Program-made: the position numbers and the translations under genes | Part shown: piece by piece, positions 1-64,000 of the stretch | How positions within the stretch are numbered: the stretch's first letter is position 1 | Layout of the letters: each line of letters starts with the position of its first letter | NCBI GenBank assembly: GCA_944326335.1 | Contig: CALVDM010000014.1 | Location: 1 to 64,000, forward strand | Length of the DNA stretch: 64,000 nucleotides | From: an uncultured Bacteroidales bacterium | GTDB lineage: Bacteria > Bacteroidota > Bacteroidia > Bacteroidales > UBA932 | Reading direction: 5' to 3' | The notes under the pieces: generated by a model | The model's input: the letters and a program-made list of their open reading frames with translations, nothing else | Databases searched by the model: none | What the model was told of the DNA's origin: nothing

Positions 1-32
1 TTACCGCAATCAAGCAGTAACTTATAAGACAT
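1..32 (-). CDS. 5' end of a leftward gene, partial, possibly an ASKHA-fold kinase
   Basis: An ATG at 32-30 opens a reverse frame that runs off the left edge; only ten codons are visible, reading MSYKLLLDCG. The hydrophobic strand ending in D-x-G resembles the phosphate-1 motif at the N-terminus of ASKHA kinases such as type III pantothenate kinase or BadF-type sugar kinases, but ten residues cannot decide this. A TATTTTTG -7 element lies on the same strand at 79-72, about 40 bases before the ATG, which is why I read it as a gene start. It could still be chance. Confidence 0.35.
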   Translation of the reverse strand, partial: MSYKLLLDCG

Positions 33-1054
33 TATCACTTTATAGAGAACCTATAGCAGCGGGAGATGCATCAAAAATAAAAACTCCCGCAAAGGTAGCC
101 TGTCTCCGTCGGCCCGTCAAGGTCAGGCGGCTGTGCCGTTTGCCCCTCGAAAATGAAGCCCTGCGGGCATAATTTTCTCCGGAAAAACCTTGACAGACCG
201 CCTCCGCCAGGCTGAAAAAGCAGTCGTTAGCTTCGCTTTCCTTCTTCCTCTTTTTCCGGAGATGACATATCATTCAGTATCTTTGTCGTGATGAATATGC
301 CTCCAATCTACCTCTGAACCCAAGATTTGTAAAAGAGGCCTTCCTCTCTGTCCGGCGTGTCAAGATTGATGAAGTGCAAGGCGATGAGGCTCGCGGCGAC
401 AGGAGTTTACTCGTGTAAATGACTGAGCCGAGATGCCGAAATCAACGCAGCAATTCGCCATCATCACACACCGGATGCCTGCCAACCAGAGCACCGGGCA
501 CGCTCGCAGACAATGACAAACAATCAAACATCAAGCACCTATGCCCGCATACACCCCCAACCTCCTCATTTCAGACTGCTACGGCTCCGCCGGCAGCATC
601 ACATTCTACCACCGCGACGGCAAATGCCGCTGGCGGTCAAATCGCCGCCACAGAGCCTGACGCCGGAGTATAGCCTGAACGCAATCGCTGATCTAAACTT
701 AAACCTGCATCACCCGTCTCCGCTCCCCAGGCAGAGGCGGGAATTTTTCTTTCCAAATATTTCAGCAGAAGAATATCCCCACATCAAAAGAATCCCTATC
801 TTTGCAAGATGTTATGATGCTTCCCACCGCGGAAAGTGAGCATTTGAACTGAAAGTTCTTTGATGTCTTTTTTTTAAGTTACACGGTTTTTCACCAGAAT
901 AAAACGACCAAAATCCGCATAAAAACGAGATGTGACTTACAAATTAATGGATACGGTTTTCAGCCAAATTGAACGAAAATTTTGTTACCCGTTTGTTGCC
1001 TTTACCCTATCAGAGACACTAAAGAACCATTAAAATACTGATTAACAAGAATTT
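33..1054. other. About 1 kb without a convincing gene
   Basis: Short open frames here (40-273 on minus; 419-673 and 513-839 on plus) have low-complexity, Ser/Pro/Arg-rich translations with no recognisable domain, and I do not call them genes. What can be seen: a 7-bp inverted repeat (59-65 with 84-90) around a minus-strand TATTTTTG box at 72-79; a small hairpin-forming segment near 409-421; a plus-strand TATCTTTG box at 797-804; and an AT-rich stretch from about 860 to obgE. No tRNA fold was recognised. Confidence 0.5.
797..804 (+). promoter_or_regulatory. Candidate promoter -7 box for the obgE operon
   Basis: TATCTTTG matches the Bacteroidota -7 consensus TAnnTTTG. It would give a leader of about 240 nt before obgE. 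No clear TTTG -33 box is seen 19 bases upstream, so the call is moderate. Confidence 0.4.
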
Positions 1055-2056
1055 ATGCCAGACAGCAATTTCATAGACTACGTGAAGATATTCTGCGCTT
1101 CCGGAAACGGGGGTGCAGGTTCGACCCATCTGAGGAGGGCGAAATACATCCCGAAAGGAGGACCCGACGGAGGTGACGGAGGCCGTGGAGGCAATATCAT
1201 ACTCAGGGCGAACCCCCAGTTCTGGACACTCATACATCTGAAATACCGCAAGCATATCAAGGCCGGGCATGGAGGCGACGGCAGCGGACAGTTGTGCAAG
1301 GGCAAGGACGGGGAGGATGTCTACCTCGATGTCCCGGTTGGTACGGTGGCGAAGGATGCCGAGACCGGGGAAATGCTTTTCGAGATGATGCAGGCCGGAG
1401 AGGAAAGGATACTGGTGAAGGGCGGCCGCGGAGGACTCGGCAACAACAACTTCAAGTCGGCCACCAACCAGACCCCGCGCTATGCCCAGCCAGGCGAGCC
1501 GGGCGTGGAAGGATGGTTCATCCTCGAGCTGAAGATTCTCGCGGATGTGGGGCTGGTCGGCTTTCCGAATGCAGGCAAGTCAACACTGCTGTCCAAAGTG
1601 TCGGCAGCGAAGCCCAAGATAGCGAACTACCCGTTCACGACACTCGAGCCGAATCTCGGGATAGTGGATTACTATGACGGCCAGTCCTTCGTCATGGCGG
1701 ACATTCCCGGAATAATCGAGGGGGCACACCTAGGGAAAGGCATCGGGCTGCGCTTCCTGAGACACATCGAGAGAAATTCGATACTCCTTTTCATGATACC
1801 TGCGGACTGCGACGACATCCGCAAGGAATACGGCATTCTACTTAACGAGCTGAAGGAATACAATCCTGAACTGCTCGTCAAGGGGCGCATGCTTGCCATC
1901 TCCAAATCCGACATGCTTGACGACAGGATGAAGGCGGAGATGGAGGCGGCTCTTCCGGAAGATGTGCCGCACATATTCATATCGTCAATGACCGGAGAGA
2001 ATATCCGGGAGCTCAAGGACATGCTCTGGAAGGTCCTTCACGAAGAAAACAGCTGA
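1055..2056 (+). CDS. obgE: GTPase ObgE/CgtA
   Basis: This is the conserved Obg GTPase, which binds the 50S ribosomal subunit late in its assembly. The first ~155 residues are the glycine-rich Obg fold (runs such as [12 protein letters not shown] near 35-46). The GTPase domain follows with G1 GFPNAGKS at 169-176 and G3 DIPG near 215. At 333 residues it has the short form usual in Bacteroidota, without a C-terminal OCT domain. The start is the first ATG after an AT-rich leader and gives the standard N-terminus. The PAP2 gene begins 7 bases after its stop, so obgE heads an operon that continues into the nucleotide-sugar genes. Confidence 0.97.
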
Positions 2057-2063
2057 AACAGAC

Positions 2064-2648
2064 ATGTCCTGGGAAGGAATACACGGAATAGACCAGCAGA
2101 TAACCCTGGCCATCAACAGCCTGCACTGCGGATTCACGGATAGCGTTATGGTGTTTTTCTCGAGCATACCGGTCTGGATACCGATGTATGCCGTTGTGGC
2201 AGTCTTCCTGTTCCTTAGGCTCGGATGGAAGAAGGCCACGGTTGCGGTACTCTCCATTGCGCTCACTTTCCTTTTCTGCGACCAGCTGGCCAACCTGTTC
2301 AAGGACGGCATCGCCAGACTCCGGCCATGCCACGACGAGGCCATGATGGCATCGGGGCTCAGGGTGCTGGAAGGCAAGGGCGGACTTTACGGATTCTTTT
2401 CCGGTCACGCATCCAATGCCTTCGGTTTCGCTGTAAGCTCCTCGATGGGATTCAGGAATGACTGGCGGCTGAAATACCGGGGATATTCGGCGTGGATATT
2501 CTTCTGGGCAGCCATGGTAGCGCTGAGCAGGATATTCGTCGGCAAACACTATTTGGGAGACGTGCTTGCAGGCATTGTCGCCGGCACGTTGATAGGACTT
2601 GCCTGCGGCTTCACCGCAAGGAAAATCATCGGTAGAATCAAGGAATGA
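2064..2648 (+). CDS. PAP2-family membrane phosphatase
   Basis: A 194-residue polytopic membrane protein of the type 2 phosphatidic acid phosphatase family. The three signature motifs are present: K-x6-RP (KDGIARLRP, about residues 79-87), SGH (FFSGHAS, about 112-118) and SR-x5-H-x3-D (SRIFVGKHYLGD, about 153-164). Members dephosphorylate undecaprenyl diphosphate, lipid A or phospholipids at the outer face of the inner membrane; the substrate cannot be told from sequence. Its stop overlaps the next ATG (ATGA at 2645-2648), so it is probably translationally coupled to the dehydrogenase gene. The envelope-sugar neighbours fit a role in undecaprenyl-phosphate recycling or lipid A modification. 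Confidence 0.9.
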   Translation: MSWEGIHGIDQQITLAINSLHCGFTDSVMVFFSSIPVWIPMYAVVAVFLFLRLGWKKATVAVLSIALTFLFCDQLANLFKDGIARLRPCHDEAMMASGLRVLEGKGGLYGFFSGHASNAFGFAVSSSMGFRNDWRLKYRGYSAWIFFWAAMVALSRIFVGKHYLGDVLAGIVAGTLIGLACGFTARKIIGRIKE

Positions 2649-3955
2649 CGACTGAGGACTATATGGAAAACGGGAAGATTACAGACAGCATCAGGATTGC
2701 CGTCATCGGGCTCGGATATGTAGGTCTGCCGCTCGCAAGACTGTTTTCGACAAAATTCAGGACCATAGGCTATGACACCGACAAGGCCCGGACAGAAGCC
2801 CTGTCCTCGGGGCACGACGGCACGCTCGAAGTCGACGACAGGCTCCTGAAGGAGGCGATAACCGCGCACGGACTCGTATGCACTTCCGACATCACGAAGA
2901 TAAGGGAGTGCAATTTCTACGTCGTGGCGGTACCTACCCCGGTGGATATCAACCATAATCCGGACCTCACCCCGCTGAGGAATGCCAGCAGGATGCTCGG
3001 CACCATAATAAAGAAGGGAGATATCGTGGTGTTCGAATCCACGGTCTATCCGGGTGTGACGGAAGAGGAATGCGTCCCGATAATAGAGGAAGTGTCCGGA
3101 CTGGAATACAACACCGGCTTCTTCGCAGGGTATTCGCCGGAAAGGGTGAACCCGGGGGACAAGGAGCATACCGTGGAGAACATACGCAAGATAACGTCCG
3201 GCTCAACACCGGAAGTGGCGGACATCGTGGACAAGGTCTACAGCGAAGTCCTCGAGAACGGCACATACAGGGCATCCTCAATCAAGGTGGCGGAAGCTGC
3301 GAAAGTGATAGAGAACAGCCAGAGAGACATCAACATAGCGTTCGTGAACGAGTTGTCAAAGATATTCTCGCTGATGGGGATAGACACTCTCGAAGTCCTC
3401 GACGCCGCCGCCACGAAATGGAATTTCATCAAGATGAATCCCGGCCTGGTCGGCGGGCATTGCATATCGGTTGACCCGTACTATCTCGCACAATGCGCAC
3501 AGAGACACGGCTACAACCCGGAGATAATACTTGCCGGGAGGCGTGTCAACGACAGCATGGGTGCCTATGTGGCGAACCAGACAATAAAGCTGATGCTCAA
3601 GAAAGGAATCCAGGTCCTCAAATCGAAGGTGATAATCATGGGATTCACTTTCAAGGAGAACTGCCCGGACGTCAGGAACACCAAGATAATAGACATTTAC
3701 AGGTCACTTCAGGAATACAATGTGGACATAACGGTCTATGACCCGTGGGCGAGCAAGGACGTGGTAAGGAAAGTCTACGGGATAGACATCGTGGACAAGC
3801 TCCCTTCCGGGAAGTTCGATGCGGCGATAGTTGCTGTCGCCCACGGACAGTTCAGGAGGCACGAAGTGGACATGGACGCGCTGCTGAACCCTGTACACGT
3901 GATATACGACGTGAAGGGAATCCTGCCGAGGGAAATAGTGGACGGGAGACTCTGA
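2645..3955 (+). CDS. wbpA: UDP-N-acetylglucosamine/mannosamine 6-dehydrogenase (WbpA/WecC type)
   Basis: An NAD-dependent UDP-sugar dehydrogenase that oxidises C6 of a UDP-HexNAc to the uronic acid in two steps. The Rossmann motif GLGYVGLPLA lies near residues 22-31, and the catalytic cysteine is C273 in GGHCISVDPYY, the form typical of the HexNAc-specific WbpA/WbpO/WecC/TviB branch. Length (436 residues) is normal. The ATG at 2645 overlaps the upstream stop; a second ATG at 2663 is possible. Because wbpB-, wbpE- and wbpD-like genes follow directly, I favour UDP-GlcNAc dehydrogenase (WbpA) over a ManNAc enzyme. No 2-epimerase gene is nearby to argue otherwise. Confidence 0.88.
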   Translation: MTTEDYMENGKITDSIRIAVIGLGYVGLPLARLFSTKFRTIGYDTDKARTEALSSGHDGTLEVDDRLLKEAITAHGLVCTSDITKIRECNFYVVAVPTPVDINHNPDLTPLRNASRMLGTIIKKGDIVVFESTVYPGVTEEECVPIIEEVSGLEYNTGFFAGYSPERVNPGDKEHTVENIRKITSGSTPEVADIVDKVYSEVLENGTYRASSIKVAEAAKVIENSQRDINIAFVNELSKIFSLMGIDTLEVLDAAATKWNFIKMNPGLVGGHCISVDPYYLAQCAQRHGYNPEIILAGRRVNDSMGAYVANQTIKLMLKKGIQVLKSKVIIMGFTFKENCPDVRNTKIIDIYRSLQEYNVDITVYDPWASKDVVRKVYGIDIVDKLPSGKFDAAIVAVAHGQFRRHEVDMDALLNPVHVIYDVKGILPREIVDGRL

Positions 3956-3974
3956 ACACATAAAGACAGATACG

Positions 3975-4955
3975 ATGGCAAATTTCGCATTGACGGGAGC
4001 TGCAGGCTACATAGCTCCGAGACATCTTAAAGCCATAGCGGACACCGGCAACAGGCTGGTGGCGGCACTGGACAGATTCGACAGCGTTGGCCGGCTCGAC
4101 AGTTTTTTCCCGGACTGCGCTTTCTTCACCGAACAGGAGCAGTTCGAGGCATATATCGACAAGTTGAAAGGCACTCCGGACGAGGTGCAATGGCTTTCGG
4201 TCTGCACGCCGAACCACACTCATGTCCCGTTCTGCAGATACGCTCTGAAGAACGGCATGGATGTAATATGTGAAAAGCCGGCCGCCCTGCATTCCCGGGA
4301 CATAGAGGAACTCATGAAGCTCGAGGAGGAGACGGGACACAAGGTCTTCAACATACTCCAGCTCAGGCTCCACGACAGCATCTCGGCACTGAAGAAGAAG
4401 ATCGACGAAGGCCCGGCGGACAGGAAATACGATGTGCAGCTGACATACATCACCTCCAGGGGGAAATGGTATTATGCATCATGGAAAGGCGACAACCACA
4501 AGAGCGGAGGCATTGCCACCAACATCGGGGTTCACTTCTATGACATGCTGCAATGGATATTCGGGCCTGTGGAGGAGAATATCGTACATGTCTCGGATTT
4601 CGACAGGGTTGCAGGAAGGCTCGAGCTTGAGAAGGCGTCCGTGAGGTATTTCCTGAGCATCAACGGGGACTGCCTGCCGCCGAATGCCGTGCAGGGAGAA
4701 AAAAGGACATACAGGACACTCGACATCGACGGTGACGAGTTCGAGTTCAGCCAGGGTTTCACTGAACTGCACACGAAAAGCTACATGGACATCCTTGCCG
4801 GCAAAGGATTCCGGGTGTCCGAATCCATGGGCAGCATAAGGATAGTCGAAGACATAAGGAATGCCGTACCTGCAGGGCTTACGGACGACTGCCATCCGCT
4901 TGCAAGCCTGCCTGCAGGCAGACATCCTTTCGGATGGACAGACGTAAAATACTGA
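3975..4955 (+). CDS. wbpB: Gfo/Idh-type UDP-GlcNAcA 3-dehydrogenase (WbpB-like)
   Basis: A 326-residue NAD-dependent oxidoreductase. The nucleotide-binding start is unusual (ALTGAAGYIAPRHLKAI, residues 4-20), matching the WbpB/WlbA variant rather than the plain GxGxxG of most Gfo/Idh proteins. EKP at 100-102 supplies the conserved lysine. WbpB oxidises C3 of UDP-GlcNAcA to the 3-keto sugar, regenerating its NAD with 2-oxoglutarate, and passes it to the WbpE aminotransferase, which is the next gene here. It lies 19 bases after the dehydrogenase gene, within one operon. Confidence 0.88.
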   Translation: MANFALTGAAGYIAPRHLKAIADTGNRLVAALDRFDSVGRLDSFFPDCAFFTEQEQFEAYIDKLKGTPDEVQWLSVCTPNHTHVPFCRYALKNGMDVICEKPAALHSRDIEELMKLEEETGHKVFNILQLRLHDSISALKKKIDEGPADRKYDVQLTYITSRGKWYYASWKGDNHKSGGIATNIGVHFYDMLQWIFGPVEENIVHVSDFDRVAGRLELEKASVRYFLSINGDCLPPNAVQGEKRTYRTLDIDGDEFEFSQGFTELHTKSYMDILAGKGFRVSESMGSIRIVEDIRNAVPAGLTDDCHPLASLPAGRHPFGWTDVKY

Positions 4956-4960
4956 CACCC

Positions 4961-6109
4961 ATGGCAGAGAAGATAAAAATGGTGGACCTCCAGGGTCAGT
5001 ACATGAGAATCAGGGATGAGGTGGATGCAGGCATACGCGAGGTCATCGGCAGCGCAGCCTTCATAAACGGGCCAGCCGTGGGACAGTTCCGCGAAAATCT
5101 CGGCAGATATCTCGGCGGAATCCATGTTATACCGTGTGCAAACGGCACTGACGCCCTTTTCATAGCCCTGCTCTCTCTCGGGCTCAAGCCTGGGGACGAG
5201 GTCATTGTCCCGGCATTCACATACGTCTCGTCGGCAGAAGTGATAGGCCTTCTCGGGCTGACACCTGTGATGGTGGACGTAAGTCCGTCCACTTTCAATG
5301 TCACGGCAGAAAACATCCGCAAGGCTCTTTCCCCCGCCACAAAAGCTGTCATACCCGTGCACCTCTTCGGGCAGAGTTGCGACATGGAGCCGATAATGGA
5401 ACTCGCGAGGGAGCACGGCCTGCATGTCATAGAGGACAACGCTCAGTCACTCGGCGCCGACTACAGATTCAGAGACGGGCACACCGAAAAGACAGGGACA
5501 ATCGGCACTATAGGATGCACATCCTTCTTCCCTTCCAAGAACCTCGGATGCTATGGAGACGGGGGTGCCGTGTTCTGTCACGACGACGCGCTGGCAGAAA
5601 GGATTGCAATGATAGCGAACCACGGGCAGAAAGTGAAGTATCACCACACCGTGCTCGGATGCAATTCGAGGCTCGACACCATACAGGCTGCCGTGCTGAA
5701 CGCCAAGCTGCCGCATCTGGACAGCTATTCTCAGGCAAGACGCTCTGCAGCAGGATACTACACGGCAAGGCTGAAGGAGATTGACCCGGAAGGCAGGTTC
5801 TTCGAGACACCGGCGGAGGCTGAATACAGCACCCATGTATATCATCAGTACACACTGAAAATCCAGGGCGGGCTGAGAGACAGCCTGAAAAGTCACCTTG
5901 CCGACAGAGGCATACCGAGCATGATATACTATCCGCTTCCGCTGCAGGAGCAGGAAGCGTTCAAGGGAATAGCCGTGGCTGCGGAGGAACTCACTGTTTC
6001 CCGGGACTGCGCACGCTCGGTGCTGTCCCTGCCGATGCACACTGAACTTACGCATCAGATGCAGGATATGGTGATATCCGGCATCGCGGACTTCTTTACC
6101 GGAAGATGA
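4961..6109 (+). CDS. wbpE: DegT/DnrJ/EryC1 aminotransferase (WbpE-like)
   Basis: A PLP-dependent sugar aminotransferase of the DegT family, about 382 residues. The Schiff-base lysine is K193 in FFPSKNLGCYGDGG; the upstream DNAQS motif is also typical. By order it should aminate the 3-keto group left by the WbpB-like enzyme to give UDP-2-acetamido-3-amino-glucuronic acid. I chose the ATG at 4961 (MAEKIKMVDL), five bases after the previous stop. An in-frame ATG at 4934 would overlap the upstream gene by 22 bases and add nine residues not expected of the family. Confidence 0.9.
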   Translation: MAEKIKMVDLQGQYMRIRDEVDAGIREVIGSAAFINGPAVGQFRENLGRYLGGIHVIPCANGTDALFIALLSLGLKPGDEVIVPAFTYVSSAEVIGLLGLTPVMVDVSPSTFNVTAENIRKALSPATKAVIPVHLFGQSCDMEPIMELAREHGLHVIEDNAQSLGADYRFRDGHTEKTGTIGTIGCTSFFPSKNLGCYGDGGAVFCHDDALAERIAMIANHGQKVKYHHTVLGCNSRLDTIQAAVLNAKLPHLDSYSQARRSAAGYYTARLKEIDPEGRFFETPAEAEYSTHVYHQYTLKIQGGLRDSLKSHLADRGIPSMIYYPLPLQEQEAFKGIAVAAEELTVSRDCARSVLSLPMHTELTHQMQDMVISGIADFFTGR

Positions 6110-6110
6110 T

Positions 6111-7373
6111 ATGGAGAAAGAGTATTTTGCCCACGAATCAAGCTACATCGACGAAGGTGCTGAAATAGGAGCAGGCACCAGGATATGGCATTTCTGCCAC
6201 ATCCAGAAAGGCGCCGTCATAGGCAGGGACTGCTCGCTCGGGCAGAACGTCAACATAGGATGCAATGTAAGGATAGGCAACGGGGTGAGAATCCAGAACA
6301 ATGTGTCCGTCTACGAAGGGGTGGAACTGGAAGACAAGGTATTCTGCGGCCCTTCGTGCGTCTTCACCAACGTCACCATCCCCCGCGCCGGCTTCCCTGT
6401 AAACGGCAATTACACAAGGACACTTGTCAAGGAAGGAGCATCCCTGGGGGCCAACTGCACCATCGTGTGCGGACATACGGTCGGAAAATGCGCCATGATA
6501 GCTGCAGGAGCAGTCGTGACTCACGATGTTGGAGACTATGCCCTCATGGCAGGTGTCCCGGCTAGACAGACCGGATGGGTGTGCGAGTGCGGGAAGAAGC
6601 TCGGCAGGGATCTCAGGTGCTCGTGCGGCAGAGTCTACAGGCTGTCAGGAGGGGTACTGAGCCAGGCCGCAGCAGAAGAGGCTGCCCATCCTTCAGTCAA
6701 GGACTCCGGCACGGCAGGAAAGATGCTGGCAGGCAGGCTCAGGATAATCTATGAAGACAAGTGGCTGATAGTCGTGGACAAGAAATACGGGCTTCCCACC
6801 ATATCGACGGGGAAAAGCGGAGAACTGACTGCCTATTCGATACTTTACGACCATGTGGCCAGGGCTTCAAGGGGCGGAAGGGTGTTCATTGTGCACCGGC
6901 TCGACAGGGACACGTCAGGACTCCTTGTCTTCGCAAAGGATGAGCAGACCAAATTCATGCTCCAGGAAGACTGGAACAGCAATGTGCTGGAACGTGGCTA
7001 CACTGCCGTGGTGGAAGGCCGGCCCGAAAAGCCGGACGGAAGAATCGTGTCATGGCTGAAAGAGAATCCGAAGTCCCTGAAGATGAGTTCTTCGCCATAC
7101 GACAACGGAGGAAAGGAAGCAATCACCGAATACCATCTTGTCAGCTCCAGAAACGGGTTGTCCCTCGTGGACATAAAGCTCGAGACCGGCAGGAAGAACC
7201 AGATAAGGGTGCAGTTCTCGGCCATGGGTCATCCTGTTGCCGGAGACAGGAAATACGACGCCGCCACCAATCCTTTCGGAAGGCTCGCCCTGCACGCCGG
7301 CAGCCTCTCATTCCGTCACCCGCGCACCGGAGAAGTGCTGTCATTCAGCTCTCCTGCCCCTTTCAGACTTTAG
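6111..7373 (+). CDS. Fusion: WbpD-like N-acetyltransferase + RluA-type pseudouridine synthase
   Basis: One uninterrupted 420-codon frame encodes two normally separate proteins. Residues 1-155 are a left-handed beta-helix acetyltransferase (hexapeptide repeats such as IGAGTRIWHF and IGNGVRIQNN) closest to WbpD, which N-acetylates the 3-amino group made by WbpE. Residues 158-172 carry C-x-C-x9-C-x-C, a possible zinc ribbon. Residues ~205-420 are an RluA-family pseudouridine synthase with HRLDRDTSG at 262-270 (catalytic Asp D265) and the family C-terminal block ETGRKNQIRVQ. A linker of about 30 residues joins them without a stop; M205 (ATG at 6723) could be an internal start. The gene begins one base after wbpE and overlaps the convergent bioB by 11 bases. 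Confidence 0.88.
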   Translation: MEKEYFAHESSYIDEGAEIGAGTRIWHFCHIQKGAVIGRDCSLGQNVNIGCNVRIGNGVRIQNNVSVYEGVELEDKVFCGPSCVFTNVTIPRAGFPVNGNYTRTLVKEGASLGANCTIVCGHTVGKCAMIAAGAVVTHDVGDYALMAGVPARQTGWVCECGKKLGRDLRCSCGRVYRLSGGVLSQAAAEEAAHPSVKDSGTAGKMLAGRLRIIYEDKWLIVVDKKYGLPTISTGKSGELTAYSILYDHVARASRGGRVFIVHRLDRDTSGLLVFAKDEQTKFMLQEDWNSNVLERGYTAVVEGRPEKPDGRIVSWLKENPKSLKMSSSPYDNGGKEAITEYHLVSSRNGLSLVDIKLETGRKNQIRVQFSAMGHPVAGDRKYDAATNPFGRLALHAGSLSFRHPRTGEVLSFSSPAPFRL

Positions 7374-8340
7374 CAGGCTGCCGGAGTTCATAGCCGGCAG
7401 AACGTATCCTCGCGAAATCAGTGTCGATGTCCGCACCGGCGGTGGTAAGCATGTCGCCCATTATCGCAGCATTGATGCCTGTGCGGTATGCCGCCAAGAC
7501 AGTCTGCTCTGACAGCCGCGCCCTGCCTCCCGCAAACCTGAGTGCTGCGTCCGGAAGGATGAAGCGCAGAATTGCTATTGTCCTGAGTATCTCGTCTTCC
7601 GGAATGAGAGGCTCGTTTTCAAGCGGAGTGCCTGGAATCGGGGCAAGGATGTTCACAGGCACGGATTTCACACCGAGGTCCCTGAGCAGGAAAGCCAGTT
7701 CCATACGCTGGCCGAGGCTCTCCCCCATCCCTATTATTCCGCCGCTGCAAATCTCCAGTCCTGCGTCCCTGGCAGCTTTCAACGTCGCTATCTTGTCTTC
7801 CGTTGTATGCGTGGTGCAGAGAGTCCCGAACCACGACGGGGCAGATTCCAGATTGCAATGATATCTCGTTATGCCTGCCTCCCTGACGGCTTTCATGTCT
7901 TCTGCAGACAGGAGTCCGGCAGACAGGCAAAGTGAGATGTCAACCCTCTCCGCGACAACCTTCACAGACCTGCAAAGCCGGGCCACCTCTTTCCCGGACA
8001 GCCGTTTCCCGCTCGTGACAATGGAAAAACGTCCGATACCCCTTTTCCTGCTGCACTCCGCAGCTTCCAGAAGCCTTTCCGTGTCCACCAGCGGATATTC
8101 ACTGATTACGGCATGGTTATGTGCGGACTGGGCGCACCACTTGCAGTCCTCGGGACAATGCCCGGATTTGCCGTTTATAATAGAGCAGGTGTCGAACACC
8201 CTCGATGCGCATGCCTCCGTTATCCTGGATGCACAATCGCAAAGGTGCCCGAGAGGAGCAACGGCAAGCTTTTCCGCCTCCATCCCGGACACACCTTTAC
8301 CTGTGGCGGCAACTCTGTCCGCCAGCTGGAAGATATCCAT
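7363..8340 (-). CDS. bioB: Biotin synthase
   Basis: A radical SAM enzyme that inserts sulfur into dethiobiotin. The SAM-cluster motif C-x3-C-x2-C is at C62, C66 and C69 (GHCPEDCKWCAQS). At 325 residues it is full length and has the usual SxG and asparagine-containing barrel motifs (for example YHCNLES near 159-165). No other biotin genes are in the window. It lies 21 bases downstream of fba on the same strand, so it is probably cotranscribed with it. Its last 11 bases overlap the end of the convergent WbpD-RluA fusion gene. Confidence 0.95.
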   Translation of the reverse strand: MDIFQLADRVAATGKGVSGMEAEKLAVAPLGHLCDCASRITEACASRVFDTCSIINGKSGHCPEDCKWCAQSAHNHAVISEYPLVDTERLLEAAECSRKRGIGRFSIVTSGKRLSGKEVARLCRSVKVVAERVDISLCLSAGLLSAEDMKAVREAGITRYHCNLESAPSWFGTLCTTHTTEDKIATLKAARDAGLEICSGGIIGMGESLGQRMELAFLLRDLGVKSVPVNILAPIPGTPLENEPLIPEDEILRTIAILRFILPDAALRFAGGRARLSEQTVLAAYRTGINAAIMGDMLTTAGADIDTDFARIRSAGYELRQPAKV

Positions 8341-8361
8341 ATAATTGACGTCAGGCAGTCG

Positions 8362-9363
8362 TTATTCAGCCTTTCCGTCAGAGCCGAGGACATTGATGAT
8401 TTTGTGCTCGTAGAGCTTCTTCATCTCATCACGTGCAGGGCCGAGATACTTACGCGGGTCGAACTCGGCAGGCTTCTCGGCGAACACCTTGCGGATTGCG
8501 GCCGTCATTGCAAGACGGGAGTCCGAGTCGATGTTGATCTTGCATACAGCCGACTTTGCCGCCTTGCGGAGTTCCTCCTCAGGAATGCCTATGGCAGCCT
8601 CGAGATTTCCGCCGTACTTGTTTATCATGTCCACATACTCCTGAGGAACAGAAGATGAACCATGAAGCACGATAGGGAACCCCGGGAGCTCTTTCATCAC
8701 ACCGTCGAGAACATCGAATGCAAGTGGCGGAGGTACGAGACGGCCTGTCTTCGGGTCGAGTGTGCACTGCTCCGGCTTGAACTTGTATGCACCGTGAGAT
8801 GTACCTATGGAGATGGCGAGAGAGTCACATCCTGTCTTGGAAGTGAAGTCCACCACCTCTTCAGGCCTGGTGTAGGTGTGGTGTTCGGCCTGAACCTCGT
8901 CCTCTACACCGGCGAGCACGCCGAGTTCACCTTCCACTGTCACATCGAACTGATGTGCATACTCCACAACCTTTTTCGTGAGGGCCACGTTCTCGTCATA
9001 CGGGAGATGCGAGCCGTCAATCATCACTGAAGAGAAGCCCATGTCCACGCAGCTCTTGCAGAGCTCGAAAGAATCACCGTGGTCGAGATGGAGGACAATC
9101 TGAGGATGCTCCCATCCGAGTTCCTTGGCATATTCGACTGCACCTTCAGCCATGTAGCGGAGAAGTGTCTGGTTAGCATAGTTGCGGGCCCCTTTCGAAA
9201 CCTGGAGGATGACAGGGGACTTGGTTGCAGCCGCAGCCTGAATGATGGCCTGGAGCTGCTCCATGTTGTTGAAATTGAATGCAGGGATGGCATAACCCCC
9301 GTCGATGGCTTTTGCGAACATTTCCCTGGTGTTCACAAGGCCCAGATTCTTGTACGATACCAT
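8362..9363 (-). CDS. fba: Class II fructose-bisphosphate aldolase
   Basis: A zinc-dependent aldolase of glycolysis and gluconeogenesis, 333 residues. The metal and substrate motif HLDHGDS is at 92-98, and further zinc-ligand and phosphate-binding segments (GTSHGAYK, VLHGSSS) are intact. It is the long subtype common in anaerobic Bacteroidota. Transcription probably starts at the minus-strand TATTTTTG box at 9423-9416, about 50 bases upstream of the ATG, and continues into bioB. Confidence 0.96.
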   Translation of the reverse strand: MVSYKNLGLVNTREMFAKAIDGGYAIPAFNFNNMEQLQAIIQAAAATKSPVILQVSKGARNYANQTLLRYMAEGAVEYAKELGWEHPQIVLHLDHGDSFELCKSCVDMGFSSVMIDGSHLPYDENVALTKKVVEYAHQFDVTVEGELGVLAGVEDEVQAEHHTYTRPEEVVDFTSKTGCDSLAISIGTSHGAYKFKPEQCTLDPKTGRLVPPPLAFDVLDGVMKELPGFPIVLHGSSSVPQEYVDMINKYGGNLEAAIGIPEEELRKAAKSAVCKINIDSDSRLAMTAAIRKVFAEKPAEFDPRKYLGPARDEMKKLYEHKIINVLGSDGKAE

Positions 9364-9414
9364 AACCTTAATATATTAGAAATTTCTTTGGAATCTTATT
9401 TTTCCCAAAACCAC

Positions 9415-9434
9415 GCAAAAATAATTATTTTTGC
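9415..9434. promoter_or_regulatory. Perfect 20-bp palindrome holding two back-to-back -7 boxes (fba and gmk)
   Basis: The stretch reads GCAAAAATAATTATTTTTGC and is its own reverse complement. The right half (9426-9433) is a plus-strand TATTTTTG -7 box for gmk; the left half (9416-9423, minus strand) is an identical box for fba. Each promoter's -33 region must lie beyond the other's -7 box, so both cannot be fully occupied at once. Confidence 0.65.
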
Positions 9435-9475
9435 AGAATAATGAAAATATTGTGGACCAGTATAGAGGATAATCG

Positions 9476-10063
9476 ATGGACAGGAAAGTCATAATTTTCT
9501 CGGCCCCGTCCGGTTCGGGAAAAAGCACCATAGTGAACCATATCCTCGGGCTCTACCCCGAGCTCGAGTTCTCGATATCGGCGACATCAAGGGCCCCGAG
9601 GGGCAATGAACAGAACGGACGGGAATACTACTTCTTCCCTGCCGACGAATTCAGGAAAATGATTTCCGGGGAGAAATTCGTGGAATATGAAGAAGTCTAT
9701 CCAGGCTCCTGGTACGGGACGCTGAAGTCCGAAGTGGAACGCATCTGGGACAAGGGGCACGTCATCATTTTCGACATAGATGTCAAGGGCGGGGTGAACC
9801 TGAAACGCATATTCGGGGACCGGGCCCTGTCCATATTCATAAGGACGAAATCTGTCGAAGAGCTCCGGCTCCGGCTCGAGCACAGGGGGACAGACAGCCC
9901 CGAAGCCATAGAGAGACGGGTGGCCAAGGCCGAGGAAGAGATGACGTATGCAGACAGGTTCGACTACATCCTTGTGAACGACGACCTGCAGGAGGCCTTT
10001 GCAGAAGCGGACAAGGTGGTCGGTGATTTCATTCGCAAAGGCAGGAGACCGGAGGCGAAATGA
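9476..10063 (+). CDS. gmk: Guanylate kinase
   Basis: Phosphorylates GMP to GDP with ATP. The P-loop SAPSGSGKST is at residues 9-18, and the GMP-binding lid segment with SRAPRGNEQNGREYYF follows at about 38-53. Length is 195 residues, normal for the family. The stop overlaps the nadD start (ATGA at 10060-10063), so the two are translationally coupled. The palindromic promoter region at 9415-9434 lies about 40 bases before the ATG. Confidence 0.96.
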   Translation: MDRKVIIFSAPSGSGKSTIVNHILGLYPELEFSISATSRAPRGNEQNGREYYFFPADEFRKMISGEKFVEYEEVYPGSWYGTLKSEVERIWDKGHVIIFDIDVKGGVNLKRIFGDRALSIFIRTKSVEELRLRLEHRGTDSPEAIERRVAKAEEEMTYADRFDYILVNDDLQEAFAEADKVVGDFIRKGRRPEAK

Positions 10064-10626
10064 AGATAGCGGTCTACCCGGGGTCATTCAACCCGCTCCA
10101 CATAGGGCACAAGGCCATAATCTCCTGTCTCACGGAGCAGATGGACTTCGACTGCGTATATCTCGTGGTCTCCCCGAAGAATCCGATAAAGGAGAGCGTC
10201 AGTGCAGACAGCGCAAGACAGAGATACGAGGCGGCATGCAAGGCTGTCTCAAGGTGCGGGCTGAATGTTGTCGTGGACGATATCGAGCTCGGCATGCCGG
10301 CTCCTCAATACACTGTCAGGACACTCGACGCGCTGAAAAACAGGGAGCCGGACAACACGTTCACGCTTGTGATAGGGGCGGACAACCTGGCAAACATCCA
10401 TAAATGGAAGAATTACAGGAAGATAGTGTCCGAATACGGGCTTCTGGTGTTCCCGAGGGAAGGCTTCGACAGTGAAGAGTTGAAACGGAGGCTGGAAGAG
10501 GAATTCGCCAGTGACGGACTCCCCTGCCGCATCGTCCTCGCTGACGCACCTTCTGTGAATGTATCATCCACGGAAATCCGTGAAGGTATTGCATCCGGCA
10601 AAGACATGTCCGGACTGCTGATGTAA
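10060..10626 (+). CDS. nadD: Nicotinate-nucleotide adenylyltransferase
   Basis: Adenylates nicotinate mononucleotide in NAD synthesis. The nucleotidyltransferase signature GSFNPLHIGH is at residues 8-17, and the C-terminal SSTEIR motif (about 170-175) is present. The length of 188 residues is normal. It overlaps gmk by four bases, and a CYTH-domain gene follows 12 bases later; the three form one transcription unit. Confidence 0.95.
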   Translation: MKIAVYPGSFNPLHIGHKAIISCLTEQMDFDCVYLVVSPKNPIKESVSADSARQRYEAACKAVSRCGLNVVVDDIELGMPAPQYTVRTLDALKNREPDNTFTLVIGADNLANIHKWKNYRKIVSEYGLLVFPREGFDSEELKRRLEEEFASDGLPCRIVLADAPSVNVSSTEIREGIASGKDMSGLLM

Positions 10627-10638
10627 AGAACTTTCGAC

Positions 10639-11115
10639 ATGCACATAGAGACAGAACGCAAATTTCTTGTGAATGACTCTTCCTTCAAGGAGTCGGCCAC
10701 GGAAAGCCATCGTCTGACACAAGGCTATATATGCCGGGAATCCGGAAGGACAGTGAGGGTCAGGCTTTGGGACGACAAGGCATATCTCACCATAAAGGGA
10801 CCGGGCAGCTCCAGCGGCATGAGCCGTTACGAATGGGAAAAGGAGATTCCTGCCGAAGATGCACGGGACCTGCTTCTCCTGTGCCGTAATGGGCTGATAG
10901 ACAAGACAAGGTACATAGTGCCCTTCGGAGGCAAGGTCTTCGAGGTGGACGAATTCCACGGGGAGAACACAGGACTCACGCTCGCCGAAATAGAACTCCG
11001 GTCCGAGGACGAAACCTTCGGGAAGCCGGACTGGCTCGGGAAGGAAGTCACAGGAGACCGGAGATACTATAATTCAATGCTTGCGGCTAACCCGTATTCC
11101 TGCTGGAAGGGATAG
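10639..11115 (+). CDS. CYTH-domain protein (inorganic triphosphatase-like)
   Basis: A 158-residue CYTH (CyaB/thiamine-triphosphatase) domain. The N-terminal ExExK signature appears as ETERK at residues 4-8, followed by alternating acidic and basic strands (VRVRLW, LTIKG, YEWEKEI, EIELRS) that build the triphosphate tunnel. Bacterial relatives such as YgiF hydrolyse inorganic triphosphate with a divalent metal, but the substrate here is not provable. It ends two bases before the end of the convergent GH109-like gene. Confidence 0.88.
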   Translation: MHIETERKFLVNDSSFKESATESHRLTQGYICRESGRTVRVRLWDDKAYLTIKGPGSSSGMSRYEWEKEIPAEDARDLLLLCRNGLIDKTRYIVPFGGKVFEVDEFHGENTGLTLAEIELRSEDETFGKPDWLGKEVTGDRRYYNSMLAANPYSCWKG

Positions 11116-11117
11116 TG

Positions 11118-12527
11118 TCATTCAACGAAGGCGTGACGGTAACCCTTTATCCTGTCCCAGCCTCCGCGGGTGAAATCGGGTATCTCCACCGGAGCGCTCC
11201 CGTTCTCTATCGAGATGGCGGACAGTTCCGTCAGACAGCACCACTCGGCAAGGTCGTAGACATCCATGTCGAGCGGAAGTCCGTTGCGCAGACAGTATAT
11301 GAGCCTGTAGTCCATTATGTAATCCATGCCTCCGTGGCCTCCGACCTTCCGGGCGGTATTCTCCAGTTCCTTCTGTATAGGGTGCTTGTACTTCTCCATC
11401 AGGGCTTTCTTCACATCCTCAGGGACGAAATCATGCGCGGACAGGTTCTCTATGTCTATCTCCCCTGACTTCCCTTCCCCGTCCTGCACAAGGCCGTCAG
11501 ACATTGAGGCATCTATCATGTAGCCCTCCACAGGATATTTGTTGGCGAATCCTTTCGTGCCTGTGAGCTGGTAGAGCCTGTTGTACGGCCTCGGGGTCAC
11601 GACATCGTGCTGTATCATGATTGTCTTGCCTTTCTCGGTGCGTATCATGGTCATCGTGTGGTCCCCGTTCCGGAAATCAGGAGCCTCCTCGCCACGGTTC
11701 TTTTCATAATATTCCCTGCCGTTCACGGCCTTGGTGTCCATCGACACGAGGAAATTCATCTTGTCTCCCCTGTGTATGTCGAGAGCCTGGCAGACCGGCC
11801 CGAGACCGTGCGTAGGATAGACGTCTCCCCTGTGGTCCCTGTTGTAGAGCAGCCTCCAGTCGTGCCAGTATTCGTCCCAATACTCCTCGAGATTGTGGAT
11901 ATACGCACCTTCAGCGTGCAGAATCTCACCGAAGAGCCCGTGCTGCGCCATGTTCAGTGTCGTAAGTTCGAAGAAGTCATAAACGCAGTTCTCCAGCTGC
12001 ATGCAATGCTTCCTCGTACGCTCCGACGTGTTCACAAGTTCCCATATTTCCTTCATGTTCATTGCAGCCGGCACCTCGATAGCCACATGCTTTCCATGCT
12101 CCATGGCATACTTCGCCATCATCACATGGCTTTTCCAGTCTGTTGCGATATACACGAGGTCTATGTCGTCACGCTCGCACAACTGCTTCCACACCTCCTC
12201 GTCCCCGCTGTATCCAGCAGCCTCGTGCCGGCCGTTCCCGACGAGAATCTTCTGGCATTTCTCCACATTGGCGGGCTCGACATCGCACAATGCCACTATT
12301 TCAGTGCCGTCTATGTGGCACATGCGTCCTACCGCGCCTGGGCCGCGCATCCCGAGACCTATGAAGCCTATACGTACGGTATCGATTGCCGGTGCGGCGA
12401 ATCCGAGCATGTCCTGCTGACCTGCCGGACGTTCAGGGACTTCCGTCCTGATGATGGAATCCGGGGAGCCGCAACCGGCACACAGGGCCAGCATTGAGGC
12501 TGAGATGAAGTAGATGAATTTTTTCAT
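11118..12527 (-). CDS. GH109-like, NAD-dependent glycosidase lipoprotein
   Basis: A 469-residue lipoprotein: the lipobox LCAGC puts the lipidated cysteine at C19. A Gfo/Idh-type Rossmann fold follows (IGFIGLGMRG, about 53-62). The segments EVPAA (E151-) and YPTHGLGPVCQ (237-247) with the later HRGD are hallmarks of family GH109, whose founding member is an alpha-N-acetylgalactosaminidase using tightly bound NAD+. Members act on terminal alpha-GalNAc such as mucin or blood-group A epitopes. Export as a lipoprotein fits an extracytoplasmic glycosidase, not a metabolic dehydrogenase. Its ATG overlaps the rluA stop (12524-12527), so the two are cotranscribed. Sugar specificity is inferred only. 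Confidence 0.82.
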   Translation of the reverse strand: MKKFIYFISASMLALCAGCGSPDSIIRTEVPERPAGQQDMLGFAAPAIDTVRIGFIGLGMRGPGAVGRMCHIDGTEIVALCDVEPANVEKCQKILVGNGRHEAAGYSGDEEVWKQLCERDDIDLVYIATDWKSHVMMAKYAMEHGKHVAIEVPAAMNMKEIWELVNTSERTRKHCMQLENCVYDFFELTTLNMAQHGLFGEILHAEGAYIHNLEEYWDEYWHDWRLLYNRDHRGDVYPTHGLGPVCQALDIHRGDKMNFLVSMDTKAVNGREYYEKNRGEEAPDFRNGDHTMTMIRTEKGKTIMIQHDVVTPRPYNRLYQLTGTKGFANKYPVEGYMIDASMSDGLVQDGEGKSGEIDIENLSAHDFVPEDVKKALMEKYKHPIQKELENTARKVGGHGGMDYIMDYRLIYCLRNGLPLDMDVYDLAEWCCLTELSAISIENGSAPVEIPDFTRGGWDRIKGYRHAFVE

Positions 12528-13249
12528 ATCATATCATTTATTTTGAATGTATTCCACGTTTCCGGAAGCGGAGCCTCGACAGTCATCTCCACCTTCCTGA
12601 CAGGATGCACGAAACTTATCCGCCTCGAATGCAGGCAGATGCTTCCGTCAGGATTCGACCTCGGTGCACCGTATTTCAAATCCCCCTTTATCACACAGCC
12701 CATGTCGGAAAGCTGGCACCGTATCTGATGATGCCGGCCTGTCAGGAGATGCACCTCGAGAAGCCAGTATCTGTCCGTCTTTCCGAGGAGCCTGTATTCC
12801 AGTTCCGCCAGTTTCGCATCCTTCCTCAGGGAGCCGGGACGGCACATGTACGACTTGTTCCTGGCCTCATTCCTGAAAATGTGGCCGGTAAGTCTCGCCG
12901 ACTCTGCAGGAGGGGCGGAACACACTATTGCCCAGTAATATTTGCAGATGCTGCCGGTCCTGAACATGTCGTTCAGGCGTGCGAGGGCTTTGGAGGTCTT
13001 CGCAAGCACGACTATGCCACTCACCGGGCGGTCAAGGCGGTGCGGCACTCCGAGAAACACGCTCCCGGGCTTCGCATCCCGCATTGCCATGAAAGATTTG
13101 TACAGGTCGGCAATGGTCTCATCTTCAGTCATGTCTGCCTGGACAATCTCTCCGGCCTTCTTGTTCACGACAAGAAGGTGGTTGTCCTCGTAGAGAATCC
13201 GTGCCGAGGCATCTCCATATTCTTCCTCTGACAGTGTTCTATACAGCAT
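12524..13249 (-). CDS. RluA-family pseudouridine synthase
   Basis: A 241-residue RNA pseudouridine synthase with HRLDRPVSG at 70-78 (catalytic D73) and C-terminal TGRHHQIR. There is no S4 domain, as in the short RluA group; the RNA target is unknown. The frame stays open upstream to 13372, but I start at the ATG at 13249: the extra 41 codons are Lys/Arg-rich filler, and a TATATTTG -7 box lies inside them at 13282-13275. It is the second RluA domain in the window, the other being fused to the acetyltransferase at 6111-7373. The stop overlaps the GH109-like start. Confidence 0.9.
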   Translation of the reverse strand: MLYRTLSEEEYGDASARILYEDNHLLVVNKKAGEIVQADMTEDETIADLYKSFMAMRDAKPGSVFLGVPHRLDRPVSGIVVLAKTSKALARLNDMFRTGSICKYYWAIVCSAPPAESARLTGHIFRNEARNKSYMCRPGSLRKDAKLAELEYRLLGKTDRYWLLEVHLLTGRHHQIRCQLSDMGCVIKGDLKYGAPRSNPDGSICLHSRRISFVHPVRKVEMTVEAPLPETWNTFKINDMI

Positions 13250-13274
13250 CCGGAAATGTTTTTGATTGCCGGAA

Positions 13275-13282
13275 CAAATATA
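13275..13282 (-). promoter_or_regulatory. Promoter -7 box for rluA-GH109
   Basis: Reverse-strand TATATTTG matches TAnnTTTG and would give a leader of only about 20 nt before the ATG at 13249. It also supports the shorter gene start. Confidence 0.55.
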
Positions 13283-13341
13283 AGGATATTTTTCTTTTGT
13301 CTGACTTTTCTTCCTTTGTTTGCATGATATTTTCAGTAAAA

Positions 13342-13400
13342 TAACGTCAGTTCGACGAATTATTCTGTTCAATATCAGAGATTCCGGCGAACTGACGTTA
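13342..13400. repeat. 13-bp perfect inverted repeat, 33-base spacer
   Basis: TAACGTCAGTTCG (13342-13354) is repeated as its exact reverse complement at 13388-13400. The spacer is AT-rich and the arms are not followed by a T-run, so it is not a terminator. It lies between the rluA promoter and the AT-rich leader of the ATPase gene. The rest of 13250-13665 holds only the rluA and ATPase promoters and a tandem 12-base AT repeat near 13597-13625. Confidence 0.7.
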
Positions 13401-13633
13401 CGATTTCTTCGAAATCCCTTTCCTTTTTTGTGTCACCCCCCTTAAATTCATTCCATTCATTTCATCGAATTCACGTTATATTATAAATAATACCGGCAAA
13501 CTCCTGGTATCATAAAGAGAGTCTGGAATGTCGGACCAATATCTTGCAAAGTGACAATCTGCAATGGACAAGAAACCTTATATCTTGACAATAATATTTT
13601 TATTAGTAATAAAATTATTAGTAATAATATTCT

Positions 13634-13641
13634 TATTTTTG
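13634..13641 (+). promoter_or_regulatory. Promoter -7 box for the AAA ATPase gene
   Basis: TATTTTTG matches TAnnTTTG and lies 25 bases before the ATG at 13666. An in-frame ATG at 13564 is upstream of it, so the box decides for the later start. Confidence 0.55.
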
Positions 13642-13665
13642 CCTCAGAATAAAATTTGCGTGCAC

Positions 13666-14805
13666 ATGGAAAACAAACCTTTTACATTTGGCGTTGCAAC
13701 ATCGGGAGATAACTTTACTGATCGAGAAAAAGAGACGGAACGTTTGTTGATGAACTTCCGCCATGGCGTAAATACAATACTCATTTCTCCTCGACGTTGG
13801 GGTAAGACCTCTTTGGTGCAGAAAGTATGTCGTCTGGTACAGACTGAACAGTTGAAGGTTGTATACCTGGATATCTTTTCTTGCCGCAGCGACAAGGATT
13901 TCTACGATGCCTTCGCTTCTGCTATCCTTAAACAAACCTCATCTAAATCAGAGGAGTGGATCGAAAATGCCAAACTATTCCTGGCGCGTATCACTCCAAA
14001 AATATCAATCGGTCCTGACCCTATGACGGATTTTTCCATATCGTTTGAAATCAATCACAGAAGCAACGACATCGATGAAATCCTGCAGCTTCCCGAAAAA
14101 ATAGCTCAAAAAAAAGGATGCAACATCGTTGTTTGCATTGACGAATTCCAACAGATTGCAGAGTTTAAGGATTCCAAAACCTTTCAGAAGCGTTTACGCT
14201 CGGTCTGGCAATTGCAAAAATCCGTATCCTATTGCCTTTTTGGGAGCAAGAAGCATCTAATGAATGAACTGTTTGAAAAAAAGAGTTTCCCGTTCTATAA
14301 ATTTGGAGATGCGATATATCTGTCAAAAATCAGTACGCAAAATTGGATAGAATATATTTGTAGAAGGTTTGAAGTTACCGGCAAGCAAATCTCTGAAGAG
14401 TTGGCTGAGAAGATTTGCCAAAGAGTGGACAATCATTCTTCGTATGTACAGCAATTGGCATGGTTAGTATGGATTCATACTGATAAAATTGCAACAGAAC
14501 AAGATTTCGAGGCCGCCTATCAGGATATCATAGACCAGAATACTCCATTATTTGAGAAGCAGACCGAAAGCTTGACAACCTATCAAATGAATTTCCTGCG
14601 AGCCATTATAGATGGCATTCACAGCGAGTTCACCACTCAGGAGGTCCTGAATAAATATCAGCTCGGTTCGTCTGCTAATGTCAGTATTGTAAAACGGGCT
14701 TTAGTCAAAAAAGAACTTATTGAAATCGAGAAACGCCAGGTCGTGATTCCTGATCCTATCATGGCAGTATGGTTAAAACGCGAATTAGGCATATGTTGGC
14801 ACTGA
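13666..14805 (+). CDS. Archaeal-type AAA ATPase (ATPase_2 family)
   Basis: A 379-residue cytoplasmic ATPase with Walker A SPRRWGKTSL near residues 43-52 and Walker B VVCIDEFQQI near 156-165. The N-terminal FTDREKETERL and the C-terminal winged-helix-like half fit the ATPase_2 group, often found next to mobile or toxin-like genes; no function is proven. I start at 13666, not 13564: the extra 34 residues are a hydrophobic translation of AT-rich DNA and a promoter box lies between. Two hand-counted 60-base samples give about 35-40% GC against about 57% for neighbours, and the gene stands alone, pointing to lateral acquisition. Confidence 0.85.
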   Translation: MENKPFTFGVATSGDNFTDREKETERLLMNFRHGVNTILISPRRWGKTSLVQKVCRLVQTEQLKVVYLDIFSCRSDKDFYDAFASAILKQTSSKSEEWIENAKLFLARITPKISIGPDPMTDFSISFEINHRSNDIDEILQLPEKIAQKKGCNIVVCIDEFQQIAEFKDSKTFQKRLRSVWQLQKSVSYCLFGSKKHLMNELFEKKSFPFYKFGDAIYLSKISTQNWIEYICRRFEVTGKQISEELAEKICQRVDNHSSYVQQLAWLVWIHTDKIATEQDFEAAYQDIIDQNTPLFEKQTESLTTYQMNFLRAIIDGIHSEFTTQEVLNKYQLGSSANVSIVKRALVKKELIEIEKRQVVIPDPIMAVWLKRELGICWH

Positions 14806-14872
14806 ACCGGCAATCAAGTACCCGGAAACGGAATCTCTGCCACCGGCACTGACAGTTTTCCTTGAAGATGAC

Positions 14873-14885
14873 TGACATTTTGGCA
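14873..14885 (+). promoter_or_regulatory. Candidate heat-shock palindrome upstream of dnaK
   Basis: TGACATTTTGGCA is an imperfect TGACA-N3-TGTCA palindrome, 122 bases before the dnaK ATG. The grpE upstream region has a perfect version (63174-63186). In both, a TAT triplet lies exactly 20 bases beyond the palindrome, where a -7 box would be. A CTGACAG half-site lies nearby at 14849-14855. Confidence 0.45.
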
Positions 14886-15007
14886 CATTTCCATCCGTCA
14901 CCGACTATGGCACAGGTTTAGATAATAGGCAGTCGTCTTCCGGGACGGGCATGAAACCCCGGCCGGAAGCATGATTAAACGACAAAAATAAAAGGAGACA
15001 GATAATT

Positions 15008-16903
15008 ATGGGAAAAATCATTGGTATTGACTTGGGAACCACGAACTCTTGCGTGGCAGTCATGGAAGGCAACGAGCCTACCGTCATCATCAACAACGAA
15101 GGTCAGAGGACGACGCCTTCAGTAGTTGCGTTCACGGACGGCGGAGAGAGGAAAATCGGTAATCCTGCAAAGAGGCAGGCCATCACCAATCCGCACAAGA
15201 CCGTATTCTCTATCAAGAGATTCATGGGTGAGACATACGATCAGGTAACCAAGGAAGTCGAGAGGGTGCCTTACAAGGTTGTCCGCGGCGAGAACAACAC
15301 GCCGAGGGTGGACATTGACGGCAGACTCTACACTCCGCAGGAGATTTCAGCCATGATTCTCCAGAAGATGAAGAAGACCGCCGAAGAGTACCTGAGGCAG
15401 GATGTCACTGAAGCCGTCATCACCGTACCGGCCTACTTCTCCGATTCGCAGAGGCAGGCCACAAAGGAAGCCGGAAAAATCGCCGGGCTCGATGTAAAAC
15501 GTATCATCAACGAACCTACGGCCGCCGCGCTTGCCTATGGCCTCGACAAGCAGAACAAGGACATGAAAATCGCGGTATATGACCTCGGTGGCGGTACATT
15601 CGATATCTCAATCATGGAACTGGGAGACGGAGTGTTCGAAGTGAAGTCCACCAACGGTGATACGCACCTCGGAGGTGATGATTTCGACCAGGTCATCATA
15701 GACTGGCTTGCTTCGGAATTCGCTACCGAAAACGGTGGAATAGACCTGAAGAAGGACCCTATGGCTCTGCAGAGACTGAAAGAGGCTGCCGAAAAGGCGA
15801 AGATAGAGCTTTCAAGCCAGACATCCACGGAAATCAACCTGCCTTACATCATGCCGGTGGACGGTATTCCAAAACACCTTGTAAAGACTCTGACAAGGGC
15901 AAAGTTCGAGCAGCTTGCCGACACCCTCATCCAGAGGACCATCGAGCCATGCCGCAAGGCTCTTGCAGACGCAGGCTACACTGCATCAGATATAGACGAG
16001 GTGCTTCTCGTGGGAGGTTCGACACGTATCCCTGCAATCCAGGCCATCGTGGAGAAATTCTTCGGCAAGGCTCCTAACAAGAGCGTCAACCCTGACGAGG
16101 TCGTTGCCATCGGTGCAGCAATCCAGGGCGGTGTGCTTGCAGGAGATGTCAAGGATGTGCTCCTTCTGGATGTGACCCCGCTTTCACTCGGTATCGAGAC
16201 ATTGGGCGGAGTGATGACAAAACTCATCGAGTCCAACACCACCATCCCTACAAGGAAATCGCAGGTGTTCTCGACGGCAGCGGACAACCAGCCTTCCGTT
16301 GAAATCCATGTGCTCCAGGGAGAAAGGCCTATGGCCAAGGACAACAAGGAGATTGGCAAGTTCCATCTTGACGGCATAGCTCCGGCACCGAGAGGAGTCC
16401 CTCAGATTGAGGTGACATTCGACATCGATGCCAACGGTATCCTGAATGTGTCGGCAAAAGACAAGGCTACAGGCAAGGAGCAGAAAATCAGGATTGAGGC
16501 TTCATCCGGACTCAGCGAGGACGAAATCAAGAGGATGCGTGACGAAGCCAAGGCCAACGAGGCTGCCGACAACGCCGAAAGGGAAAGAGTCGACAAGATA
16601 AACAATGCGGATGCCCTCTGCTTCCAGACAGAAAAGAACCTGAAGGAATATGGCGACAAAATTCCTGCCGACAAGAAAGGCGCTATCGAGACCGCCCTCA
16701 ACAACCTGAAGGAAGCTGTCAAGAATCAGAACATATCCGACATAGACAGATACAACAGCGAACTCGAGGCTGCATGGCATGCCGCTTCAGAAGACATGGC
16801 AAAAGCTGCAGGCGCTCAGCAGGGCGGGCCTCAGGGACCGTTCCAGGGTGGCCCTCAGGGACCTCAGAACGGACCTGACAACCAGGGACCTGACGAGCAG
16901 TAA
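15008..16903 (+). CDS. dnaK: Chaperone DnaK (Hsp70)
   Basis: The main Hsp70 chaperone, 631 residues, working with GrpE and DnaJ (encoded 48 kb away in this window). The ATPase domain opens with [16 protein letters not shown] (4-19); the phosphate-2 motif [12 protein letters not shown] is near 194-205; the substrate-binding domain and helical lid follow. The C-terminus is a low-complexity tail of repeated GGPQGP units from about 602 instead of the usual EEVD-like end, common in Bacteroidota. It is preceded by AGGAGA 11 bases before the ATG, one of the few purine-rich ribosome sites here. A strong terminator follows. Confidence 0.98.
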
Positions 16904-16924
16904 CCTGCACTTCGGGAAAGAAAA

Positions 16925-16961
16925 GATGAGCCGGAAAAAATCCGGTTCATCTTTTTTTTTT
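16925..16961 (+). terminator. Rho-independent terminator of dnaK
   Basis: An 11-bp stem (16925-16935 with 16941-16951, one G-U pair), a five-A loop and a run of ten T. It lies 21 bases after the dnaK stop and just before the end of the convergent lipoprotein gene, so it may serve both. Confidence 0.9.
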
Positions 16962-16965
16962 GCCC

Positions 16966-18039
16966 TCATCTGAGCACGAAGTCGGAGACACTCTTCAGCC
17001 CGACCATCCCGTAGTAGGAGCTCTCGATGTCTCCGTTCAGGCACACAAGCCTTCCGAGCAGTTCCGGATGCATGGCAAGGTTGAGCGCATCCCTGACATC
17101 CCCGGCCGGAAGCTGTACTGCAATGCAGTTGTCCCTCGACGCCGACGAGGAACGCGGGCCGAGCAGCAGATTCGATGCGGACTTGAACGGCGGGGAGAAT
17201 GATGCGTTGGCAGAAGTCAAGTCTCCTCCCACTATGAACCCCGACACCCAGACATCCTCCCTCCCGACACTTGCGAGAGCCTGGTTCACTGTCAGAGCAT
17301 CCTCGTATGAGCCACCTTTGGAATCCCCGCCCCCGAGCCGGTACGTCTCGTTTGTCCAGACCCTGGCTGTGTCAAGGTTTATCCGGATCCCCTTCGAAGC
17401 CTGGTCCTCGCTTACAGACACCCTGAGGGTGAGAATCTCCTGTGCGGCAAGTGTCCTTGTCAGCAGGACCGTTTCCTTTCCGCCGTCCAGGAGGACGAGG
17501 GACACCTGTCCCGGGCTGAAATACGCAATCCGCTTCTCCGAGTAGGAATACATCAGGCGTTCCCCTCCAGCCTTCAGAAACAGTACACCTTCAGGGTACA
17601 CGGAAAGGAATCCCGGCGCTATGTCCAGCCTGATACCGGAATTTATCTGCCGGCATCCGAGTTCTACGGTCATCACCCCGTCAGGCGGCACAACCACGCA
17701 CTGTTCATCCCCGTACTGCGGACTGGAGAACTCCAGCCCCGAAAAATCCCCTGACCGGACAAAGATGCCGTAACTTCCCGACGGCACCTCCATGGACTCC
17801 GGCAGGTCGCAATAGATACCGTCGAATATCACCGACCCTCCTTCGTCCGTGACAGTAATAAGGAAATCATTCGTGTCAGGCATCTCCCGGGAGACTTTGG
17901 ACAATTCCCGGGGATTCCCATCGAAGCGGAACAGCAGGGTCCCGGCCGGTGCCGGCCCCGCCTCCTTTCTGCATGACATGCTGCAGACAATCGAAACAAG
18001 CAGCACGGCGACTGCCTGGATGGTTGCAATTCTTTTCAT
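16966..18039 (-). CDS. DUF4493/DUF6359-type lipoprotein
   Basis: A 357-residue predicted lipoprotein: the signal ends in SMSC (C23). The N-terminal half resembles DUF4493, an Ig-like surface domain of Bacteroidota (LLFRFDGN... DFLITVTDEGG... VPSGSYGIFVRSGD). The C-terminal ~120 residues match the OB-like DUF6359 pattern (VNQALAS... VWVSGFIVGG... NCIAVQLP... DALNLAMHPELLGR... GMVGLKSVSDF). Such proteins are extracellular and of unknown function. It lies 131 bases after the clan GH-A gene and has its own TACTTTTG promoter box, so it may be outside the main PUL transcript. Confidence 0.75.
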   Translation of the reverse strand: MKRIATIQAVAVLLVSIVCSMSCRKEAGPAPAGTLLFRFDGNPRELSKVSREMPDTNDFLITVTDEGGSVIFDGIYCDLPESMEVPSGSYGIFVRSGDFSGLEFSSPQYGDEQCVVVPPDGVMTVELGCRQINSGIRLDIAPGFLSVYPEGVLFLKAGGERLMYSYSEKRIAYFSPGQVSLVLLDGGKETVLLTRTLAAQEILTLRVSVSEDQASKGIRINLDTARVWTNETYRLGGGDSKGGSYEDALTVNQALASVGREDVWVSGFIVGGDLTSANASFSPPFKSASNLLLGPRSSSASRDNCIAVQLPAGDVRDALNLAMHPELLGRLVCLNGDIESSYYGMVGLKSVSDFVLR

Positions 18040-18083
18040 CTTTCCTCCTTTTCCAAATCGGGCCGCACCGTTGCAGCCGGAGG

Positions 18084-18091
18084 CAAAAGTA
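18084..18091 (-). promoter_or_regulatory. Promoter -7 box for the DUF4493/6359 lipoprotein
   Basis: Reverse-strand TACTTTTG (TAnnTTTG) lies 45 bases before the ATG at 18039, implying a leader of about 38 nt. Confidence 0.45.
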
Positions 18092-18115
18092 TGTCATAAA
18101 GACGGGACTGACCGT

Positions 18116-18173
18116 CGGAAAAAGAAAAACAACACTGCCGGAAAAAGAAAAAATCGCTGGAAAAGGAAAATCA
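18116..18173. repeat. Three imperfect purine-rich tandem repeats
   Basis: CGGAAAAAGAAAAA at 18116 and 18139, with a degenerate copy (TGGAAAAGGAAAA) at 18158. On the transcribed minus strand these are T-runs directly behind the clan GH-A gene, where they may aid termination or decay. Confidence 0.5.
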
Positions 18174-19823
18174 CAGAGCCGCTATCGCGACATCGTCCCA
18201 GCATACGGTTCCGCAGCCGTTGTGTTCAAGGGAAATCACAACCCACGGATTGTCGGCGGTGAAGGTAACATCAAGCCGCTCATATTCCGACACTATCCAG
18301 TTGAAATCCGTCGAGGCCTCCGCCTTTTCCTTGCCATAGGAATGGAATCCCATGGCCCTGAGAGTCACGGATGCCGGAGAGTCCGGATTGCCGACAGACA
18401 GCTTCACCCATGCCGACACCCTGTAGCTGTGTCCCGGGACAAGACCTTCCACAAGCCTGCGGCACCTGTTGGCCGTAATCCCTCCAGCATCAATGGATGC
18501 AGACGGCTTGAAGTCAATCGGCCTCATCTCCAGACAGCAGTTCCCGGAACGGGCCCCGGCATCCACAATCGAGACATAGTCCCACTCCTTCGGTTCGGCA
18601 CGTCCCACCCCGTTGAATGAGCGTCCCCTGAAAGACACGACCCAACCTCTGGACTTGTCGGGGTTGGCTTCCTCGAACCCTCCGTTGATGCCTTTTGAAA
18701 TCCTGTGGGCCAGCGGATTCCACAATTCCAGGTAAGCATTGTATTCCTGCTGCGCCACCTTGAATCCGGAGCCTTCCTGCGTGTCCACGTCCACAATGTT
18801 GTACTCCCCGTCCTGGCTCAGGGAGCCTGCGAGCGAATACATCACGATATACTTCAGTCCGAGGGACTTCATCTGTATGAGGTCGTTTCCCACCCAGTAG
18901 GACTTGAAGCGGTGCTTCTCCTCGTCGGTCGCCTCAGGGTACACGAGACCGAGCGTGAGCCATGTCCCGTTTTCATTGACAAGGGCTGGCCTGCGCGGAT
19001 AACCGGCGGCTTCCGCCTCGTCCATCAGGCTCCACAGCTTCGTCTCTGAATACCTGCCGTCTTCCCCTATGTCGACATGCTTGTGGAAGGCGAAATAATC
19101 GCAATATTCGGTGATGCCGCCCATCAGGACCTGCCTGCCGCTCGACGTGAAGTCGTACTCCGAAGTGTCCTCGAGCAGACACACCGGAGACGAGGCCACC
19201 ATTATGTCCGGGTCATATCCTTTCAATGTCTCGTAGACGGCTTTCTGCACGGTTATAATCTGCTCTGTAGTGAGGGCGGGAGCACCGTTGGCCCTCTGCC
19301 CTTCATTGTCCGGCTCGTTCATCGGGATATAGTACAGGGGAGCATCCCCGTAGCGTCTTGCAATCAGGCCGACATACCACTCGAGATTCTGCCGCCAGAC
19401 CGGGCCGTAGTCATCCGGGTTCACGACGAGTGCATCCACCTTAATCTGAAGGCAGTAGCGCAAGCCGGCAGCCTCAAGTTCAGCGATGACCTTGTCGTTG
19501 TATGAGAAGTCGAACTCTTCCCCGTAGGAGATAGGGGCGACAGAGCCGTACGAATTCCATATCGCCTCCCGTGAGCCTATGCCCCCGAGGACTCCTATGT
19601 GCCTGATGATTTCGCTCCTTATCAGATTGTTTCTCTCCTCATACTCCGGCCAGCGGTTGAATGAATACAGCGAGATGTTGCCGTTGTATATTATGTTGCT
19701 CTCGAGATGTTCCCCTACCGCACCGGACGAGCCGTCCCCGCCGTTGTGCAAAGACTTGGAACAGCCCGCAGCAATGATGATGCAGGCCGCCCCAAGCAGT
19801 AGTCTGTCGTGAAACCGTTTCAT
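18171..19823 (-). CDS. Clan GH-A glycoside hydrolase lipoprotein with C-terminal CBM-like domain
   Basis: A 550-residue lipoprotein (lipobox IAAGC, C21). The first ~370 residues form a TIM-barrel hydrolase with the two clan GH-A glutamates in expected context: acid/base E170 in YIPMNEPDNE and nucleophile E284 in ALVNENG. The GH39/GH5-like architecture does not allow a firm family call. Residues ~380-550 look like a galactose-binding-fold carbohydrate-binding module (INGGFEEANP start, VSAWVKLS, VTFTADNPWVVISLEH). Its ATG overlaps the stop of the SGNH-GH3 gene (19820-19823), so it is the last gene of the main PUL operon. It probably releases oligosaccharides at the cell surface or in the periplasm. 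Confidence 0.82.
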   Translation of the reverse strand: MKRFHDRLLLGAACIIIAAGCSKSLHNGGDGSSGAVGEHLESNIIYNGNISLYSFNRWPEYEERNNLIRSEIIRHIGVLGGIGSREAIWNSYGSVAPISYGEEFDFSYNDKVIAELEAAGLRYCLQIKVDALVVNPDDYGPVWRQNLEWYVGLIARRYGDAPLYYIPMNEPDNEGQRANGAPALTTEQIITVQKAVYETLKGYDPDIMVASSPVCLLEDTSEYDFTSSGRQVLMGGITEYCDYFAFHKHVDIGEDGRYSETKLWSLMDEAEAAGYPRRPALVNENGTWLTLGLVYPEATDEEKHRFKSYWVGNDLIQMKSLGLKYIVMYSLAGSLSQDGEYNIVDVDTQEGSGFKVAQQEYNAYLELWNPLAHRISKGINGGFEEANPDKSRGWVVSFRGRSFNGVGRAEPKEWDYVSIVDAGARSGNCCLEMRPIDFKPSASIDAGGITANRCRRLVEGLVPGHSYRVSAWVKLSVGNPDSPASVTLRAMGFHSYGKEKAEASTDFNWIVSEYERLDVTFTADNPWVVISLEHNGCGTVCWDDVAIAAL

Positions 19824-22800
19824 TCCACAGTGATGGTCTTCCTTAACCTTATGTCGTCGGACGAGCTGCCGACGAGAATCTCGTATTTTCCGGGGTCGTA
19901 GCCGAAATCACGGGTCCTGGTCTTGAAATAGGAGAATGCTGAACTGTCAAGCAGAATCTCCACCTCGGCTGTCTCCCCTTCGGCTATATACACCTTTTCG
20001 AAACCTTTGAGCTCCTTGCAAGGCCTTTCCACCTCAGGCTCTATGGGTCGTATGTAGAGCTGGGCAGTCTCCGCACCGCCGCAACTGCCTGTGTTCCTTA
20101 TCTTGAACGACACCCTGTACCTGCAGCCGCCTTCCGCGGACACCTTCAGACCGGAATAGGCGAAATCCGTGTATGAAAGACCGTACCCGAAAGCGTAGCG
20201 TGGCTTTGTGCCGGCTGCATCGTAGTGTCTGTACCCCACATACAGACCTTCACCGTAGCTCACCCGCCTGTCCCCGTCCGGGTCGTAGTAATAAGGGTAT
20301 GCAGGATTGTCCTCCCATCTGCGGTCGAACGTCACAGGGAGCTTGCCGCTCGGGCATACGTCCCCGAACAGTATCTCGCCCACGGCCGTCCCGCCTTCCT
20401 GTCCGGCATAGAAGATGTCCAGCAATGCCGGCACATTGTCCACCCAGCGCGACACATCCGCACCGGCACCCGAATTGAGGATGACAACGGTGTTCGGATT
20501 GGCTGCGGCCACAGTGTTGACAAGGCTGTCCTGATATTGAGGAAGGGTGAATGTCTTGTCATTGCTCTCCCTCTCGCTGCTTTCGTTGAACCCGATGTTC
20601 ACTACAGCCACATCGGCCTTGCGTGCGGCATCGGCAGCCTCGTCGAAAAGCAGCCTGTCTTCACGCCATCCGAACCAGATGTCCACAGGATGCACATTGG
20701 CGAAATACTCCAGCACCACAGGATATTCCCTGCCGGCCTCCATCCGGACCACGGCCTCCCTGGTGGTTATGCCCTGGTCGCGCCACTCGTTTATCACGGT
20801 CTCGCCGCCGACCTTGAGACGGAAGCCGTCGAATCCCCTCACCACGAACCGGTATCCTGCCGTCTTGTCAGGCCGAACGACTCCGCTCCACCTCATCGAG
20901 CAATGGTCGTAAGGTATGCCTTTGTTCTCTGCCGCGATGTGATAACCGTTAGGGATGCACACCGTGGTGTCAATCTTCACGAAAGCAGGCTCTCCTTTAA
21001 GGCGTATATTGTCGAAATATTCGGCTTTCAGGCCTCTGACTTCGCTGCCGGGACCGGAATAGAATACGGAGCCGGAGACTGTCTCCTCGAGAGTCGGCAC
21101 GCCGGGGGCGAAATATATGTCGATACCGTCGCCCGCCGCATTCCTGATACCTTCAAGCACGGAAACCGAATGGAACGGGAATGTGTACGAACTGCCGCCT
21201 CCGGCAATGTAGGAGCCGGCATTCGGGCCGATTACCGCCACTGACTTTATACTTCCCCTGTCTATCGGAAGCGTGTTGCCGTCGTTCTTCAGGAGCACGA
21301 TACCTTCCCTTGCCAGGTCCAGAGCCACCTCCGCACCCTGCGGGTTGTCCATAGGGATGCTTTCATCCAGCTGAGGATTGTCGAAGAATCCGAACCTGAA
21401 AATTATCCTGAGGATTCTCCTGACCTTCTCGTCTATGGTCGCGACACTCACCTTGCCGGACTCTATGGCAGGGATGAGGTTTTCCCTGTTCATGAACTTC
21501 CCCCTCGGCATCTCGAGGTCAAGACCTCCGTTGGCTGCCCCGACAGCATCATAGGTGGCGGACCAGTCGCTCATGACAATTCCGTCGAATCCCCACATGT
21601 CCCTGAGGACGGTGTTGTTCAGATAGTCGTTCTGGGTGGCATGTACTCCGTTGACAGGATTGTAGCTGTCCATGACCGCCCCGGCTCCCCCTTCGAGTAT
21701 CGCAGACCTGAAGCCGTACAGATAGACCTCGTGAAGAGTCCTTTCATCGATGTCGCTGCTGACATTGTTCCTGTCCCACTCCTGATTGTTGGCAGCGTAA
21801 TGCTTGAGGGTGGCCACCACATTCTGGTCCTGCAACCCCTTTACATACTGCACCGCCACCTGGGAATTGAGATAAGGGTCCTCCGTGAAGTATTCGAAGT
21901 TCCTGCCGCACAGGGGTGAGCGGATGATGTTCATGCTCGGTCCGAGGAGTATATGCACGCCCCTTGCCTTTGAATCGCGGCCGAGCTGCTCCCCGAGCCG
22001 GTAGATGAGCTCCCTGTTCCATGTTGCTGCAGTGAGCGTCCCGGCAGGATATGCCGTGGAGCGGCCGTCCTTGTGGGTGCCGACAGGCCCGTCCGTCAGC
22101 TTTATCTCCGGAAGGCCGAGCCTCTCTATTCCGCGGATGTAGAATCCGTTGTAGCCTCCTATATAGTCTATCTTCTCCTCGAGAGTCATGCGTCCGAGCA
22201 GGTCCTCGACCCTGTCCTCGACAGGAGCTTCGGGATTCATGTATGTCGGGGTGATGTAGCCGGATATCACCTTCTTCCAGACCTTGTACCCCTCGGCGGT
22301 GAGATGAAGCCCGTCTTCGCGGTAATATTCAGGGACGAGTCCCCCGTCCGGCGAAAGCATGGCACTGAATACATCTGCATATTCCGTGTCCGGGCAAGAC
22401 TGCGCAAATGCCCTTATGAGGTCGTTCGCCTTTATTATCTTATCCATGTCCTTCACCCTGCGCGGAGACGGCTTTATCGAGATGAAGACTATCCCTGCGT
22501 CCGGCTTCTCTTCGCGCACAAGCCTGTACAGCCGCTTCACCTGCTCCAGAATCTCCTCCGGTGTCCATTTGTAGCCTATGTCGTTGTCTCCCGGATACAG
22601 GAAGACCTGTTTCGGATTGTACGGAGTGACGAGGTGTTCGAACATGTTCACCATGTCTATGGTCTTGGTCCCGGAAACACCGCGGTTCAGAACCGGTTTT
22701 CCCGGGAAATCTTCCTGGAGAGTCTTCCAGTTCTCTATCGTGGAGCTGCCGACAAAGAGGATCACGCTGTCGGCCGGAGAACCGGAGGCATCCTGCTCCT

Positions 22801-24304
22801 TGAATCTCGCGAGCTTCTGATCCCACTTCAGCTTCTGGTTCAGTTTGGATACACCTTTCACCCTGTGGATTTCAGCCGGCCTGCCCCGGAGAAGGATTCT
22901 GCCGAGCCAGATGACCGAGCGGTCATATTTGTCCGGATGCGCGTCCATGTCCTTCGTGTTCCCGAGGATGGCCCTCTTGTCCGCGTCTTCGCTGGAAATG
23001 CGGACAGTTACCTGATGAAGGCCGTATGGCACCTCTATCACATCGTGCTGGCCGCGGTAGCGTCCGTTGCACCAGCGGTTGAAGCGGTTCAGGGTATATT
23101 CGCCTTCGCTGTCGTTGGCGCGATACCATGCGAATCCCTTTGCCGCACATTTCTTCAGCTTCACAAGTTCTCCGTCAACGATTATCTCGAGCTGCCCTGC
23201 TTCCGGTCCGCCGATGTCGAAAAAGCCGAACATGTCGCCCTCGAAGGCGAAGCAGAACCAGGATTCCTTGCGTCCGGAAGTGAGCACCGTGTCGAACCAG
23301 CCCGAGAATTTCTCCAGTTCCGGCCTGTCGGAAGCGCTCACCGTCTTCCAGTTCCCGTCATAGCTGGCGATATCCTCCGGCACATACATGGAGGCGTCGT
23401 CCCATCTCGTGCCATAAAGCGGCTCTGACGGAAGTCTGTGGGGCTCCGGTGCGGAATCGGCCGCCTTCATCTTCTGCAGTCCCCTCGCAATGGCAGCCGC
23501 ATAGACATCTCCGCCTTCGCGTGAGGGATGCACCCCGTCCCTTGAGAACAGAATCCTGCCGGCGGCGTCCTCCGGCCTGCCTTTCCAGAGAAGTTTCCCT
23601 TCTTCCTCAAGACTCGCCGCTTCCATGCCAAGGTGTATGGAAGGTATGTCGTAATGCCCTGCAAGCTTCTCGAGTTCCGCTATCCTTTCCGGCATTTCGC
23701 CTTTCCTGTAATATTCCGTCTGTCCTGTCTTTATGGTGTACAGGAAACAGATGTCCGTGTCGGGGCAATGCCTGATTATCTTGCGGACAATGCCTTCCAT
23801 AGCATCCGGATATCCTCCGTTGACAGCAAATTCGAGGAACACAAGGTCCGGGTCGTGGCTCAGCACCTGCTCGTCAATCCGGAACGCGCCGAGGTCCGTG
23901 CCCGTGCCTGACACACCTGCATTTATCCATGTGAAGTCCGCCTCAGGCCACATCTTTTCCATGAATCTGGAAATCTGCAGCCTGTAGCAGTAGTTTCCCT
24001 GAGTGATACTGCCGCCCACAAAGGCGACAGTGACATCCTCCCCGGCGTCCGCCCTGGCGAGGAAATGAGGAATGCCTCCGCGTACGGTACATTCCCTCCC
24101 GTCATTGAAAGTCCCGGGCACCACATCGTCGATATCCTGCCCTGCCGTGGTGTACAGCAGTGGAGATGCACCGTCCCTTGAAGCCGCTATCTTCTCCCTG
24201 TCGTCCAGGTCCTGGCCCGAGGCGGCTGTGAGCATCAGCAAGGCAGCTGACACCGGAACCAGAAATTTTCCGATAACTGTCATATTCCAAACGTATTTTT
24301 TCAC
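19820..24304 (-). CDS. Three-enzyme fusion: SGNH esterase - SGNH esterase - GH3 glycosidase
   Basis: A secreted 1494-residue protein (signal to about residue 29). SGNH domain 1 (~90-280): nucleophile S99 in GGSIT, NAG at 128-130, D256/H259 in RDGVHPS. A beta-sandwich linker follows (~290-480). SGNH domain 2 (~510-685): S521 in FVGSST, GDND at 572-575, D664/H667 in EDGLHLT. GH3 (~690-1494): KH at 834-835, nucleophile D913 in VMSDW, likely acid/base E1246, a PA14 insertion (~1080-1225) and a C-terminal FnIII-like domain. All three catalytic sets look intact. The GTG start overlaps the upstream stop (24301-24304); an in-frame ATG at 24283 is an alternative. It probably removes acyl groups and then terminal beta-sugars from one substrate. 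Confidence 0.88.
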   Translation of the reverse strand: MKKYVWNMTVIGKFLVPVSAALLMLTAASGQDLDDREKIAASRDGASPLLYTTAGQDIDDVVPGTFNDGRECTVRGGIPHFLARADAGEDVTVAFVGGSITQGNYCYRLQISRFMEKMWPEADFTWINAGVSGTGTDLGAFRIDEQVLSHDPDLVFLEFAVNGGYPDAMEGIVRKIIRHCPDTDICFLYTIKTGQTEYYRKGEMPERIAELEKLAGHYDIPSIHLGMEAASLEEEGKLLWKGRPEDAAGRILFSRDGVHPSREGGDVYAAAIARGLQKMKAADSAPEPHRLPSEPLYGTRWDDASMYVPEDIASYDGNWKTVSASDRPELEKFSGWFDTVLTSGRKESWFCFAFEGDMFGFFDIGGPEAGQLEIIVDGELVKLKKCAAKGFAWYRANDSEGEYTLNRFNRWCNGRYRGQHDVIEVPYGLHQVTVRISSEDADKRAILGNTKDMDAHPDKYDRSVIWLGRILLRGRPAEIHRVKGVSKLNQKLKWDQKLARFKEQDASGSPADSVILFVGSSTIENWKTLQEDFPGKPVLNRGVSGTKTIDMVNMFEHLVTPYNPKQVFLYPGDNDIGYKWTPEEILEQVKRLYRLVREEKPDAGIVFISIKPSPRRVKDMDKIIKANDLIRAFAQSCPDTEYADVFSAMLSPDGGLVPEYYREDGLHLTAEGYKVWKKVISGYITPTYMNPEAPVEDRVEDLLGRMTLEEKIDYIGGYNGFYIRGIERLGLPEIKLTDGPVGTHKDGRSTAYPAGTLTAATWNRELIYRLGEQLGRDSKARGVHILLGPSMNIIRSPLCGRNFEYFTEDPYLNSQVAVQYVKGLQDQNVVATLKHYAANNQEWDRNNVSSDIDERTLHEVYLYGFRSAILEGGAGAVMDSYNPVNGVHATQNDYLNNTVLRDMWGFDGIVMSDWSATYDAVGAANGGLDLEMPRGKFMNRENLIPAIESGKVSVATIDEKVRRILRIIFRFGFFDNPQLDESIPMDNPQGAEVALDLAREGIVLLKNDGNTLPIDRGSIKSVAVIGPNAGSYIAGGGSSYTFPFHSVSVLEGIRNAAGDGIDIYFAPGVPTLEETVSGSVFYSGPGSEVRGLKAEYFDNIRLKGEPAFVKIDTTVCIPNGYHIAAENKGIPYDHCSMRWSGVVRPDKTAGYRFVVRGFDGFRLKVGGETVINEWRDQGITTREAVVRMEAGREYPVVLEYFANVHPVDIWFGWREDRLLFDEAADAARKADVAVVNIGFNESSERESNDKTFTLPQYQDSLVNTVAAANPNTVVILNSGAGADVSRWVDNVPALLDIFYAGQEGGTAVGEILFGDVCPSGKLPVTFDRRWEDNPAYPYYYDPDGDRRVSYGEGLYVGYRHYDAAGTKPRYAFGYGLSYTDFAYSGLKVSAEGGCRYRVSFKIRNTGSCGGAETAQLYIRPIEPEVERPCKELKGFEKVYIAEGETAEVEILLDSSAFSYFKTRTRDFGYDPGKYEILVGSSSDDIRLRKTITVE

Positions 24305-27300
24305 TTTGCCTGCATTACAACATTTTCCTCTCCAATCACATTCCCGTCCTCTTCCATGACTATCCTCAACCGTGCTGCCTCGTCAGGCTCCAGTTTCAGG
24401 AAAGTCCACTCGAACGGATATGAAGACACCTCGCATGACTTGCCGTTGCACTCGACCTTGACTGACAGCCTCCTGTCCTTTTTCGGCCATGTCCCGGCAT
24501 AACCGTAAATGGAATCCCACCCGAACGGAGAGCGTATCCTGAAGAGATATATTTTTCCGAAAGCCTCGTTCCCGTCGAGAACCTTCATCCCGTTCTTCAA
24601 GGCCGGAGCTTCAGTCTTCCGTGAAGTCTCTGCAAGAGGGAACGAAACGGCTGCGAATCCCTTGGCCGGAACCTCGACGGACACAGAATTTCCGTCCCTC
24701 TTCAGGCGGGAGGACTTCCCTTCAGCCGTGCGGCAGACCGCATCCCCGTCCGACACTGTCCCTGCAGCCGATGCAAGGGTGAGAAGCACCGTCTCGTCCG
24801 AATCCGATTCGCTCGAAAGGAGTACCCAGAAATTCCTGCCCGAGACGGCTGTCAGATAATTGACCGAAGGAGTGTCCAGCTCCACAAGGCCCCTCCTTGT
24901 CCAGAGCCTTGCATCCTTGTCCTGGAACACCCTGCCCGTACCGCCGCCGTAAATCCTGTTCGTGAACCACACGAAACCTTCCTGCGTGCTGTAAGGGAAA
25001 GACACGTTGCCGCCCGAACGCTGGATGCATTCGGTGACGAGGTAATCCCATGTGAAAGCGAGATGAGGCGGTATATGGTGATAATAAATCGAGCTCACGT
25101 CAGGGCCCTTGTACGGGAAATCCGCCTTGAGGGTGATGTCGGTGTATCCGGTGGCATAGTAGCCCGGATAGTTCGCGAACCTCCCTATCACGGCATTCCG
25201 CGCATAGGTCTGGTATATCTCGTTCCCCGTGTACTGATACAGCCTGAGGAGGTGCGGAGCCCAGTTGCTCATGAACACCGGACGCACCTGCTTGCCTTTC
25301 TGCCTCAGGAAATATGTACCCGGCTGCTCGAACCCGAGCCCTACCGGAGAAACGAGCCAGTCCGGCACCTGCTTCTCCAGGACATCGCCCGGCACACGCG
25401 GATAACCGAGGCGGAACTTCTCCTTGCCTTTCCACCACATGGTCGTGTTGCCTTCGAACTCTCCGCCCGGGTGGATGGTCTGCATCGCACCTGTGACAGC
25501 CGGGAAAGACCTTATCCCTGCAATGGTGCTTGCCGCACCGTACTCGGCTGCATCGAGATACTTTCTCTCCCCGGTGATTTCGTAGAGGTCGAGCAGGTTC
25601 CACCATGGCGAATAGACGTTGGAATTATAGAATGACATCTGTCCCGACATGGATGCAGGCGGGTTGTAGATGTGTATGCCCATGTATCTGTCTGCCGTGG
25701 AGCATGCCGTCTGGAGCCACTTGTCGTCAGAAGTCATGCGATATGCGGCGAGCTGCTCGACATAAGATACGAAAGGTGCCGAATATCCCTTTGTCTGGCG
25801 TATCTCCCCTCCTGGCAGCGCGATTTTCCCGAGCCACGGGTTCAGGCCTCCGGTCAGCCTGTCAAGTCCCTGATAGTACGATGTCGTGAACTGGGACTTG
25901 AAAGGATTCAGTTCCAGCGTCGCGAGTGTCTTGTTGTAGCCGGACGGGACAAGGTCTACGGCCCACCTGTAGCCGCTTCTCGACAAGGTGTACTCTATGG
26001 TCGGAAGAGAACGGGTGATGTAGAAGTCCTCGTCGTCCATGAAGACCGAGGCGGCGACTATCGCAAGAGGGGCCGAATGCACGACTGTCGGAGCTGTGCC
26101 GGGGTCCCCCTCAATGTCGTAGAAACCTTTCAGGCTGTCGTCCCAGCCGCCGTATGTGTAGTCCTTCATCAGGTCGATGATATTGAACATCGCATCTGTC
26201 AGGGACACATCCGTCTGCTTCCTGTAATCCCTCACGCCGTAGATGTTGTCTGAAATGTAGCGGAGCGCGTTGTCCCATCTTCCCTGGCAGACCCCCACAA
26301 CGAATTTTCCGGTGACAGTGCCTCCGGCCTCAACCCTGGAATCCTCCATGCCCATCACAGGGGAAAAGGCTACCGGCTGCAGTTCGTTGCTGCCGTTCCT
26401 GAGACTAAACCCTATCGGGGAGTAATCCACGCTTCCCCATTCCTGCGGAAAGACAGTCGTGTCGCCGCAGATGAATGACGACATCTGCCCGCCGGCCGCA
26501 GTCCCTGCCTCGACAATCGCAAGAGGCTGCTGCATCATGGACGAAAGCATCATGACCGGAGACGAAGGGAATCTCCTGAACTGGAACATAGGCGGCATCA
26601 GCACATTTGTGGCAGCGGACTCCGGAACCGGCTGGAAGGCTGCAACGCCCATGCTGTACATTCCTGACGTGGCGGCCGTGCATGTCAGTGAAATCCCGAT
26701 ATGCGTCCCCCTCTCCGGCAATGTCCACATCCCTGTGATTACGGAACCGTTTCTGGTTATGTACGTGACCTTTATCCCACCGTCCGCAGGTTCAGCGGAC
26801 ACCGGTATGGCTTCACTTGTCTCTCCGGCGAAGAACGGATTCATGAAGTCCTCGTCGGAGCGCACCGGATATTCCTTCCCTCCGAAAGTGAACGTGCTCC
26901 CGCCCACGCTGTTCTCCCATGAAGGATAGAACTTGTCATTGTCTATCGGGCTGTCCGCCGACGAGACAAGGAACACCTTGTGGTCTTCCACATTGGAGTA
27001 GAAACGCCTCCACACCCCGTTCACATTCACTTCCGTCCTGCAAGCCACGGCATTTCCGGCAGCGCCGGCTAGCACGAAGCTGACCCTTATGTCCGGATTG
27101 GATACGGATGCAAGTTCCCGCTCCCCGTAACCGAGCGACATCGGGGCCGACATGTTGGCGACAGCACCGCCTTCAGTCTCTATCTTCTCGGGATTCTTCC
27201 TCCACTTTCCGACTTCGGTCCTGTCAAGCGCGTTAGGGTCCACCGACATGTCCCTTATCAGGAGGATGGCGTCGCACCGCCCGAAATTCCGCCTCTCGTC

Positions 27301-27720
27301 GTGAAGACGCAGGAGGGCAAGTCCCCTGTCGAGAGTCACCTTGCCCACGTTCTCCCAGTACCACAGCGGATGGCCGTGCCTCACGGAGACCTCAAGCGGC
27401 TGCTCGTTGACACTCAGACGGAAAAGCCTTGTCCCGGGTCTGTTCTCATAGTCGGCCGAACGCACCCACACGTTGTACTCTCCCGCCTCATAAATCCGCA
27501 CTGCGGTAAGGGCATCGTAAGTCGCGTCCAGGCTGCCTCCGCCTCCGAGCCTCAGCATGGAACTGCCCATGCAGTCCGCGCTCCTTTCCGCGAACCACTT
27601 TCCCTTGAACTGGAAAGCCTCTGCCTCAATCATGTACCTGTCCTTCTGAGCAAAGGCCTCATGCACCGGGGCAGACAGCATGGCTGCCAACACCGCCAGA
27701 TATCCGAATATCCTGTTCAT
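24301..27720 (-). CDS. Large secreted PUL protein, predicted alpha/alpha-toroid enzyme, family not recognised (B)
   Basis: An 1139-residue secreted protein (signal cut near AFAQ, residue 25). Residues ~28-155 look like a carbohydrate-binding beta-sandwich (YMIEAEAF... EYNVWVRSADY... GRCDAILL). A second beta-rich region runs to ~480, then a helical-repeat domain (~500-920) suggests an alpha/alpha toroid as in many glycosidases and polysaccharide lyases. Conserved-looking segments are PDWLVSPVGLGFE (786-798) and YYHHIPPHLAFTWDYL (879-894). Both recur in the next upstream gene, so the two are paralogues. A C-terminal beta-domain ends the protein. I cannot assign a family or prove catalysis; placement argues for a role on the PUL glycan. 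Confidence 0.75.
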   Translation of the reverse strand: MNRIFGYLAVLAAMLSAPVHEAFAQKDRYMIEAEAFQFKGKWFAERSADCMGSSMLRLGGGGSLDATYDALTAVRIYEAGEYNVWVRSADYENRPGTRLFRLSVNEQPLEVSVRHGHPLWYWENVGKVTLDRGLALLRLHDERRNFGRCDAILLIRDMSVDPNALDRTEVGKWRKNPEKIETEGGAVANMSAPMSLGYGERELASVSNPDIRVSFVLAGAAGNAVACRTEVNVNGVWRRFYSNVEDHKVFLVSSADSPIDNDKFYPSWENSVGGSTFTFGGKEYPVRSDEDFMNPFFAGETSEAIPVSAEPADGGIKVTYITRNGSVITGMWTLPERGTHIGISLTCTAATSGMYSMGVAAFQPVPESAATNVLMPPMFQFRRFPSSPVMMLSSMMQQPLAIVEAGTAAGGQMSSFICGDTTVFPQEWGSVDYSPIGFSLRNGSNELQPVAFSPVMGMEDSRVEAGGTVTGKFVVGVCQGRWDNALRYISDNIYGVRDYRKQTDVSLTDAMFNIIDLMKDYTYGGWDDSLKGFYDIEGDPGTAPTVVHSAPLAIVAASVFMDDEDFYITRSLPTIEYTLSRSGYRWAVDLVPSGYNKTLATLELNPFKSQFTTSYYQGLDRLTGGLNPWLGKIALPGGEIRQTKGYSAPFVSYVEQLAAYRMTSDDKWLQTACSTADRYMGIHIYNPPASMSGQMSFYNSNVYSPWWNLLDLYEITGERKYLDAAEYGAASTIAGIRSFPAVTGAMQTIHPGGEFEGNTTMWWKGKEKFRLGYPRVPGDVLEKQVPDWLVSPVGLGFEQPGTYFLRQKGKQVRPVFMSNWAPHLLRLYQYTGNEIYQTYARNAVIGRFANYPGYYATGYTDITLKADFPYKGPDVSSIYYHHIPPHLAFTWDYLVTECIQRSGGNVSFPYSTQEGFVWFTNRIYGGGTGRVFQDKDARLWTRRGLVELDTPSVNYLTAVSGRNFWVLLSSESDSDETVLLTLASAAGTVSDGDAVCRTAEGKSSRLKRDGNSVSVEVPAKGFAAVSFPLAETSRKTEAPALKNGMKVLDGNEAFGKIYLFRIRSPFGWDSIYGYAGTWPKKDRRLSVKVECNGKSCEVSSYPFEWTFLKLEPDEAARLRIVMEEDGNVIGEENVVMQAK

Positions 27721-27726
27721 ACAATA

Positions 27727-30318
27727 TCAATATTTTATTTCCAGAACTTTCAAACCGTAACCGTCCATGTCCACGCATACCGTCGCGCCGTCCGCCTTTC
27801 CGGTGCGCCTGCCTTCGCTGTCGAGGACGGACATCCCCCTGCACGAGAATTTACCGGACGGCCCGAGCACCGACATGTCCACCTCTACGGAGGCTTCGAC
27901 AGGCTCGTCTATGCTGTTCATCAGTATCACATACAGCCTGCGGGACTTCCTGTCGTCAGCCGTCACGTATTCCACATTCTGGCTGTCCACTTTCACAAGC
28001 CCCTGGCGCATCACAAGGCTGCATTCAGCCCCGAACACCCTCCCCGGGGCGAAACCGTATGTCCTGTGCGGTCCCACCTTGGGGGTGATAAAGCCTTTCG
28101 GGAATCCTATCCTGCCGGAGGAACGCAGCTCCGCCTCGGCCATCAGATAGTCGGTTATCCATCCCACCTGCCACCAGGCGTGATGAGGATATGGTCCGGC
28201 ACCGGCATTCATCGTGTCCCAGTAATAGGACGCCACACCGGTCTTCATGTCCACGAACGCGTCCCGTCCCACTGCCGCAGCCCTTGCCATGTCAAGGAAG
28301 AGCGAATCCCCTGTCATTGCGGACATCCTGACGAACATCCCTGCATGTGAAGCCAGCAGTATCGGTCCCCTGTGGTTGGCTGACCCGAGGACTCCGCCAT
28401 GTTCGAAACCCAGCCCTGCCTGCGCTATCTCCCAGTCTTCCCGTTCAACGCCTTTCACTGTCTTTGTTTCCGTGCCCGGGACAGGATGAGTGTATATCGA
28501 TGTCATGTAGATTTCCGCAGCAGCGACGGCCGCATCCCTGTAGCGGGTGTCTGAAGTGGCGTCATACATTTCGAGAAGGGCCTGCACACCCTGCGCGGTC
28601 GCAAAGTCAGGTGCGAAACGGGTATCCCCGCAGACACCGAGGAAATGCCCTTTCTCCACTGCGTTGCAGATATACCAGTCGGCTCCCTTCTTCGCCGCTT
28701 CAAGATACTTCCCGTCTCCGAGAATCCTGTATGCTATGAGAAGGCCGTAAAATGTAGGACGGAGGTCCCTGACATCCGTGAACATCGGTTCAAGGGAAGC
28801 GTTGTCGTATGCGACTTCCCAGCTTCCGTCCGGTTTCATCCACCTGAGCAGGCAGTCCGCAGCAAGACGCAGGTTCTCCCTGAGGTCCTTTCTCTGCGGC
28901 TCGAAAAGGAGGATGTTGCCCATGTCCATCAGCATATAGTATGTCGTGGCCACAGGCTCGGTGTAAGGCCCCCATTCTTCAGTGAACCTTCCGCTTCTGT
29001 AGAGAAAATATTGCCCGGCGGAAGAGCCGTAGAGGAAACCTTTGTCCGTATTCTGCTGCATCTTCTTGAAATTCTCGGCAAAAGGCAGCCTGTCCGTCGT
29101 GAGGCGCGGGTCTCCCGTCAGTGCCGCAAGCATCCACATGGCACCGTAGTCCGAGTTTTTCATGGCATCCTTCTCCGACCCGTAGACACCGCCAAGGTAA
29201 TCCTGCGCCCCTATGACTGTACCCCTGTAATCGCAGTTCCTCCACATGGAGGTGCTGTCATCCACAAGATACCGGTGCATGGCGTAAAGCCTTCCCGTGA
29301 GAGAAAGCCCGGGCCGTCTGAGCTTCAGGCCGTCCCGGAACCGGTATATGTCGCATACGGCATGCTTGAACACCGTATGCCATCCGGCTTTCGCGAAAGT
29401 GTATCTGAACGAGAAGCAGGTCTCGTCTCCCGCCTCGAGCGAGGAACCTTCCTCACCCAGCACAGGATGGTACAATGTCGGGGTGAATTCCCCGTCCCTG
29501 TTCATGAGCGAAAGGCCGAGCCTCCACACGGAATTGGTCTTCCTGTCTTTCTCCCACGGGTCCCTGCCGTATCCGGGAGCGGCAATGACCGCTGCGGTAT
29601 AGCCTTCCCTGTCCGTCACGAGGGACATCAGCGTCGATGCGGTGCGTTCCCTCGAGACCAGAGGGGCATCCGGAATCCCCTGCCCGTATGCAAGAGCCCT
29701 CACGAAGTCAGGATTGACGGCATCGCCCTGATATATCCCGGGCACGGCGGCCCAGCTGAAACCGTATTTGTCGAATGCCGCGGCAGACGGAGAAGTCAAG
29801 GAATACCATCCGGGCTTCTTCGCCGTCAGGGACATGGTCACCACCACGTCGTTTTTCCAGGTCTTGTCGAGAGACCACCTCTCGCGCACGGCCATCATTT
29901 CGTCTTCATACAGGAACAGCAGACTTCCGTCCTTTTCAACAAGGACCGAGTCCGGGCAATAGACCACGTTCTCACCGGCAACATTGCGCGCCACCGGCGT
30001 ATTGTTCTGCTGCCAGGTCGCAATTATGTACCTGTATTGCGGGTCCGGAAAAATCTCCTCCTTCCCGTCCGCACCATAGACCGGCATTGGCTCTGTCGAA
30101 GGTTTTCCGGAGGCGTAAAGCACCCTGTGCTGATAATCCGCCACACCGAGGCTGTGCCCTCCTACGGAAATCCCGGTGAGCACATAGCCAGCTTCCGCCC
30201 GTTCCCATTCGAGGCTCAGGGAGTCGTTCCCGAGCCTTACGGTGTCCCTGCCATAGGAGACTGCCGAAACCGCCGCCAGCGCGGCAATGAAAAGCATTCT
30301 TATTGCCCTGATATCCAT
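27727..30318 (-). CDS. Large secreted PUL protein, predicted alpha/alpha-toroid enzyme, family not recognised (A)
   Basis: An 863-residue secreted protein with a signal peptide (to about residue 23). An N-terminal beta-sandwich (~25-320) precedes a helical repeat domain (~340-735) and a short C-terminal beta-domain. EDWEIAQAGLGFE (627-639) and PYPHHAWWQVGWITDYL (709-725) match the spacing and residues of the neighbouring 24301-27720 protein, and KYLEAAKKGA matches its KYLDAAEYGA. It lacks that protein's extra N-terminal binding domain. The gene starts 9 bases after the DUF5017 gene and ends 6 bases before its paralogue. The fold and location suggest a glycosidase or lyase; no activity can be read from the sequence. 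Confidence 0.75.
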   Translation of the reverse strand: MDIRAIRMLFIAALAAVSAVSYGRDTVRLGNDSLSLEWERAEAGYVLTGISVGGHSLGVADYQHRVLYASGKPSTEPMPVYGADGKEEIFPDPQYRYIIATWQQNNTPVARNVAGENVVYCPDSVLVEKDGSLLFLYEDEMMAVRERWSLDKTWKNDVVVTMSLTAKKPGWYSLTSPSAAAFDKYGFSWAAVPGIYQGDAVNPDFVRALAYGQGIPDAPLVSRERTASTLMSLVTDREGYTAAVIAAPGYGRDPWEKDRKTNSVWRLGLSLMNRDGEFTPTLYHPVLGEEGSSLEAGDETCFSFRYTFAKAGWHTVFKHAVCDIYRFRDGLKLRRPGLSLTGRLYAMHRYLVDDSTSMWRNCDYRGTVIGAQDYLGGVYGSEKDAMKNSDYGAMWMLAALTGDPRLTTDRLPFAENFKKMQQNTDKGFLYGSSAGQYFLYRSGRFTEEWGPYTEPVATTYYMLMDMGNILLFEPQRKDLRENLRLAADCLLRWMKPDGSWEVAYDNASLEPMFTDVRDLRPTFYGLLIAYRILGDGKYLEAAKKGADWYICNAVEKGHFLGVCGDTRFAPDFATAQGVQALLEMYDATSDTRYRDAAVAAAEIYMTSIYTHPVPGTETKTVKGVEREDWEIAQAGLGFEHGGVLGSANHRGPILLASHAGMFVRMSAMTGDSLFLDMARAAAVGRDAFVDMKTGVASYYWDTMNAGAGPYPHHAWWQVGWITDYLMAEAELRSSGRIGFPKGFITPKVGPHRTYGFAPGRVFGAECSLVMRQGLVKVDSQNVEYVTADDRKSRRLYVILMNSIDEPVEASVEVDMSVLGPSGKFSCRGMSVLDSEGRRTGKADGATVCVDMDGYGLKVLEIKY

Positions 30319-30327
30319 GACCGCAGG

Positions 30328-31245
30328 CTATTCAATGTCTTCTGCCGGAAGGACAGTAACGGTCACTGAAGCCGTGCTCGTGCTTCCCCCGGTGTACCAT
30401 ATCGACGAAGTCTCGAAGACTGCCGTGTATGTCCCGGGCTCGGTGTAGGTATAGGTGTAGGAACTGATGTCCGTGTCTATCCCCTTCACGGGCACTCCTG
30501 TGTCGGCAGGGACATTTATCGAGAAAGCCGGAGATATTACCCATGAATCGCTTTGGCTCGGAACTGCATTCTCAAGATCAGAAAACAGGATACGCCCTTG
30601 ATTTGTATCTACCGCATTAGGTACTTTGGTCCAATTCGAAAGGGTAGAAAAATCAGCCACATGAGACATCTCACCGGAAGGGGACTCAACATCAACACTT
30701 GCTGTCCTGACAATCCATTGGAATTGCCCGGCTCTTGTTTCGTCCTGATAGTCAAAATAATGAAAAGCTATGTTAATATTGTCTTTAGGATCAACGCTAC
30801 CGGTTTTTTCGGTCAGAAACTCATTGATATTCTGAAGCCCTGACGAAGTGTTGTCATGACCGAAGGCGGCTTCATAATCAATATCTTCCAATTTATGCCA
30901 AGTCGCTGCATTTATGCTCTCCAAGTCCTTTCCTCCGTTATAATCAGTTGATACAAGGACTTCTATACTCGGAGAATAAGTATTGTTACGCATAAAATGA
31001 GTAAATTCAAAATACAGGATTCCGGCTCTTGTGTAATTGTTCTTGTCGGCATATTTGTGTCCGTATTCCCCGGAATAGAACACTATGTTGTCCGGATCTC
31101 CCTCGAATGTGAATGTGACAGGGTCGCCTGCCCTGTATTCAGTCTTGTCTGTAGTGACGGTTATCGAAGGGTCCGGCGCCTCGTACTTTGCGCAGGAGAC
31201 GGCGGCAAGGGCCGACACCGCGAAAATTGCAGTTATCTTTTTCAT
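30328..31245 (-). CDS. DUF5017 surface glycan-binding lipoprotein (SusE-position)
   Basis: A 305-residue lipoprotein (AAVSC, C18) in the position of SusE-type binding proteins, directly after susD. DUF5017 layout is visible: an N-terminal PKD-like segment (ITVTTDKTEYRAGDPVTFTF), a middle jelly-roll, and a second PKD-like repeat at the end (YTYTEPGTYTAVF). It probably presents the PUL glycan to SusCD. I begin at the ATG at 31245 (MKKITAIFA), not at 31257. The middle, 30601-31080, is about 41% GC by hand count against about 57% at the end, as if the ligand-binding part had been exchanged. Confidence 0.85.
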   Translation of the reverse strand: MKKITAIFAVSALAAVSCAKYEAPDPSITVTTDKTEYRAGDPVTFTFEGDPDNIVFYSGEYGHKYADKNNYTRAGILYFEFTHFMRNNTYSPSIEVLVSTDYNGGKDLESINAATWHKLEDIDYEAAFGHDNTSSGLQNINEFLTEKTGSVDPKDNINIAFHYFDYQDETRAGQFQWIVRTASVDVESPSGEMSHVADFSTLSNWTKVPNAVDTNQGRILFSDLENAVPSQSDSWVISPAFSINVPADTGVPVKGIDTDISSYTYTYTEPGTYTAVFETSSIWYTGGSTSTASVTVTVLPAEDIE

Positions 31246-31294
31246 TGTCAATATCATATTGTCGTAAGTCCAATAATTTAGTGTAATCCGGAGG

Positions 31295-32962
31295 CTACCA
31301 GCCAGGGTTCTGCTTCATCTTCTTGTTCACGGTAAGCTCCGTGTTCGGAATCGGGAACAGGACATTGCGCCACGTGGTGTTCTGCCCTGCCCTTGCGCAA
31401 TACTGGTAGACAGCCTGAGGGGCCGTGGCCATGACATCTTTCGACAGTTGATCCATCGTTTCTACATACACTCCCCAACGGATGAGGTCCCATTTGCGCT
31501 GCCCCTCGAAACAGAGCTCCCGGAAACGCTCGTCCCTGACTGCCTGCCTGAAATCTTCACGTGAAAGATTTTCGGGAAGGTCGCATACGGGATTCGGGGT
31601 GTAGACATCGAAGCCGTAGGCCCTTCTGCGCACCTGGTTCACGGCATCGTATGCTTCGGCGTTCGGCTTTTCCAGAGACTCGTTGATGGCCTCCGCCTTC
31701 ATGAGGAGTACGTCGGCGTAGCGCATGAGAGGGAAATTGGTGCCGGTGTAAAGCTGTGCAAGAGTGCCAGGCTCGTAGGTCACGAAACGGCCTGCATCCC
31801 TGTCCCAGTCGACCCTTCTCCATTTGCCCGGATTGCGCTTCCAGATATTCACCTCTTTAGATTCATCGCTCAAATCCACCAATGTGGAGATGTCCGTGTC
31901 GGAATCATAGCTTACCTGGAAATCGGCTATGGCCCAGTCCCGGCGCAGGTCGCCCTCACCGAAGGCATCGAAGAGTTTTTTCTGGGCGGTTATAGGGCCG
32001 CCTGAGTAGCCCAGGGACTCGTCGCGGCAAAGGATTCCGTTCTCAACACCCACAGAGCCGGCGAGGTCCTCGGCGCCTATCTTGTTGCCGTACATGCCCA
32101 CTTCCCATATCACTTCCTTCGACTCGTTTATGTTCTGAACCTGATTCAGGAATATCTGCCGGTAGCCCTTGCCGTCAGTGGTGTTCAGGGAGTGTTTCCC
32201 CGAAGATATCACTTCATTGGCGTAGAAAAGGGCCTGCTTGTAATAATCCATGGCGTCTTCGTCAGGATTGTCAGGGTCGTTGAGAGGAGCACCCGCCATC
32301 TTCAGATAGACACGTGCGAGGACGGCCTGTACCCCTGTCCTGGAAATCCTCTCGTTGGAGCCGAGCACGTCGATGTCAAGGACGAGCTTTTCCGCCTCTG
32401 TCATATCCTTGACAATCTGGCCGTAGATGGTCTCGAGGGAAGACTGCTCGAGATAAGGCTCGTCAGGGGATGTGGTAGGGGTAAGCTTGAGCGGGACTTC
32501 TCCGAAACATGTCGTGAGCAGGAAATAATAGTATCCCCTCATGAAAAGAGCTTCCCCGAGAATAGCCTTCACGTTCGCCGTCTGGGCCTCGATATCCTTT
32601 CCGTCGAAGCTTGCAATAAGGAAGTTCGCACGGCTCACGCCTTCATAGAGAATCTCCCAGAGACGCCCTATGTCGAGGTCGGCAGCATCGAACGTGCCGT
32701 GCCTGATGTTGTCCACAAGGAAGCTGTTCGTGTAGGAGAACTCGTCGCTAAGCACGAAAAAGCCGAAAAGACCCTTGCTGTACATTCGTCCGTTTGTGTC
32801 GATGAGGCGGTTGTACACGCCGTAGAGGGCGTTTGTCATCTCCTCCTCGTTCTCGTAGTAATAGTCCGGGGTCATGAAGTCCGGCTCCCTCTCGAGGAAG
32901 GAACACGAGGAGGCGCACATGAGAGCCAGTGCCAGTGATATGGCCGATAGTATTTTTTTCAT
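31295..32962 (-). CDS. susD: SusD-family starch-binding-like outer-membrane lipoprotein
   Basis: A 555-residue SusD/RagB lipoprotein (signal ending CASSC, C20). The N-terminal SusD-like TPR region (about 25-250) has FLEREPDFMTPDYYYENEEEMTNALYG, and the C-terminal RagB domain ends in NKKMKQNPGW, both typical. It forms the lid of the SusC transporter and binds the imported glycan. It starts 27 bases after susC. Confidence 0.95.
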   Translation of the reverse strand: MKKILSAISLALALMCASSCSFLEREPDFMTPDYYYENEEEMTNALYGVYNRLIDTNGRMYSKGLFGFFVLSDEFSYTNSFLVDNIRHGTFDAADLDIGRLWEILYEGVSRANFLIASFDGKDIEAQTANVKAILGEALFMRGYYYFLLTTCFGEVPLKLTPTTSPDEPYLEQSSLETIYGQIVKDMTEAEKLVLDIDVLGSNERISRTGVQAVLARVYLKMAGAPLNDPDNPDEDAMDYYKQALFYANEVISSGKHSLNTTDGKGYRQIFLNQVQNINESKEVIWEVGMYGNKIGAEDLAGSVGVENGILCRDESLGYSGGPITAQKKLFDAFGEGDLRRDWAIADFQVSYDSDTDISTLVDLSDESKEVNIWKRNPGKWRRVDWDRDAGRFVTYEPGTLAQLYTGTNFPLMRYADVLLMKAEAINESLEKPNAEAYDAVNQVRRRAYGFDVYTPNPVCDLPENLSREDFRQAVRDERFRELCFEGQRKWDLIRWGVYVETMDQLSKDVMATAPQAVYQYCARAGQNTTWRNVLFPIPNTELTVNKKMKQNPGW

Positions 32963-32989
32963 CTTGCTGTCTTGTTATTCGTTATCACA

Positions 32990-35900
32990 TCAGAAAGAAA
33001 CCTCTACACCTCCGGTTATGGTCATTGCACGAGGATATGCGGACCAGTCGAATGCCGGTGTGAGTGCGGCCGGCCTTGTCGACACCTCAGGGTCGAAACC
33101 GGTATATTTCGTCCATGTGAACAGGTTCTGCCCCGACACATATACCCTGAGCGACTTCACCTTTATCTTCTGCATCCATCTGGTAGGGAAACGGTAACCT
33201 ATCGAAACAGTCTTGAGCCTCAGGTAGGAACCGTCCTCGATTGTCCTGTCGGAGTAGACTGCCGGGCCCTGTCCGCCCGCCCTGTAGAGGGTGTTGGAAG
33301 GATTCTCCGGTGTCCATCTGTCAGCATAGGAGGCGAACATGTTCAGGGACTGGCGGGCGGTAGGCTCCCCGGCCTCGAAGACTATCCTGTTGGCGTTCAT
33401 TATCTGGCCTCCGTAGCTCCACTGGAAATAGATGCTAAGATCGAGATTCTTCCACTGGAAATAGTTGTTGAAACCTCCGATGTGGTCCGGATTCGGATTC
33501 CCGATGACGGTCTGGTCGTATGTGTTCACCTCTCCGTCTCCGTTGATGTCCTTGTACTTTATGTCTCCCGGCTGCACGGTCTCCCTCGGGTCGCCGTTGT
33601 TCGGGATACCGTCCTTGAGGACATAGGTTTCCCCAACCTTGTCGAAATCCTCATACTGGTATATCCCGTCGAACAGGTAGCCGTAGAACATGGCTATCGG
33701 CTGCCCCGGTATCGCTATGTAAGGATATGCGTTGTTGAAGTTGCCCCATGTCACCCTCGTCGCAAGGCTCGGCTCGTCCTCATTCAGGCCGAGCACCTTG
33801 TTGCGGTTGAACGAGATGTTGAAGCTCGAAGTCCAGAGGAAGTCTTTCGTCTGGATATTCCTCGTGTCTATCGTAATCTCGAGCCCCGTGTTCGAGACGC
33901 TTCCCACGTTCTTGTAGGCGGTAAGGAAGCCCATGCTCGGGGCAAGTGTTGCATTCAGGAGCAGGTCGCGGGTGTGCTTGTAGTACCAGTCTATTGTCGC
34001 CGATATCCTGTCGTCGATGAACCCGAGGTCGAGACCCACATTCACCTGGTCCGTGGTCTCCCACTTCAGTTTCTTGTTGCCCAGCACCTTCGGGACGACT
34101 CCCTTGTCCGGTACATTGCCGAATGCGTAGCCGGAATCGGTCGTTATCTGCATGGAGGTGTAGGAAGCGTAGTCGGTGACCCTGTTGTTACCGGTGGAAC
34201 CGTAGCCTGCACGCAGCTTACCGGTGCTCCACCACGGGATGTTGTTTTTCACGAAATTCTCGCGGGCGAAAGACCAAGCCGCCGACACGGACGGGAAATA
34301 TGCCCATCTGTTCTCCTTCGAGAACTTGGAGGAGGCGTCGGCACGGAAGGATGCGGTTATCAGATACTTGGACTTGTAGTTGTAGTCCACCCTCGCAAGG
34401 AATGACATGAGGCCGTTCGAAGTGGAGGTGACAGGCGCCCTGGTTATCTCTCCGTCGTCTATGCCGTCTATCCCGAGAGATTCGTTAGGGATATTCACGG
34501 AATAGATTGCATCCGAATGATATGCGGCATTCTGGAGGGTGAATCCTCCGAGAAGCTTCAGATTGTGGTTCTTGCTGAGCTTCGGGCTCCATGTCAGGAT
34601 GTTCTCGTTCAGCATGTTAGTGCGGTCGATATTGGTAATCGAACCGTTCACTTTCTCGTTGGTGTACCTGTGTCCGGCCCTCGAGCTCGAGTTGAAGAAC
34701 ACGTCCCTGCGCTGGTCAATCCTGTTGTAGCCGCCCGTGACCTTCAGCACGAGGTTGTCGAGGATTTTCCACTCGAAATAGGCGTTAGCGATGAAATTGT
34801 ACGTGTAGAGCGGATTGTACTCGTTCGTGGCCGACATGAGAGGGTTCACGCGGTAGTCGGCATTCGGGTCGGTCTCGTCATCGAAAAGGGAGCTGACAAG
34901 GTTCTCGTTGTTCACGCTCGAAACCGGACGGTAGCCCAGCATGCTGTACATGAGGCTCGTCGTAGGACTCGAATTCTGGTCCGAAACCACGGTACCGTAT
35001 TTCTTGGTGTAGGTGTAGTTCAGGTTGAGACCTATGCGCAGCTTGGGATTTATCACCTGGTCTATGACGGCACGGCCCTGATATTTCTGGTAGCCGCTGT
35101 TGATGATTATACCTTCCTGGTCGTTTATCGACCCCGAGATGGAATACCTCGTCTTCTCGTTGCCGCCGCGGATGGAGATGTTGTGGTTATGCACCAGGGC
35201 ATCCCTGAAAAGCATGTCCTGCCAGTTTATCCCCTTGATGTTCTTGTAATAGTCGAGAGTCCTCGCGTTCGCGGCTCCCTCATTGAGATAGAGCCTCGAA
35301 TATCTGTCGTAGTCGAGATCCATCTGATAGAGCACGAACTCATACGGGTCCATCATGTCCATGCGCTTGGTCACAGTCTGGACTCCCACCCAGCCGTTGT
35401 ATGTGATGGTCGGAGCACCGACATGGCCTTTCTTCGTGGTGATGAGAACGACTCCGTTAGCTCCGCGGGCACCGTAGATGGCAGTTGCGGAAGCATCTTT
35501 CAGGATGTCTATCGATTCGATCTCCTCCGGATTTATCATTGTGGAACCTACAGACGACTCCATCGGGAAACCGTCCACGACATAGAGAGGGGAATTATCC
35601 TGTGTAACAGAGTTGTTTCCCCTTATGACTATGTTCAGGTCGCTGCCCGGCTGGCCGTCGGATGAAGTCACCGACACTCCGGCCACACGCCCGGCAAGCA
35701 TCTCCTCGAAGTTCGCCACCGGAGCCTTTATCATCTCCTCAACGTTTGCCTTGCCTATGGAGCCGGTCAGGTCCTGGCGGGTGGTGGTGCCGTAGCCTAT
35801 GACCACGACCTCGTCAAGGAGCTCCGAATCGGTCTGCAGGCGGATGGTGATTCTGCTTTCGTTGCCCAAAGTGATATTTTCTGTCTTGTAACCTATGCAG

Positions 35901-36187
35901 GACACCTGCAACTCCTTGTCCGAAGGAGCGAGGCTTATGGTGAAATTCCCGTCAAGGTCGCTTATGGCGCCGTCGTTCTTCCCGACTATGGAGATGTAGG
36001 CGCCTATCACCGGTTCCCCGCTCGAGAAATCAGTGACGATTCCGGACAGAGTCCTTTCAGACTGGTCTGCCCGGGATGCAGCGGCATCCGTACGGGCCGG
36101 GAACAGTCCGCAAAGCAAGAGGCACACGGCCGCGGAAATGAGGAAACGGCCGCATGACAGACTGTCTTTCTTCAAAAATTCATTCAT
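32990..36187 (-). CDS. susC: SusC-family TonB-dependent outer-membrane transporter
   Basis: A 1065-residue TonB-linked importer. After a signal peptide (to about residue 36) come a carboxypeptidase-regulatory-like beta-sandwich (~46-118), the SusC plug with DEVVVIGYGTTTRQDLTGSI (~125-145), and a 22-strand barrel. No N-terminal STN domain is present, so it is not a FecA-type signal transducer. It pairs with the following susD and defines the locus as a PUL. The gene starts 37 bases after the SSS symporter gene. Confidence 0.96.
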   Translation of the reverse strand: MNEFLKKDSLSCGRFLISAAVCLLLCGLFPARTDAAASRADQSERTLSGIVTDFSSGEPVIGAYISIVGKNDGAISDLDGNFTISLAPSDKELQVSCIGYKTENITLGNESRITIRLQTDSELLDEVVVIGYGTTTRQDLTGSIGKANVEEMIKAPVANFEEMLAGRVAGVSVTSSDGQPGSDLNIVIRGNNSVTQDNSPLYVVDGFPMESSVGSTMINPEEIESIDILKDASATAIYGARGANGVVLITTKKGHVGAPTITYNGWVGVQTVTKRMDMMDPYEFVLYQMDLDYDRYSRLYLNEGAANARTLDYYKNIKGINWQDMLFRDALVHNHNISIRGGNEKTRYSISGSINDQEGIIINSGYQKYQGRAVIDQVINPKLRIGLNLNYTYTKKYGTVVSDQNSSPTTSLMYSMLGYRPVSSVNNENLVSSLFDDETDPNADYRVNPLMSATNEYNPLYTYNFIANAYFEWKILDNLVLKVTGGYNRIDQRRDVFFNSSSRAGHRYTNEKVNGSITNIDRTNMLNENILTWSPKLSKNHNLKLLGGFTLQNAAYHSDAIYSVNIPNESLGIDGIDDGEITRAPVTSTSNGLMSFLARVDYNYKSKYLITASFRADASSKFSKENRWAYFPSVSAAWSFARENFVKNNIPWWSTGKLRAGYGSTGNNRVTDYASYTSMQITTDSGYAFGNVPDKGVVPKVLGNKKLKWETTDQVNVGLDLGFIDDRISATIDWYYKHTRDLLLNATLAPSMGFLTAYKNVGSVSNTGLEITIDTRNIQTKDFLWTSSFNISFNRNKVLGLNEDEPSLATRVTWGNFNNAYPYIAIPGQPIAMFYGYLFDGIYQYEDFDKVGETYVLKDGIPNNGDPRETVQPGDIKYKDINGDGEVNTYDQTVIGNPNPDHIGGFNNYFQWKNLDLSIYFQWSYGGQIMNANRIVFEAGEPTARQSLNMFASYADRWTPENPSNTLYRAGGQGPAVYSDRTIEDGSYLRLKTVSIGYRFPTRWMQKIKVKSLRVYVSGQNLFTWTKYTGFDPEVSTRPAALTPAFDWSAYPRAMTITGGVEVSF

Positions 36188-36224
36188 GACAATTCATTTG
36201 TTGGTTATTCAGTTATCATACAGG

Positions 36225-37892
36225 TTATCTTTTGCATGCCCTGGAACGGAAAAGCAGCGAGCCTCCGATGATGCATATCACCGCCCCGACACTCACCGAT
36301 GCCGGCCAGTCGTTGCCGGACATTATCCCGAGCACGACTATGACGGCTCCTGATATGGCGAGAGCCGTCCCGAGCACACGGGTGGTGAAACGGTCGGTGC
36401 TCCTGCTCTCCTCGGTGTCTGCAGGGACTTCCGATGCTGCCTTGCGGCTCCTGAGAGCGGCATATCCCTCGTAGCGCGGGTCCGTGAAATTCTTCCGCCA
36501 CAGCACTGTCTCTATGACAGCCAGCATTATCACAGGTATGAGAGCCCCGGTCATCATCTCCCATTCCCTGTCGAGCGAGAACCCGAAGACATACGGGGTC
36601 ACGAACTTGAAGAACAGGTTTATGGCAAGACTGGAGAAAGTGACACCGAGTATGGTGCCCGAAGTCTGCCTTCTGGAGAAGAGGGACCATATCACCGGCA
36701 GGTATATAGGCACGCCTGTCAATGCAGCCACGCTTATGACCACGTTCACGATGCCTCCCATGGACTTTATCAGAAGGGCCACGACTATGGCAAGCAGGCC
36801 GAAGCACAGGGTCGATATCCTCGCCACCCTGATGAGTGTCCTGTCTGTGGAGGACGGTCTGAGGCGGCGGAAAATGTCGTTCGTGAACACTCCTGCAGAG
36901 ATGTTGAGGGTTGCGTTGAGGGAGCTTGCTGTCGCGAATATCATCCCGCCGAGCATGAGCCCGAGCATCCCGTCAGGCATGGCTTCCTTGCACATGAGCA
37001 GATATGCATCCTCGTTCTGAAGCCCGGTCAGCCCCGGATTGAAAATGCGGTATATCATCGGAGGGAGCATCCACAGTATCGGACTCACGAGATAGAGCGC
37101 ACCGAAAAGCCAGCCGACCTTCCTGGAGTCCTTTTCCGTCTTCACCGAAGTGTAACGCTGCACGTACGCCCAGTTGCCCCCGAGGAAGAACATGTTGTAT
37201 ATGCAGAATGCGAATATGAAGCCCGGGGTGTATTCGCCCTCGAAAAGCTTGAAGAACCCTTCCGGAGCCTTCTCGAAGAATGTCTCCACACCGCCTATCT
37301 TGCCGAACGACAGCGGAATCACAATCACGAGGGCGGCGAACAGTATCACGAACTGCAGTACATCCGTCACCACCACTCCCCTGAGTCCTCCGACCGCGAC
37401 ATATATCATGCGGAGCGCACCGAGGACGAGAATGGATGTCGTGAAAGGGATGCCGGCAGCCACCTCTATGATTTTGGCCACCGGATAAAGGAAGGAGCCG
37501 GTAGTGAATATGGACACCGCCAGGAAGATATACGTGTAGGTCTTCTGGGTGTTCACCCCGAACCGCTCCGTGATGTACTCGGCGGCCGTCAGGTTATGGG
37601 TCCTGTGCCACCTCGGGGCTATCCATGTGCCGACCGCGAAACCGGCCACGGCCATGGTCAGCTGTATGATGATGGCAACGAGCCCGTACGAATAGGCTAT
37701 CGAGCCCCATACCACGAATGTCCCTGCCGAGAAGAATCCCATGAACAGAGAAAGTCCGCTCATGGCCCACGGCACATTTCCTCCACCTGCAAAGAAACTC
37801 TTCAGGTCCTTCCCGGTGCGGGAGAACGATATGCCGGTGATGAGGACACCGGCCGAAAAAAGCAATATTGTGATGAAATCGAGGATACTCAT
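36225..37892 (-). CDS. SSS-family sodium/solute symporter
   Basis: A membrane protein of 555 residues with about 13-14 hydrophobic segments in the sodium:solute symporter (SSF) pattern (for example FFAGGGNVPWAMSGLSLFMGFFSAGTF near 32-58). I use the ATG at 37892 (MSILDFITIL), which overlaps the stop of the FAD oxidoreductase gene in ATGA (37889-37892); an upstream in-frame ATG would add 11 unlikely residues. Sialic-acid, sugar and uronate transporters occur in this family. Lying between a cytoplasmic oxidoreductase and SusCD, it probably carries the released monosaccharide or acid across the inner membrane. Confidence 0.9.
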   Translation of the reverse strand: MSILDFITILLFSAGVLITGISFSRTGKDLKSFFAGGGNVPWAMSGLSLFMGFFSAGTFVVWGSIAYSYGLVAIIIQLTMAVAGFAVGTWIAPRWHRTHNLTAAEYITERFGVNTQKTYTYIFLAVSIFTTGSFLYPVAKIIEVAAGIPFTTSILVLGALRMIYVAVGGLRGVVVTDVLQFVILFAALVIVIPLSFGKIGGVETFFEKAPEGFFKLFEGEYTPGFIFAFCIYNMFFLGGNWAYVQRYTSVKTEKDSRKVGWLFGALYLVSPILWMLPPMIYRIFNPGLTGLQNEDAYLLMCKEAMPDGMLGLMLGGMIFATASSLNATLNISAGVFTNDIFRRLRPSSTDRTLIRVARISTLCFGLLAIVVALLIKSMGGIVNVVISVAALTGVPIYLPVIWSLFSRRQTSGTILGVTFSSLAINLFFKFVTPYVFGFSLDREWEMMTGALIPVIMLAVIETVLWRKNFTDPRYEGYAALRSRKAASEVPADTEESRSTDRFTTRVLGTALAISGAVIVVLGIMSGNDWPASVSVGAVICIIGGSLLFRSRACKR

Positions 37893-40180
37893 AACGAAAT
37901 GTTTATTCCCATCAGGCCAGGGCATACATCACCGTCCGGACGGATGAGCTGGATTGTGATTGAATCTGTTGAGACGGCATCGCCGAATCTGACGGTGCGC
38001 ATGCTGGCGTGGTTTTCCCTGATGTGGGCGAGTTCCCGTCCGTCACTGCCGAGAATGCGGAACTCCCTGTAGCAGCACGGCATCACGGAATCGTAGTGTC
38101 CCATCTGGACGGACTCCATGGCATGGTCGGCATCCGTGTCAAAGAACAGGCTCACGGCACCGATTTTCTGCGGTACAGGCCATCTGAGGACAAGGGTCGG
38201 AGTGCTGTCCCCGGTCTGGGGGACCCATGCATTCGTCCCGATATACGGACGGTAGATGCTGTTGCGCAGATTGGCATGGCCGAAAGCATCTATCCCCGGG
38301 GTGAACTTCATGGCGATGTTACCCTTTTCGGGGCGGCGTTTAGGACACCAGAACTCGAACGGTTCGACACCTATGCCTTCCGGCGGGGTCTGTCTCCCGA
38401 AATTGGAGACAGCCGGGTTGATGTGGTTGTACACCGCCATGAGTCCGGTCACGAGCCTCCGGGAAAGAGGGAGCTTCACGTGAGGGTTCGCCATGAAGCA
38501 GACGAACACATAGCGCGGCGAGCTGTAAGCGGTGCCGAAACGGAGGTTTATCTCATTCACGCCCCTGGTCAGGCGGACGGTACATGACTCATCCGTCCTG
38601 TCCGGAGTGTAGTTCTCCTTCCTGATGGAGCTGCGGAGCTCGACAAGGAGTTCTGTGTCCTCGTCAGCCTCCACGGTCATGGAAATCGAAGGCACTTTCC
38701 CGCTCACAGGGATAAGCTCTGCCGCAGGATAGTCGAGCCTGAACCATGACCCGTCATGCGGCAGGCTTTCGAGCACAAGCTCCGACGAGACTTCCATGGA
38801 TGCGTCATCGGCGAGATTCCCTTCCGGCTCTGTCACGAGCCCCGGGATGAAATTGCCGTTGCGCACAAGCCGCTGCTGGAGCATTTTTATCCTGTCTTCG
38901 GACGCCAGGTCCGCCGGTCTCCAGCCGTGGCTTGCACAAAGGGCTGCGGCCCTTCCTGTCACTTCACCTCCGAGGGCCGCGGTACACATCACCCTGGTGG
39001 AGCCGTTGGCTACATGGCTCGTGGAGATGATGCGGCCTCCGATGAACAGGTTGTCGAGGTCCGGTGTGACATAGCAGCGGTAAGGAATCTGATAGACACC
39101 TTTGCTGTGCCACTGGTTGCAGGCCTTGCCCGGGGCATACACCCCGTCCGAAGGATGGAGGTCTATCGCCCATCCCCCGTAGGCTACGGCATCGTAGTGG
39201 TGCCTCTGCTCTATGATATCCTGCTGTGTTATCGTGTAGAGCCCCTTGAATCTGCGGCTTTCACGCTTCCCGGGGAAGAGTCCGGCCCATTCGAGGGTGT
39301 ATGTCTCCATCTCGGGATATCTGCCCGAATTCTTTATGTAGTCCCACACGCCGTAGACGACCTTCCAGAGTTCGTATTTTATCTCCTCGGTGTCCGTAAC
39401 CGTGTCGAACCGCCCTCCGTATTCCAGCCACCAGTATTTGCATCCCTGTTGGCCCGGACAGAAATAGTTGGGGTCCGCGAGTTTCGTGATGACATCCCCT
39501 GCGTCCTTGAGAGCGAAATCAGGGGCGGTGTAGCGGACCGGATTCCCCGTGTCCCGGATATAGAAAAGGATGCTGTGCCCGAGCAGTTCCCCGTATTTCA
39601 CCGGGTCGGGCGCGAAGAGCTCCGAGTATTCGTCCCTGTCTTCCGCCCCCATCCTGTACGATGCGCCGGAAAGATAGGCAAGGGTGCCGTCTCCGGTGCA
39701 GTCCGCAAAGAGTTTTCCGGAGATATGGTATTCGGTGCCGTTCTGCGGGTTTATCGCCACAATGCCGGAGAGCGTCCTGTCGTCTTTCTTCAGGACCTCG
39801 TGCATGGTCGTGTTGAGCAGAAGAGTTATGTTCTTCTCTGCCAGGACCTTGTCTATGAGCACCATGTCGAACAGGACCGGGTTGCCTTCCTTGTTGCGCC
39901 AGGTGTTCTCGACAAGGATTTCGTCTATGATGCCGCCTTCCCTGGACCAGCGGTTGTTGTTTCCCATGTGGGAGGTCGCTCCGAGTGCCCAGAGCCGGAC
40001 TTCGCTCGAAGCGTTTCCGCCGAGGACGGGGCGGTCCTGGACCAGGACCACCGTGAGTCCCTCACGGGCTGCAGCGATTGCGCTGCAGAGCCCCGTCAGG
40101 CCGCCTCCGACCACGACATAATCTGCCTCCAGTGTGACCTCCTTGAAGCCACGCTTTCCTTCAAAATTGCTTATAATCAT
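37889..40180 (-). CDS. FAD-dependent oxidoreductase (FAD_oxidored family) with C-terminal beta-sandwich
   Basis: A 763-residue flavoprotein. The dinucleotide-binding motif VVVGGGLTGLCSAIAAAREG lies near residues 22-41 and is followed by the family block GGNASSEVRLWALGA. The flavin domain runs to about 430; residues ~450-763 form one or two beta-sandwich domains, the last like a galactose-binding fold (YREFRILGSDGRELAHI). There is no signal peptide, so it should be cytoplasmic. Members are common in plant-glycan PULs, with few characterised substrates. Coupling to the symporter gene by a four-base overlap suggests it oxidises what that symporter brings in. Confidence 0.85.
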   Translation of the reverse strand: MIISNFEGKRGFKEVTLEADYVVVGGGLTGLCSAIAAAREGLTVVLVQDRPVLGGNASSEVRLWALGATSHMGNNNRWSREGGIIDEILVENTWRNKEGNPVLFDMVLIDKVLAEKNITLLLNTTMHEVLKKDDRTLSGIVAINPQNGTEYHISGKLFADCTGDGTLAYLSGASYRMGAEDRDEYSELFAPDPVKYGELLGHSILFYIRDTGNPVRYTAPDFALKDAGDVITKLADPNYFCPGQQGCKYWWLEYGGRFDTVTDTEEIKYELWKVVYGVWDYIKNSGRYPEMETYTLEWAGLFPGKRESRRFKGLYTITQQDIIEQRHHYDAVAYGGWAIDLHPSDGVYAPGKACNQWHSKGVYQIPYRCYVTPDLDNLFIGGRIISTSHVANGSTRVMCTAALGGEVTGRAAALCASHGWRPADLASEDRIKMLQQRLVRNGNFIPGLVTEPEGNLADDASMEVSSELVLESLPHDGSWFRLDYPAAELIPVSGKVPSISMTVEADEDTELLVELRSSIRKENYTPDRTDESCTVRLTRGVNEINLRFGTAYSSPRYVFVCFMANPHVKLPLSRRLVTGLMAVYNHINPAVSNFGRQTPPEGIGVEPFEFWCPKRRPEKGNIAMKFTPGIDAFGHANLRNSIYRPYIGTNAWVPQTGDSTPTLVLRWPVPQKIGAVSLFFDTDADHAMESVQMGHYDSVMPCCYREFRILGSDGRELAHIRENHASMRTVRFGDAVSTDSITIQLIRPDGDVCPGLMGINISL

Positions 40181-40215
40181 GTTATGACGTCTGTCCGACT
40201 AATTGATTTGCCATG

Positions 40216-42207
40216 TCAGTCAAGGGAAACAGTCTCGAGAGGTGTATCCCTTATGCACCGGACGGCATAGCCTCTTGCCCGCGCAACCGAACCTGTCGAG
40301 AACTGGTTGCTTTTGGCAACAATATGGATTCTGCGAGCCTGCGCATGGTTCTCCGCGAGGCTAGGGGTATTCACCCAGAAACCGGCTTCATTGGACAACC
40401 CTGCAGCAGTGGCATTGCTCGATATTCTGCTCTCATTGGTCACTCCGGACACAGGAATGTGCAGTTCACTTGAGAACATCAGGTCCACAAGGCCGTCAAC
40501 TACGACATTTGACATGGTATTCGTCACGTCGATTCCGAGAATCTCGCTGAACAGAAGATACATTTCTTCAGCTGAAGGTAACCTGTAACCTTCAGGACAT
40601 GGATTGTTCCCCTGTGCAGGGTCATCAAGAGGTGCAGCGTACGCAGCATACGAATTACCGCTTACAGTTCCTCCCCAGAGTCCGTCGTCATCGCTTGCGG
40701 CATCCGCAGCCCAGTCCCCGGATTCTACTTTAAGGAAGTTGGCGGTGCCGGCATTGCTTCTGTCATCCGCCAGATAACTGCGAGACAAATCCATGTTGGA
40801 ATGCGAGCCACGGCTTGAAGACCCCCACACAATCTGCTCGTGCCCGTCGGCCTTCCTTGACCATTGGAAATGAGAGCCGTAAGCCTCTGCATCATCCGCA
40901 GACTGCGCCACCCTCGACGCTCCGAGGTTCCTGTCAAGCCATGTCTGGACCACCTGCGCCCCGTCTGCATCCGTCACTGTCACATTCACAGGAAGGTAGC
41001 ACTTGTCGTAGTATGAGTCGCCGTTGCCGTAGTTGCGGTCCTTCACGCCGTTCACCCTGACAGTGCATGTGGCCGTGGAAGCGTCCGGGTCGTTTGCCGT
41101 TGCAGTCACCGTGGCCACACCATGCCCTACCGGAGTGAGCGAACCGTTGTCGTCCACACGCACGACATAGCTGTCGGAAGTGCTCCATGAAAGCATGGTG
41201 GCGCCTTCCGGCATGTTCACAGCCTCGAGAGTGACCTGTGCCGGCTCAGGGTCCGAGAAGAAGTCGTACTCCACGGAAGTGCTGCTGAGGGCGAATGCCC
41301 CGCCGTCATCCGTGAGGTCGAGCACTTCCGTCCAGTTGCGGACCCCTGCCTCGAATTTCTTTGTTATTGTCTTGGAAAAATTGTATGTACGGCCGTCTGC
41401 CACTACAGATACGGTGAAAGATTCGGCAGACAATTCGAAAGGAGCGACCGTGACATAGAAACTTGCGGTCTGGCCTGAAGCGAGGACCGCACCCTCGACA
41501 TCAAGGGAAGCGGAAGCGGACACATTGTCGCCTGCCTTCAATTCCCCGGTCCCGGGATTTATGAAGAACTCTCCCGTGAGATTGCGGGAAGCTCCGTTGG
41601 AAACAGTTATTTCAGTTACATCCGCATCATGGCCTGTGCTGTTCCTGACAAGCACTTCGATAAGCGATGACGCATGATGCATGTCCATGGATACTGTAGC
41701 ACCCCCCCCCGTCGATATTTCGGAATATCCGTAAAGAGGAGCGTCGATATGCGCTGCAGCCTCTTCTCCGGTTCCGTTCTGGACCTGAGAGCCGTCTGCT
41801 GCCGAGCCGATGATTACCGGTGCGTCGGTGAAACCGTCCCCGTCAAGTGCAGTGATGGAAGAGGAGTACGGATATATTGCATGCACGGACGCGGCTGTTG
41901 CCGTGAGGACATAGCCGTCCGCAGCGGAGAAGCGGCCTTCTCCCTGTGCAGCCCTGTCAAGCCTGTGTGCGGACCAGTCCCCGCTGTCGTAAACCAGTGC
42001 CGCTATCCTGTCATCGGAGTCCCAGGCCACTTCTCCCGGAGGAGTGAAAGTTGTCCTGGACGAAGGCAGCTGCCCGTCTTCCCTGCCGTCTATTCTCGCA
42101 TCTATGCCGAACACCTCGGAAGACACCTGTCCGCCGTCTTCCGGTTCCGCTGTCTGACACCCTGTCATGGCTATCGCCAGAGCAAGGAATAATCCTGTCC
42201 TTTTCAT
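40216..42207 (-). CDS. Fimbrillin-like/FISUMP surface lipoprotein
   Basis: A lipoprotein of 663 residues (MTGC lipobox, C17) with three parts: an N-terminal fimbrillin (Mfa-like) region (VAWDSDDRIAALVYDSG), an Ig-like BIG2 repeat (LSWSTSDSYVVRVDDNGSLTPVGHGVATVTATA), and a C-terminal Fibrobacter succinogenes major paralogous domain (TWLDRNLGASRVA, NPCPEGYRLPSAEEM). The start at 42207 gives the signal peptide directly; upstream frame to 42306 is discarded. A nine-G tract on the coding strand (41710-41702) lies in codons for Thr-Gly-Gly-Gly and may slip. It is the first gene of the PUL operon, 35 bases before the FAD gene. Ligand unknown. Confidence 0.82.
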   Translation of the reverse strand: MKRTGLFLALAIAMTGCQTAEPEDGGQVSSEVFGIDARIDGREDGQLPSSRTTFTPPGEVAWDSDDRIAALVYDSGDWSAHRLDRAAQGEGRFSAADGYVLTATAASVHAIYPYSSSITALDGDGFTDAPVIIGSAADGSQVQNGTGEEAAAHIDAPLYGYSEISTGGGATVSMDMHHASSLIEVLVRNSTGHDADVTEITVSNGASRNLTGEFFINPGTGELKAGDNVSASASLDVEGAVLASGQTASFYVTVAPFELSAESFTVSVVADGRTYNFSKTITKKFEAGVRNWTEVLDLTDDGGAFALSSTSVEYDFFSDPEPAQVTLEAVNMPEGATMLSWSTSDSYVVRVDDNGSLTPVGHGVATVTATANDPDASTATCTVRVNGVKDRNYGNGDSYYDKCYLPVNVTVTDADGAQVVQTWLDRNLGASRVAQSADDAEAYGSHFQWSRKADGHEQIVWGSSSRGSHSNMDLSRSYLADDRSNAGTANFLKVESGDWAADAASDDDGLWGGTVSGNSYAAYAAPLDDPAQGNNPCPEGYRLPSAEEMYLLFSEILGIDVTNTMSNVVVDGLVDLMFSSELHIPVSGVTNESRISSNATAAGLSNEAGFWVNTPSLAENHAQARRIHIVAKSNQFSTGSVARARGYAVRCIRDTPLETVSLD
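41702..41710 (-). repeat. G9 homopolymer inside the fimbrillin-like gene
   Basis: Nine consecutive C on the plus strand, i.e. G9 on the coding strand, about 165 codons into the gene. A one-base slip would truncate the protein. It is the longest G/C homopolymer I saw in the window. Confidence 0.85.
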
Positions 42208-42438
42208 TTCTTCTCCTACTTTAAATCTGGGAACCGTCCTGATAGCCGTCGATTCCGAAATCGCCGTCCATCCCGTCATAAGTCGTGCTTGCAAAACCAC
42301 GTTCAACGGAAATGCAGGTTTCTGAAATCACCGGAGCGATATACCCCCCGGCAATGATTTGATGCAAAGTTTCCATAAGACAATACAGTTATTAGTTTTC
42401 AGGTACTTGACCCGCCATTCCTGGCGGGACGACTGTTA

Positions 42439-42446
42439 CAAATCTA
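42439..42446 (-). promoter_or_regulatory. Candidate PUL promoter -7 box
   Basis: Reverse-strand TAGATTTG (TAnnTTTG) would start the PUL transcript about 225 nt before the fimbrillin-like ATG. The leader holds a 7-bp hairpin (42411-42417 with 42422-42428). No other -7 match is seen in the small gaps down to the clan GH-A gene. Confidence 0.45.
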
Positions 42447-42499
42447 ACCATATTGACGTGTATGTATTTCCGGCACCGGAAATAATTTTCCAAATCGGG

Positions 42500-42538
42500 T
42501 TTTGGGAACGGTTGAATTTTCTGCAACCGTTCCCAAAA
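42500..42538. repeat. 15-bp perfect inverted repeat downstream of lacI
   Basis: TTTTGGGAACGGTTG (42500-42514) and its exact complement (42524-42538) flank a nine-base loop. It lies 12 bases after the lacI stop and about 55 bases upstream of the PUL -7 box. There is no clear T-run after the stem on either strand, so an operator or transcript-stabilising hairpin is as likely as a terminator. The remaining sequence from 42208 to 42550 holds the promoter and leader above. Confidence 0.75.
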
Positions 42539-42550
42539 TACTTGTATCAT

Positions 42551-43597
42551 TCAGATATTTAACGCATCAGGGTCAGACGAGCCGCGTATGTTGAGAGTCG
42601 CATTGAGTACCGCCTTGACACTTTCACTGCCGGGAGTCTCTATCTTGCGGAGCAGCAGAGCGGCAGCGGTCTTGCCTATTTCCTCGAGAGGCTGCGCCAC
42701 GGAAGACAGGGCCGGCACAGTCACCAATGCCGACTGAGACTCTGAAAATCCCATCACCGACACCTGCTGCGGGATGCGGATGCCTCGTCTGAGCATTGCC
42801 TGCATCGCACCTATGGCAAGATGGTCGTTGAAGCAGAACAGCGCGTCCGGAAGCACTCCCCTGTCGAGCATCGCCGACATCAGGCGGCAGCCCTCGTCCC
42901 TTGTTATGTCTGCGGCCCTCACCGCCATCTCGGGGGACATTGTCAGATGATGCTTGACCAGTGCGTCTTCATAGCCCCGGTTCCTTCCCGCGGACAGCCC
43001 GATGCCCTCGGGGCCCATGATGTGCATTATTGAAGGGTTGTCCTGGCCGAGCTTCCGCCGCATATAAATAAGGTGTTCAGTGGCGAAGAAAGACCATTTG
43101 TAGTCGTCGATTGTCACGCTCGACGCATCCACGCTCCTGTCCGAACGGTTGAAGAACACTATCGGAGTGCCCTTTGCCAGGAGCTCGTTGTAATAGTCGG
43201 TATTCGCCCCCTTCGATGTCACGGATATCAGTATCCCCTCCACCATGCTGTCCTCGAGAAGCCGCAGATTCCTGCGCTCCGTCTCTGGGGAATTGTCGCA
43301 CTGGGTTATCAGCACCCTGAAGCGTTCCTTCTCGAAGAAATTCTGAATCTGGATTATTATCCTCGGGAAGAACGAATTGATGAATTCGGGCACCACCACG
43401 CCGATAATGCGGGAGCGGCTCTTGGTCAGGTTCCTTGCCATGTAGTTCGGCTTGTAGCGCATCCTCGAAGCCATCTCCTGCACGGCCTTGCGCGTAGACT
43501 CCTTCACAGACGGATGGCCTGCAAGCGCTCTCGAGACAGTGGACTTGGATATGCCGAGTTCTCTGGCAATGTCGATTATCGTAGGATTATGTACCAT
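42551..43597 (-). CDS. LacI-family transcriptional regulator
   Basis: A 348-residue LacI/GalR regulator: N-terminal helix-turn-helix TIIDIARELGISKSTVSRAL (6-25) and a periplasmic-binding-like effector domain. The effector is unknown but should be a sugar or sugar acid. It lies immediately upstream of the PUL on the same strand and 23 bases after the MBL hydrolase gene, so it may be read from the TPR-MBL transcript. No hybrid two-component or SusR-like regulator is near the PUL, making this the obvious candidate controller. Confidence 0.93.
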   Translation of the reverse strand: MVHNPTIIDIARELGISKSTVSRALAGHPSVKESTRKAVQEMASRMRYKPNYMARNLTKSRSRIIGVVVPEFINSFFPRIIIQIQNFFEKERFRVLITQCDNSPETERRNLRLLEDSMVEGILISVTSKGANTDYYNELLAKGTPIVFFNRSDRSVDASSVTIDDYKWSFFATEHLIYMRRKLGQDNPSIMHIMGPEGIGLSAGRNRGYEDALVKHHLTMSPEMAVRAADITRDEGCRLMSAMLDRGVLPDALFCFNDHLAIGAMQAMLRRGIRIPQQVSVMGFSESQSALVTVPALSSVAQPLEEIGKTAAALLLRKIETPGSESVKAVLNATLNIRGSSDPDALNI

Positions 43598-43620
43598 GGC
43601 TTTTCATGCTGTCAAGACAG

Positions 43621-44415
43621 TCACAGGAAGAACACGGGTGACGGATATCTGCGCGGCAGACATCTCAGGTGTATGCTTCCCTTCTCCACACCTGCTTCGG
43701 AAAGGGCCCGGGATGATGCCTCGTATGCCTTTTCGGGAGTGTTGTTGTTCTCGCTGAGATGACAGAGGAAAATGTTCCTCAATCCCGGATGGACCACCCG
43801 CTTCAGAGCCGAGGCGCACTCGTCGTTGCTGAGATGGCCGCATCCCTGCACTATCCTCATCTTCAGCTCGTAAGGATAGGAACCGGACATGAGCATGTCC
43901 ATGTCGTAATTCGATTCTATGACGAGGGTGTCCGCCTTCGAGGCATATTCCGCAGCCTCGTCCGTCATCCTGCCGATGTCCGTCATGATCACGAACCTGT
44001 GCCCTGCTGTCTCTATAGAATATCCGACTGTCTGGGTGGCGTCATGAGGCACCTCGAAACACCTCACGGACATTCCGGGCAGTTCCAGCGTCCCGTCGTC
44101 CGGAATATATTCCGCATAGCCGGCAGTCGAGGAAGCCGTGACAGGATGGCGGGCAAGGGCTTTCCCTACAGTCCCGGTCATGTATGCCGGCATGTGCAGC
44201 CTCTTGCAGAAGGAGCCGAGGAAGCGGATATGGTCGAGATGGTCGTGCGTCACAAGAACCCCGTTCACGGTGCCCATGTCGATTCCGTTCTCCGGGAAAA
44301 CCTTCTTCACCCGGCGCAGGCTCACCCCCGCGTCTATGATTATCCCGTGCTCATCTGTCCCGAGATAGTAGCAGTTGCCGCAGCTTCCGCTCGACAGGCT
44401 GAAGAACCTCAGCAT
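43621..44415 (-). CDS. Metallo-beta-lactamase-fold hydrolase (YycJ/WalJ-like)
   Basis: A 264-residue MBL-fold protein with THDHLDH at about residues 56-62 and further metal ligands (VPHDA, MTDIG, HLS). The N-terminal FFSLSSGSCGNCYYLG is typical of the YycJ group, thought to act on nucleic acid as an exonuclease or phosphodiesterase. It is cytoplasmic. The gene begins 19 bases after the TPR gene and is probably cotranscribed with it. Confidence 0.9.
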   Translation of the reverse strand: MLRFFSLSSGSCGNCYYLGTDEHGIIIDAGVSLRRVKKVFPENGIDMGTVNGVLVTHDHLDHIRFLGSFCKRLHMPAYMTGTVGKALARHPVTASSTAGYAEYIPDDGTLELPGMSVRCFEVPHDATQTVGYSIETAGHRFVIMTDIGRMTDEAAEYASKADTLVIESNYDMDMLMSGSYPYELKMRIVQGCGHLSNDECASALKRVVHPGLRNIFLCHLSENNNTPEKAYEASSRALSEAGVEKGSIHLRCLPRRYPSPVFFL

Positions 44416-44434
44416 TTCACAGCCTCCTCCATCG

Positions 44435-46450
44435 TCAGTTGTCCTCCTCGCAATATTTGTTTATGACGCTGTATGCCTCCTCCACACCGAGTTCTCCGGC
44501 ACGCGACAAGTCTATGCAGCCCTTTTCCCTGTCTTTAAGGTATATAAGCACAAGCCCCCTGTTGAAATAGGCGTCGCCCATATATGGATACAGTTCTATG
44601 GCTTTCGTGTAGCTTTCTATCGAATTTATATGGTCGGACGACAGGCAGTACAGGTTTCCGAGATTGAAATGGAAGTACGGGATGTCCGGGACTATGGCTG
44701 CCGCATTCTTCATGTCGGCTATAGCCTCCGAATAGTCGTACTGGTGGGTTATCTGGTCCCTCACCCGCGCCCTCGTGTTGCCGGAATCATCCATGGTGAG
44801 CACCTGCACGTTGCTCTCTATGGATGATATGAATTCTATCATCCTTGCCCTGAGCACTGCCCTGTTCATGTAATAGAATGCCTTGTAATAGCCCTCCAGG
44901 CCAGTGGAGCCGGCGGTTTCTATGGCCTTGTCGTAATAGCTGAGGGCGGAATTGTACTGCTGGTCGCCGGTCTCGTACAATGCCCGGCAGAAGCTGTTGA
45001 CAGCCCCTCCGGACGCATCCCCGTAGAGTACCTCCTCCGCTGCCGACATCACCTTCCCGTCCACGGCCACGGTGTCCGCACTCGTCAGCACCATGTCCAC
45101 GGGAGCCTCGGAGACGAACCTGGAAATCAGCGGGTTCTCGTATCTCTTCTCGAGGGCATACTGCACGTCATCCCTGCTGTCCGAGATACAGAACCTGTAA
45201 AGAGGCCTCAGACGGACATCTATGTCCCTGTGCTGCAGCAGCTCGTCGTTGAAATCCTTCTGGGCGAACTCGGCGTCAAGTGCAAGCAGCGAATTGTATT
45301 TCCTCGTGGTGTCTGCCATGGAGACCTCTCCGGACGCGCTCTTGGCCCTGTATTCCCGCACCTTCTCTTGGGCGGTCTCGTAGTCCTGTCTGGAAGATGC
45401 GTACTCCCCGAGCATATTCTTCACGTAGGCTCTGTTCATGTAGGCCTTGGCGAAATCCGGATACAGTTCGATTGCCTTGTCATAGTCCTCGAGGGCATCC
45501 CTGTATCTGCCGAGTTCTATGAATATGGAAGCCCTGTTGAAGTAGGCCAGCACATTCTCCGGATTTATGTTCAGCACCCTGTCCATGTCGGAGAGAGCGG
45601 CCTCGAATTCACCGACCTGTGCATTTATCAGACCCCTGTTGTAAAGGGTGAGGGCATTTCCCGGCTCATCCCTCAGCACCCTGTTAAGGTCCGCCATGGC
45701 TCCGTTGTAGTCCTGCATCTCGTAGAGCAGTATGGCCCTGTTGAAATAGGCGAACGTGTTGGATGTGTCCAGGTCTATGGCCTTGTCGAGGTCGTCTATG
45801 GCCTTGCCGTATTCATGCTGTGAAGCATAGACGCGTCCCCTCCTGACATAGCCTTCGGGGTCGAACCTGTCCAGCTTTATAGCCTTGTTGTAGTCATCGA
45901 GGGCTTTGGTGGTGTCTTTCAGGAAAAGATAGCTCGCACCTCTGTTCAGATATGCCGAAGGGTCCTTCGGTTCCTTCCTTATGTACCTGTCGAAGTCCGA
46001 CACGGCCTTGTCGAACTGCTGGGACAGGAAATAGGTCACTCCCCTGCTGAAATAAAGTCCCGCGAAACCGGGCCGGAGCCTGATGGCCTGCTCGAAGTCT
46101 GCGAGTGCATCCTCGTATCTTCCGGAGCGGCTCAGGGTTATGGCCCTGTAATGGTAGCCGGAAGTGAACACGGGATTGAGCCTTATCGAGGTGTCGAAAT
46201 CACTGTATGCACCCCTGACATCACCGAGATTGTATTTTGCTATCCCCCTGAAGAAGAAGGTGAGATAGTTTGTGGAGTCTATGGATGCGAGGATGTTGAA
46301 ATTCTCTATGGCCGTGGAGTATTTCCCTTCGATGATGGCCTGCCTGCCCCTGAAGAAAAACACGTTGGTGTCGTACTGGGCAGACGCTTCTGTCACAAAT
46401 ATCGAAAATGACAGAATAACTATAGCCGCTATTTTCCTGAGAAGCTCCAC
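44435..46450 (-). CDS. Secreted tetratricopeptide-repeat protein
   Basis: A 671-residue protein with a signal peptide (cleavage near EASAQ, 24-25) and about nine consecutive TPR units from residue 28 to 360 (for example ALADFEQAIRLRPGFAGLYFSRG), a charged spacer (~365-470), and further TPRs in the last 200 residues. It probably acts as a periplasmic or membrane-associated scaffold; partners are unknown. A reverse-strand TATATTTG box at 46534-46527 gives a leader of about 70 nt. The MBL hydrolase gene follows 19 bases later. Confidence 0.9.
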   Translation of the reverse strand: MELLRKIAAIVILSFSIFVTEASAQYDTNVFFFRGRQAIIEGKYSTAIENFNILASIDSTNYLTFFFRGIAKYNLGDVRGAYSDFDTSIRLNPVFTSGYHYRAITLSRSGRYEDALADFEQAIRLRPGFAGLYFSRGVTYFLSQQFDKAVSDFDRYIRKEPKDPSAYLNRGASYLFLKDTTKALDDYNKAIKLDRFDPEGYVRRGRVYASQHEYGKAIDDLDKAIDLDTSNTFAYFNRAILLYEMQDYNGAMADLNRVLRDEPGNALTLYNRGLINAQVGEFEAALSDMDRVLNINPENVLAYFNRASIFIELGRYRDALEDYDKAIELYPDFAKAYMNRAYVKNMLGEYASSRQDYETAQEKVREYRAKSASGEVSMADTTRKYNSLLALDAEFAQKDFNDELLQHRDIDVRLRPLYRFCISDSRDDVQYALEKRYENPLISRFVSEAPVDMVLTSADTVAVDGKVMSAAEEVLYGDASGGAVNSFCRALYETGDQQYNSALSYYDKAIETAGSTGLEGYYKAFYYMNRAVLRARMIEFISSIESNVQVLTMDDSGNTRARVRDQITHQYDYSEAIADMKNAAAIVPDIPYFHFNLGNLYCLSSDHINSIESYTKAIELYPYMGDAYFNRGLVLIYLKDREKGCIDLSRAGELGVEEAYSVINKYCEEDN

Positions 46451-46495
46451 CTTAAAATTTTTCCCGTCCGATGCCGCAAGCTGGCCGAAATTTTA

Positions 46496-46534
46496 TAATT
46501 TTGACCGCCCGGAAAAAGACAGAAGGCAAATATA
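46496..46534. promoter_or_regulatory. Face-to-face promoters for the TPR and M28 genes
   Basis: A plus-strand TAATTTTG at 46496-46503 drives the M28 gene, and a minus-strand TATATTTG at 46534-46527 drives the TPR gene. Each promoter fires toward the other's -7 box, so the two transcripts should overlap by about ten bases at their 5' ends and compete for polymerase. Confidence 0.5.
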
Positions 46535-46561
46535 ATCATTTATCGTGCCCGGAAACAAAAA

Positions 46562-47581
46562 ATGGATAAAAAAAAGTCTTTGCTCAAAGCCATCCCGTTC
46601 CTCTTGCTGCTGGCAGGCGGAGCCCTGCCAATGCGTTCCCAGAACCTGTGGATTACAAACGACACTGCCGCGCACAATCTGGTGTGGGAGGAAAAACTGA
46701 GGAAAAGGATAGACTTCCTGTCGGACACCCTCTGCGCAGGAAGGGCCACGGGTACGGCAGGCGGCAATGAAGCCGCATTCTGGATAACGGCGCATTTCCG
46801 GAGAGCCGGCCTGATGCCGTTCGACAGCTCGTTCGTCAAGCACGTATTCGCAGGACAGGGGCTCGTCGGGCACAATATCGCCGGCATGCTGCCCGGCTCC
46901 CTCACGGAGCCATGCGACTCGTACATCATAGTCGGGGCACATTACGACCATCTCGGCATACTCGGAGGCAGGATGTACCCCGGGGCGGACAACAACGCTT
47001 CGGGAGTGGCCGCCATGCTCAGCCTTGCGGAAATGTTCTCCACGATGAAATCGGTGGGCAGGGTGTACGGAAAGAACATCATATTCGTGGCTTTCGATGC
47101 CAAGGAAATGAATATGGCCGGTTCTCAAGCCTTCTGGAGGATGCTCGACAACGGGGAGCTCACAGACCCTCTCTCGGGGAAAAGGATATCCGTGGAACAG
47201 ATATGCGCCATGGTGAACATTGAACAGCTCGGAAGCAGCCTCGCCCCGCTTGCCTCCGGAAGGAAAGACTACCTGATAGTCCTCGGGAACGGCACCCTTC
47301 CTGAAAACCGCCGCAAGCTGCTCCACCAGTGCAACAGATTCTACGGCACGGAGCTGGAAATATCCGAGACCTATTACGGAAGCGAGAAGTTCACAGAAGT
47401 GTTCTACGGAATCTCCGACCAGAAAGTGTTCGCGGACAACGGCATCCCTGCCGTATTCTTCACCTCGGGAATCACCCTCAACACGTTCAAGACCTACGAC
47501 ACCACCCGGACTCTCGATCTTCCCGTGCTGAGAAAAAGGATAATCCTCATGTTCCACTGGCTCGAGAAGCTCATTGGCTGA
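46562..47581 (+). CDS. M28-family peptidase homologue with altered active site
   Basis: A 339-residue exported protein (signal to about residue 27) of the M28 zinc-aminopeptidase family. GAHYDHLG (H127, D129) and GADNNASG (D143) are intact. But the usual Glu-Glu pair reads K181-E182 in FDAKEMNMAGS, so the catalytic glutamate is lysine. The later Asp ligand reads Glu (NIEQLG, E221), and the C-terminal His ligand is missing (SGITLNTFKTYDTT, F309 in its place). It may be an inactive or repurposed homologue. The last 11 bases overlap the convergent glycosyltransferase gene. Confidence 0.82.
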   Translation: MDKKKSLLKAIPFLLLLAGGALPMRSQNLWITNDTAAHNLVWEEKLRKRIDFLSDTLCAGRATGTAGGNEAAFWITAHFRRAGLMPFDSSFVKHVFAGQGLVGHNIAGMLPGSLTEPCDSYIIVGAHYDHLGILGGRMYPGADNNASGVAAMLSLAEMFSTMKSVGRVYGKNIIFVAFDAKEMNMAGSQAFWRMLDNGELTDPLSGKRISVEQICAMVNIEQLGSSLAPLASGRKDYLIVLGNGTLPENRRKLLHQCNRFYGTELEISETYYGSEKFTEVFYGISDQKVFADNGIPAVFFTSGITLNTFKTYDTTRTLDLPVLRKRIILMFHWLEKLIG

Positions 47582-48614
47582 GCATCTCGTTGTATATCTC
47601 GATATAGCGTCTTGCGGTCCTCTCCCACGAGAAGCTGAGCGCGTGCTCGCGCATGAGGTCAGTGTCTATCTTCCCGTCATCATAAAGTGAAAGGCCTTTC
47701 CTGAACTGTGCCCGCATCGTCTCAGGGTCGAAATTATGGTCGAAATAGAAGGCGTGGTCCCCGCCTATCTCCGGAAGCGATGTCCTGTCGGAAAGGAAAA
47801 TCGGCTTGCGGTAATACATGGCTTCGATGACCGGGAGTCCGAATCCCTCTGCAATGGACGGGAACAGGAACGCCGAACAGTTCTTGATGTACCAGTATTT
47901 CACAGCCTCTGTCACCGGACCGATTATCGACACCCGGTCCTGCACCCCGAACCTTGCCGCCTCATCCATGATTCTGTCTGCATAGGGGGATTTCTTCCCT
48001 GCGATTATGAGCTGGTATCCGTTGCCGGAAAGCAGGGCGGGCAGCACATGGAAATTCTTCTTCGGCAGCACTGTCCCCACGGAGAAGAGGAATTTGCCCT
48101 TAGGCCTGGACACCGGCGGCGTTATGTCCCCGTCGAACTGGTTCAACCCGTTATATACTACATCCACAGGCTTCCCCCTCAGGTCCACATGGTCCATGAG
48201 GTCCCGTTTCGTGCTCTCGGATATGGTCACTATCCTGTCGGCCCTGTCCACCCTCCTCTGGAGACGGACCAGATACTTGGGGTGCTTGCTTATGGGCTTT
48301 TCATACAGGAAATTCAGGTCATGTACAGTGAGAAGGCACTTCACGCCCTGCGGAGGCAGATACGATGTCTGCTGGTGTGCGGAATGCCATATCCGGACAT
48401 TCCTGCCGCAGAACAGATGCAACTTGTACACCGGGAGCACAGTCCTGTATGAAACGGAGCTGCCCCACCTGCCCCTGTACCTGGCCGGGACGAACATGCA
48501 GAGGGAATCGCCAAGCATACTCTGCTGCCGCACAAGGGAAGACGCCACATTGTCACAGAACACGGCAAGGCCGGTATTCTGATATTTCATTCTCTCACAA
48601 TCAAATACTATCAT
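47571..48614 (-). CDS. GT4-type glycosyltransferase
   Basis: A 347-residue glycosyltransferase of GT-B fold. The GT4 nucleotide-sugar motif E-x7-E is seen in IAEGFGLPVIEAM (about 267-279), and SVGTVLPKKNFHVLPALL marks the interdomain segment. There are no membrane segments, so it acts at the cytoplasmic face on a lipid-linked or LPS acceptor; the sugar is unknown. It is a close paralogue of the divergent 48706-49743 gene (both begin M-[I/L]-V-F-D-C-E). A reverse TAACTTTG box at 48641-48634 lies 20 bases before its ATG. Confidence 0.9.
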   Translation of the reverse strand: MIVFDCERMKYQNTGLAVFCDNVASSLVRQQSMLGDSLCMFVPARYRGRWGSSVSYRTVLPVYKLHLFCGRNVRIWHSAHQQTSYLPPQGVKCLLTVHDLNFLYEKPISKHPKYLVRLQRRVDRADRIVTISESTKRDLMDHVDLRGKPVDVVYNGLNQFDGDITPPVSRPKGKFLFSVGTVLPKKNFHVLPALLSGNGYQLIIAGKKSPYADRIMDEAARFGVQDRVSIIGPVTEAVKYWYIKNCSAFLFPSIAEGFGLPVIEAMYYRKPIFLSDRTSLPEIGGDHAFYFDHNFDPETMRAQFRKGLSLYDDGKIDTDLMREHALSFSWERTARRYIEIYNEMLSQ

Positions 48615-48633
48615 AGATAAAGTTTCGCTGTCA

Positions 48634-48682
48634 CAAAGTTAATAAAATATGCATACCAATCACATACTTATTGCTACCTTTG
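48634..48682. promoter_or_regulatory. Divergent promoters of the paralogous glycosyltransferases
   Basis: A minus-strand TAACTTTG at 48641-48634 serves the left gene and a plus-strand TACCTTTG at 48675-48682 serves the right gene. The right box lies downstream of an in-frame ATG at 48649, so translation must begin at 48706. Confidence 0.5.
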
Positions 48683-48705
48683 CACGAAACAACAGACCGA
48701 CCGAA

Positions 48706-49743
48706 ATGCTTGTCTTCGACTGTGAAAAACTGAAATTTCCCGACACGGGACTGTACCACTTCTGCGACAGTCTCGGAAAAGCCCTCAAGAAAAGACTTGC
48801 CACGGACGGAGGCATGACGTTCTTCCTCAACAGGAAACTCGCAGGGCATTTCGGCGATGATTGCGGTTATCTGCCATACAGAAGCATCTACAAATACATC
48901 TTCCCGTACTGGAGGACACGGGGAGCAATCTGGCATTCCACCCAGCAGTTTCCCAAGGTGATGCCGGGAAGGCTCGGGACAGTGCTCACGGTGCATGACC
49001 TGAACTTCCTCTATGAAGAACCGGAGGAGACACGCCGGTCATGGCTCGACAGGCTCCAGCACAATGTGGACAAGGCCAGCCGCGTCGTCGCCATATCCGG
49101 GTTCACGAGAGACGACCTCCTTAAACACATCGACCTCAGGGGCAGGACAGTCGATGTCATATACAACGGCTGCACCGCATACGGCGGCAAGCCAGGGGTT
49201 CCGGACTACATCCCTTCAGGGCCGTTCCTTTTCACCGTCGGCACATTGCTCAGGAAAAAGAATTTCCATGTGCTGCCCGCCCTGCTCGTCGGAAACGGCT
49301 ACGAACTCGTCATCTCCGGCCTGAGGTTCAGCTACGAGGAGCAGATTCTCCGGACGGCATCCGAACTCGGGGTCCTCGACAGGGTCCATGTCACGGGGCC
49401 TGTCAGCGAGGCCGCAAAAGACTGGTACATGAGGAACTGCAGAGCCTTTCTCTTTCCTTCCATAGCCGAAGGGTTCGGGCTTCCGCCGATAGAGGCGATG
49501 CTGTACGGCAAGCCGGTATTCCTGTCGAGATACACATCCCTGCCTGAAATCGGAGGGGACAAGGCCTTCTATTTCAACCGCGAATTTGACTTCGAGGGCA
49601 TGAGGAAAGAGTTTGCCGAAGGCCTCGAAGCATACGACTCGGGCAAGGTCACTCCGGAGGAGATTTCAGCCCATGCGAGAAAATTCTCGTGGGACAAGGC
49701 TGCAGAAGAATACATTCGAATATACAAATCGCTCGAGCAATGA
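48706..49743 (+). CDS. GT4-type glycosyltransferase
   Basis: A 345-residue GT-B glycosyltransferase, paralogous to the divergent gene at 47571-48614 (shared TVHDLNFLYE, VGT-x-LxKKNFHVLPALL, FPSIAEGFGLP-x-IEAM, LPEIGGD-x-AFYF). I start at ATG 48706 rather than 48649: the promoter box lies between them and the resulting MLVFDCEKLKF start aligns with the paralogue. It probably adds a sugar to an LPS or exopolysaccharide acceptor. Its stop overlaps the next gene's start (49740-49743). Confidence 0.9.
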   Translation: MLVFDCEKLKFPDTGLYHFCDSLGKALKKRLATDGGMTFFLNRKLAGHFGDDCGYLPYRSIYKYIFPYWRTRGAIWHSTQQFPKVMPGRLGTVLTVHDLNFLYEEPEETRRSWLDRLQHNVDKASRVVAISGFTRDDLLKHIDLRGRTVDVIYNGCTAYGGKPGVPDYIPSGPFLFTVGTLLRKKNFHVLPALLVGNGYELVISGLRFSYEEQILRTASELGVLDRVHVTGPVSEAAKDWYMRNCRAFLFPSIAEGFGLPPIEAMLYGKPVFLSRYTSLPEIGGDKAFYFNREFDFEGMRKEFAEGLEAYDSGKVTPEEISAHARKFSWDKAAEEYIRIYKSLEQ

Positions 49744-50975
49744 AAGAGAAGGTAGCAATCACCGTCACAAGATACGGAAAGGACATAAACGGCGGTGCGG
49801 AGCTGCACTGCAGGATGCTTGCCGAACGCCTTGCCCCCGACTACGATGTTGAAATCCTCACGACATGCATAAAGGATTACGTGACCGGAGAAGCCGGCTA
49901 TGCCGAAGGAGTGGAGGAGGACGGAGGCGTGACAGTGAGACGCTTCGCCACTGTCCCGTATGACAGGGCCGCTGAAAAAAAGTGGCTCTCGAAGGTGAGG
50001 CTGTCACGCAGGATAAGGAGGCTCCTGTACTGGTGCGGCTGCCTCAGGTTCGTTGCAGGACAGTCTCCCGTGTGGAAATGGGGGCTCGAGGCCGACATCA
50101 ATGCGGTAAAGTCCGGCATATTCTATTCTCCGGACATGATCAGATACATCGAGGAACACAAGGGAGGCTACAAGGCCATACTCTCGCTTACGGCCACATA
50201 CGCACCGTTCTTCATGACGGCCATGCATGCCGGAGAAAAGATGATAGGCATCCCGACTCTCCATCCGGAAAGGGCGGCTTTCAGGCCATCCCTCACCCTG
50301 AGTTTCACCAAGGCGGCCTACATAGGATTCAACACTGCGGCCGAGCAGGAACTTGCCTGGGATATCTTCGGAAAGGGGAACATCCGGGGAGGAATAATCA
50401 GCACCGGAATCGAGGACGCCCCTGCAGACAGCTGGGAGAAAGTGAAAAAGCAGTTCTCGCTCCCGGACAGATATGTGGTCTTCATCGGAAGAATCGAGAA
50501 AGGGAAGGCGGGGAAGCTCGTCAGATATTATTCAAGATATGCCGCCTCGCACCCCGACGCTCCCAAGCTGGTCATGGTAGGGGGACTTGTCAAGGAAGTC
50601 GGCAGGCATAAGGACATGATATTCACGGGATTCACCTCGGAAGGCGCGAAAAGGGCAATCCTGCAGCACGCCCTGCTCCTGGTCAATCCGTCAAAATACG
50701 AAAGCCTCTCTCTCGTAGTGCTCGAGGCACTCAGAGACAGGGTGCCTGTCCTGGTGAACGGGAAATGCGAAGTGCTGAGACAGCATTGCGTGCTGAGCGG
50801 AAACGCTGTCAGGTCCTTCCGCAGCTACCGCGAGTTCTGCAGGGAGTTCAGGGAAGCCACTGAAAATGCCTCCGCGAGGAAGGAAATGATAGAGAAGGGT
50901 GAGAAATACTACCTGGAAAACTATTCCTGGGACAGGATAATGCCCCGCCTTCACAAGGCCATTGCAGGAATGTGA
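49740..50975 (+). CDS. Glycosyltransferase, family 4-like
   Basis: A 411-residue glycosyltransferase of different subtype from its neighbours: the N-terminus VTRYGKDINGGAELHCRMLAERL is a GT4 acceptor-domain start, the central FIGRIEKGKAGKLVRYYSRY marks the second Rossmann domain, and the terminal E-x7-E region is KYESLSLVVLEAL. I start at ATG 49740, four bases into the previous stop (ATGA), not at 49689. The overlap makes it translationally coupled to the upstream gene, so the two probably act on the same glycan. Confidence 0.9.
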   Translation: MKEKVAITVTRYGKDINGGAELHCRMLAERLAPDYDVEILTTCIKDYVTGEAGYAEGVEEDGGVTVRRFATVPYDRAAEKKWLSKVRLSRRIRRLLYWCGCLRFVAGQSPVWKWGLEADINAVKSGIFYSPDMIRYIEEHKGGYKAILSLTATYAPFFMTAMHAGEKMIGIPTLHPERAAFRPSLTLSFTKAAYIGFNTAAEQELAWDIFGKGNIRGGIISTGIEDAPADSWEKVKKQFSLPDRYVVFIGRIEKGKAGKLVRYYSRYAASHPDAPKLVMVGGLVKEVGRHKDMIFTGFTSEGAKRAILQHALLLVNPSKYESLSLVVLEALRDRVPVLVNGKCEVLRQHCVLSGNAVRSFRSYREFCREFREATENASARKEMIEKGEKYYLENYSWDRIMPRLHKAIAGM

Positions 50976-50981
50976 GTCTTC

Positions 50982-51191
50982 TCAGAGGGACAGCACCTCC
51001 CGCCATCTGGCTGCTGCAGCCGACATCGTATATTCCACGGACTTTCCGTATGCGGACTTACCCAGTTCCGTATTCCTTGCCTCAGAGGCAGCGATGTCAT
51101 ATATGGCATCGGCATACGCCTTGGCTGACAACGACGGTACGGATATCCCCCCATTCCGGGGAAAATGTTCATCAGAAACAATATACGCGCC
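50982..51191 (-). pseudogene. C-terminal remnant of a glycosyltransferase
   Basis: Sixty-nine sense codons on the minus strand, from just after an in-frame stop (51194-51192) to a TGA at 50984-50982, with no plausible start. The translation (GAYIVSDEHFPRNGG near its start, AKAYADAIYDIAAS in the middle, REVLSL at the end) looks like the last 70 residues of a GT4 enzyme: a C-terminal helix pattern following a loop after the sugar-binding motif. The rest of the gene is gone, replaced by the rplI terminator region. Evidence is compositional and by pattern, without a database match. Confidence 0.5.
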
Positions 51192-51222
51192 TTAGAATCT
51201 TCTTATCTGATTTTATTAAATC

Positions 51223-51256
51223 AAAAAGAGGGTGATTCCGGTTTGCGGCCACCCTC
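51223..51256 (-). terminator. Rho-independent terminator of the rpsF-rpsR-rplI operon
   Basis: On the minus strand a GAGGGTG/CACCCTC stem (51256-51250 with 51234-51228), with an inner CCG/CGG pair, is followed by five T (51227-51223). It lies 27 bases after the rplI stop. Confidence 0.85.
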
Positions 51257-51282
51257 CTATAAACTATCTCAGAGCCAGAGGC

Positions 51283-51729
51283 TTATTCAGCCACGACCTC
51301 GAACTTGAATGTTCCCTTGATGTCCTTGTAGCACTTCACTGATGCTTCGTAGACACCGGTCTCCTTTACGGTATCGCCAGAGATGGTGATGTCCTTCTTG
51401 TCTATCTCTACACCGGCTGCTGCAAGAGCGTCTGCAATCTGCATGGTGGTGACAGAACCGTAGATTTTACCGTTCTCGCTCACCTTCACAGCCACTTTCA
51501 CAGTCATGTCGGCAAGTTTTGCTGCAAGAGCCTCGGCATCGGCACGGAGCTTGGCCTCCTTGTGTGCACGCTGGCGGAGGTTCTCCGCATGTACCTTCTT
51601 GGCCGAAGGAGTTGCGAGCGTTGCAAATCCCTGAGGGATGAGGTAGTTCACAGCATAACCTGTCTTGACTTTGACTATATCGTCCGCATGGCCCAAATTA
51701 GCCACATCTTTCTTCAGGATAATCTCCAT
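51283..51729 (-). CDS. rplI: 50S ribosomal protein L9
   Basis: A 148-residue L9: N-terminal rRNA-binding domain (MEIILKKDVANLGHADDIVKVKTGYAVNYL start), a long connecting helix and a C-terminal globular domain. It is the last gene of the rpsF-rpsR-rplI operon and is followed by a strong terminator. Confidence 0.98.
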   Translation of the reverse strand: MEIILKKDVANLGHADDIVKVKTGYAVNYLIPQGFATLATPSAKKVHAENLRQRAHKEAKLRADAEALAAKLADMTVKVAVKVSENGKIYGSVTTMQIADALAAAGVEIDKKDITISGDTVKETGVYEASVKCYKDIKGTFKFEVVAE

Positions 51730-51745
51730 AATTGTGTCCTCCGGA

Positions 51746-52012
51746 TTATTTCAAAAGATCTGTTACGTATGGAAGAAGCGCGAGATGTCTTGCCCTCTTC
51801 ACTGCCTGAGCCACCTTCCTCTGGAATTTGAGGGATGTTCCGGTGATACGGCGAGGAAGTATCTTGCCCTGCTCGTTGAGGAACTTCTTGAGGAACTCTG
51901 CGTCCTTGTAGTCCACATATTTGATACCAGCCCTTTTGAAACGGCAGTATTTCTTTCTCTTTACCTCTACTGTAGGAGGGTTGAGATAACGTATTTCATT
52001 GTTCTGTGCCAT
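51746..52012 (-). CDS. rpsR: 30S ribosomal protein S18
   Basis: An 88-residue S18 with the conserved core ([25 protein letters not shown]) and basic RNA-binding termini. It lies between rpsF and rplI in the canonical order, 16 bases before rplI. Confidence 0.98.
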
Positions 52013-52025
52013 GATTCACTCCTCC

Positions 52026-52364
52026 TTATTTCTCCTGTCTGTTTGCTCTTCTCTTCTCGGCGTATGCCACTGCATGCTTGTCCATTGCGAAAGTGAGGAA
52101 CCTGATGATTCTCTCGTCGCGGCGGTACTGGGTCTCGAGCGAAGCAATGAGCTGAGGGTCAGCCTTGAATTCGATGAGGTAATAAAAACCTGAAGTCTTC
52201 TTCTGGATAGGGTACGCAAGCTGCTTGAGCCCCCAATCCTCTTCATACACGATTTCACCTCCATTTTCCTTGATGAAACCAGTGTACTTGGCAACCGCTT
52301 CCTTCATCTGGGCATCAGACAAAACGGGAGTTGCAATGAAAACGGTCTCGTAATGTTTGAACAT
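52026..52364 (-). CDS. rpsF: 30S ribosomal protein S6
   Basis: A 112-residue S6 with the ferredoxin-like start [14 protein letters not shown] and the segment [17 protein letters not shown]. It is the first gene of the operon, with a full consensus promoter about 70 bases upstream and rpsR 13 bases downstream. Confidence 0.98.
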
Positions 52365-52433
52365 TTCGTTTGTAATTAATTGTTAGTAAATAATATGCCC
52401 ATCCGGGAAAATAAATTTTCCACAGACGGGCTG

Positions 52434-52464
52434 CAAAGATATGAATTATCTTTTTAAAATCAAA
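52434..52464 (-). promoter_or_regulatory. Consensus promoter of rpsF-rpsR-rplI
   Basis: On the minus strand TTTG (52464-52461), 19 bases, then TATCTTTG (52441-52434): the most complete TTTG-N19-TAnnTTTG promoter I found here. The -33 box lies two bases after the pepD stop, so pepD-operon read-through could also feed the ribosomal genes. Confidence 0.75.
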
Positions 52465-52466
52465 TA

Positions 52467-53924
52467 TTATTTTTCCGGAATATCCTCGAGGACAGCCTTC
52501 AGGAAATTCCAGCACTTCTCCACGGACGGGATGTTCACCCTCTCGTCAGGAGAATGAGGACTCATTATCGTAGGGCCGCACGACACCATGTCCAGATGAG
52601 GGTATGCCCCGCTCAGGATTCCGCACTCGAGCCCCGCATGTATGGCCATCACCGCCGGTTCCTTTCCGTAGAGTTTTCCGTAAACCGACTTCATCGTGTG
52701 CAGTATCGGCGAAGTGTTGTCCGGAGCCCAGCCCGGATACCCTCCCTCGAATGCCACGGTGCCTCCGGCGAGCTCCATGACCGCCCTCATGCGCTCAGCC
52801 AGCAATTCCTTTGCAGAGTCAACGGAACTGCGCATCAGTGTCTTGATGATGAATCTGCCGTCTTCTGTCCGGACGATGGCCGTATTGTTGGATGTCTCCA
52901 CCAGTCCAGGCATCTGGTCACTCATCCTCTCCACGCCTTCAGGACAGGCGAGCAGAGCCTGTATGCACCTTATGGCATCGCTGCCCTCTATGGCCGTATG
53001 TACCTGTGAAGCCGAGCGCAGCCCGAGATGGATCTGCGGATCCGTCACCCGGTACTCGTTGAGGAGACATACGTGGACTTCATGCAGATACTGGTCCACA
53101 TCCCCGACCTTGTCCTGGGGTATCTGGATCACGGCTTCGGCTTCGCGAGGTATGGCGTTCCTCATATTCCCGCCTTCCACGGACACGAGCCTGACACCGT
53201 AATCCCTCAGAAGCGGCAGAAGCACGCGGGCGAGCACCTTGTTGGCATTGGCACGTCCGAGTATGATGTCCATACCGGAGTGTCCGCCCTTACAGTTGGC
53301 GACAGACAGAAGGTGGGTAAAGTATTTGCCTTCGGGTACCCCGGTCGTCCTGTACGGTATTTCGGCAGTGGCATCAAGGCCGCCGGCACAGCCTATATAC
53401 AGCTCGCCCTCCGTCTCGGAATCGAGATTTATCAGTATCTCACCCTGGAGTATGCCGGGCTTGAGGGCTCTCGCCCCTGTCATGCCGGTCTCTTCGTCTA
53501 TGGTGACGAGCACCTCCAGAGGTCCATGCCTCAGCTCTCCGGACTCGAGCACGGAAAGAGCCATCGAGACCCCTACGCCGTTGTCCGCACCGAGTGTGGT
53601 CCCGCAGGCCTTCACCCATTCCCCGTCCACGCGGGTTTCTATCGGGTCCTTCTCGAAATCATGCTCCACATCGGAGTTCTTCTGCGGAACCATGTCGATA
53701 TGCCCCTGGAGAATCACGCCCTTGCGGTTCTCCATGCCCGGTGTGGCAGGCTTCCTTATTATAATATTGCCGATTTCGTCCCTTATGGTCTCGAGCCCGA
53801 GTGATTTCCCGAAATTGTAAAGATATTCCACAGCTTTCCCCTCTTTCTTGGATGGGCGGGGAATCCTCGTCAGTTCATAAAAATTCTTCCATACACACGA
53901 TGGATTCAGGTCTTTTACAGTCAT
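52467..53924 (-). CDS. pepD: Aminoacyl-histidine dipeptidase (PepD, M20 family)
   Basis: A 485-residue cytosolic dipeptidase cleaving Xaa-His and other dipeptides with two zinc ions. Metal and catalytic motifs are intact: GHIDMVPQ (H75, D77), GADNGVG (D114) and IDEETGMTG (E144, E145). The dimerisation domain lies in the middle. It is 15 bases downstream of the DUF4831 gene and probably cotranscribed with it and the acyltransferase. Confidence 0.95.
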   Translation of the reverse strand: MTVKDLNPSCVWKNFYELTRIPRPSKKEGKAVEYLYNFGKSLGLETIRDEIGNIIIRKPATPGMENRKGVILQGHIDMVPQKNSDVEHDFEKDPIETRVDGEWVKACGTTLGADNGVGVSMALSVLESGELRHGPLEVLVTIDEETGMTGARALKPGILQGEILINLDSETEGELYIGCAGGLDATAEIPYRTTGVPEGKYFTHLLSVANCKGGHSGMDIILGRANANKVLARVLLPLLRDYGVRLVSVEGGNMRNAIPREAEAVIQIPQDKVGDVDQYLHEVHVCLLNEYRVTDPQIHLGLRSASQVHTAIEGSDAIRCIQALLACPEGVERMSDQMPGLVETSNNTAIVRTEDGRFIIKTLMRSSVDSAKELLAERMRAVMELAGGTVAFEGGYPGWAPDNTSPILHTMKSVYGKLYGKEPAVMAIHAGLECGILSGAYPHLDMVSCGPTIMSPHSPDERVNIPSVEKCWNFLKAVLEDIPEK

Positions 53925-53939
53925 TGCTATCCGTTTTGA

Positions 53940-55013
53940 TTATTTTTCAATGAACACGTTTACCGGAAGTGTGCTCTCCTTCCCGAGCTGGTAGACAGGC
54001 ACCCTGCTCTGCATCAGCACTTCCACTCCGTCAGAGAGCTTCACCGAGCACACCGCAGGAATCCTGTACACGATTACCGGCTCCTTTGTCTTCTTCACCT
54101 TCTTGTCCGGAGTCTGCGGCGCTGCAGGCGACAGAGGTGTGATTTCGAGAACCACCGGCTTTCCGGAAAGATTGTCCGCAGGAAGAAGCCCCACGGAATC
54201 GGAGATGCGGAAAGCTATGTACACGTTCTTGTCCTTCCCGGGAATCACCTCGAAGGATTTCTTCTGGCGGTCGTACTCCGAATATCCGGTGAATAGGGTC
54301 AGGTACTCCTGTTCAAGCCTGTCAATCTCCTTCAACGCAGCCCCCATGGCCTCTCCGCTGTACGAGGCGTCCGTGTTTCCGGTTATTATGTTTATCCTCT
54401 GCTCCCTGAGGGAGAAAATCAGGTCCGCAATCTCCGCAGCCCTCATCTCCTCAGTCTTCTGCACAAGCATGTCCTGCTTCACTGCCACCTTGTCGTAGCC
54501 GGAGTCTGCCTTGACGCTCTTGTAGAGAGTCGTGGCTTCGGTGGAGAGGTTAGGGGTGAACGACATCCCGGAATAATCCCCGTCCCGGGCCACAGGGAAC
54601 TTCCAGTTCTGCTCCCTGCCGGACAGCGATTCTGCCGAAGACACGAGCCCCGCGGAGGTGAGCTTGAGGAAAGTCGTGTTTGTCCTGCCCCCTTCGAGGT
54701 CGAGGATGTGCCGCTCGGACAGGTCCGGCTCCACGAATGTGGTCATGCTTATCTTGTCGAGAGTGTATGTCACGGAACTCTTCTGGCGGACATCTATGCC
54801 GAGATACTTGGAGGCATACTTGGCATACGGGCCGGCATGGAAGTTCTCGCACACGGCCTCGGCTTCGAAAGCCAGAGTCGTGACAGGAAGGGAATACACG
54901 ACGGCTCCCGCAGGGTCTGTCCCCTGGGGCACCTGGTTGTCCTTGGCTGTGGCCGGGCCGCTCATGACCACGGCAGCCGCAAGCACGGACATGACTGGGA
55001 AAATTGCCTTCAT
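53940..55013 (-). CDS. DUF4831 exported protein
   Basis: A 357-residue exported protein (signal to about PATAK, residue 24) with the DUF4831 pattern, a family confined mainly to Bacteroidota and of unknown role. A middle segment (about 180-265) is helical and charged, and the C-terminus has a Pro/Lys-rich PDKKVKKTKEP run. It lies between the lipid A acyltransferase and pepD genes with gaps of 35 and 15 bases, so an envelope role is plausible but unproven. Confidence 0.85.
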   Translation of the reverse strand: MKAIFPVMSVLAAAVVMSGPATAKDNQVPQGTDPAGAVVYSLPVTTLAFEAEAVCENFHAGPYAKYASKYLGIDVRQKSSVTYTLDKISMTTFVEPDLSERHILDLEGGRTNTTFLKLTSAGLVSSAESLSGREQNWKFPVARDGDYSGMSFTPNLSTEATTLYKSVKADSGYDKVAVKQDMLVQKTEEMRAAEIADLIFSLREQRINIITGNTDASYSGEAMGAALKEIDRLEQEYLTLFTGYSEYDRQKKSFEVIPGKDKNVYIAFRISDSVGLLPADNLSGKPVVLEITPLSPAAPQTPDKKVKKTKEPVIVYRIPAVCSVKLSDGVEVLMQSRVPVYQLGKESTLPVNVFIEK

Positions 55014-55048
55014 AACGTTACGATTTAAGAAATTTCACAAAACATGGA

Positions 55049-55963
55049 CTAAAGACGCTTCCACCTCTTGTGGCTCCAGAGCCAGTTGTACGGCGTCTGT
55101 CTGATATCCTCTTCGAGGAGTCTAAGGTATTTCTCCATTATCGCTTCCGGAGCCATCTGCGAGGCATCGCTGCACACAGGCACGAATGTCATGAGGTAGC
55201 GTCCCCTGGAGACATGCTCCATCCTCAGATAAAGCACGCTCATCCCGAGCTTGTGGGCAAGGGCCGCGCTTCCGAGCATCACTTTTGTCGGCTGGTTCAG
55301 GAACAGGCCGGCATCGTGCGCCCCGGCGTACGGATACTGGTCCGTCGGATAGATATACACATATCTGGTGTCGCGGTGCCTTATCGCATAGCGGAGTATG
55401 CTGTTGCTCTCTATCTCGCCGTCGAAGCCCTTTATCGGATGGGAGCGGTTCCGCTTGAACACCTCGTCCCACACAGGATTGTGGAGCCGCTTGTACACCA
55501 CCCTTATGCAGTTTTCATCCCCTGGATATTCCACCTCGGGATTGTAGTTGTAGCACCACAGGCCGCCTATGAGTTCCCAGTTTCCGCAGTGGGAAAAGAG
55601 CACGGTCACGCTCGGTGAAGACGCGTACGCTTCATTCAGCACCTCCAGATTGGTGATTTCGCATATCCTGGACGACCTTATGGCCTTGTAGTCGGCTCCG
55701 CTGAACCATACGGCCTCGGCGAAAATCTCCCCGAGATGGCGGTAGAATCCGGAAGCCGTGTTCCTGACCTCCTGATATGTCATCCGTGGAAAGGAGCGGG
55801 CGATATTTGTCAGCACCACGTTCTGCCTGTAGTGCAGTATGTTTTTCATGAACCAGGAAATGACATCGCCGCCAAAATAAAGTACCCTGCGAGGCAGTCT
55901 GGAGAAGAGCCTCATCACCCACAATATCGCTCTAACCTTGAACTCAAAAACTCCTTTTTTCAT
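55049..55963 (-). CDS. lpxL: Lipid A acyltransferase, LpxL/HtrB type
   Basis: A 304-residue membrane-associated acyltransferase of the lysophospholipid/lipid A family. An N-terminal amphipathic helix (EFKVRAILWVMRLFSRLP) is followed by the catalytic H-x4-E in LFSHCGNWE (H125, E130). It transfers a secondary acyl chain onto lipid A. The frame stays open upstream to 57013, but that part is antisense to the POT gene. The ATG at 55963 gives the normal N-terminus and is preceded by a TATATTTG box at 55994-55987. Confidence 0.92.
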   Translation of the reverse strand: MKKGVFEFKVRAILWVMRLFSRLPRRVLYFGGDVISWFMKNILHYRQNVVLTNIARSFPRMTYQEVRNTASGFYRHLGEIFAEAVWFSGADYKAIRSSRICEITNLEVLNEAYASSPSVTVLFSHCGNWELIGGLWCYNYNPEVEYPGDENCIRVVYKRLHNPVWDEVFKRNRSHPIKGFDGEIESNSILRYAIRHRDTRYVYIYPTDQYPYAGAHDAGLFLNQPTKVMLGSAALAHKLGMSVLYLRMEHVSRGRYLMTFVPVCSDASQMAPEAIMEKYLRLLEEDIRQTPYNWLWSHKRWKRL

Positions 55964-55986
55964 ATTATCCGGCGCTTCAACAAGGC

Positions 55987-56046
55987 CAAATATACCATTT
56001 TTTTTCGGATGGAGGGCAAGACATAGACTTAATTTTACTACCTTTG
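55987..56046. promoter_or_regulatory. Divergent promoters of lpxL and the POT transporter
   Basis: A minus-strand TATATTTG at 55994-55987 (about 24 bases before the lpxL ATG) and a plus-strand TACCTTTG at 56039-56046 (67 bases before the transporter ATG). Confidence 0.55.
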
Positions 56047-56113
56047 CCCTCCGGCGGCCGGAGGCGTTCCCGTGTACGGCCGGCAATCCGCGAAAAATCA
56101 ATAATATCAGAAT

Positions 56114-57772
56114 ATGTTCAAAGGTCAACCAAAAGGTTTGTTCGCCCTCGCCCTGGCCAACACCGGGGAACGTTTCGGGTACTACACAATGCTGGCGATA
56201 TTTGTCCTGTTCCTGCAGGCGAAATTCGGTTTCGACACCACAGTCTCGGGGCAGATATACGCCATATTCCTTGCCGGAGTATATTTCATGCCTCTGCTCG
56301 GAGGCTATATAGCCGACAAGATAGGTTTCGGGAAATGCGTGACGATAGGCATCGCGGTGATGTTCCTCGGATATCTCTGCCTTGCAATCCCCACTGACGC
56401 CGATGCGGTAGGCAAGGCGGCGATGTTCGGGGCTCTCGCGCTGATTGCAGTCGGGACCGGTCTGTTCAAGGGAAATCTTCAGGTCATGGTCGGCAATCTG
56501 TACGACGACCCGAAATACTCCAACAAGAGAGATGCGGCGTTCAGTCTTTTCTATATGGCCATCAACATAGGAGCCATGTTCGCGCCGAGCATGGCGAACT
56601 ACATCACCAATCATTTCCTCGGCAAGGACGGGCTCGTGTACAATCCGAGCATCCCGTCCCTCGCGCACCAGTATCTCGACGGCACAATCACGGCAGCGGA
56701 CCTGGACAAGCTCCAGGGACTTGCAGCCTCGATGACAGGAATGACGGACTTGACGGATTTCAGCAATCTCTACATCGAGAAGCTCTCCACAGCATACAAC
56801 TACGGTTTCGCAGTAGCCTGCGTCTCCCTCATAATATCCGTGCTGATATACTTCTCTTGCAGGCCGTGGTTCAAGCACGCCGATGTCAACGCGAAACAGT
56901 CCAAGGCCGAGCATCCGGAAGAGGCCGAGCTCACCCCGCAGCAGACAAAGAGCCGGATCGTGGCATTGCTTCTGGTTTTCGCAGTCGTCATTTTCTTCTG
57001 GATGGCATTCCATCAGAACGGAGGCACAATGACGGTTTTCGCAAAGAACTACACGGAAGGCACTGTTGACGGGATATTGAGGATAGGGTTCAATATCGGA
57101 AGCCTTTTCCTCATAGCTGTATCCATCTACACGCTGTTCAGCGTGTTCCAGTCATCCACAAACAAGGGAAAGGTGCTGTCCGCCCTGGCTACACTGGCTC
57201 TTTGGGGCGGGGCATACGCGCTTTATGCCGGCATGGAGCCGGAGATAAAGATTCTTCCGTCCGACTTCCAGCAGTTCAACCCGTTCTTCGTGGTTGCACT
57301 CACTCCTATATCCCTGGCCATTTTCGGGGCACTTGCGAGGAAGGGCAAGGAACCTTCCGCGCCGCGGAAAATCGGACTCGGCATGCTCGTCGCAGCCGTC
57401 GGATTCCTGATTCTCACAATAGGCTCCATCGGTCTTCCTTCCCCGAAGGAACTCAACGACAATGTGAGCGACACGCTCGTATCTCCTGCCTGGCTGATAT
57501 CGACATACCTCGTGCTTACGTTTGCAGAACTTCTGCTGTCTCCGATGGGTATCTCATTCGTGTCGAAAGTCGCCCCTCCAAAATACAAAGGCATGATGAT
57601 GGGCTGCTGGTTCGCAGCCACGGCAATCGGCAACTACCTCGTGTCCATTCCTGCCCTTCTGTGGACAAAAATTCCACTCTGGGGAGTATGGACTCTGCTC
57701 ATTGCTCTCTGCCTCATCTCGGCGATATTCATATTCTCCATCATGAAGAAACTGGAAAACGCCACAAGGTGA
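56114..57772 (+). CDS. Proton-coupled oligopeptide transporter (POT/PTR2)
   Basis: A 552-residue polytopic membrane protein of the POT family, importing di- and tripeptides with protons. The N-terminal ERF signature appears as NTGERFGYYTM near residues 14-24, and GxGLFKGNLQVMVGNLY matches the family's second motif (about 116-133). About 14 hydrophobic segments are visible, with a soluble loop around 165-230 common in Bacteroidota members. Its stop codon lies inside a GGTGACCAA sequence that recurs 101 bases later, marking the start of a hairpin array. Confidence 0.93.
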   Translation: MFKGQPKGLFALALANTGERFGYYTMLAIFVLFLQAKFGFDTTVSGQIYAIFLAGVYFMPLLGGYIADKIGFGKCVTIGIAVMFLGYLCLAIPTDADAVGKAAMFGALALIAVGTGLFKGNLQVMVGNLYDDPKYSNKRDAAFSLFYMAINIGAMFAPSMANYITNHFLGKDGLVYNPSIPSLAHQYLDGTITAADLDKLQGLAASMTGMTDLTDFSNLYIEKLSTAYNYGFAVACVSLIISVLIYFSCRPWFKHADVNAKQSKAEHPEEAELTPQQTKSRIVALLLVFAVVIFFWMAFHQNGGTMTVFAKNYTEGTVDGILRIGFNIGSLFLIAVSIYTLFSVFQSSTNKGKVLSALATLALWGGAYALYAGMEPEIKILPSDFQQFNPFFVVALTPISLAIFGALARKGKEPSAPRKIGLGMLVAAVGFLILTIGSIGLPSPKELNDNVSDTLVSPAWLISTYLVLTFAELLLSPMGISFVSKVAPPKYKGMMMGCWFAATAIGNYLVSIPALLWTKIPLWGVWTLLIALCLISAIFIFSIMKKLENATR

Positions 57773-57898
57773 CCAAGAAGAATGTCCTGTGGACATTCGA
57801 GAGTGAGCAGATAGACTATTGTCTACGGGGGTTAAGACGGGTCAGTCTTTCGAAGAAAGACGTTTGGAGGTGACCAAAATTATTTTTTGGTCACCTCC
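57768..57898. repeat. Array of four consecutive hairpins behind the POT gene
   Basis: Four perfect inverted repeats in 120 bases: GAATGTCC/GGACATTC (57780-57798), TAGAC/GTCTA (57812-57825), GTCTTTC/GAAAGAC (57845-57861), and a 14-bp stem GGAGGTGACCAAAA (57866-57879 with 57885-57898), the last resembling a bidirectional terminator. A competing hairpin AAGAC/GTCTT (57834-57849) excludes the third. GGTGACCAA occurs directly at 57768-57776 and 57869-57877. The rest of the gap to 57949 shows nothing else. Confidence 0.7.
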
Positions 57899-57949
57899 TT
57901 TAATAATATCAGCCCGTAAACGCCGCCCTGTCACGCAGATGCCGGACGC

Positions 57950-58504
57950 CTACTGCTCATCCTCTGGAAAAACATAAGATGTAATGTCCACATATCCGGC
58001 TACGGTAAGGCCCCAACTTTCAGGCGTCCTGCATTCCTTTTCTTCTGCTGTTTCTCCGTCTTCTTCAATAATGGTGACCGAGTCCTTCGTGAGGTTTTTG
58101 TACGATAACTGAAAATAGGTCCTTTCTCCATCTGAAATAGTTACGGTGCCGCTCGTGGCATCAGTCTCGGTTACTTCACAGGAAAGCGCTTCTCCGGCGG
58201 ATGACAAGAGAGAGTAATATGGTATCTCGTGTTCGGAGAGTTCTACCCCATAGAGAGTTTTCATCCTTTCCCTGAATTCTTCACTGTCCTGATAAGCTTC
58301 ACACAAATGATACTTTCCGTCAATCATACCGAAATCCAGCAAGTAATAGCATTCCCCTAAAACATCATCTTCAGTCTTTGCCGCCCACACTTTTTTGATT
58401 GTCACCGGATCTTCCTCAGGTTCCGTCTTGTCCTGGCAGGATGTCAGCATTCCCCCCGCTGCTGCCGTCATCAGAAGGGCGGCATATTTCCAGAAATTCT
58501 TCAT
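57950..58504 (-). CDS. Small lipoprotein of unknown function
   Basis: A 184-residue lipoprotein (LTSC lipobox, C22) with no domain I recognise. The mature part is acidic, begins DKTEPEEDPVTIKKVWAA, and has alternating beta-like strands, ending FPEDEQ. The start at ATG 58504 (MKNFWKYAALLM) gives a proper signal. The reading frame is open to 58612, but a TATATTTG box at 58536-58529 lies in that part. The gene looks more AT-rich than its neighbours. It stands alone between the hairpin array and a LacI gene. Confidence 0.7.
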   Translation of the reverse strand: MKNFWKYAALLMTAAAGGMLTSCQDKTEPEEDPVTIKKVWAAKTEDDVLGECYYLLDFGMIDGKYHLCEAYQDSEEFRERMKTLYGVELSEHEIPYYSLLSSAGEALSCEVTETDATSGTVTISDGERTYFQLSYKNLTKDSVTIIEEDGETAEEKECRTPESWGLTVAGYVDITSYVFPEDEQ

Positions 58505-58528
58505 GATACTTGATTTTTTGTTTTCCTT

Positions 58529-58536
58529 CAAATATA
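58529..58536 (-). promoter_or_regulatory. Promoter -7 box for the small lipoprotein
   Basis: Reverse-strand TATATTTG lies 25 bases before the ATG at 58504 and rules out the longer upstream frame. Confidence 0.5.
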
Positions 58537-58624
58537 ACCGCCGCACCCCTTTCGGACAAGCCGCCAGGGGAACTTTTTGTTGTTTGAGCAAAAAAAATTG
58601 TCGGGAGAGCAAAACCGGAGACCG

Positions 58625-59683
58625 TTACAGATAGTAGTCGCAGTTGTACTTGTTCAGGATATCCATCTGAGTATAGTTGTCCTTCTTCTGAGGGCCGGAG
58701 TGCAGAATGAGGTAATCCGTGATGGCAGTGATGGCAGAAGCTGCCTGCCTGTCCGAATGCTGGGCGATGAGTGCCTGCACATAACCGTCCTTCAAGGCCG
58801 AGACATTTTTCTCGAGGACGTCGAACCCTACCACCCTGCAAGACCTGATTCCCCTGTCTCTGAGATATTCAGCCACAAAGTGCACCCTTGAGTTGCACAT
58901 GACGATATATTTGTCCGGGTCCGGGTCCGATGCGAACATCTCGTCCAGTTTCCTGTAGCGTTCTTCCCTGCTCTTGGGATCAATGAATGTGTTTTCGACA
59001 TCGCAGTCGGGGTAATGTTCGGAAATATAGTCGACAAGACCGGTACGGCGCGTGAGCGTGGGATCCGAAAGCCCCCTCTTGTCCCGGGCTATCCTTATGA
59101 CATGCACCTTGCGGACATCCCTTCCGTCCGTGAGGATGTCCGCGCACAGGTAGCCGCTCTGGTACATCGGCATCCCGTAATATGCAAGATACCCGTCATC
59201 TTCAAGCTTGGAATCTATATATACATAAGGTATATGGTTCTCTGTAAGTTCCTTGACGAACTTGAGCGTCTCATTCCGGAACATCGGGGCAATCACGACC
59301 CCGGATGGCCTGGAAGCCAGCACTTTCTCGCATGCATCCTGAAAAGACTCGAGGTCATACTGGTCATAAAGCACTGCATTTATGCTTATCCCGAACCTCC
59401 CTGCGTATTCCCGTCCCTGGTCGATACCCTTTTCCGTCAGCTCCCAGAACTCTCCGTTGTTGAACTCCGGTATTATGCATGATATCAGATAATTTTTTCT
59501 TGACGCCAGAATCGAAGCATAGAAATTCGGCCTGTACCCGAGTTCCTTGATGACCTTGAGTATTTTCTCCCGGCTTTTCTGTGAAACTTCCCCCCTGTCG
59601 TGCAGCACTCTGTCCACGGTTCCCTTTGAAACCCCGGCGGCCTTGGCGACATCGTTGATTGTTATCTTGTTTCCCTCTTCCAT
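58625..59683 (-). CDS. LacI-family transcriptional regulator (hexuronate operon)
   Basis: A regulator of about 352 residues with the LacI helix-turn-helix ITINDVAKAAGVSKGTVDRVL (7-27) and a type 1 periplasmic-binding-like effector domain of the ribose-binding subtype. I start at ATG 59683 (MEEGNKITIND); an upstream in-frame ATG at 59755 would add 24 Gly/Arg-rich residues and lies over the promoter. It is divergent from kdgK-aldolase-MFS, so it probably controls that operon in response to a hexuronate or keto-deoxy intermediate. Confidence 0.92.
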   Translation of the reverse strand: MEEGNKITINDVAKAAGVSKGTVDRVLHDRGEVSQKSREKILKVIKELGYRPNFYASILASRKNYLISCIIPEFNNGEFWELTEKGIDQGREYAGRFGISINAVLYDQYDLESFQDACEKVLASRPSGVVIAPMFRNETLKFVKELTENHIPYVYIDSKLEDDGYLAYYGMPMYQSGYLCADILTDGRDVRKVHVIRIARDKRGLSDPTLTRRTGLVDYISEHYPDCDVENTFIDPKSREERYRKLDEMFASDPDPDKYIVMCNSRVHFVAEYLRDRGIRSCRVVGFDVLEKNVSALKDGYVQALIAQHSDRQAASAITAITDYLILHSGPQKKDNYTQMDILNKYNCDYYL

Positions 59684-59752
59684 AACTCCAGAATTCGTTC
59701 CTGGGGACCTGTACCTGCCGGCCCCGGACCTGCCCCTTCCGTTGCGGGCTTT

Positions 59753-59811
59753 CAAATATACAATATTTTTCCGTTACCGCACACGGAATTAAAAAATAAT
59801 TTTTATCTTTG
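59753..59811. promoter_or_regulatory. Divergent lacI/kdgK promoters with a central inverted repeat
   Basis: A minus-strand TATATTTG (59760-59753) drives lacI and a plus-strand TATCTTTG (59804-59811) drives kdgK. Between them TTCCGT (59769-59774) and ACGGAA (59783-59788) form an inverted repeat covering both -33 regions, a likely operator. The kdgK box overlaps an in-frame TTG at 59809, so the ATG at 59860 is the real start. Confidence 0.55.
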
Positions 59812-59859
59812 CGAAGATTGACACTAAAAAGACCATTTAACTTTCAAAAATCTAATAAA

Positions 59860-60900
59860 ATGCCAAAAGTTATCACATTCGGAGAGATTATGCTCAGACT
59901 GTCTACTCCAGGTTACCTGAGATTTTCTCAAGCAAAAGAATTTGCGGCCACATTCGGTGGCGGAGAAGCAAACGTTGCCGTTTCGCTTGCCAATTACGGC
60001 ATAGAGACTGAATTCGTGACCCGTTTCCCTAAAAACGACATAGCCGCAAGCTGCATAAAGGACCTCCACAGCTATGGTGTCGGCACGAAGCACTGCGTAT
60101 TCGGCGGTGACAGGCTCGGAATCTACTTCCTCGAGACAGGCGCCGTTGCCCGTGCGAGCAAGGTAGTCTATGACAGGGCACATTCCGCCATCTCCGAAAT
60201 CGAGAAAGGCATGATTGACTGGGAGAAAGTGTTCGAAGGCGCCGACTGGTTCCACTGGACAGGCATCACGCCTGCAATCAGCCAGGGAGCTGCAGATGTC
60301 TGCCTCGAGGCCATCAAGGCTGCAAACAGGCTCGGAGTCACCGTTTCATGCGACCTGAACTACAGGAAAAACCTCTGGAAATACGGAAAGACCGCTTCTG
60401 AAGTGATGCCGGCCCTTGTAGAAGGCTGCGACGTGATACTCGGCAACGAGGAAGACGCCGAGAAGGTGTTCGGAATCAAACCGGAAGGGTTCGATGTCAC
60501 CGCGACAAAGGGAGAAGTGAATGCAGCTGAGTTCGAGAGCGTATGCAAGCAGCTGATGGCGAAATTCCCTCGTGCCAAGAAGGTCATCATAACCCTCAGG
60601 GGCTCCATCAACGCAAACCACAACACATGGGGCGGGGTGCTTTACGACGGCACAAAGCTCTACCAGTCGCCGAGATATGACATCACCCACATAGTGGACC
60701 GTGTAGGCGGCGGTGATTCCTTCATGGGAGGCCTCATCTACGGACTCCTCACATACAAGGGCGACGACCAGACTGCGCTCAATTTCGCCGTTGCCGCATC
60801 GTGCCTGAAACACACAATCTTCGGTGACTACAATCAGGTGACCGTAGCCGAAGTCGAGAACCTCATGAAAGGCGACGGCAGCGGACGTGAAAAAAAATAA
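59860..60900 (+). CDS. kdgK: 2-keto-3-deoxygluconate kinase (PfkB family)
   Basis: A 346-residue PfkB sugar kinase phosphorylating 2-keto-3-deoxygluconate to KDPG. The N-terminal GEANVAVSLANYG motif (35-47) and the C-terminal catalytic DRVGGGDSFMGGL (catalytic D286) are intact. The kinase identity rests on the next gene, a KDPG aldolase; a fructokinase cannot be excluded by motif alone. It is the first gene of a three-gene operon with the aldolase and an ExuT-like transporter. Confidence 0.9.
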   Translation: MPKVITFGEIMLRLSTPGYLRFSQAKEFAATFGGGEANVAVSLANYGIETEFVTRFPKNDIAASCIKDLHSYGVGTKHCVFGGDRLGIYFLETGAVARASKVVYDRAHSAISEIEKGMIDWEKVFEGADWFHWTGITPAISQGAADVCLEAIKAANRLGVTVSCDLNYRKNLWKYGKTASEVMPALVEGCDVILGNEEDAEKVFGIKPEGFDVTATKGEVNAAEFESVCKQLMAKFPRAKKVIITLRGSINANHNTWGGVLYDGTKLYQSPRYDITHIVDRVGGGDSFMGGLIYGLLTYKGDDQTALNFAVAASCLKHTIFGDYNQVTVAEVENLMKGDGSGREKK

Positions 60901-60915
60901 AAAAGGATAAGTACC

Positions 60916-61581
60916 ATGGCAAAATACAGTAAACTTGAAGTGCTGGCGGCCGTAAAGGAGACCGGAATGGTTCCGGTATTCTACAATGCCGACCTTGAAA
61001 TAGCCAAGAATGTCGTAAAGGCCTGCTATGAAGGAGGGGTCAGGGCATTCGAATTCACAAACCGCGGGGACTTCGCACAGGAAGTGTTCGGGGAACTCGT
61101 GAAATATGCCAACAAGGAGCTTCCGGGAATGATTCTCGGAGTGGGCTCCGTAGTGGATCCCGCAACTGCAGCCCTCTACATCCAGCTTGGGGCAAATTTC
61201 GTTGTCGGGCCTCTGTTCAACCCTGAGATTGCCCCGATTTGCAACCGCCGCCTCGTGCCATACTGCCCGGGATGCGGTTCCGTATCGGAGATAGGTAAGG
61301 CACAGGAGCTCGGATGCGACCTCTGCAAGGTATTCCCTGGCGACGTCCTCGGGCCGGCCTTCGTAAAGGGTCTCCGTGCACCTATGCCTTGGAGCCAGAT
61401 AATGGTGACCGGCGGTGTGAAACCGACCAGGGAGAATCTCGAAGGATGGTTCAAGGCTGGGGTTACATGCGTGGGCATGGGAAGCAACCTCTTCCCTAAG
61501 GACGTCATCGCTGTCGGGGAATGGAGCAAAATCACCGGGCTCTGCAAAGATGCGCTCCAGATTATCAAGGAAGTAAGATAA
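60916..61581 (+). CDS. eda: KDPG/KHG aldolase
   Basis: A 221-residue class I aldolase cleaving 2-keto-3-deoxy-6-phosphogluconate to pyruvate and glyceraldehyde 3-phosphate. The Schiff-base lysine is K138 in [10 protein letters not shown], and E46 lies in the AFEFTNR motif that replaces the more usual EVTLR. It starts 15 bases after kdgK and completes the lower hexuronate (Entner-Doudoroff-like) route; upper-pathway isomerases are not in the window. Confidence 0.93.
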
Positions 61582-61592
61582 AAATCTCAGGA

Positions 61593-63077
61593 ATGGAACA
61601 GACAACGACAAAGAAACTTATGACCAATTGGAGATGGTGGATGGTCGTGCTGCTCTTTGTGGCCACGACAGTCAACTATCTCGACCGTCAGGTGCTTTCC
61701 CTCACATGGAAAGACTTCATTGCGCCTGAATTCCACTGGACGGACAATGACTACGGTACAATAACCGCCATATTTTCAATAGTGTATGCCATCTGCATGC
61801 TGTTCGCGGGCAAATTCGTGGACTGGATGGGGACAAAGAAAGGTTATCTCTGGTCCATCGGCATCTGGTCTGCAGGAGCATGTCTCCATGCAGTCTGCGG
61901 CTGGCTCACCGTACACATCGAGGGCTATGAGAGCGCAGCAGCCATGACGGCGGTCGAAGCCGGCTCGGCGGCTGCCCTTGCGATAGCGTCCACAAGCGTA
62001 TGGCTTTTCCTTGCGGCAAGGTGCATCCTCGCCCTCGGTGAAGCAGGAAACTTCCCTGCTGCAATCAAGGTCACTGCAGAATACTTCCCTAAGAAGGACA
62101 GGGCTTTCGCCACTTCCATATTCAACTCCGGTGCATCCATCGGAGCCCTCATAGCTCCGGCAACCATACCGTTGCTCGCACAGTTCTTCAAGGACAGAGG
62201 AGTCGGCGGCGGCTGGGAGATGGCATTCGTCATCATCGGTGCCCTCGGTTTCATCTGGATGGGTTTCTGGGTATTCATGTACAACAAGCCGGAGAAATCA
62301 AGACATGTCAACAAGGCAGAGCTCGAATACATCAACCAGGACTACTCCGCAGAGGAGAATGCCGCTGCAGCCGCAGAGGATGAGGGAAGCAAGAAGAAGA
62401 GCATCTCGCTCTGGAAGTGCTTCACATACAGACAGACCTGGTCGTTCATCGTCGGCAAGTTCTTCACCGACGGCGTATGGTGGTTCTACCTGTTCTGGGC
62501 GCCTGCGTATTTCTCGGACCAGTACGGTTATGCTTCAAGTTCAGGCATGGGTGTCGCCCTGATAACGGTGCTCTATGCCATTGTCACCATCCTCTCCATA
62601 TTCGGCGGCTACCTTCCTAAGCTGTTCGTCGAGAAGAAGAAGATGAATCCGTACAACGGGCGTATGCTCGCCATGCTCATATTCGCATTCCTTCCGCTTC
62701 CGGCACTTTTCGCCCAGAGCGCAGGACAGGTATCCGTATGGTGGCCTGCAATAATCATCGGACTTGCAGGAGCAGGGCACCAGGCATGGTCGGCCAACCT
62801 GTTCTCCACAATCGGAGACATGTTCCCGAAGTCTGCAATATCCACAATCACAGGTATCGGAGGCATGGCCGGCGGTATCGGCTCGTTCTTCATCCAGAAG
62901 GGAGCCGGTGCGCTGTTCACCTACTCTGAAAATGCAGGGACAGCATTCCAGTTCCTCGGTTTCGAAGGGAAGGATGCCGGATACATGATTGTGTTCTGCG
63001 GATGCGCCGTTGCTTACCTTATAGCTTGGACTATCATGAAAACTCTCGTACCTAAATACAAGCAGATTACGGACTGA
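61593..63077 (+). CDS. MFS hexuronate transporter (ExuT-like)
   Basis: A 494-residue major facilitator with 12 predicted membrane segments in two halves and a charged central loop (about 225-275). RWWMVVLLFVATTVNYLDRQVLSL at the start is characteristic of the anion:cation symporter subfamily with ExuT, GudP and RhmT. It is the third gene of the hexuronate operon. I start at ATG 61593, 12 bases after the aldolase; the frame to 61521 overlaps the aldolase gene and is discarded. Confidence 0.92.
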   Translation: MEQTTTKKLMTNWRWWMVVLLFVATTVNYLDRQVLSLTWKDFIAPEFHWTDNDYGTITAIFSIVYAICMLFAGKFVDWMGTKKGYLWSIGIWSAGACLHAVCGWLTVHIEGYESAAAMTAVEAGSAAALAIASTSVWLFLAARCILALGEAGNFPAAIKVTAEYFPKKDRAFATSIFNSGASIGALIAPATIPLLAQFFKDRGVGGGWEMAFVIIGALGFIWMGFWVFMYNKPEKSRHVNKAELEYINQDYSAEENAAAAAEDEGSKKKSISLWKCFTYRQTWSFIVGKFFTDGVWWFYLFWAPAYFSDQYGYASSSGMGVALITVLYAIVTILSIFGGYLPKLFVEKKKMNPYNGRMLAMLIFAFLPLPALFAQSAGQVSVWWPAIIIGLAGAGHQAWSANLFSTIGDMFPKSAISTITGIGGMAGGIGSFFIQKGAGALFTYSENAGTAFQFLGFEGKDAGYMIVFCGCAVAYLIAWTIMKTLVPKYKQITD

Positions 63078-63126
63078 TTTTCAATACCAAATCCTTAATA
63101 CATCAAATCAACGGATTTTTATCCGG

Positions 63127-63163
63127 AAAAAGAGGATGGCCGTAGAGGCTCTCCTCTTTTTTT
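63127..63163 (+). terminator. Rho-independent terminator of the hexuronate operon
   Basis: AAAAGAGGA pairs with TCCTCTTTT (about 63128-63136 with 63152-63160), with an inner GCC/GGC pair, followed by more T. It lies 50 bases after the MFS stop. Confidence 0.8.
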
Positions 63164-63172
63164 CGCCCCATG

Positions 63173-63187
63173 CTGACAAATTGTCAG
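63173..63187 (+). promoter_or_regulatory. Candidate heat-shock palindrome upstream of grpE
   Basis: CTGACAAATTGTCAG, a perfect 7-bp palindrome around a central A. A TATTTTG box begins 20 bases past its core (63207), so the palindrome covers the -33 region. The same core occurs upstream of dnaK (14873-14885). Confidence 0.55.
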
Positions 63188-63264
63188 AGCGCGGGAAGGT
63201 GGCAGATATTTTGTATCGGCAAAGCCGGTTTTTGCGTGTGAAAATGAAAAAAAGATAATGGAAT

Positions 63265-63873
63265 ATGGCACAGGAAAATTTGAAAGAGCAGGAAATAACT
63301 GCAGAAAACGATGCTCCAGAGGCTCAGGAAGCCGTAAATGCGGAAAAGCATGACGAAGGCGGAGAGAGCAGGAAAGAGTCACGGAAAGAAAAGAAGGAGA
63401 AGAGCAGGATTGAAGCTCTCGAGAAGCAGGTCAGCGAGCTGACTGACAAAATAGCAAAGGAAAAAGACGATTACGTCAGGCTGATGGCGGAGTTCGACAA
63501 TTTCAGGAGAAGGACTTCGCAGGAGAAGCTCGACCTTGTGAGCGTAGCTGCAGAAGAGACCATCAAGGGACTTCTTCCGGTGCTCGACGACTGTGAAAGG
63601 GCTATGGACGTGCTTTCCAAATCTGACGACAGCCAGTCTGCCAAGGAAGGCACGGAACTCATATATAACAAGCTGACAGCCTACCTCAAGAGCAAGGGGC
63701 TGGACAGGATAGAGGCCATGGGTGCAGTATTCGACACGGACCTCCACGAGGCTGTCGCACAGTTCCCGGTGCAGGAGGAAGATAAGAAAGGCAAGGTCTA
63801 CGATGTCGTGCAGACCGGCTACACCCTCAACGGCAAAGTAGTCAGATATGCCAAGGTCGTGGTAGGCATCTAA
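63265..63873 (+). CDS. grpE: Nucleotide-exchange factor GrpE
   Basis: A 202-residue GrpE, the ADP-release factor of DnaK. An acidic/basic disordered start (1-50) is followed by a long dimerising coiled coil ([35 protein letters not shown]) and the C-terminal beta-domain ([44 protein letters not shown]). The dnaJ gene starts 19 bases downstream, so the two form an operon; dnaK is separate at 15008. Confidence 0.96.
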
Positions 63874-63892
63874 TTGTTACGGGAGGCAGGAG

Positions 63893-64000
63893 ATGGCAGA
63901 AAAAAGAGATTATTACGAGGTCCTCGGAGTGGACAGGAACGCCACTGACGAGGAGATAAAGAAGGCTTACAGGAAAAAGGCCATACAGTACCATCCGGAC
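63893..64000 (+). CDS. dnaJ: Chaperone DnaJ, 5' end (cut by the window edge)
   Basis: The first 36 codons of Dna[22 protein letters not shown] and the HPD motif that stimulates DnaK ATPase, which is the last codon triplet visible. AGGCAGGAG precedes the ATG, an unusually good ribosome site for this genome. The rest lies beyond the window. Confidence 0.95.

Follow-up and report, generated by a model that had tools for sequence, protein, structure and literature searches.

A wbpD-type acetyltransferase gene joined in frame to an RluA-family pseudouridine synthase gene in a single Bacteroidales genome

Results

Organization of the fused reading frame

The window, that is the whole stretch of 64,000 nucleotides that was analysed, carries on its forward strand a row of genes which ends in the reading frame studied here. 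The row begins with two genes that we take to be Obg-like (1055–2056) and PAP2-like (2064–2648), their order being conserved in relatives, and continues with genes for a wbpA-like UDP-sugar dehydrogenase (2645–3955), a wbpB-like GFO/IDH/MocA oxidoreductase (3975–4955) and a wbpE-like DegT/DnrJ/EryC1 aminotransferase (4934–6109), found by family searches and named by family and order. These last three, for the preceding pathway steps, directly precede a frame at 6111–7373 (+) of 420 codons and one stop. Residues 1–185 (6111–6665) constitute a WbpD/WlbB-type hexapeptide (left-handed beta-helix) N-acetyltransferase, as judged from Pfam, PDB entry 3mqg and relatives. They are followed by a linker rich in Ala, Glu, Ser and Gly (residues 186–204, 6666–6722), by M205, whose ATG at 6723–6725 is a possible internal start of an S4-less RluA, and by the catalytic domain of an RluA-family pseudouridine synthase (residues 208–420, 6732–7370), to which orthologues are 62–71% identical. 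A presumably bioB-like gene (7363–8340, minus strand), again in a conserved position, is convergent with the fused gene.

The sequence-only reading had proposed an in-frame fusion of an acetyltransferase and an RluA domain at this place, and both the translation and Pfam confirm it. The ATG at 6723 indeed encodes M205, and the sizes of about 46, 22 and 24 kDa given earlier agree with the computed 45.6 kDa for the whole protein, 21.5 kDa for residues 1–204 and 24.2 kDa for residues 205–420. Since each half aligns almost end to end with a gene that stands alone in relatives, with identities of up to 84% (WbpD) and 71% (RluA), the fused frame is not a product of chance.

The acetyltransferase half has its best PDB relative in 3mqg (residues 8–171, E 3e-59), and Pfam places Hexapep PF00132 at residues 16–50 (E 6.9e-16). 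Cysteines C158, C160, C170 and C172, pointed out in the sequence-only reading, are present among others and form a CxC...CxC tail (6582–6626, +), which may be supposed to bind metal. Of the relatives' tails with at least 70% identity, all 82 that run as far as a stop have the four cysteines (one row lacking a stop was left out), and judged by these sequences the tail is ordinary for this WbpD subfamily; the same 82 proteins end at query positions 178–197. The WbpD half keeps 91 of 91 columns that are at least 97% conserved among 110 rows of at least 70% identity, a set in which rows are not unique by genome and from which weaker and shorter rows were dropped. Mean identity of the window to eight relatives is slightly lower than that of the relatives among themselves for all six genes of the row (wbpD 0.808 versus 0.829, wbpB 0.820 versus 0.859); the deficit of wbpD is thus nothing special, because wbpA, wbpB and wbpE show a similar one. 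The WbpD end branch (0.43) is the third longest in its tree, after L104 and L012; duplicate or partial rows were left out of the trees and the window's own duplicate, L174, was kept. In Porphyromonas gingivalis the WbpA, B, E and D proteins are described, in the available excerpt of the source, as producing UDP-GlcNAc(3NAc)A, the precursor of the sugar by which secreted proteins are anchored (PMC7468200), and by analogy the wbp genes of the window may make the same compound.

The RluA half is assigned to its family by PseudoU_synth_2 PF00849, which covers residues 219–371 (E 1.1e-29; profile positions 2–152 of 152; 104 bits versus a cut-off of 26.8), and not by TIGR00005, whose curated RluA-subfamily cut-off is missed (166.8 versus 192.7 bits). 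The TIGR00005 match begins at position 72 of the profile, whose preceding part has no counterpart here, and an ordinary RluA paralogue at 12524–13372 is also below this cut-off (138 bits). The motif HRLDRDTSG begins at H262, so that its aspartate is D265 (6903–6905), as claimed before, which from family knowledge we take to be the catalytic one. Among the 46 columns that are at least 97% conserved in 41 rows (not unique by genome; rows below 45% identity and short rows dropped), 45 are kept and the sole change is D for E at 354. The conserved aspartate is discussed in the accessible part of a structural study (PMC3919597).

The N-terminal S4 domain is absent from the fused RluA. By tblastn it was found in 15 of 16 loci of the rlu clade (L036, L061, L157 and L161–L173, the exception being L172), and by Pfam in two of three orthologues tested. 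One unfused orthologue, in G052, also has no S4 domain, and in a clade of seven rows (L018, L019, L021, L023, L025, L026, L034) at most 26 in-frame residues lie upstream of the catalytic domain, which leaves no room for S4. The identity of the RluA half to six matched relatives is 0.681, versus 0.701 among the relatives; the neighbouring genes give 0.736 versus 0.711 (bioB), 0.778 versus 0.763 (gmk) and 0.985 versus 0.980 (FBA) with the same six. With nine relatives the values are 0.679 versus 0.722 for the RluA half and 0.730 versus 0.723 for bioB. The divergence of the RluA half thus exceeds that of the matched neighbour genes by a few percent, which could reflect relaxed constraint after loss of S4 or chance. 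Its end branch measures 0.29, versus 0.27–0.35 for four other deep branches of its clade.

The window's genome holds two other RluA-like genes, which are merely 39% and 33% identical to the RluA half, and a paralogue was therefore rejected as its source; no second close copy of either half was found in this genome, which is 89.7% complete. The 33% identical gene is the paralogue named above, which lies 5 kb downstream of the fusion on the opposite strand.

GC content is 0.62 over the linker region 6663–6731, versus 0.27–0.48 in five intergenic stretches of the window. Nothing of the joint (6560–6780) recurs in the window's genome except 26 nt at the end of the linker (6699–6724), which are matched at 92% and in the same reading frame (SGTAGK) by a stretch of contig C6 within what is presumably a ROK-kinase-like gene. 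No origin of the linker was found, the C6 match being either chance or inserted DNA, and alignment of the linker with 5' rlu DNA of six relatives gave no convincing homology. A viral-contig scan with 30 bases of the joint returned 0 matches, and a promoter and terminator scan gave no interpretable signal at the joint.

Gene order in relatives

Gene order was compared in the best 80 of 245 loci, each of which holds one half; some loci were tied to genomes by identical sequences or distances. The order Obg-PAP2-wbpA-B-E-D (block 1) occurs in eight loci (L037, L038, L039, L043, L046, L049, L051, L052) and also in G350 (L157). What lies to the right of wbpD varies among the 15 genomes with this arrangement whose locus was examined (G326, G349, G110, G347, G236, G367, G041, G181, G230, G261, G114, G178, G103, G384, G350). 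A tRNA-Ala(TGC) gene is found in 10 of them, in two (G326, G349) about 1.2 kb from wbpD, where the corresponding loci L037 and L038 show intervening open frames; three (G178, G103, G384) have a CDF-type gene on the same strand, G350 has a different, convergent CDF gene, and G114 has a tRNA-Glu gene near the contig end. With four kinds of right neighbour in 15 genomes, tRNA-Ala being the commonest, the position 3' of wbpD (L007, L037–L052, L132–L160) seems to have been rearranged repeatedly in the genus.

The RluA half belongs to another conserved order (block 2), namely GNAT(-), CDF(-), S4-rlu(+), bioB(-), FBA(-), gmk(+), of which G230 and G114 (L167, L168) have all members and G236 (L166) has those up to FBA. 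In the 16 rlu-clade loci bioB is present in 10 and CDF stands beside rlu in six; the other left sides show GNAT beside rlu (one), no recognised neighbour (six) or a contig end (three). In the window, block 1 runs as far as wbpD and block 2 sets in with the RluA catalytic domain, S4 being missing.

In the relatives mapped the two blocks are separate, except in G350, where about 1 kb, holding the convergent CDF gene, separates wbpD from a complete, unfused S4-rlu on the same strand. The wbpD of G350 (L157:7155–7778) exceeds the usual family end, encoding 207 residues and overlapping the end of the convergent CDF gene, which suggests a breakpoint inside its 3' end. Since the window's genome keeps CDF with GNAT, the junctions of G350 and of the window look independent. 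Thus both steps, the approach of wbp genes to rlu (G350) and the loss of S4 (G052 and the seven-row clade), have parallels in the genus.

The window comes from one draft assembly of 61 contigs. In it the CDF gene is on contig C32, between GNAT and other genes and not beside rlu, and dut-murF-GlnRS is on contig C36, which ends at a tRNA-Ala gene with similar copies elsewhere. No remnant of S4 was found in this genome; the single match to the S4 segment, on C12, is weak (33% over 47 residues, E 0.003) and hardly seems to derive from this rlu gene.

Two dispersed repeats were observed. One, of about 200 bases and 87–92% alike in the longer matches, occurs at 13331–13483 of the window, beside the second RluA gene, at C32:9543–9748, on C17, C9, C1 and other contigs, and directly upstream of rlu in L036 (5480–5688); it could promote rearrangements. 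The other is up to about 130 bases long, lies at 57827–57895 of the window, has about 30 matches in the window's genome and is found also between murF and GlnRS in L040 (6477–6608).

Search for the same fusion in other genomes

The search for the fusion in related genomes that the sequence-only reading had called for was run, and no other open fusion turned up in the samples searched. Among the matches listed for 61 genomes, an open frame matching across both halves was seen in the window's own genome only. The outcome was the same with 400 genomes (threshold 1e-58), 331 genomes (1e-86), 398 genomes of the family (1e-92), 393 of the order (1e-92) and 395 of the phylum (1e-85); these samples overlap, scoring in the five larger scans was limited to the four or five best candidates of each genome, and the stricter thresholds could miss a fusion whose halves have both diverged strongly. 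The best 80 of 245 loci likewise contained no fused locus. Three candidates were rejected: in L111 (match to residues 8–273) wbpD is closed by a stop and followed directly by wbpB, in G103 a 555-residue open frame contains a wbpD of 185 residues from ATG to stop, and the match in G311 (residues 122–417) crosses six stops. The literature searched, with thin coverage of subscription journals, contained no report of a WbpD-RluA fusion.

Discussion

Our data indicate that a lineage-specific rearrangement probably joined the 3' end of wbpD to an rlu gene cut at or in its S4 part, presumably giving one protein in which both halves would work independently. The gene order, the loss of S4 and the altered surroundings of CDF are consistent with a real rearrangement whose breakpoint lay at the 5' part of rlu or within it. 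The sequence-only reading had offered a recent fusion with two working halves, and this fits best: the joint lies where two conserved blocks meet, no other open fusion was found, and the conserved residues are nearly all kept. The word recent goes beyond what can be dated, the nearest relative with both genes being as distant as 84% (WbpD) and 70–71% (RluA) identity. The same reading had counted separate genes in all close relatives against the fusion; the relatives examined do have separate genes, which shows that the fusion is lineage-specific but does not make it false.

The course of events could have been the following. A chromosomal rearrangement would have joined the 3' end of wbpD, the last gene of a wbpA-B-E-D operon that by homology serves UDP-2,3-diacetamido-2,3-dideoxy-glucuronic acid, to rlu at the S4-coding part or within it; S4 would have been lost and the CDF-GNAT genes moved elsewhere, while the frame stayed open. 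A single polypeptide of 45.6 kDa with two independently working domains is the most likely product. Acetyltransferases of this family form trimers through the beta-helix, and the acetyltransferase part would presumably do so as usual, with the RluA domains hanging from the trimer on flexible linkers and each part keeping its old job. Such a fusion would be tolerated because RluA domains can work without S4, as does E. coli RluA, which has none, and as the S4-less relatives suggest. No functional link between the two activities would be needed.

One could argue that two products are made, the full protein and a free S4-less RluA of about 24 kDa started at M205. The sequence-only reading had raised M205 as a second start that yields two proteins; a free RluA could arise in this way, but a free WbpD of 22 kDa would need proteolysis, since the halves have no stop between them and the choice of a start codon cannot release it. 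M205 stands approximately where the S4-less L021 and L023 can start (MRLIYEDDW, MGKRLKIVYEDDW), and AGGAAAG is found just before its ATG. However, AGGAAAG abuts the ATG, and a ribosome-binding site touching the start codon is too close to be usual. Additionally, GC is high in the 25 bases before the ATG (AT 0.36), though it is just as high before nadD, and the GC content of the linker is coding-like. Thus we consider internal initiation unlikely.

Similarly doubtful is an artefact at the joint, that is a chimeric contig or a base error that hides a stop between genes which are really separate. The fusion is a singleton in every set searched, the assembly is a draft, and the contig with dut stops at a tRNA-Ala gene. 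A TGA stands in the +1 frame at 6658–6660, where the WbpD proteins of relatives end, therefore a single indel error nearby would suffice to close the gene. However, a base error alone would neither change the gene order nor remove S4. A chimeric contig, for its part, is opposed by the CDF gene, left of rlu in six of 16 clade loci and here joined to other genes on a separate contig; by the failure to find the S4 part in the window's genome, as expected of a truly cut rlu; by joint DNA that is not repeated; and by the similar GC of the WbpD and RluA halves (0.56 and 0.55). Therefore a real lineage-specific rearrangement is favoured over a chimeric contig.

It is highly improbable that the RluA half, deprived of S4, is a passenger on its way to losing function, so that only WbpD matters. 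According to the available part of the structural study (PMC3919597), the S4 domain of the related RluB binds the RNA loop, and that of RluD is flexible with respect to the catalytic core; loss of S4 may therefore alter the affinity for RNA and could weaken substrate binding, and the slight excess of divergence of the RluA half points in the same direction. Against this, the near-invariant columns are kept with one exception, the end branch is like other deep branches of its clade, and a seven-relative S4-less clade and an S4-less orthologue exist.

An equally remote idea is that the fusion was selected as a bacterial counterpart of Rib2, the trimeric acetyltransferase replacing S4 as scaffold of a three-headed pseudouridine synthase and tying RNA modification, in amount or activity, to cell-surface sugar synthesis; we found no evidence of a functional link between sugar acetylation and RNA modification, and a conserved bifunctional fusion of that kind would occur in more than one species, while this one was seen in its own genome only in the samples searched.

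The event thus favoured illustrates how a chromosome rearrangement can create a fusion protein whose parts are still separate in relatives: one gene was cut within a domain, and what remained of it was attached in frame to the last gene of an operon, both halves staying well conserved. It also cautions that a domain fusion need not mean a functional link, and the present one is a curiosity from one genome and not an established two-function enzyme. If one protein is really made, it would be a natural test of the need for S4 in this RluA subfamily.

Both domains come from known families, and it is their combination, seen once, that appears to be new. With the WbpD/WlbB UDP-2-acetamido-3-amino-2,3-dideoxyglucuronate N-acetyltransferases the window protein shares sequence similarity over residues 8–171 and the partners wbpA, wbpB and wbpE; it differs from WbpD of the 3mqg type (titled lipopolysaccharides biosynthesis acetyltransferase) by the C-terminal RluA domain. 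With RluA-family pseudouridine synthases (PDB 11wx, 2i82 for RluA, 1v9f for RluD) it shares the catalytic domain and HRLDRDTSG, but compared with most of its orthologues it has lost S4 and carries a sugar acetyltransferase in its place. A precedent for the arrangement is yeast Rib2, whose pseudouridine synthase domain is of the RluA type. In Rib2, as described in the available excerpt of the source, this domain is fused to a deaminase of the riboflavin pathway (PMC8256712), so that a pseudouridine synthase domain and a small-molecule biosynthetic enzyme are combined as in the window. According to the same excerpt, however, the domain of Rib2 is N-terminal and the fusion is usual in yeasts, whereas in the window the order is reversed, the partner is another one and the fusion is found in one genome.
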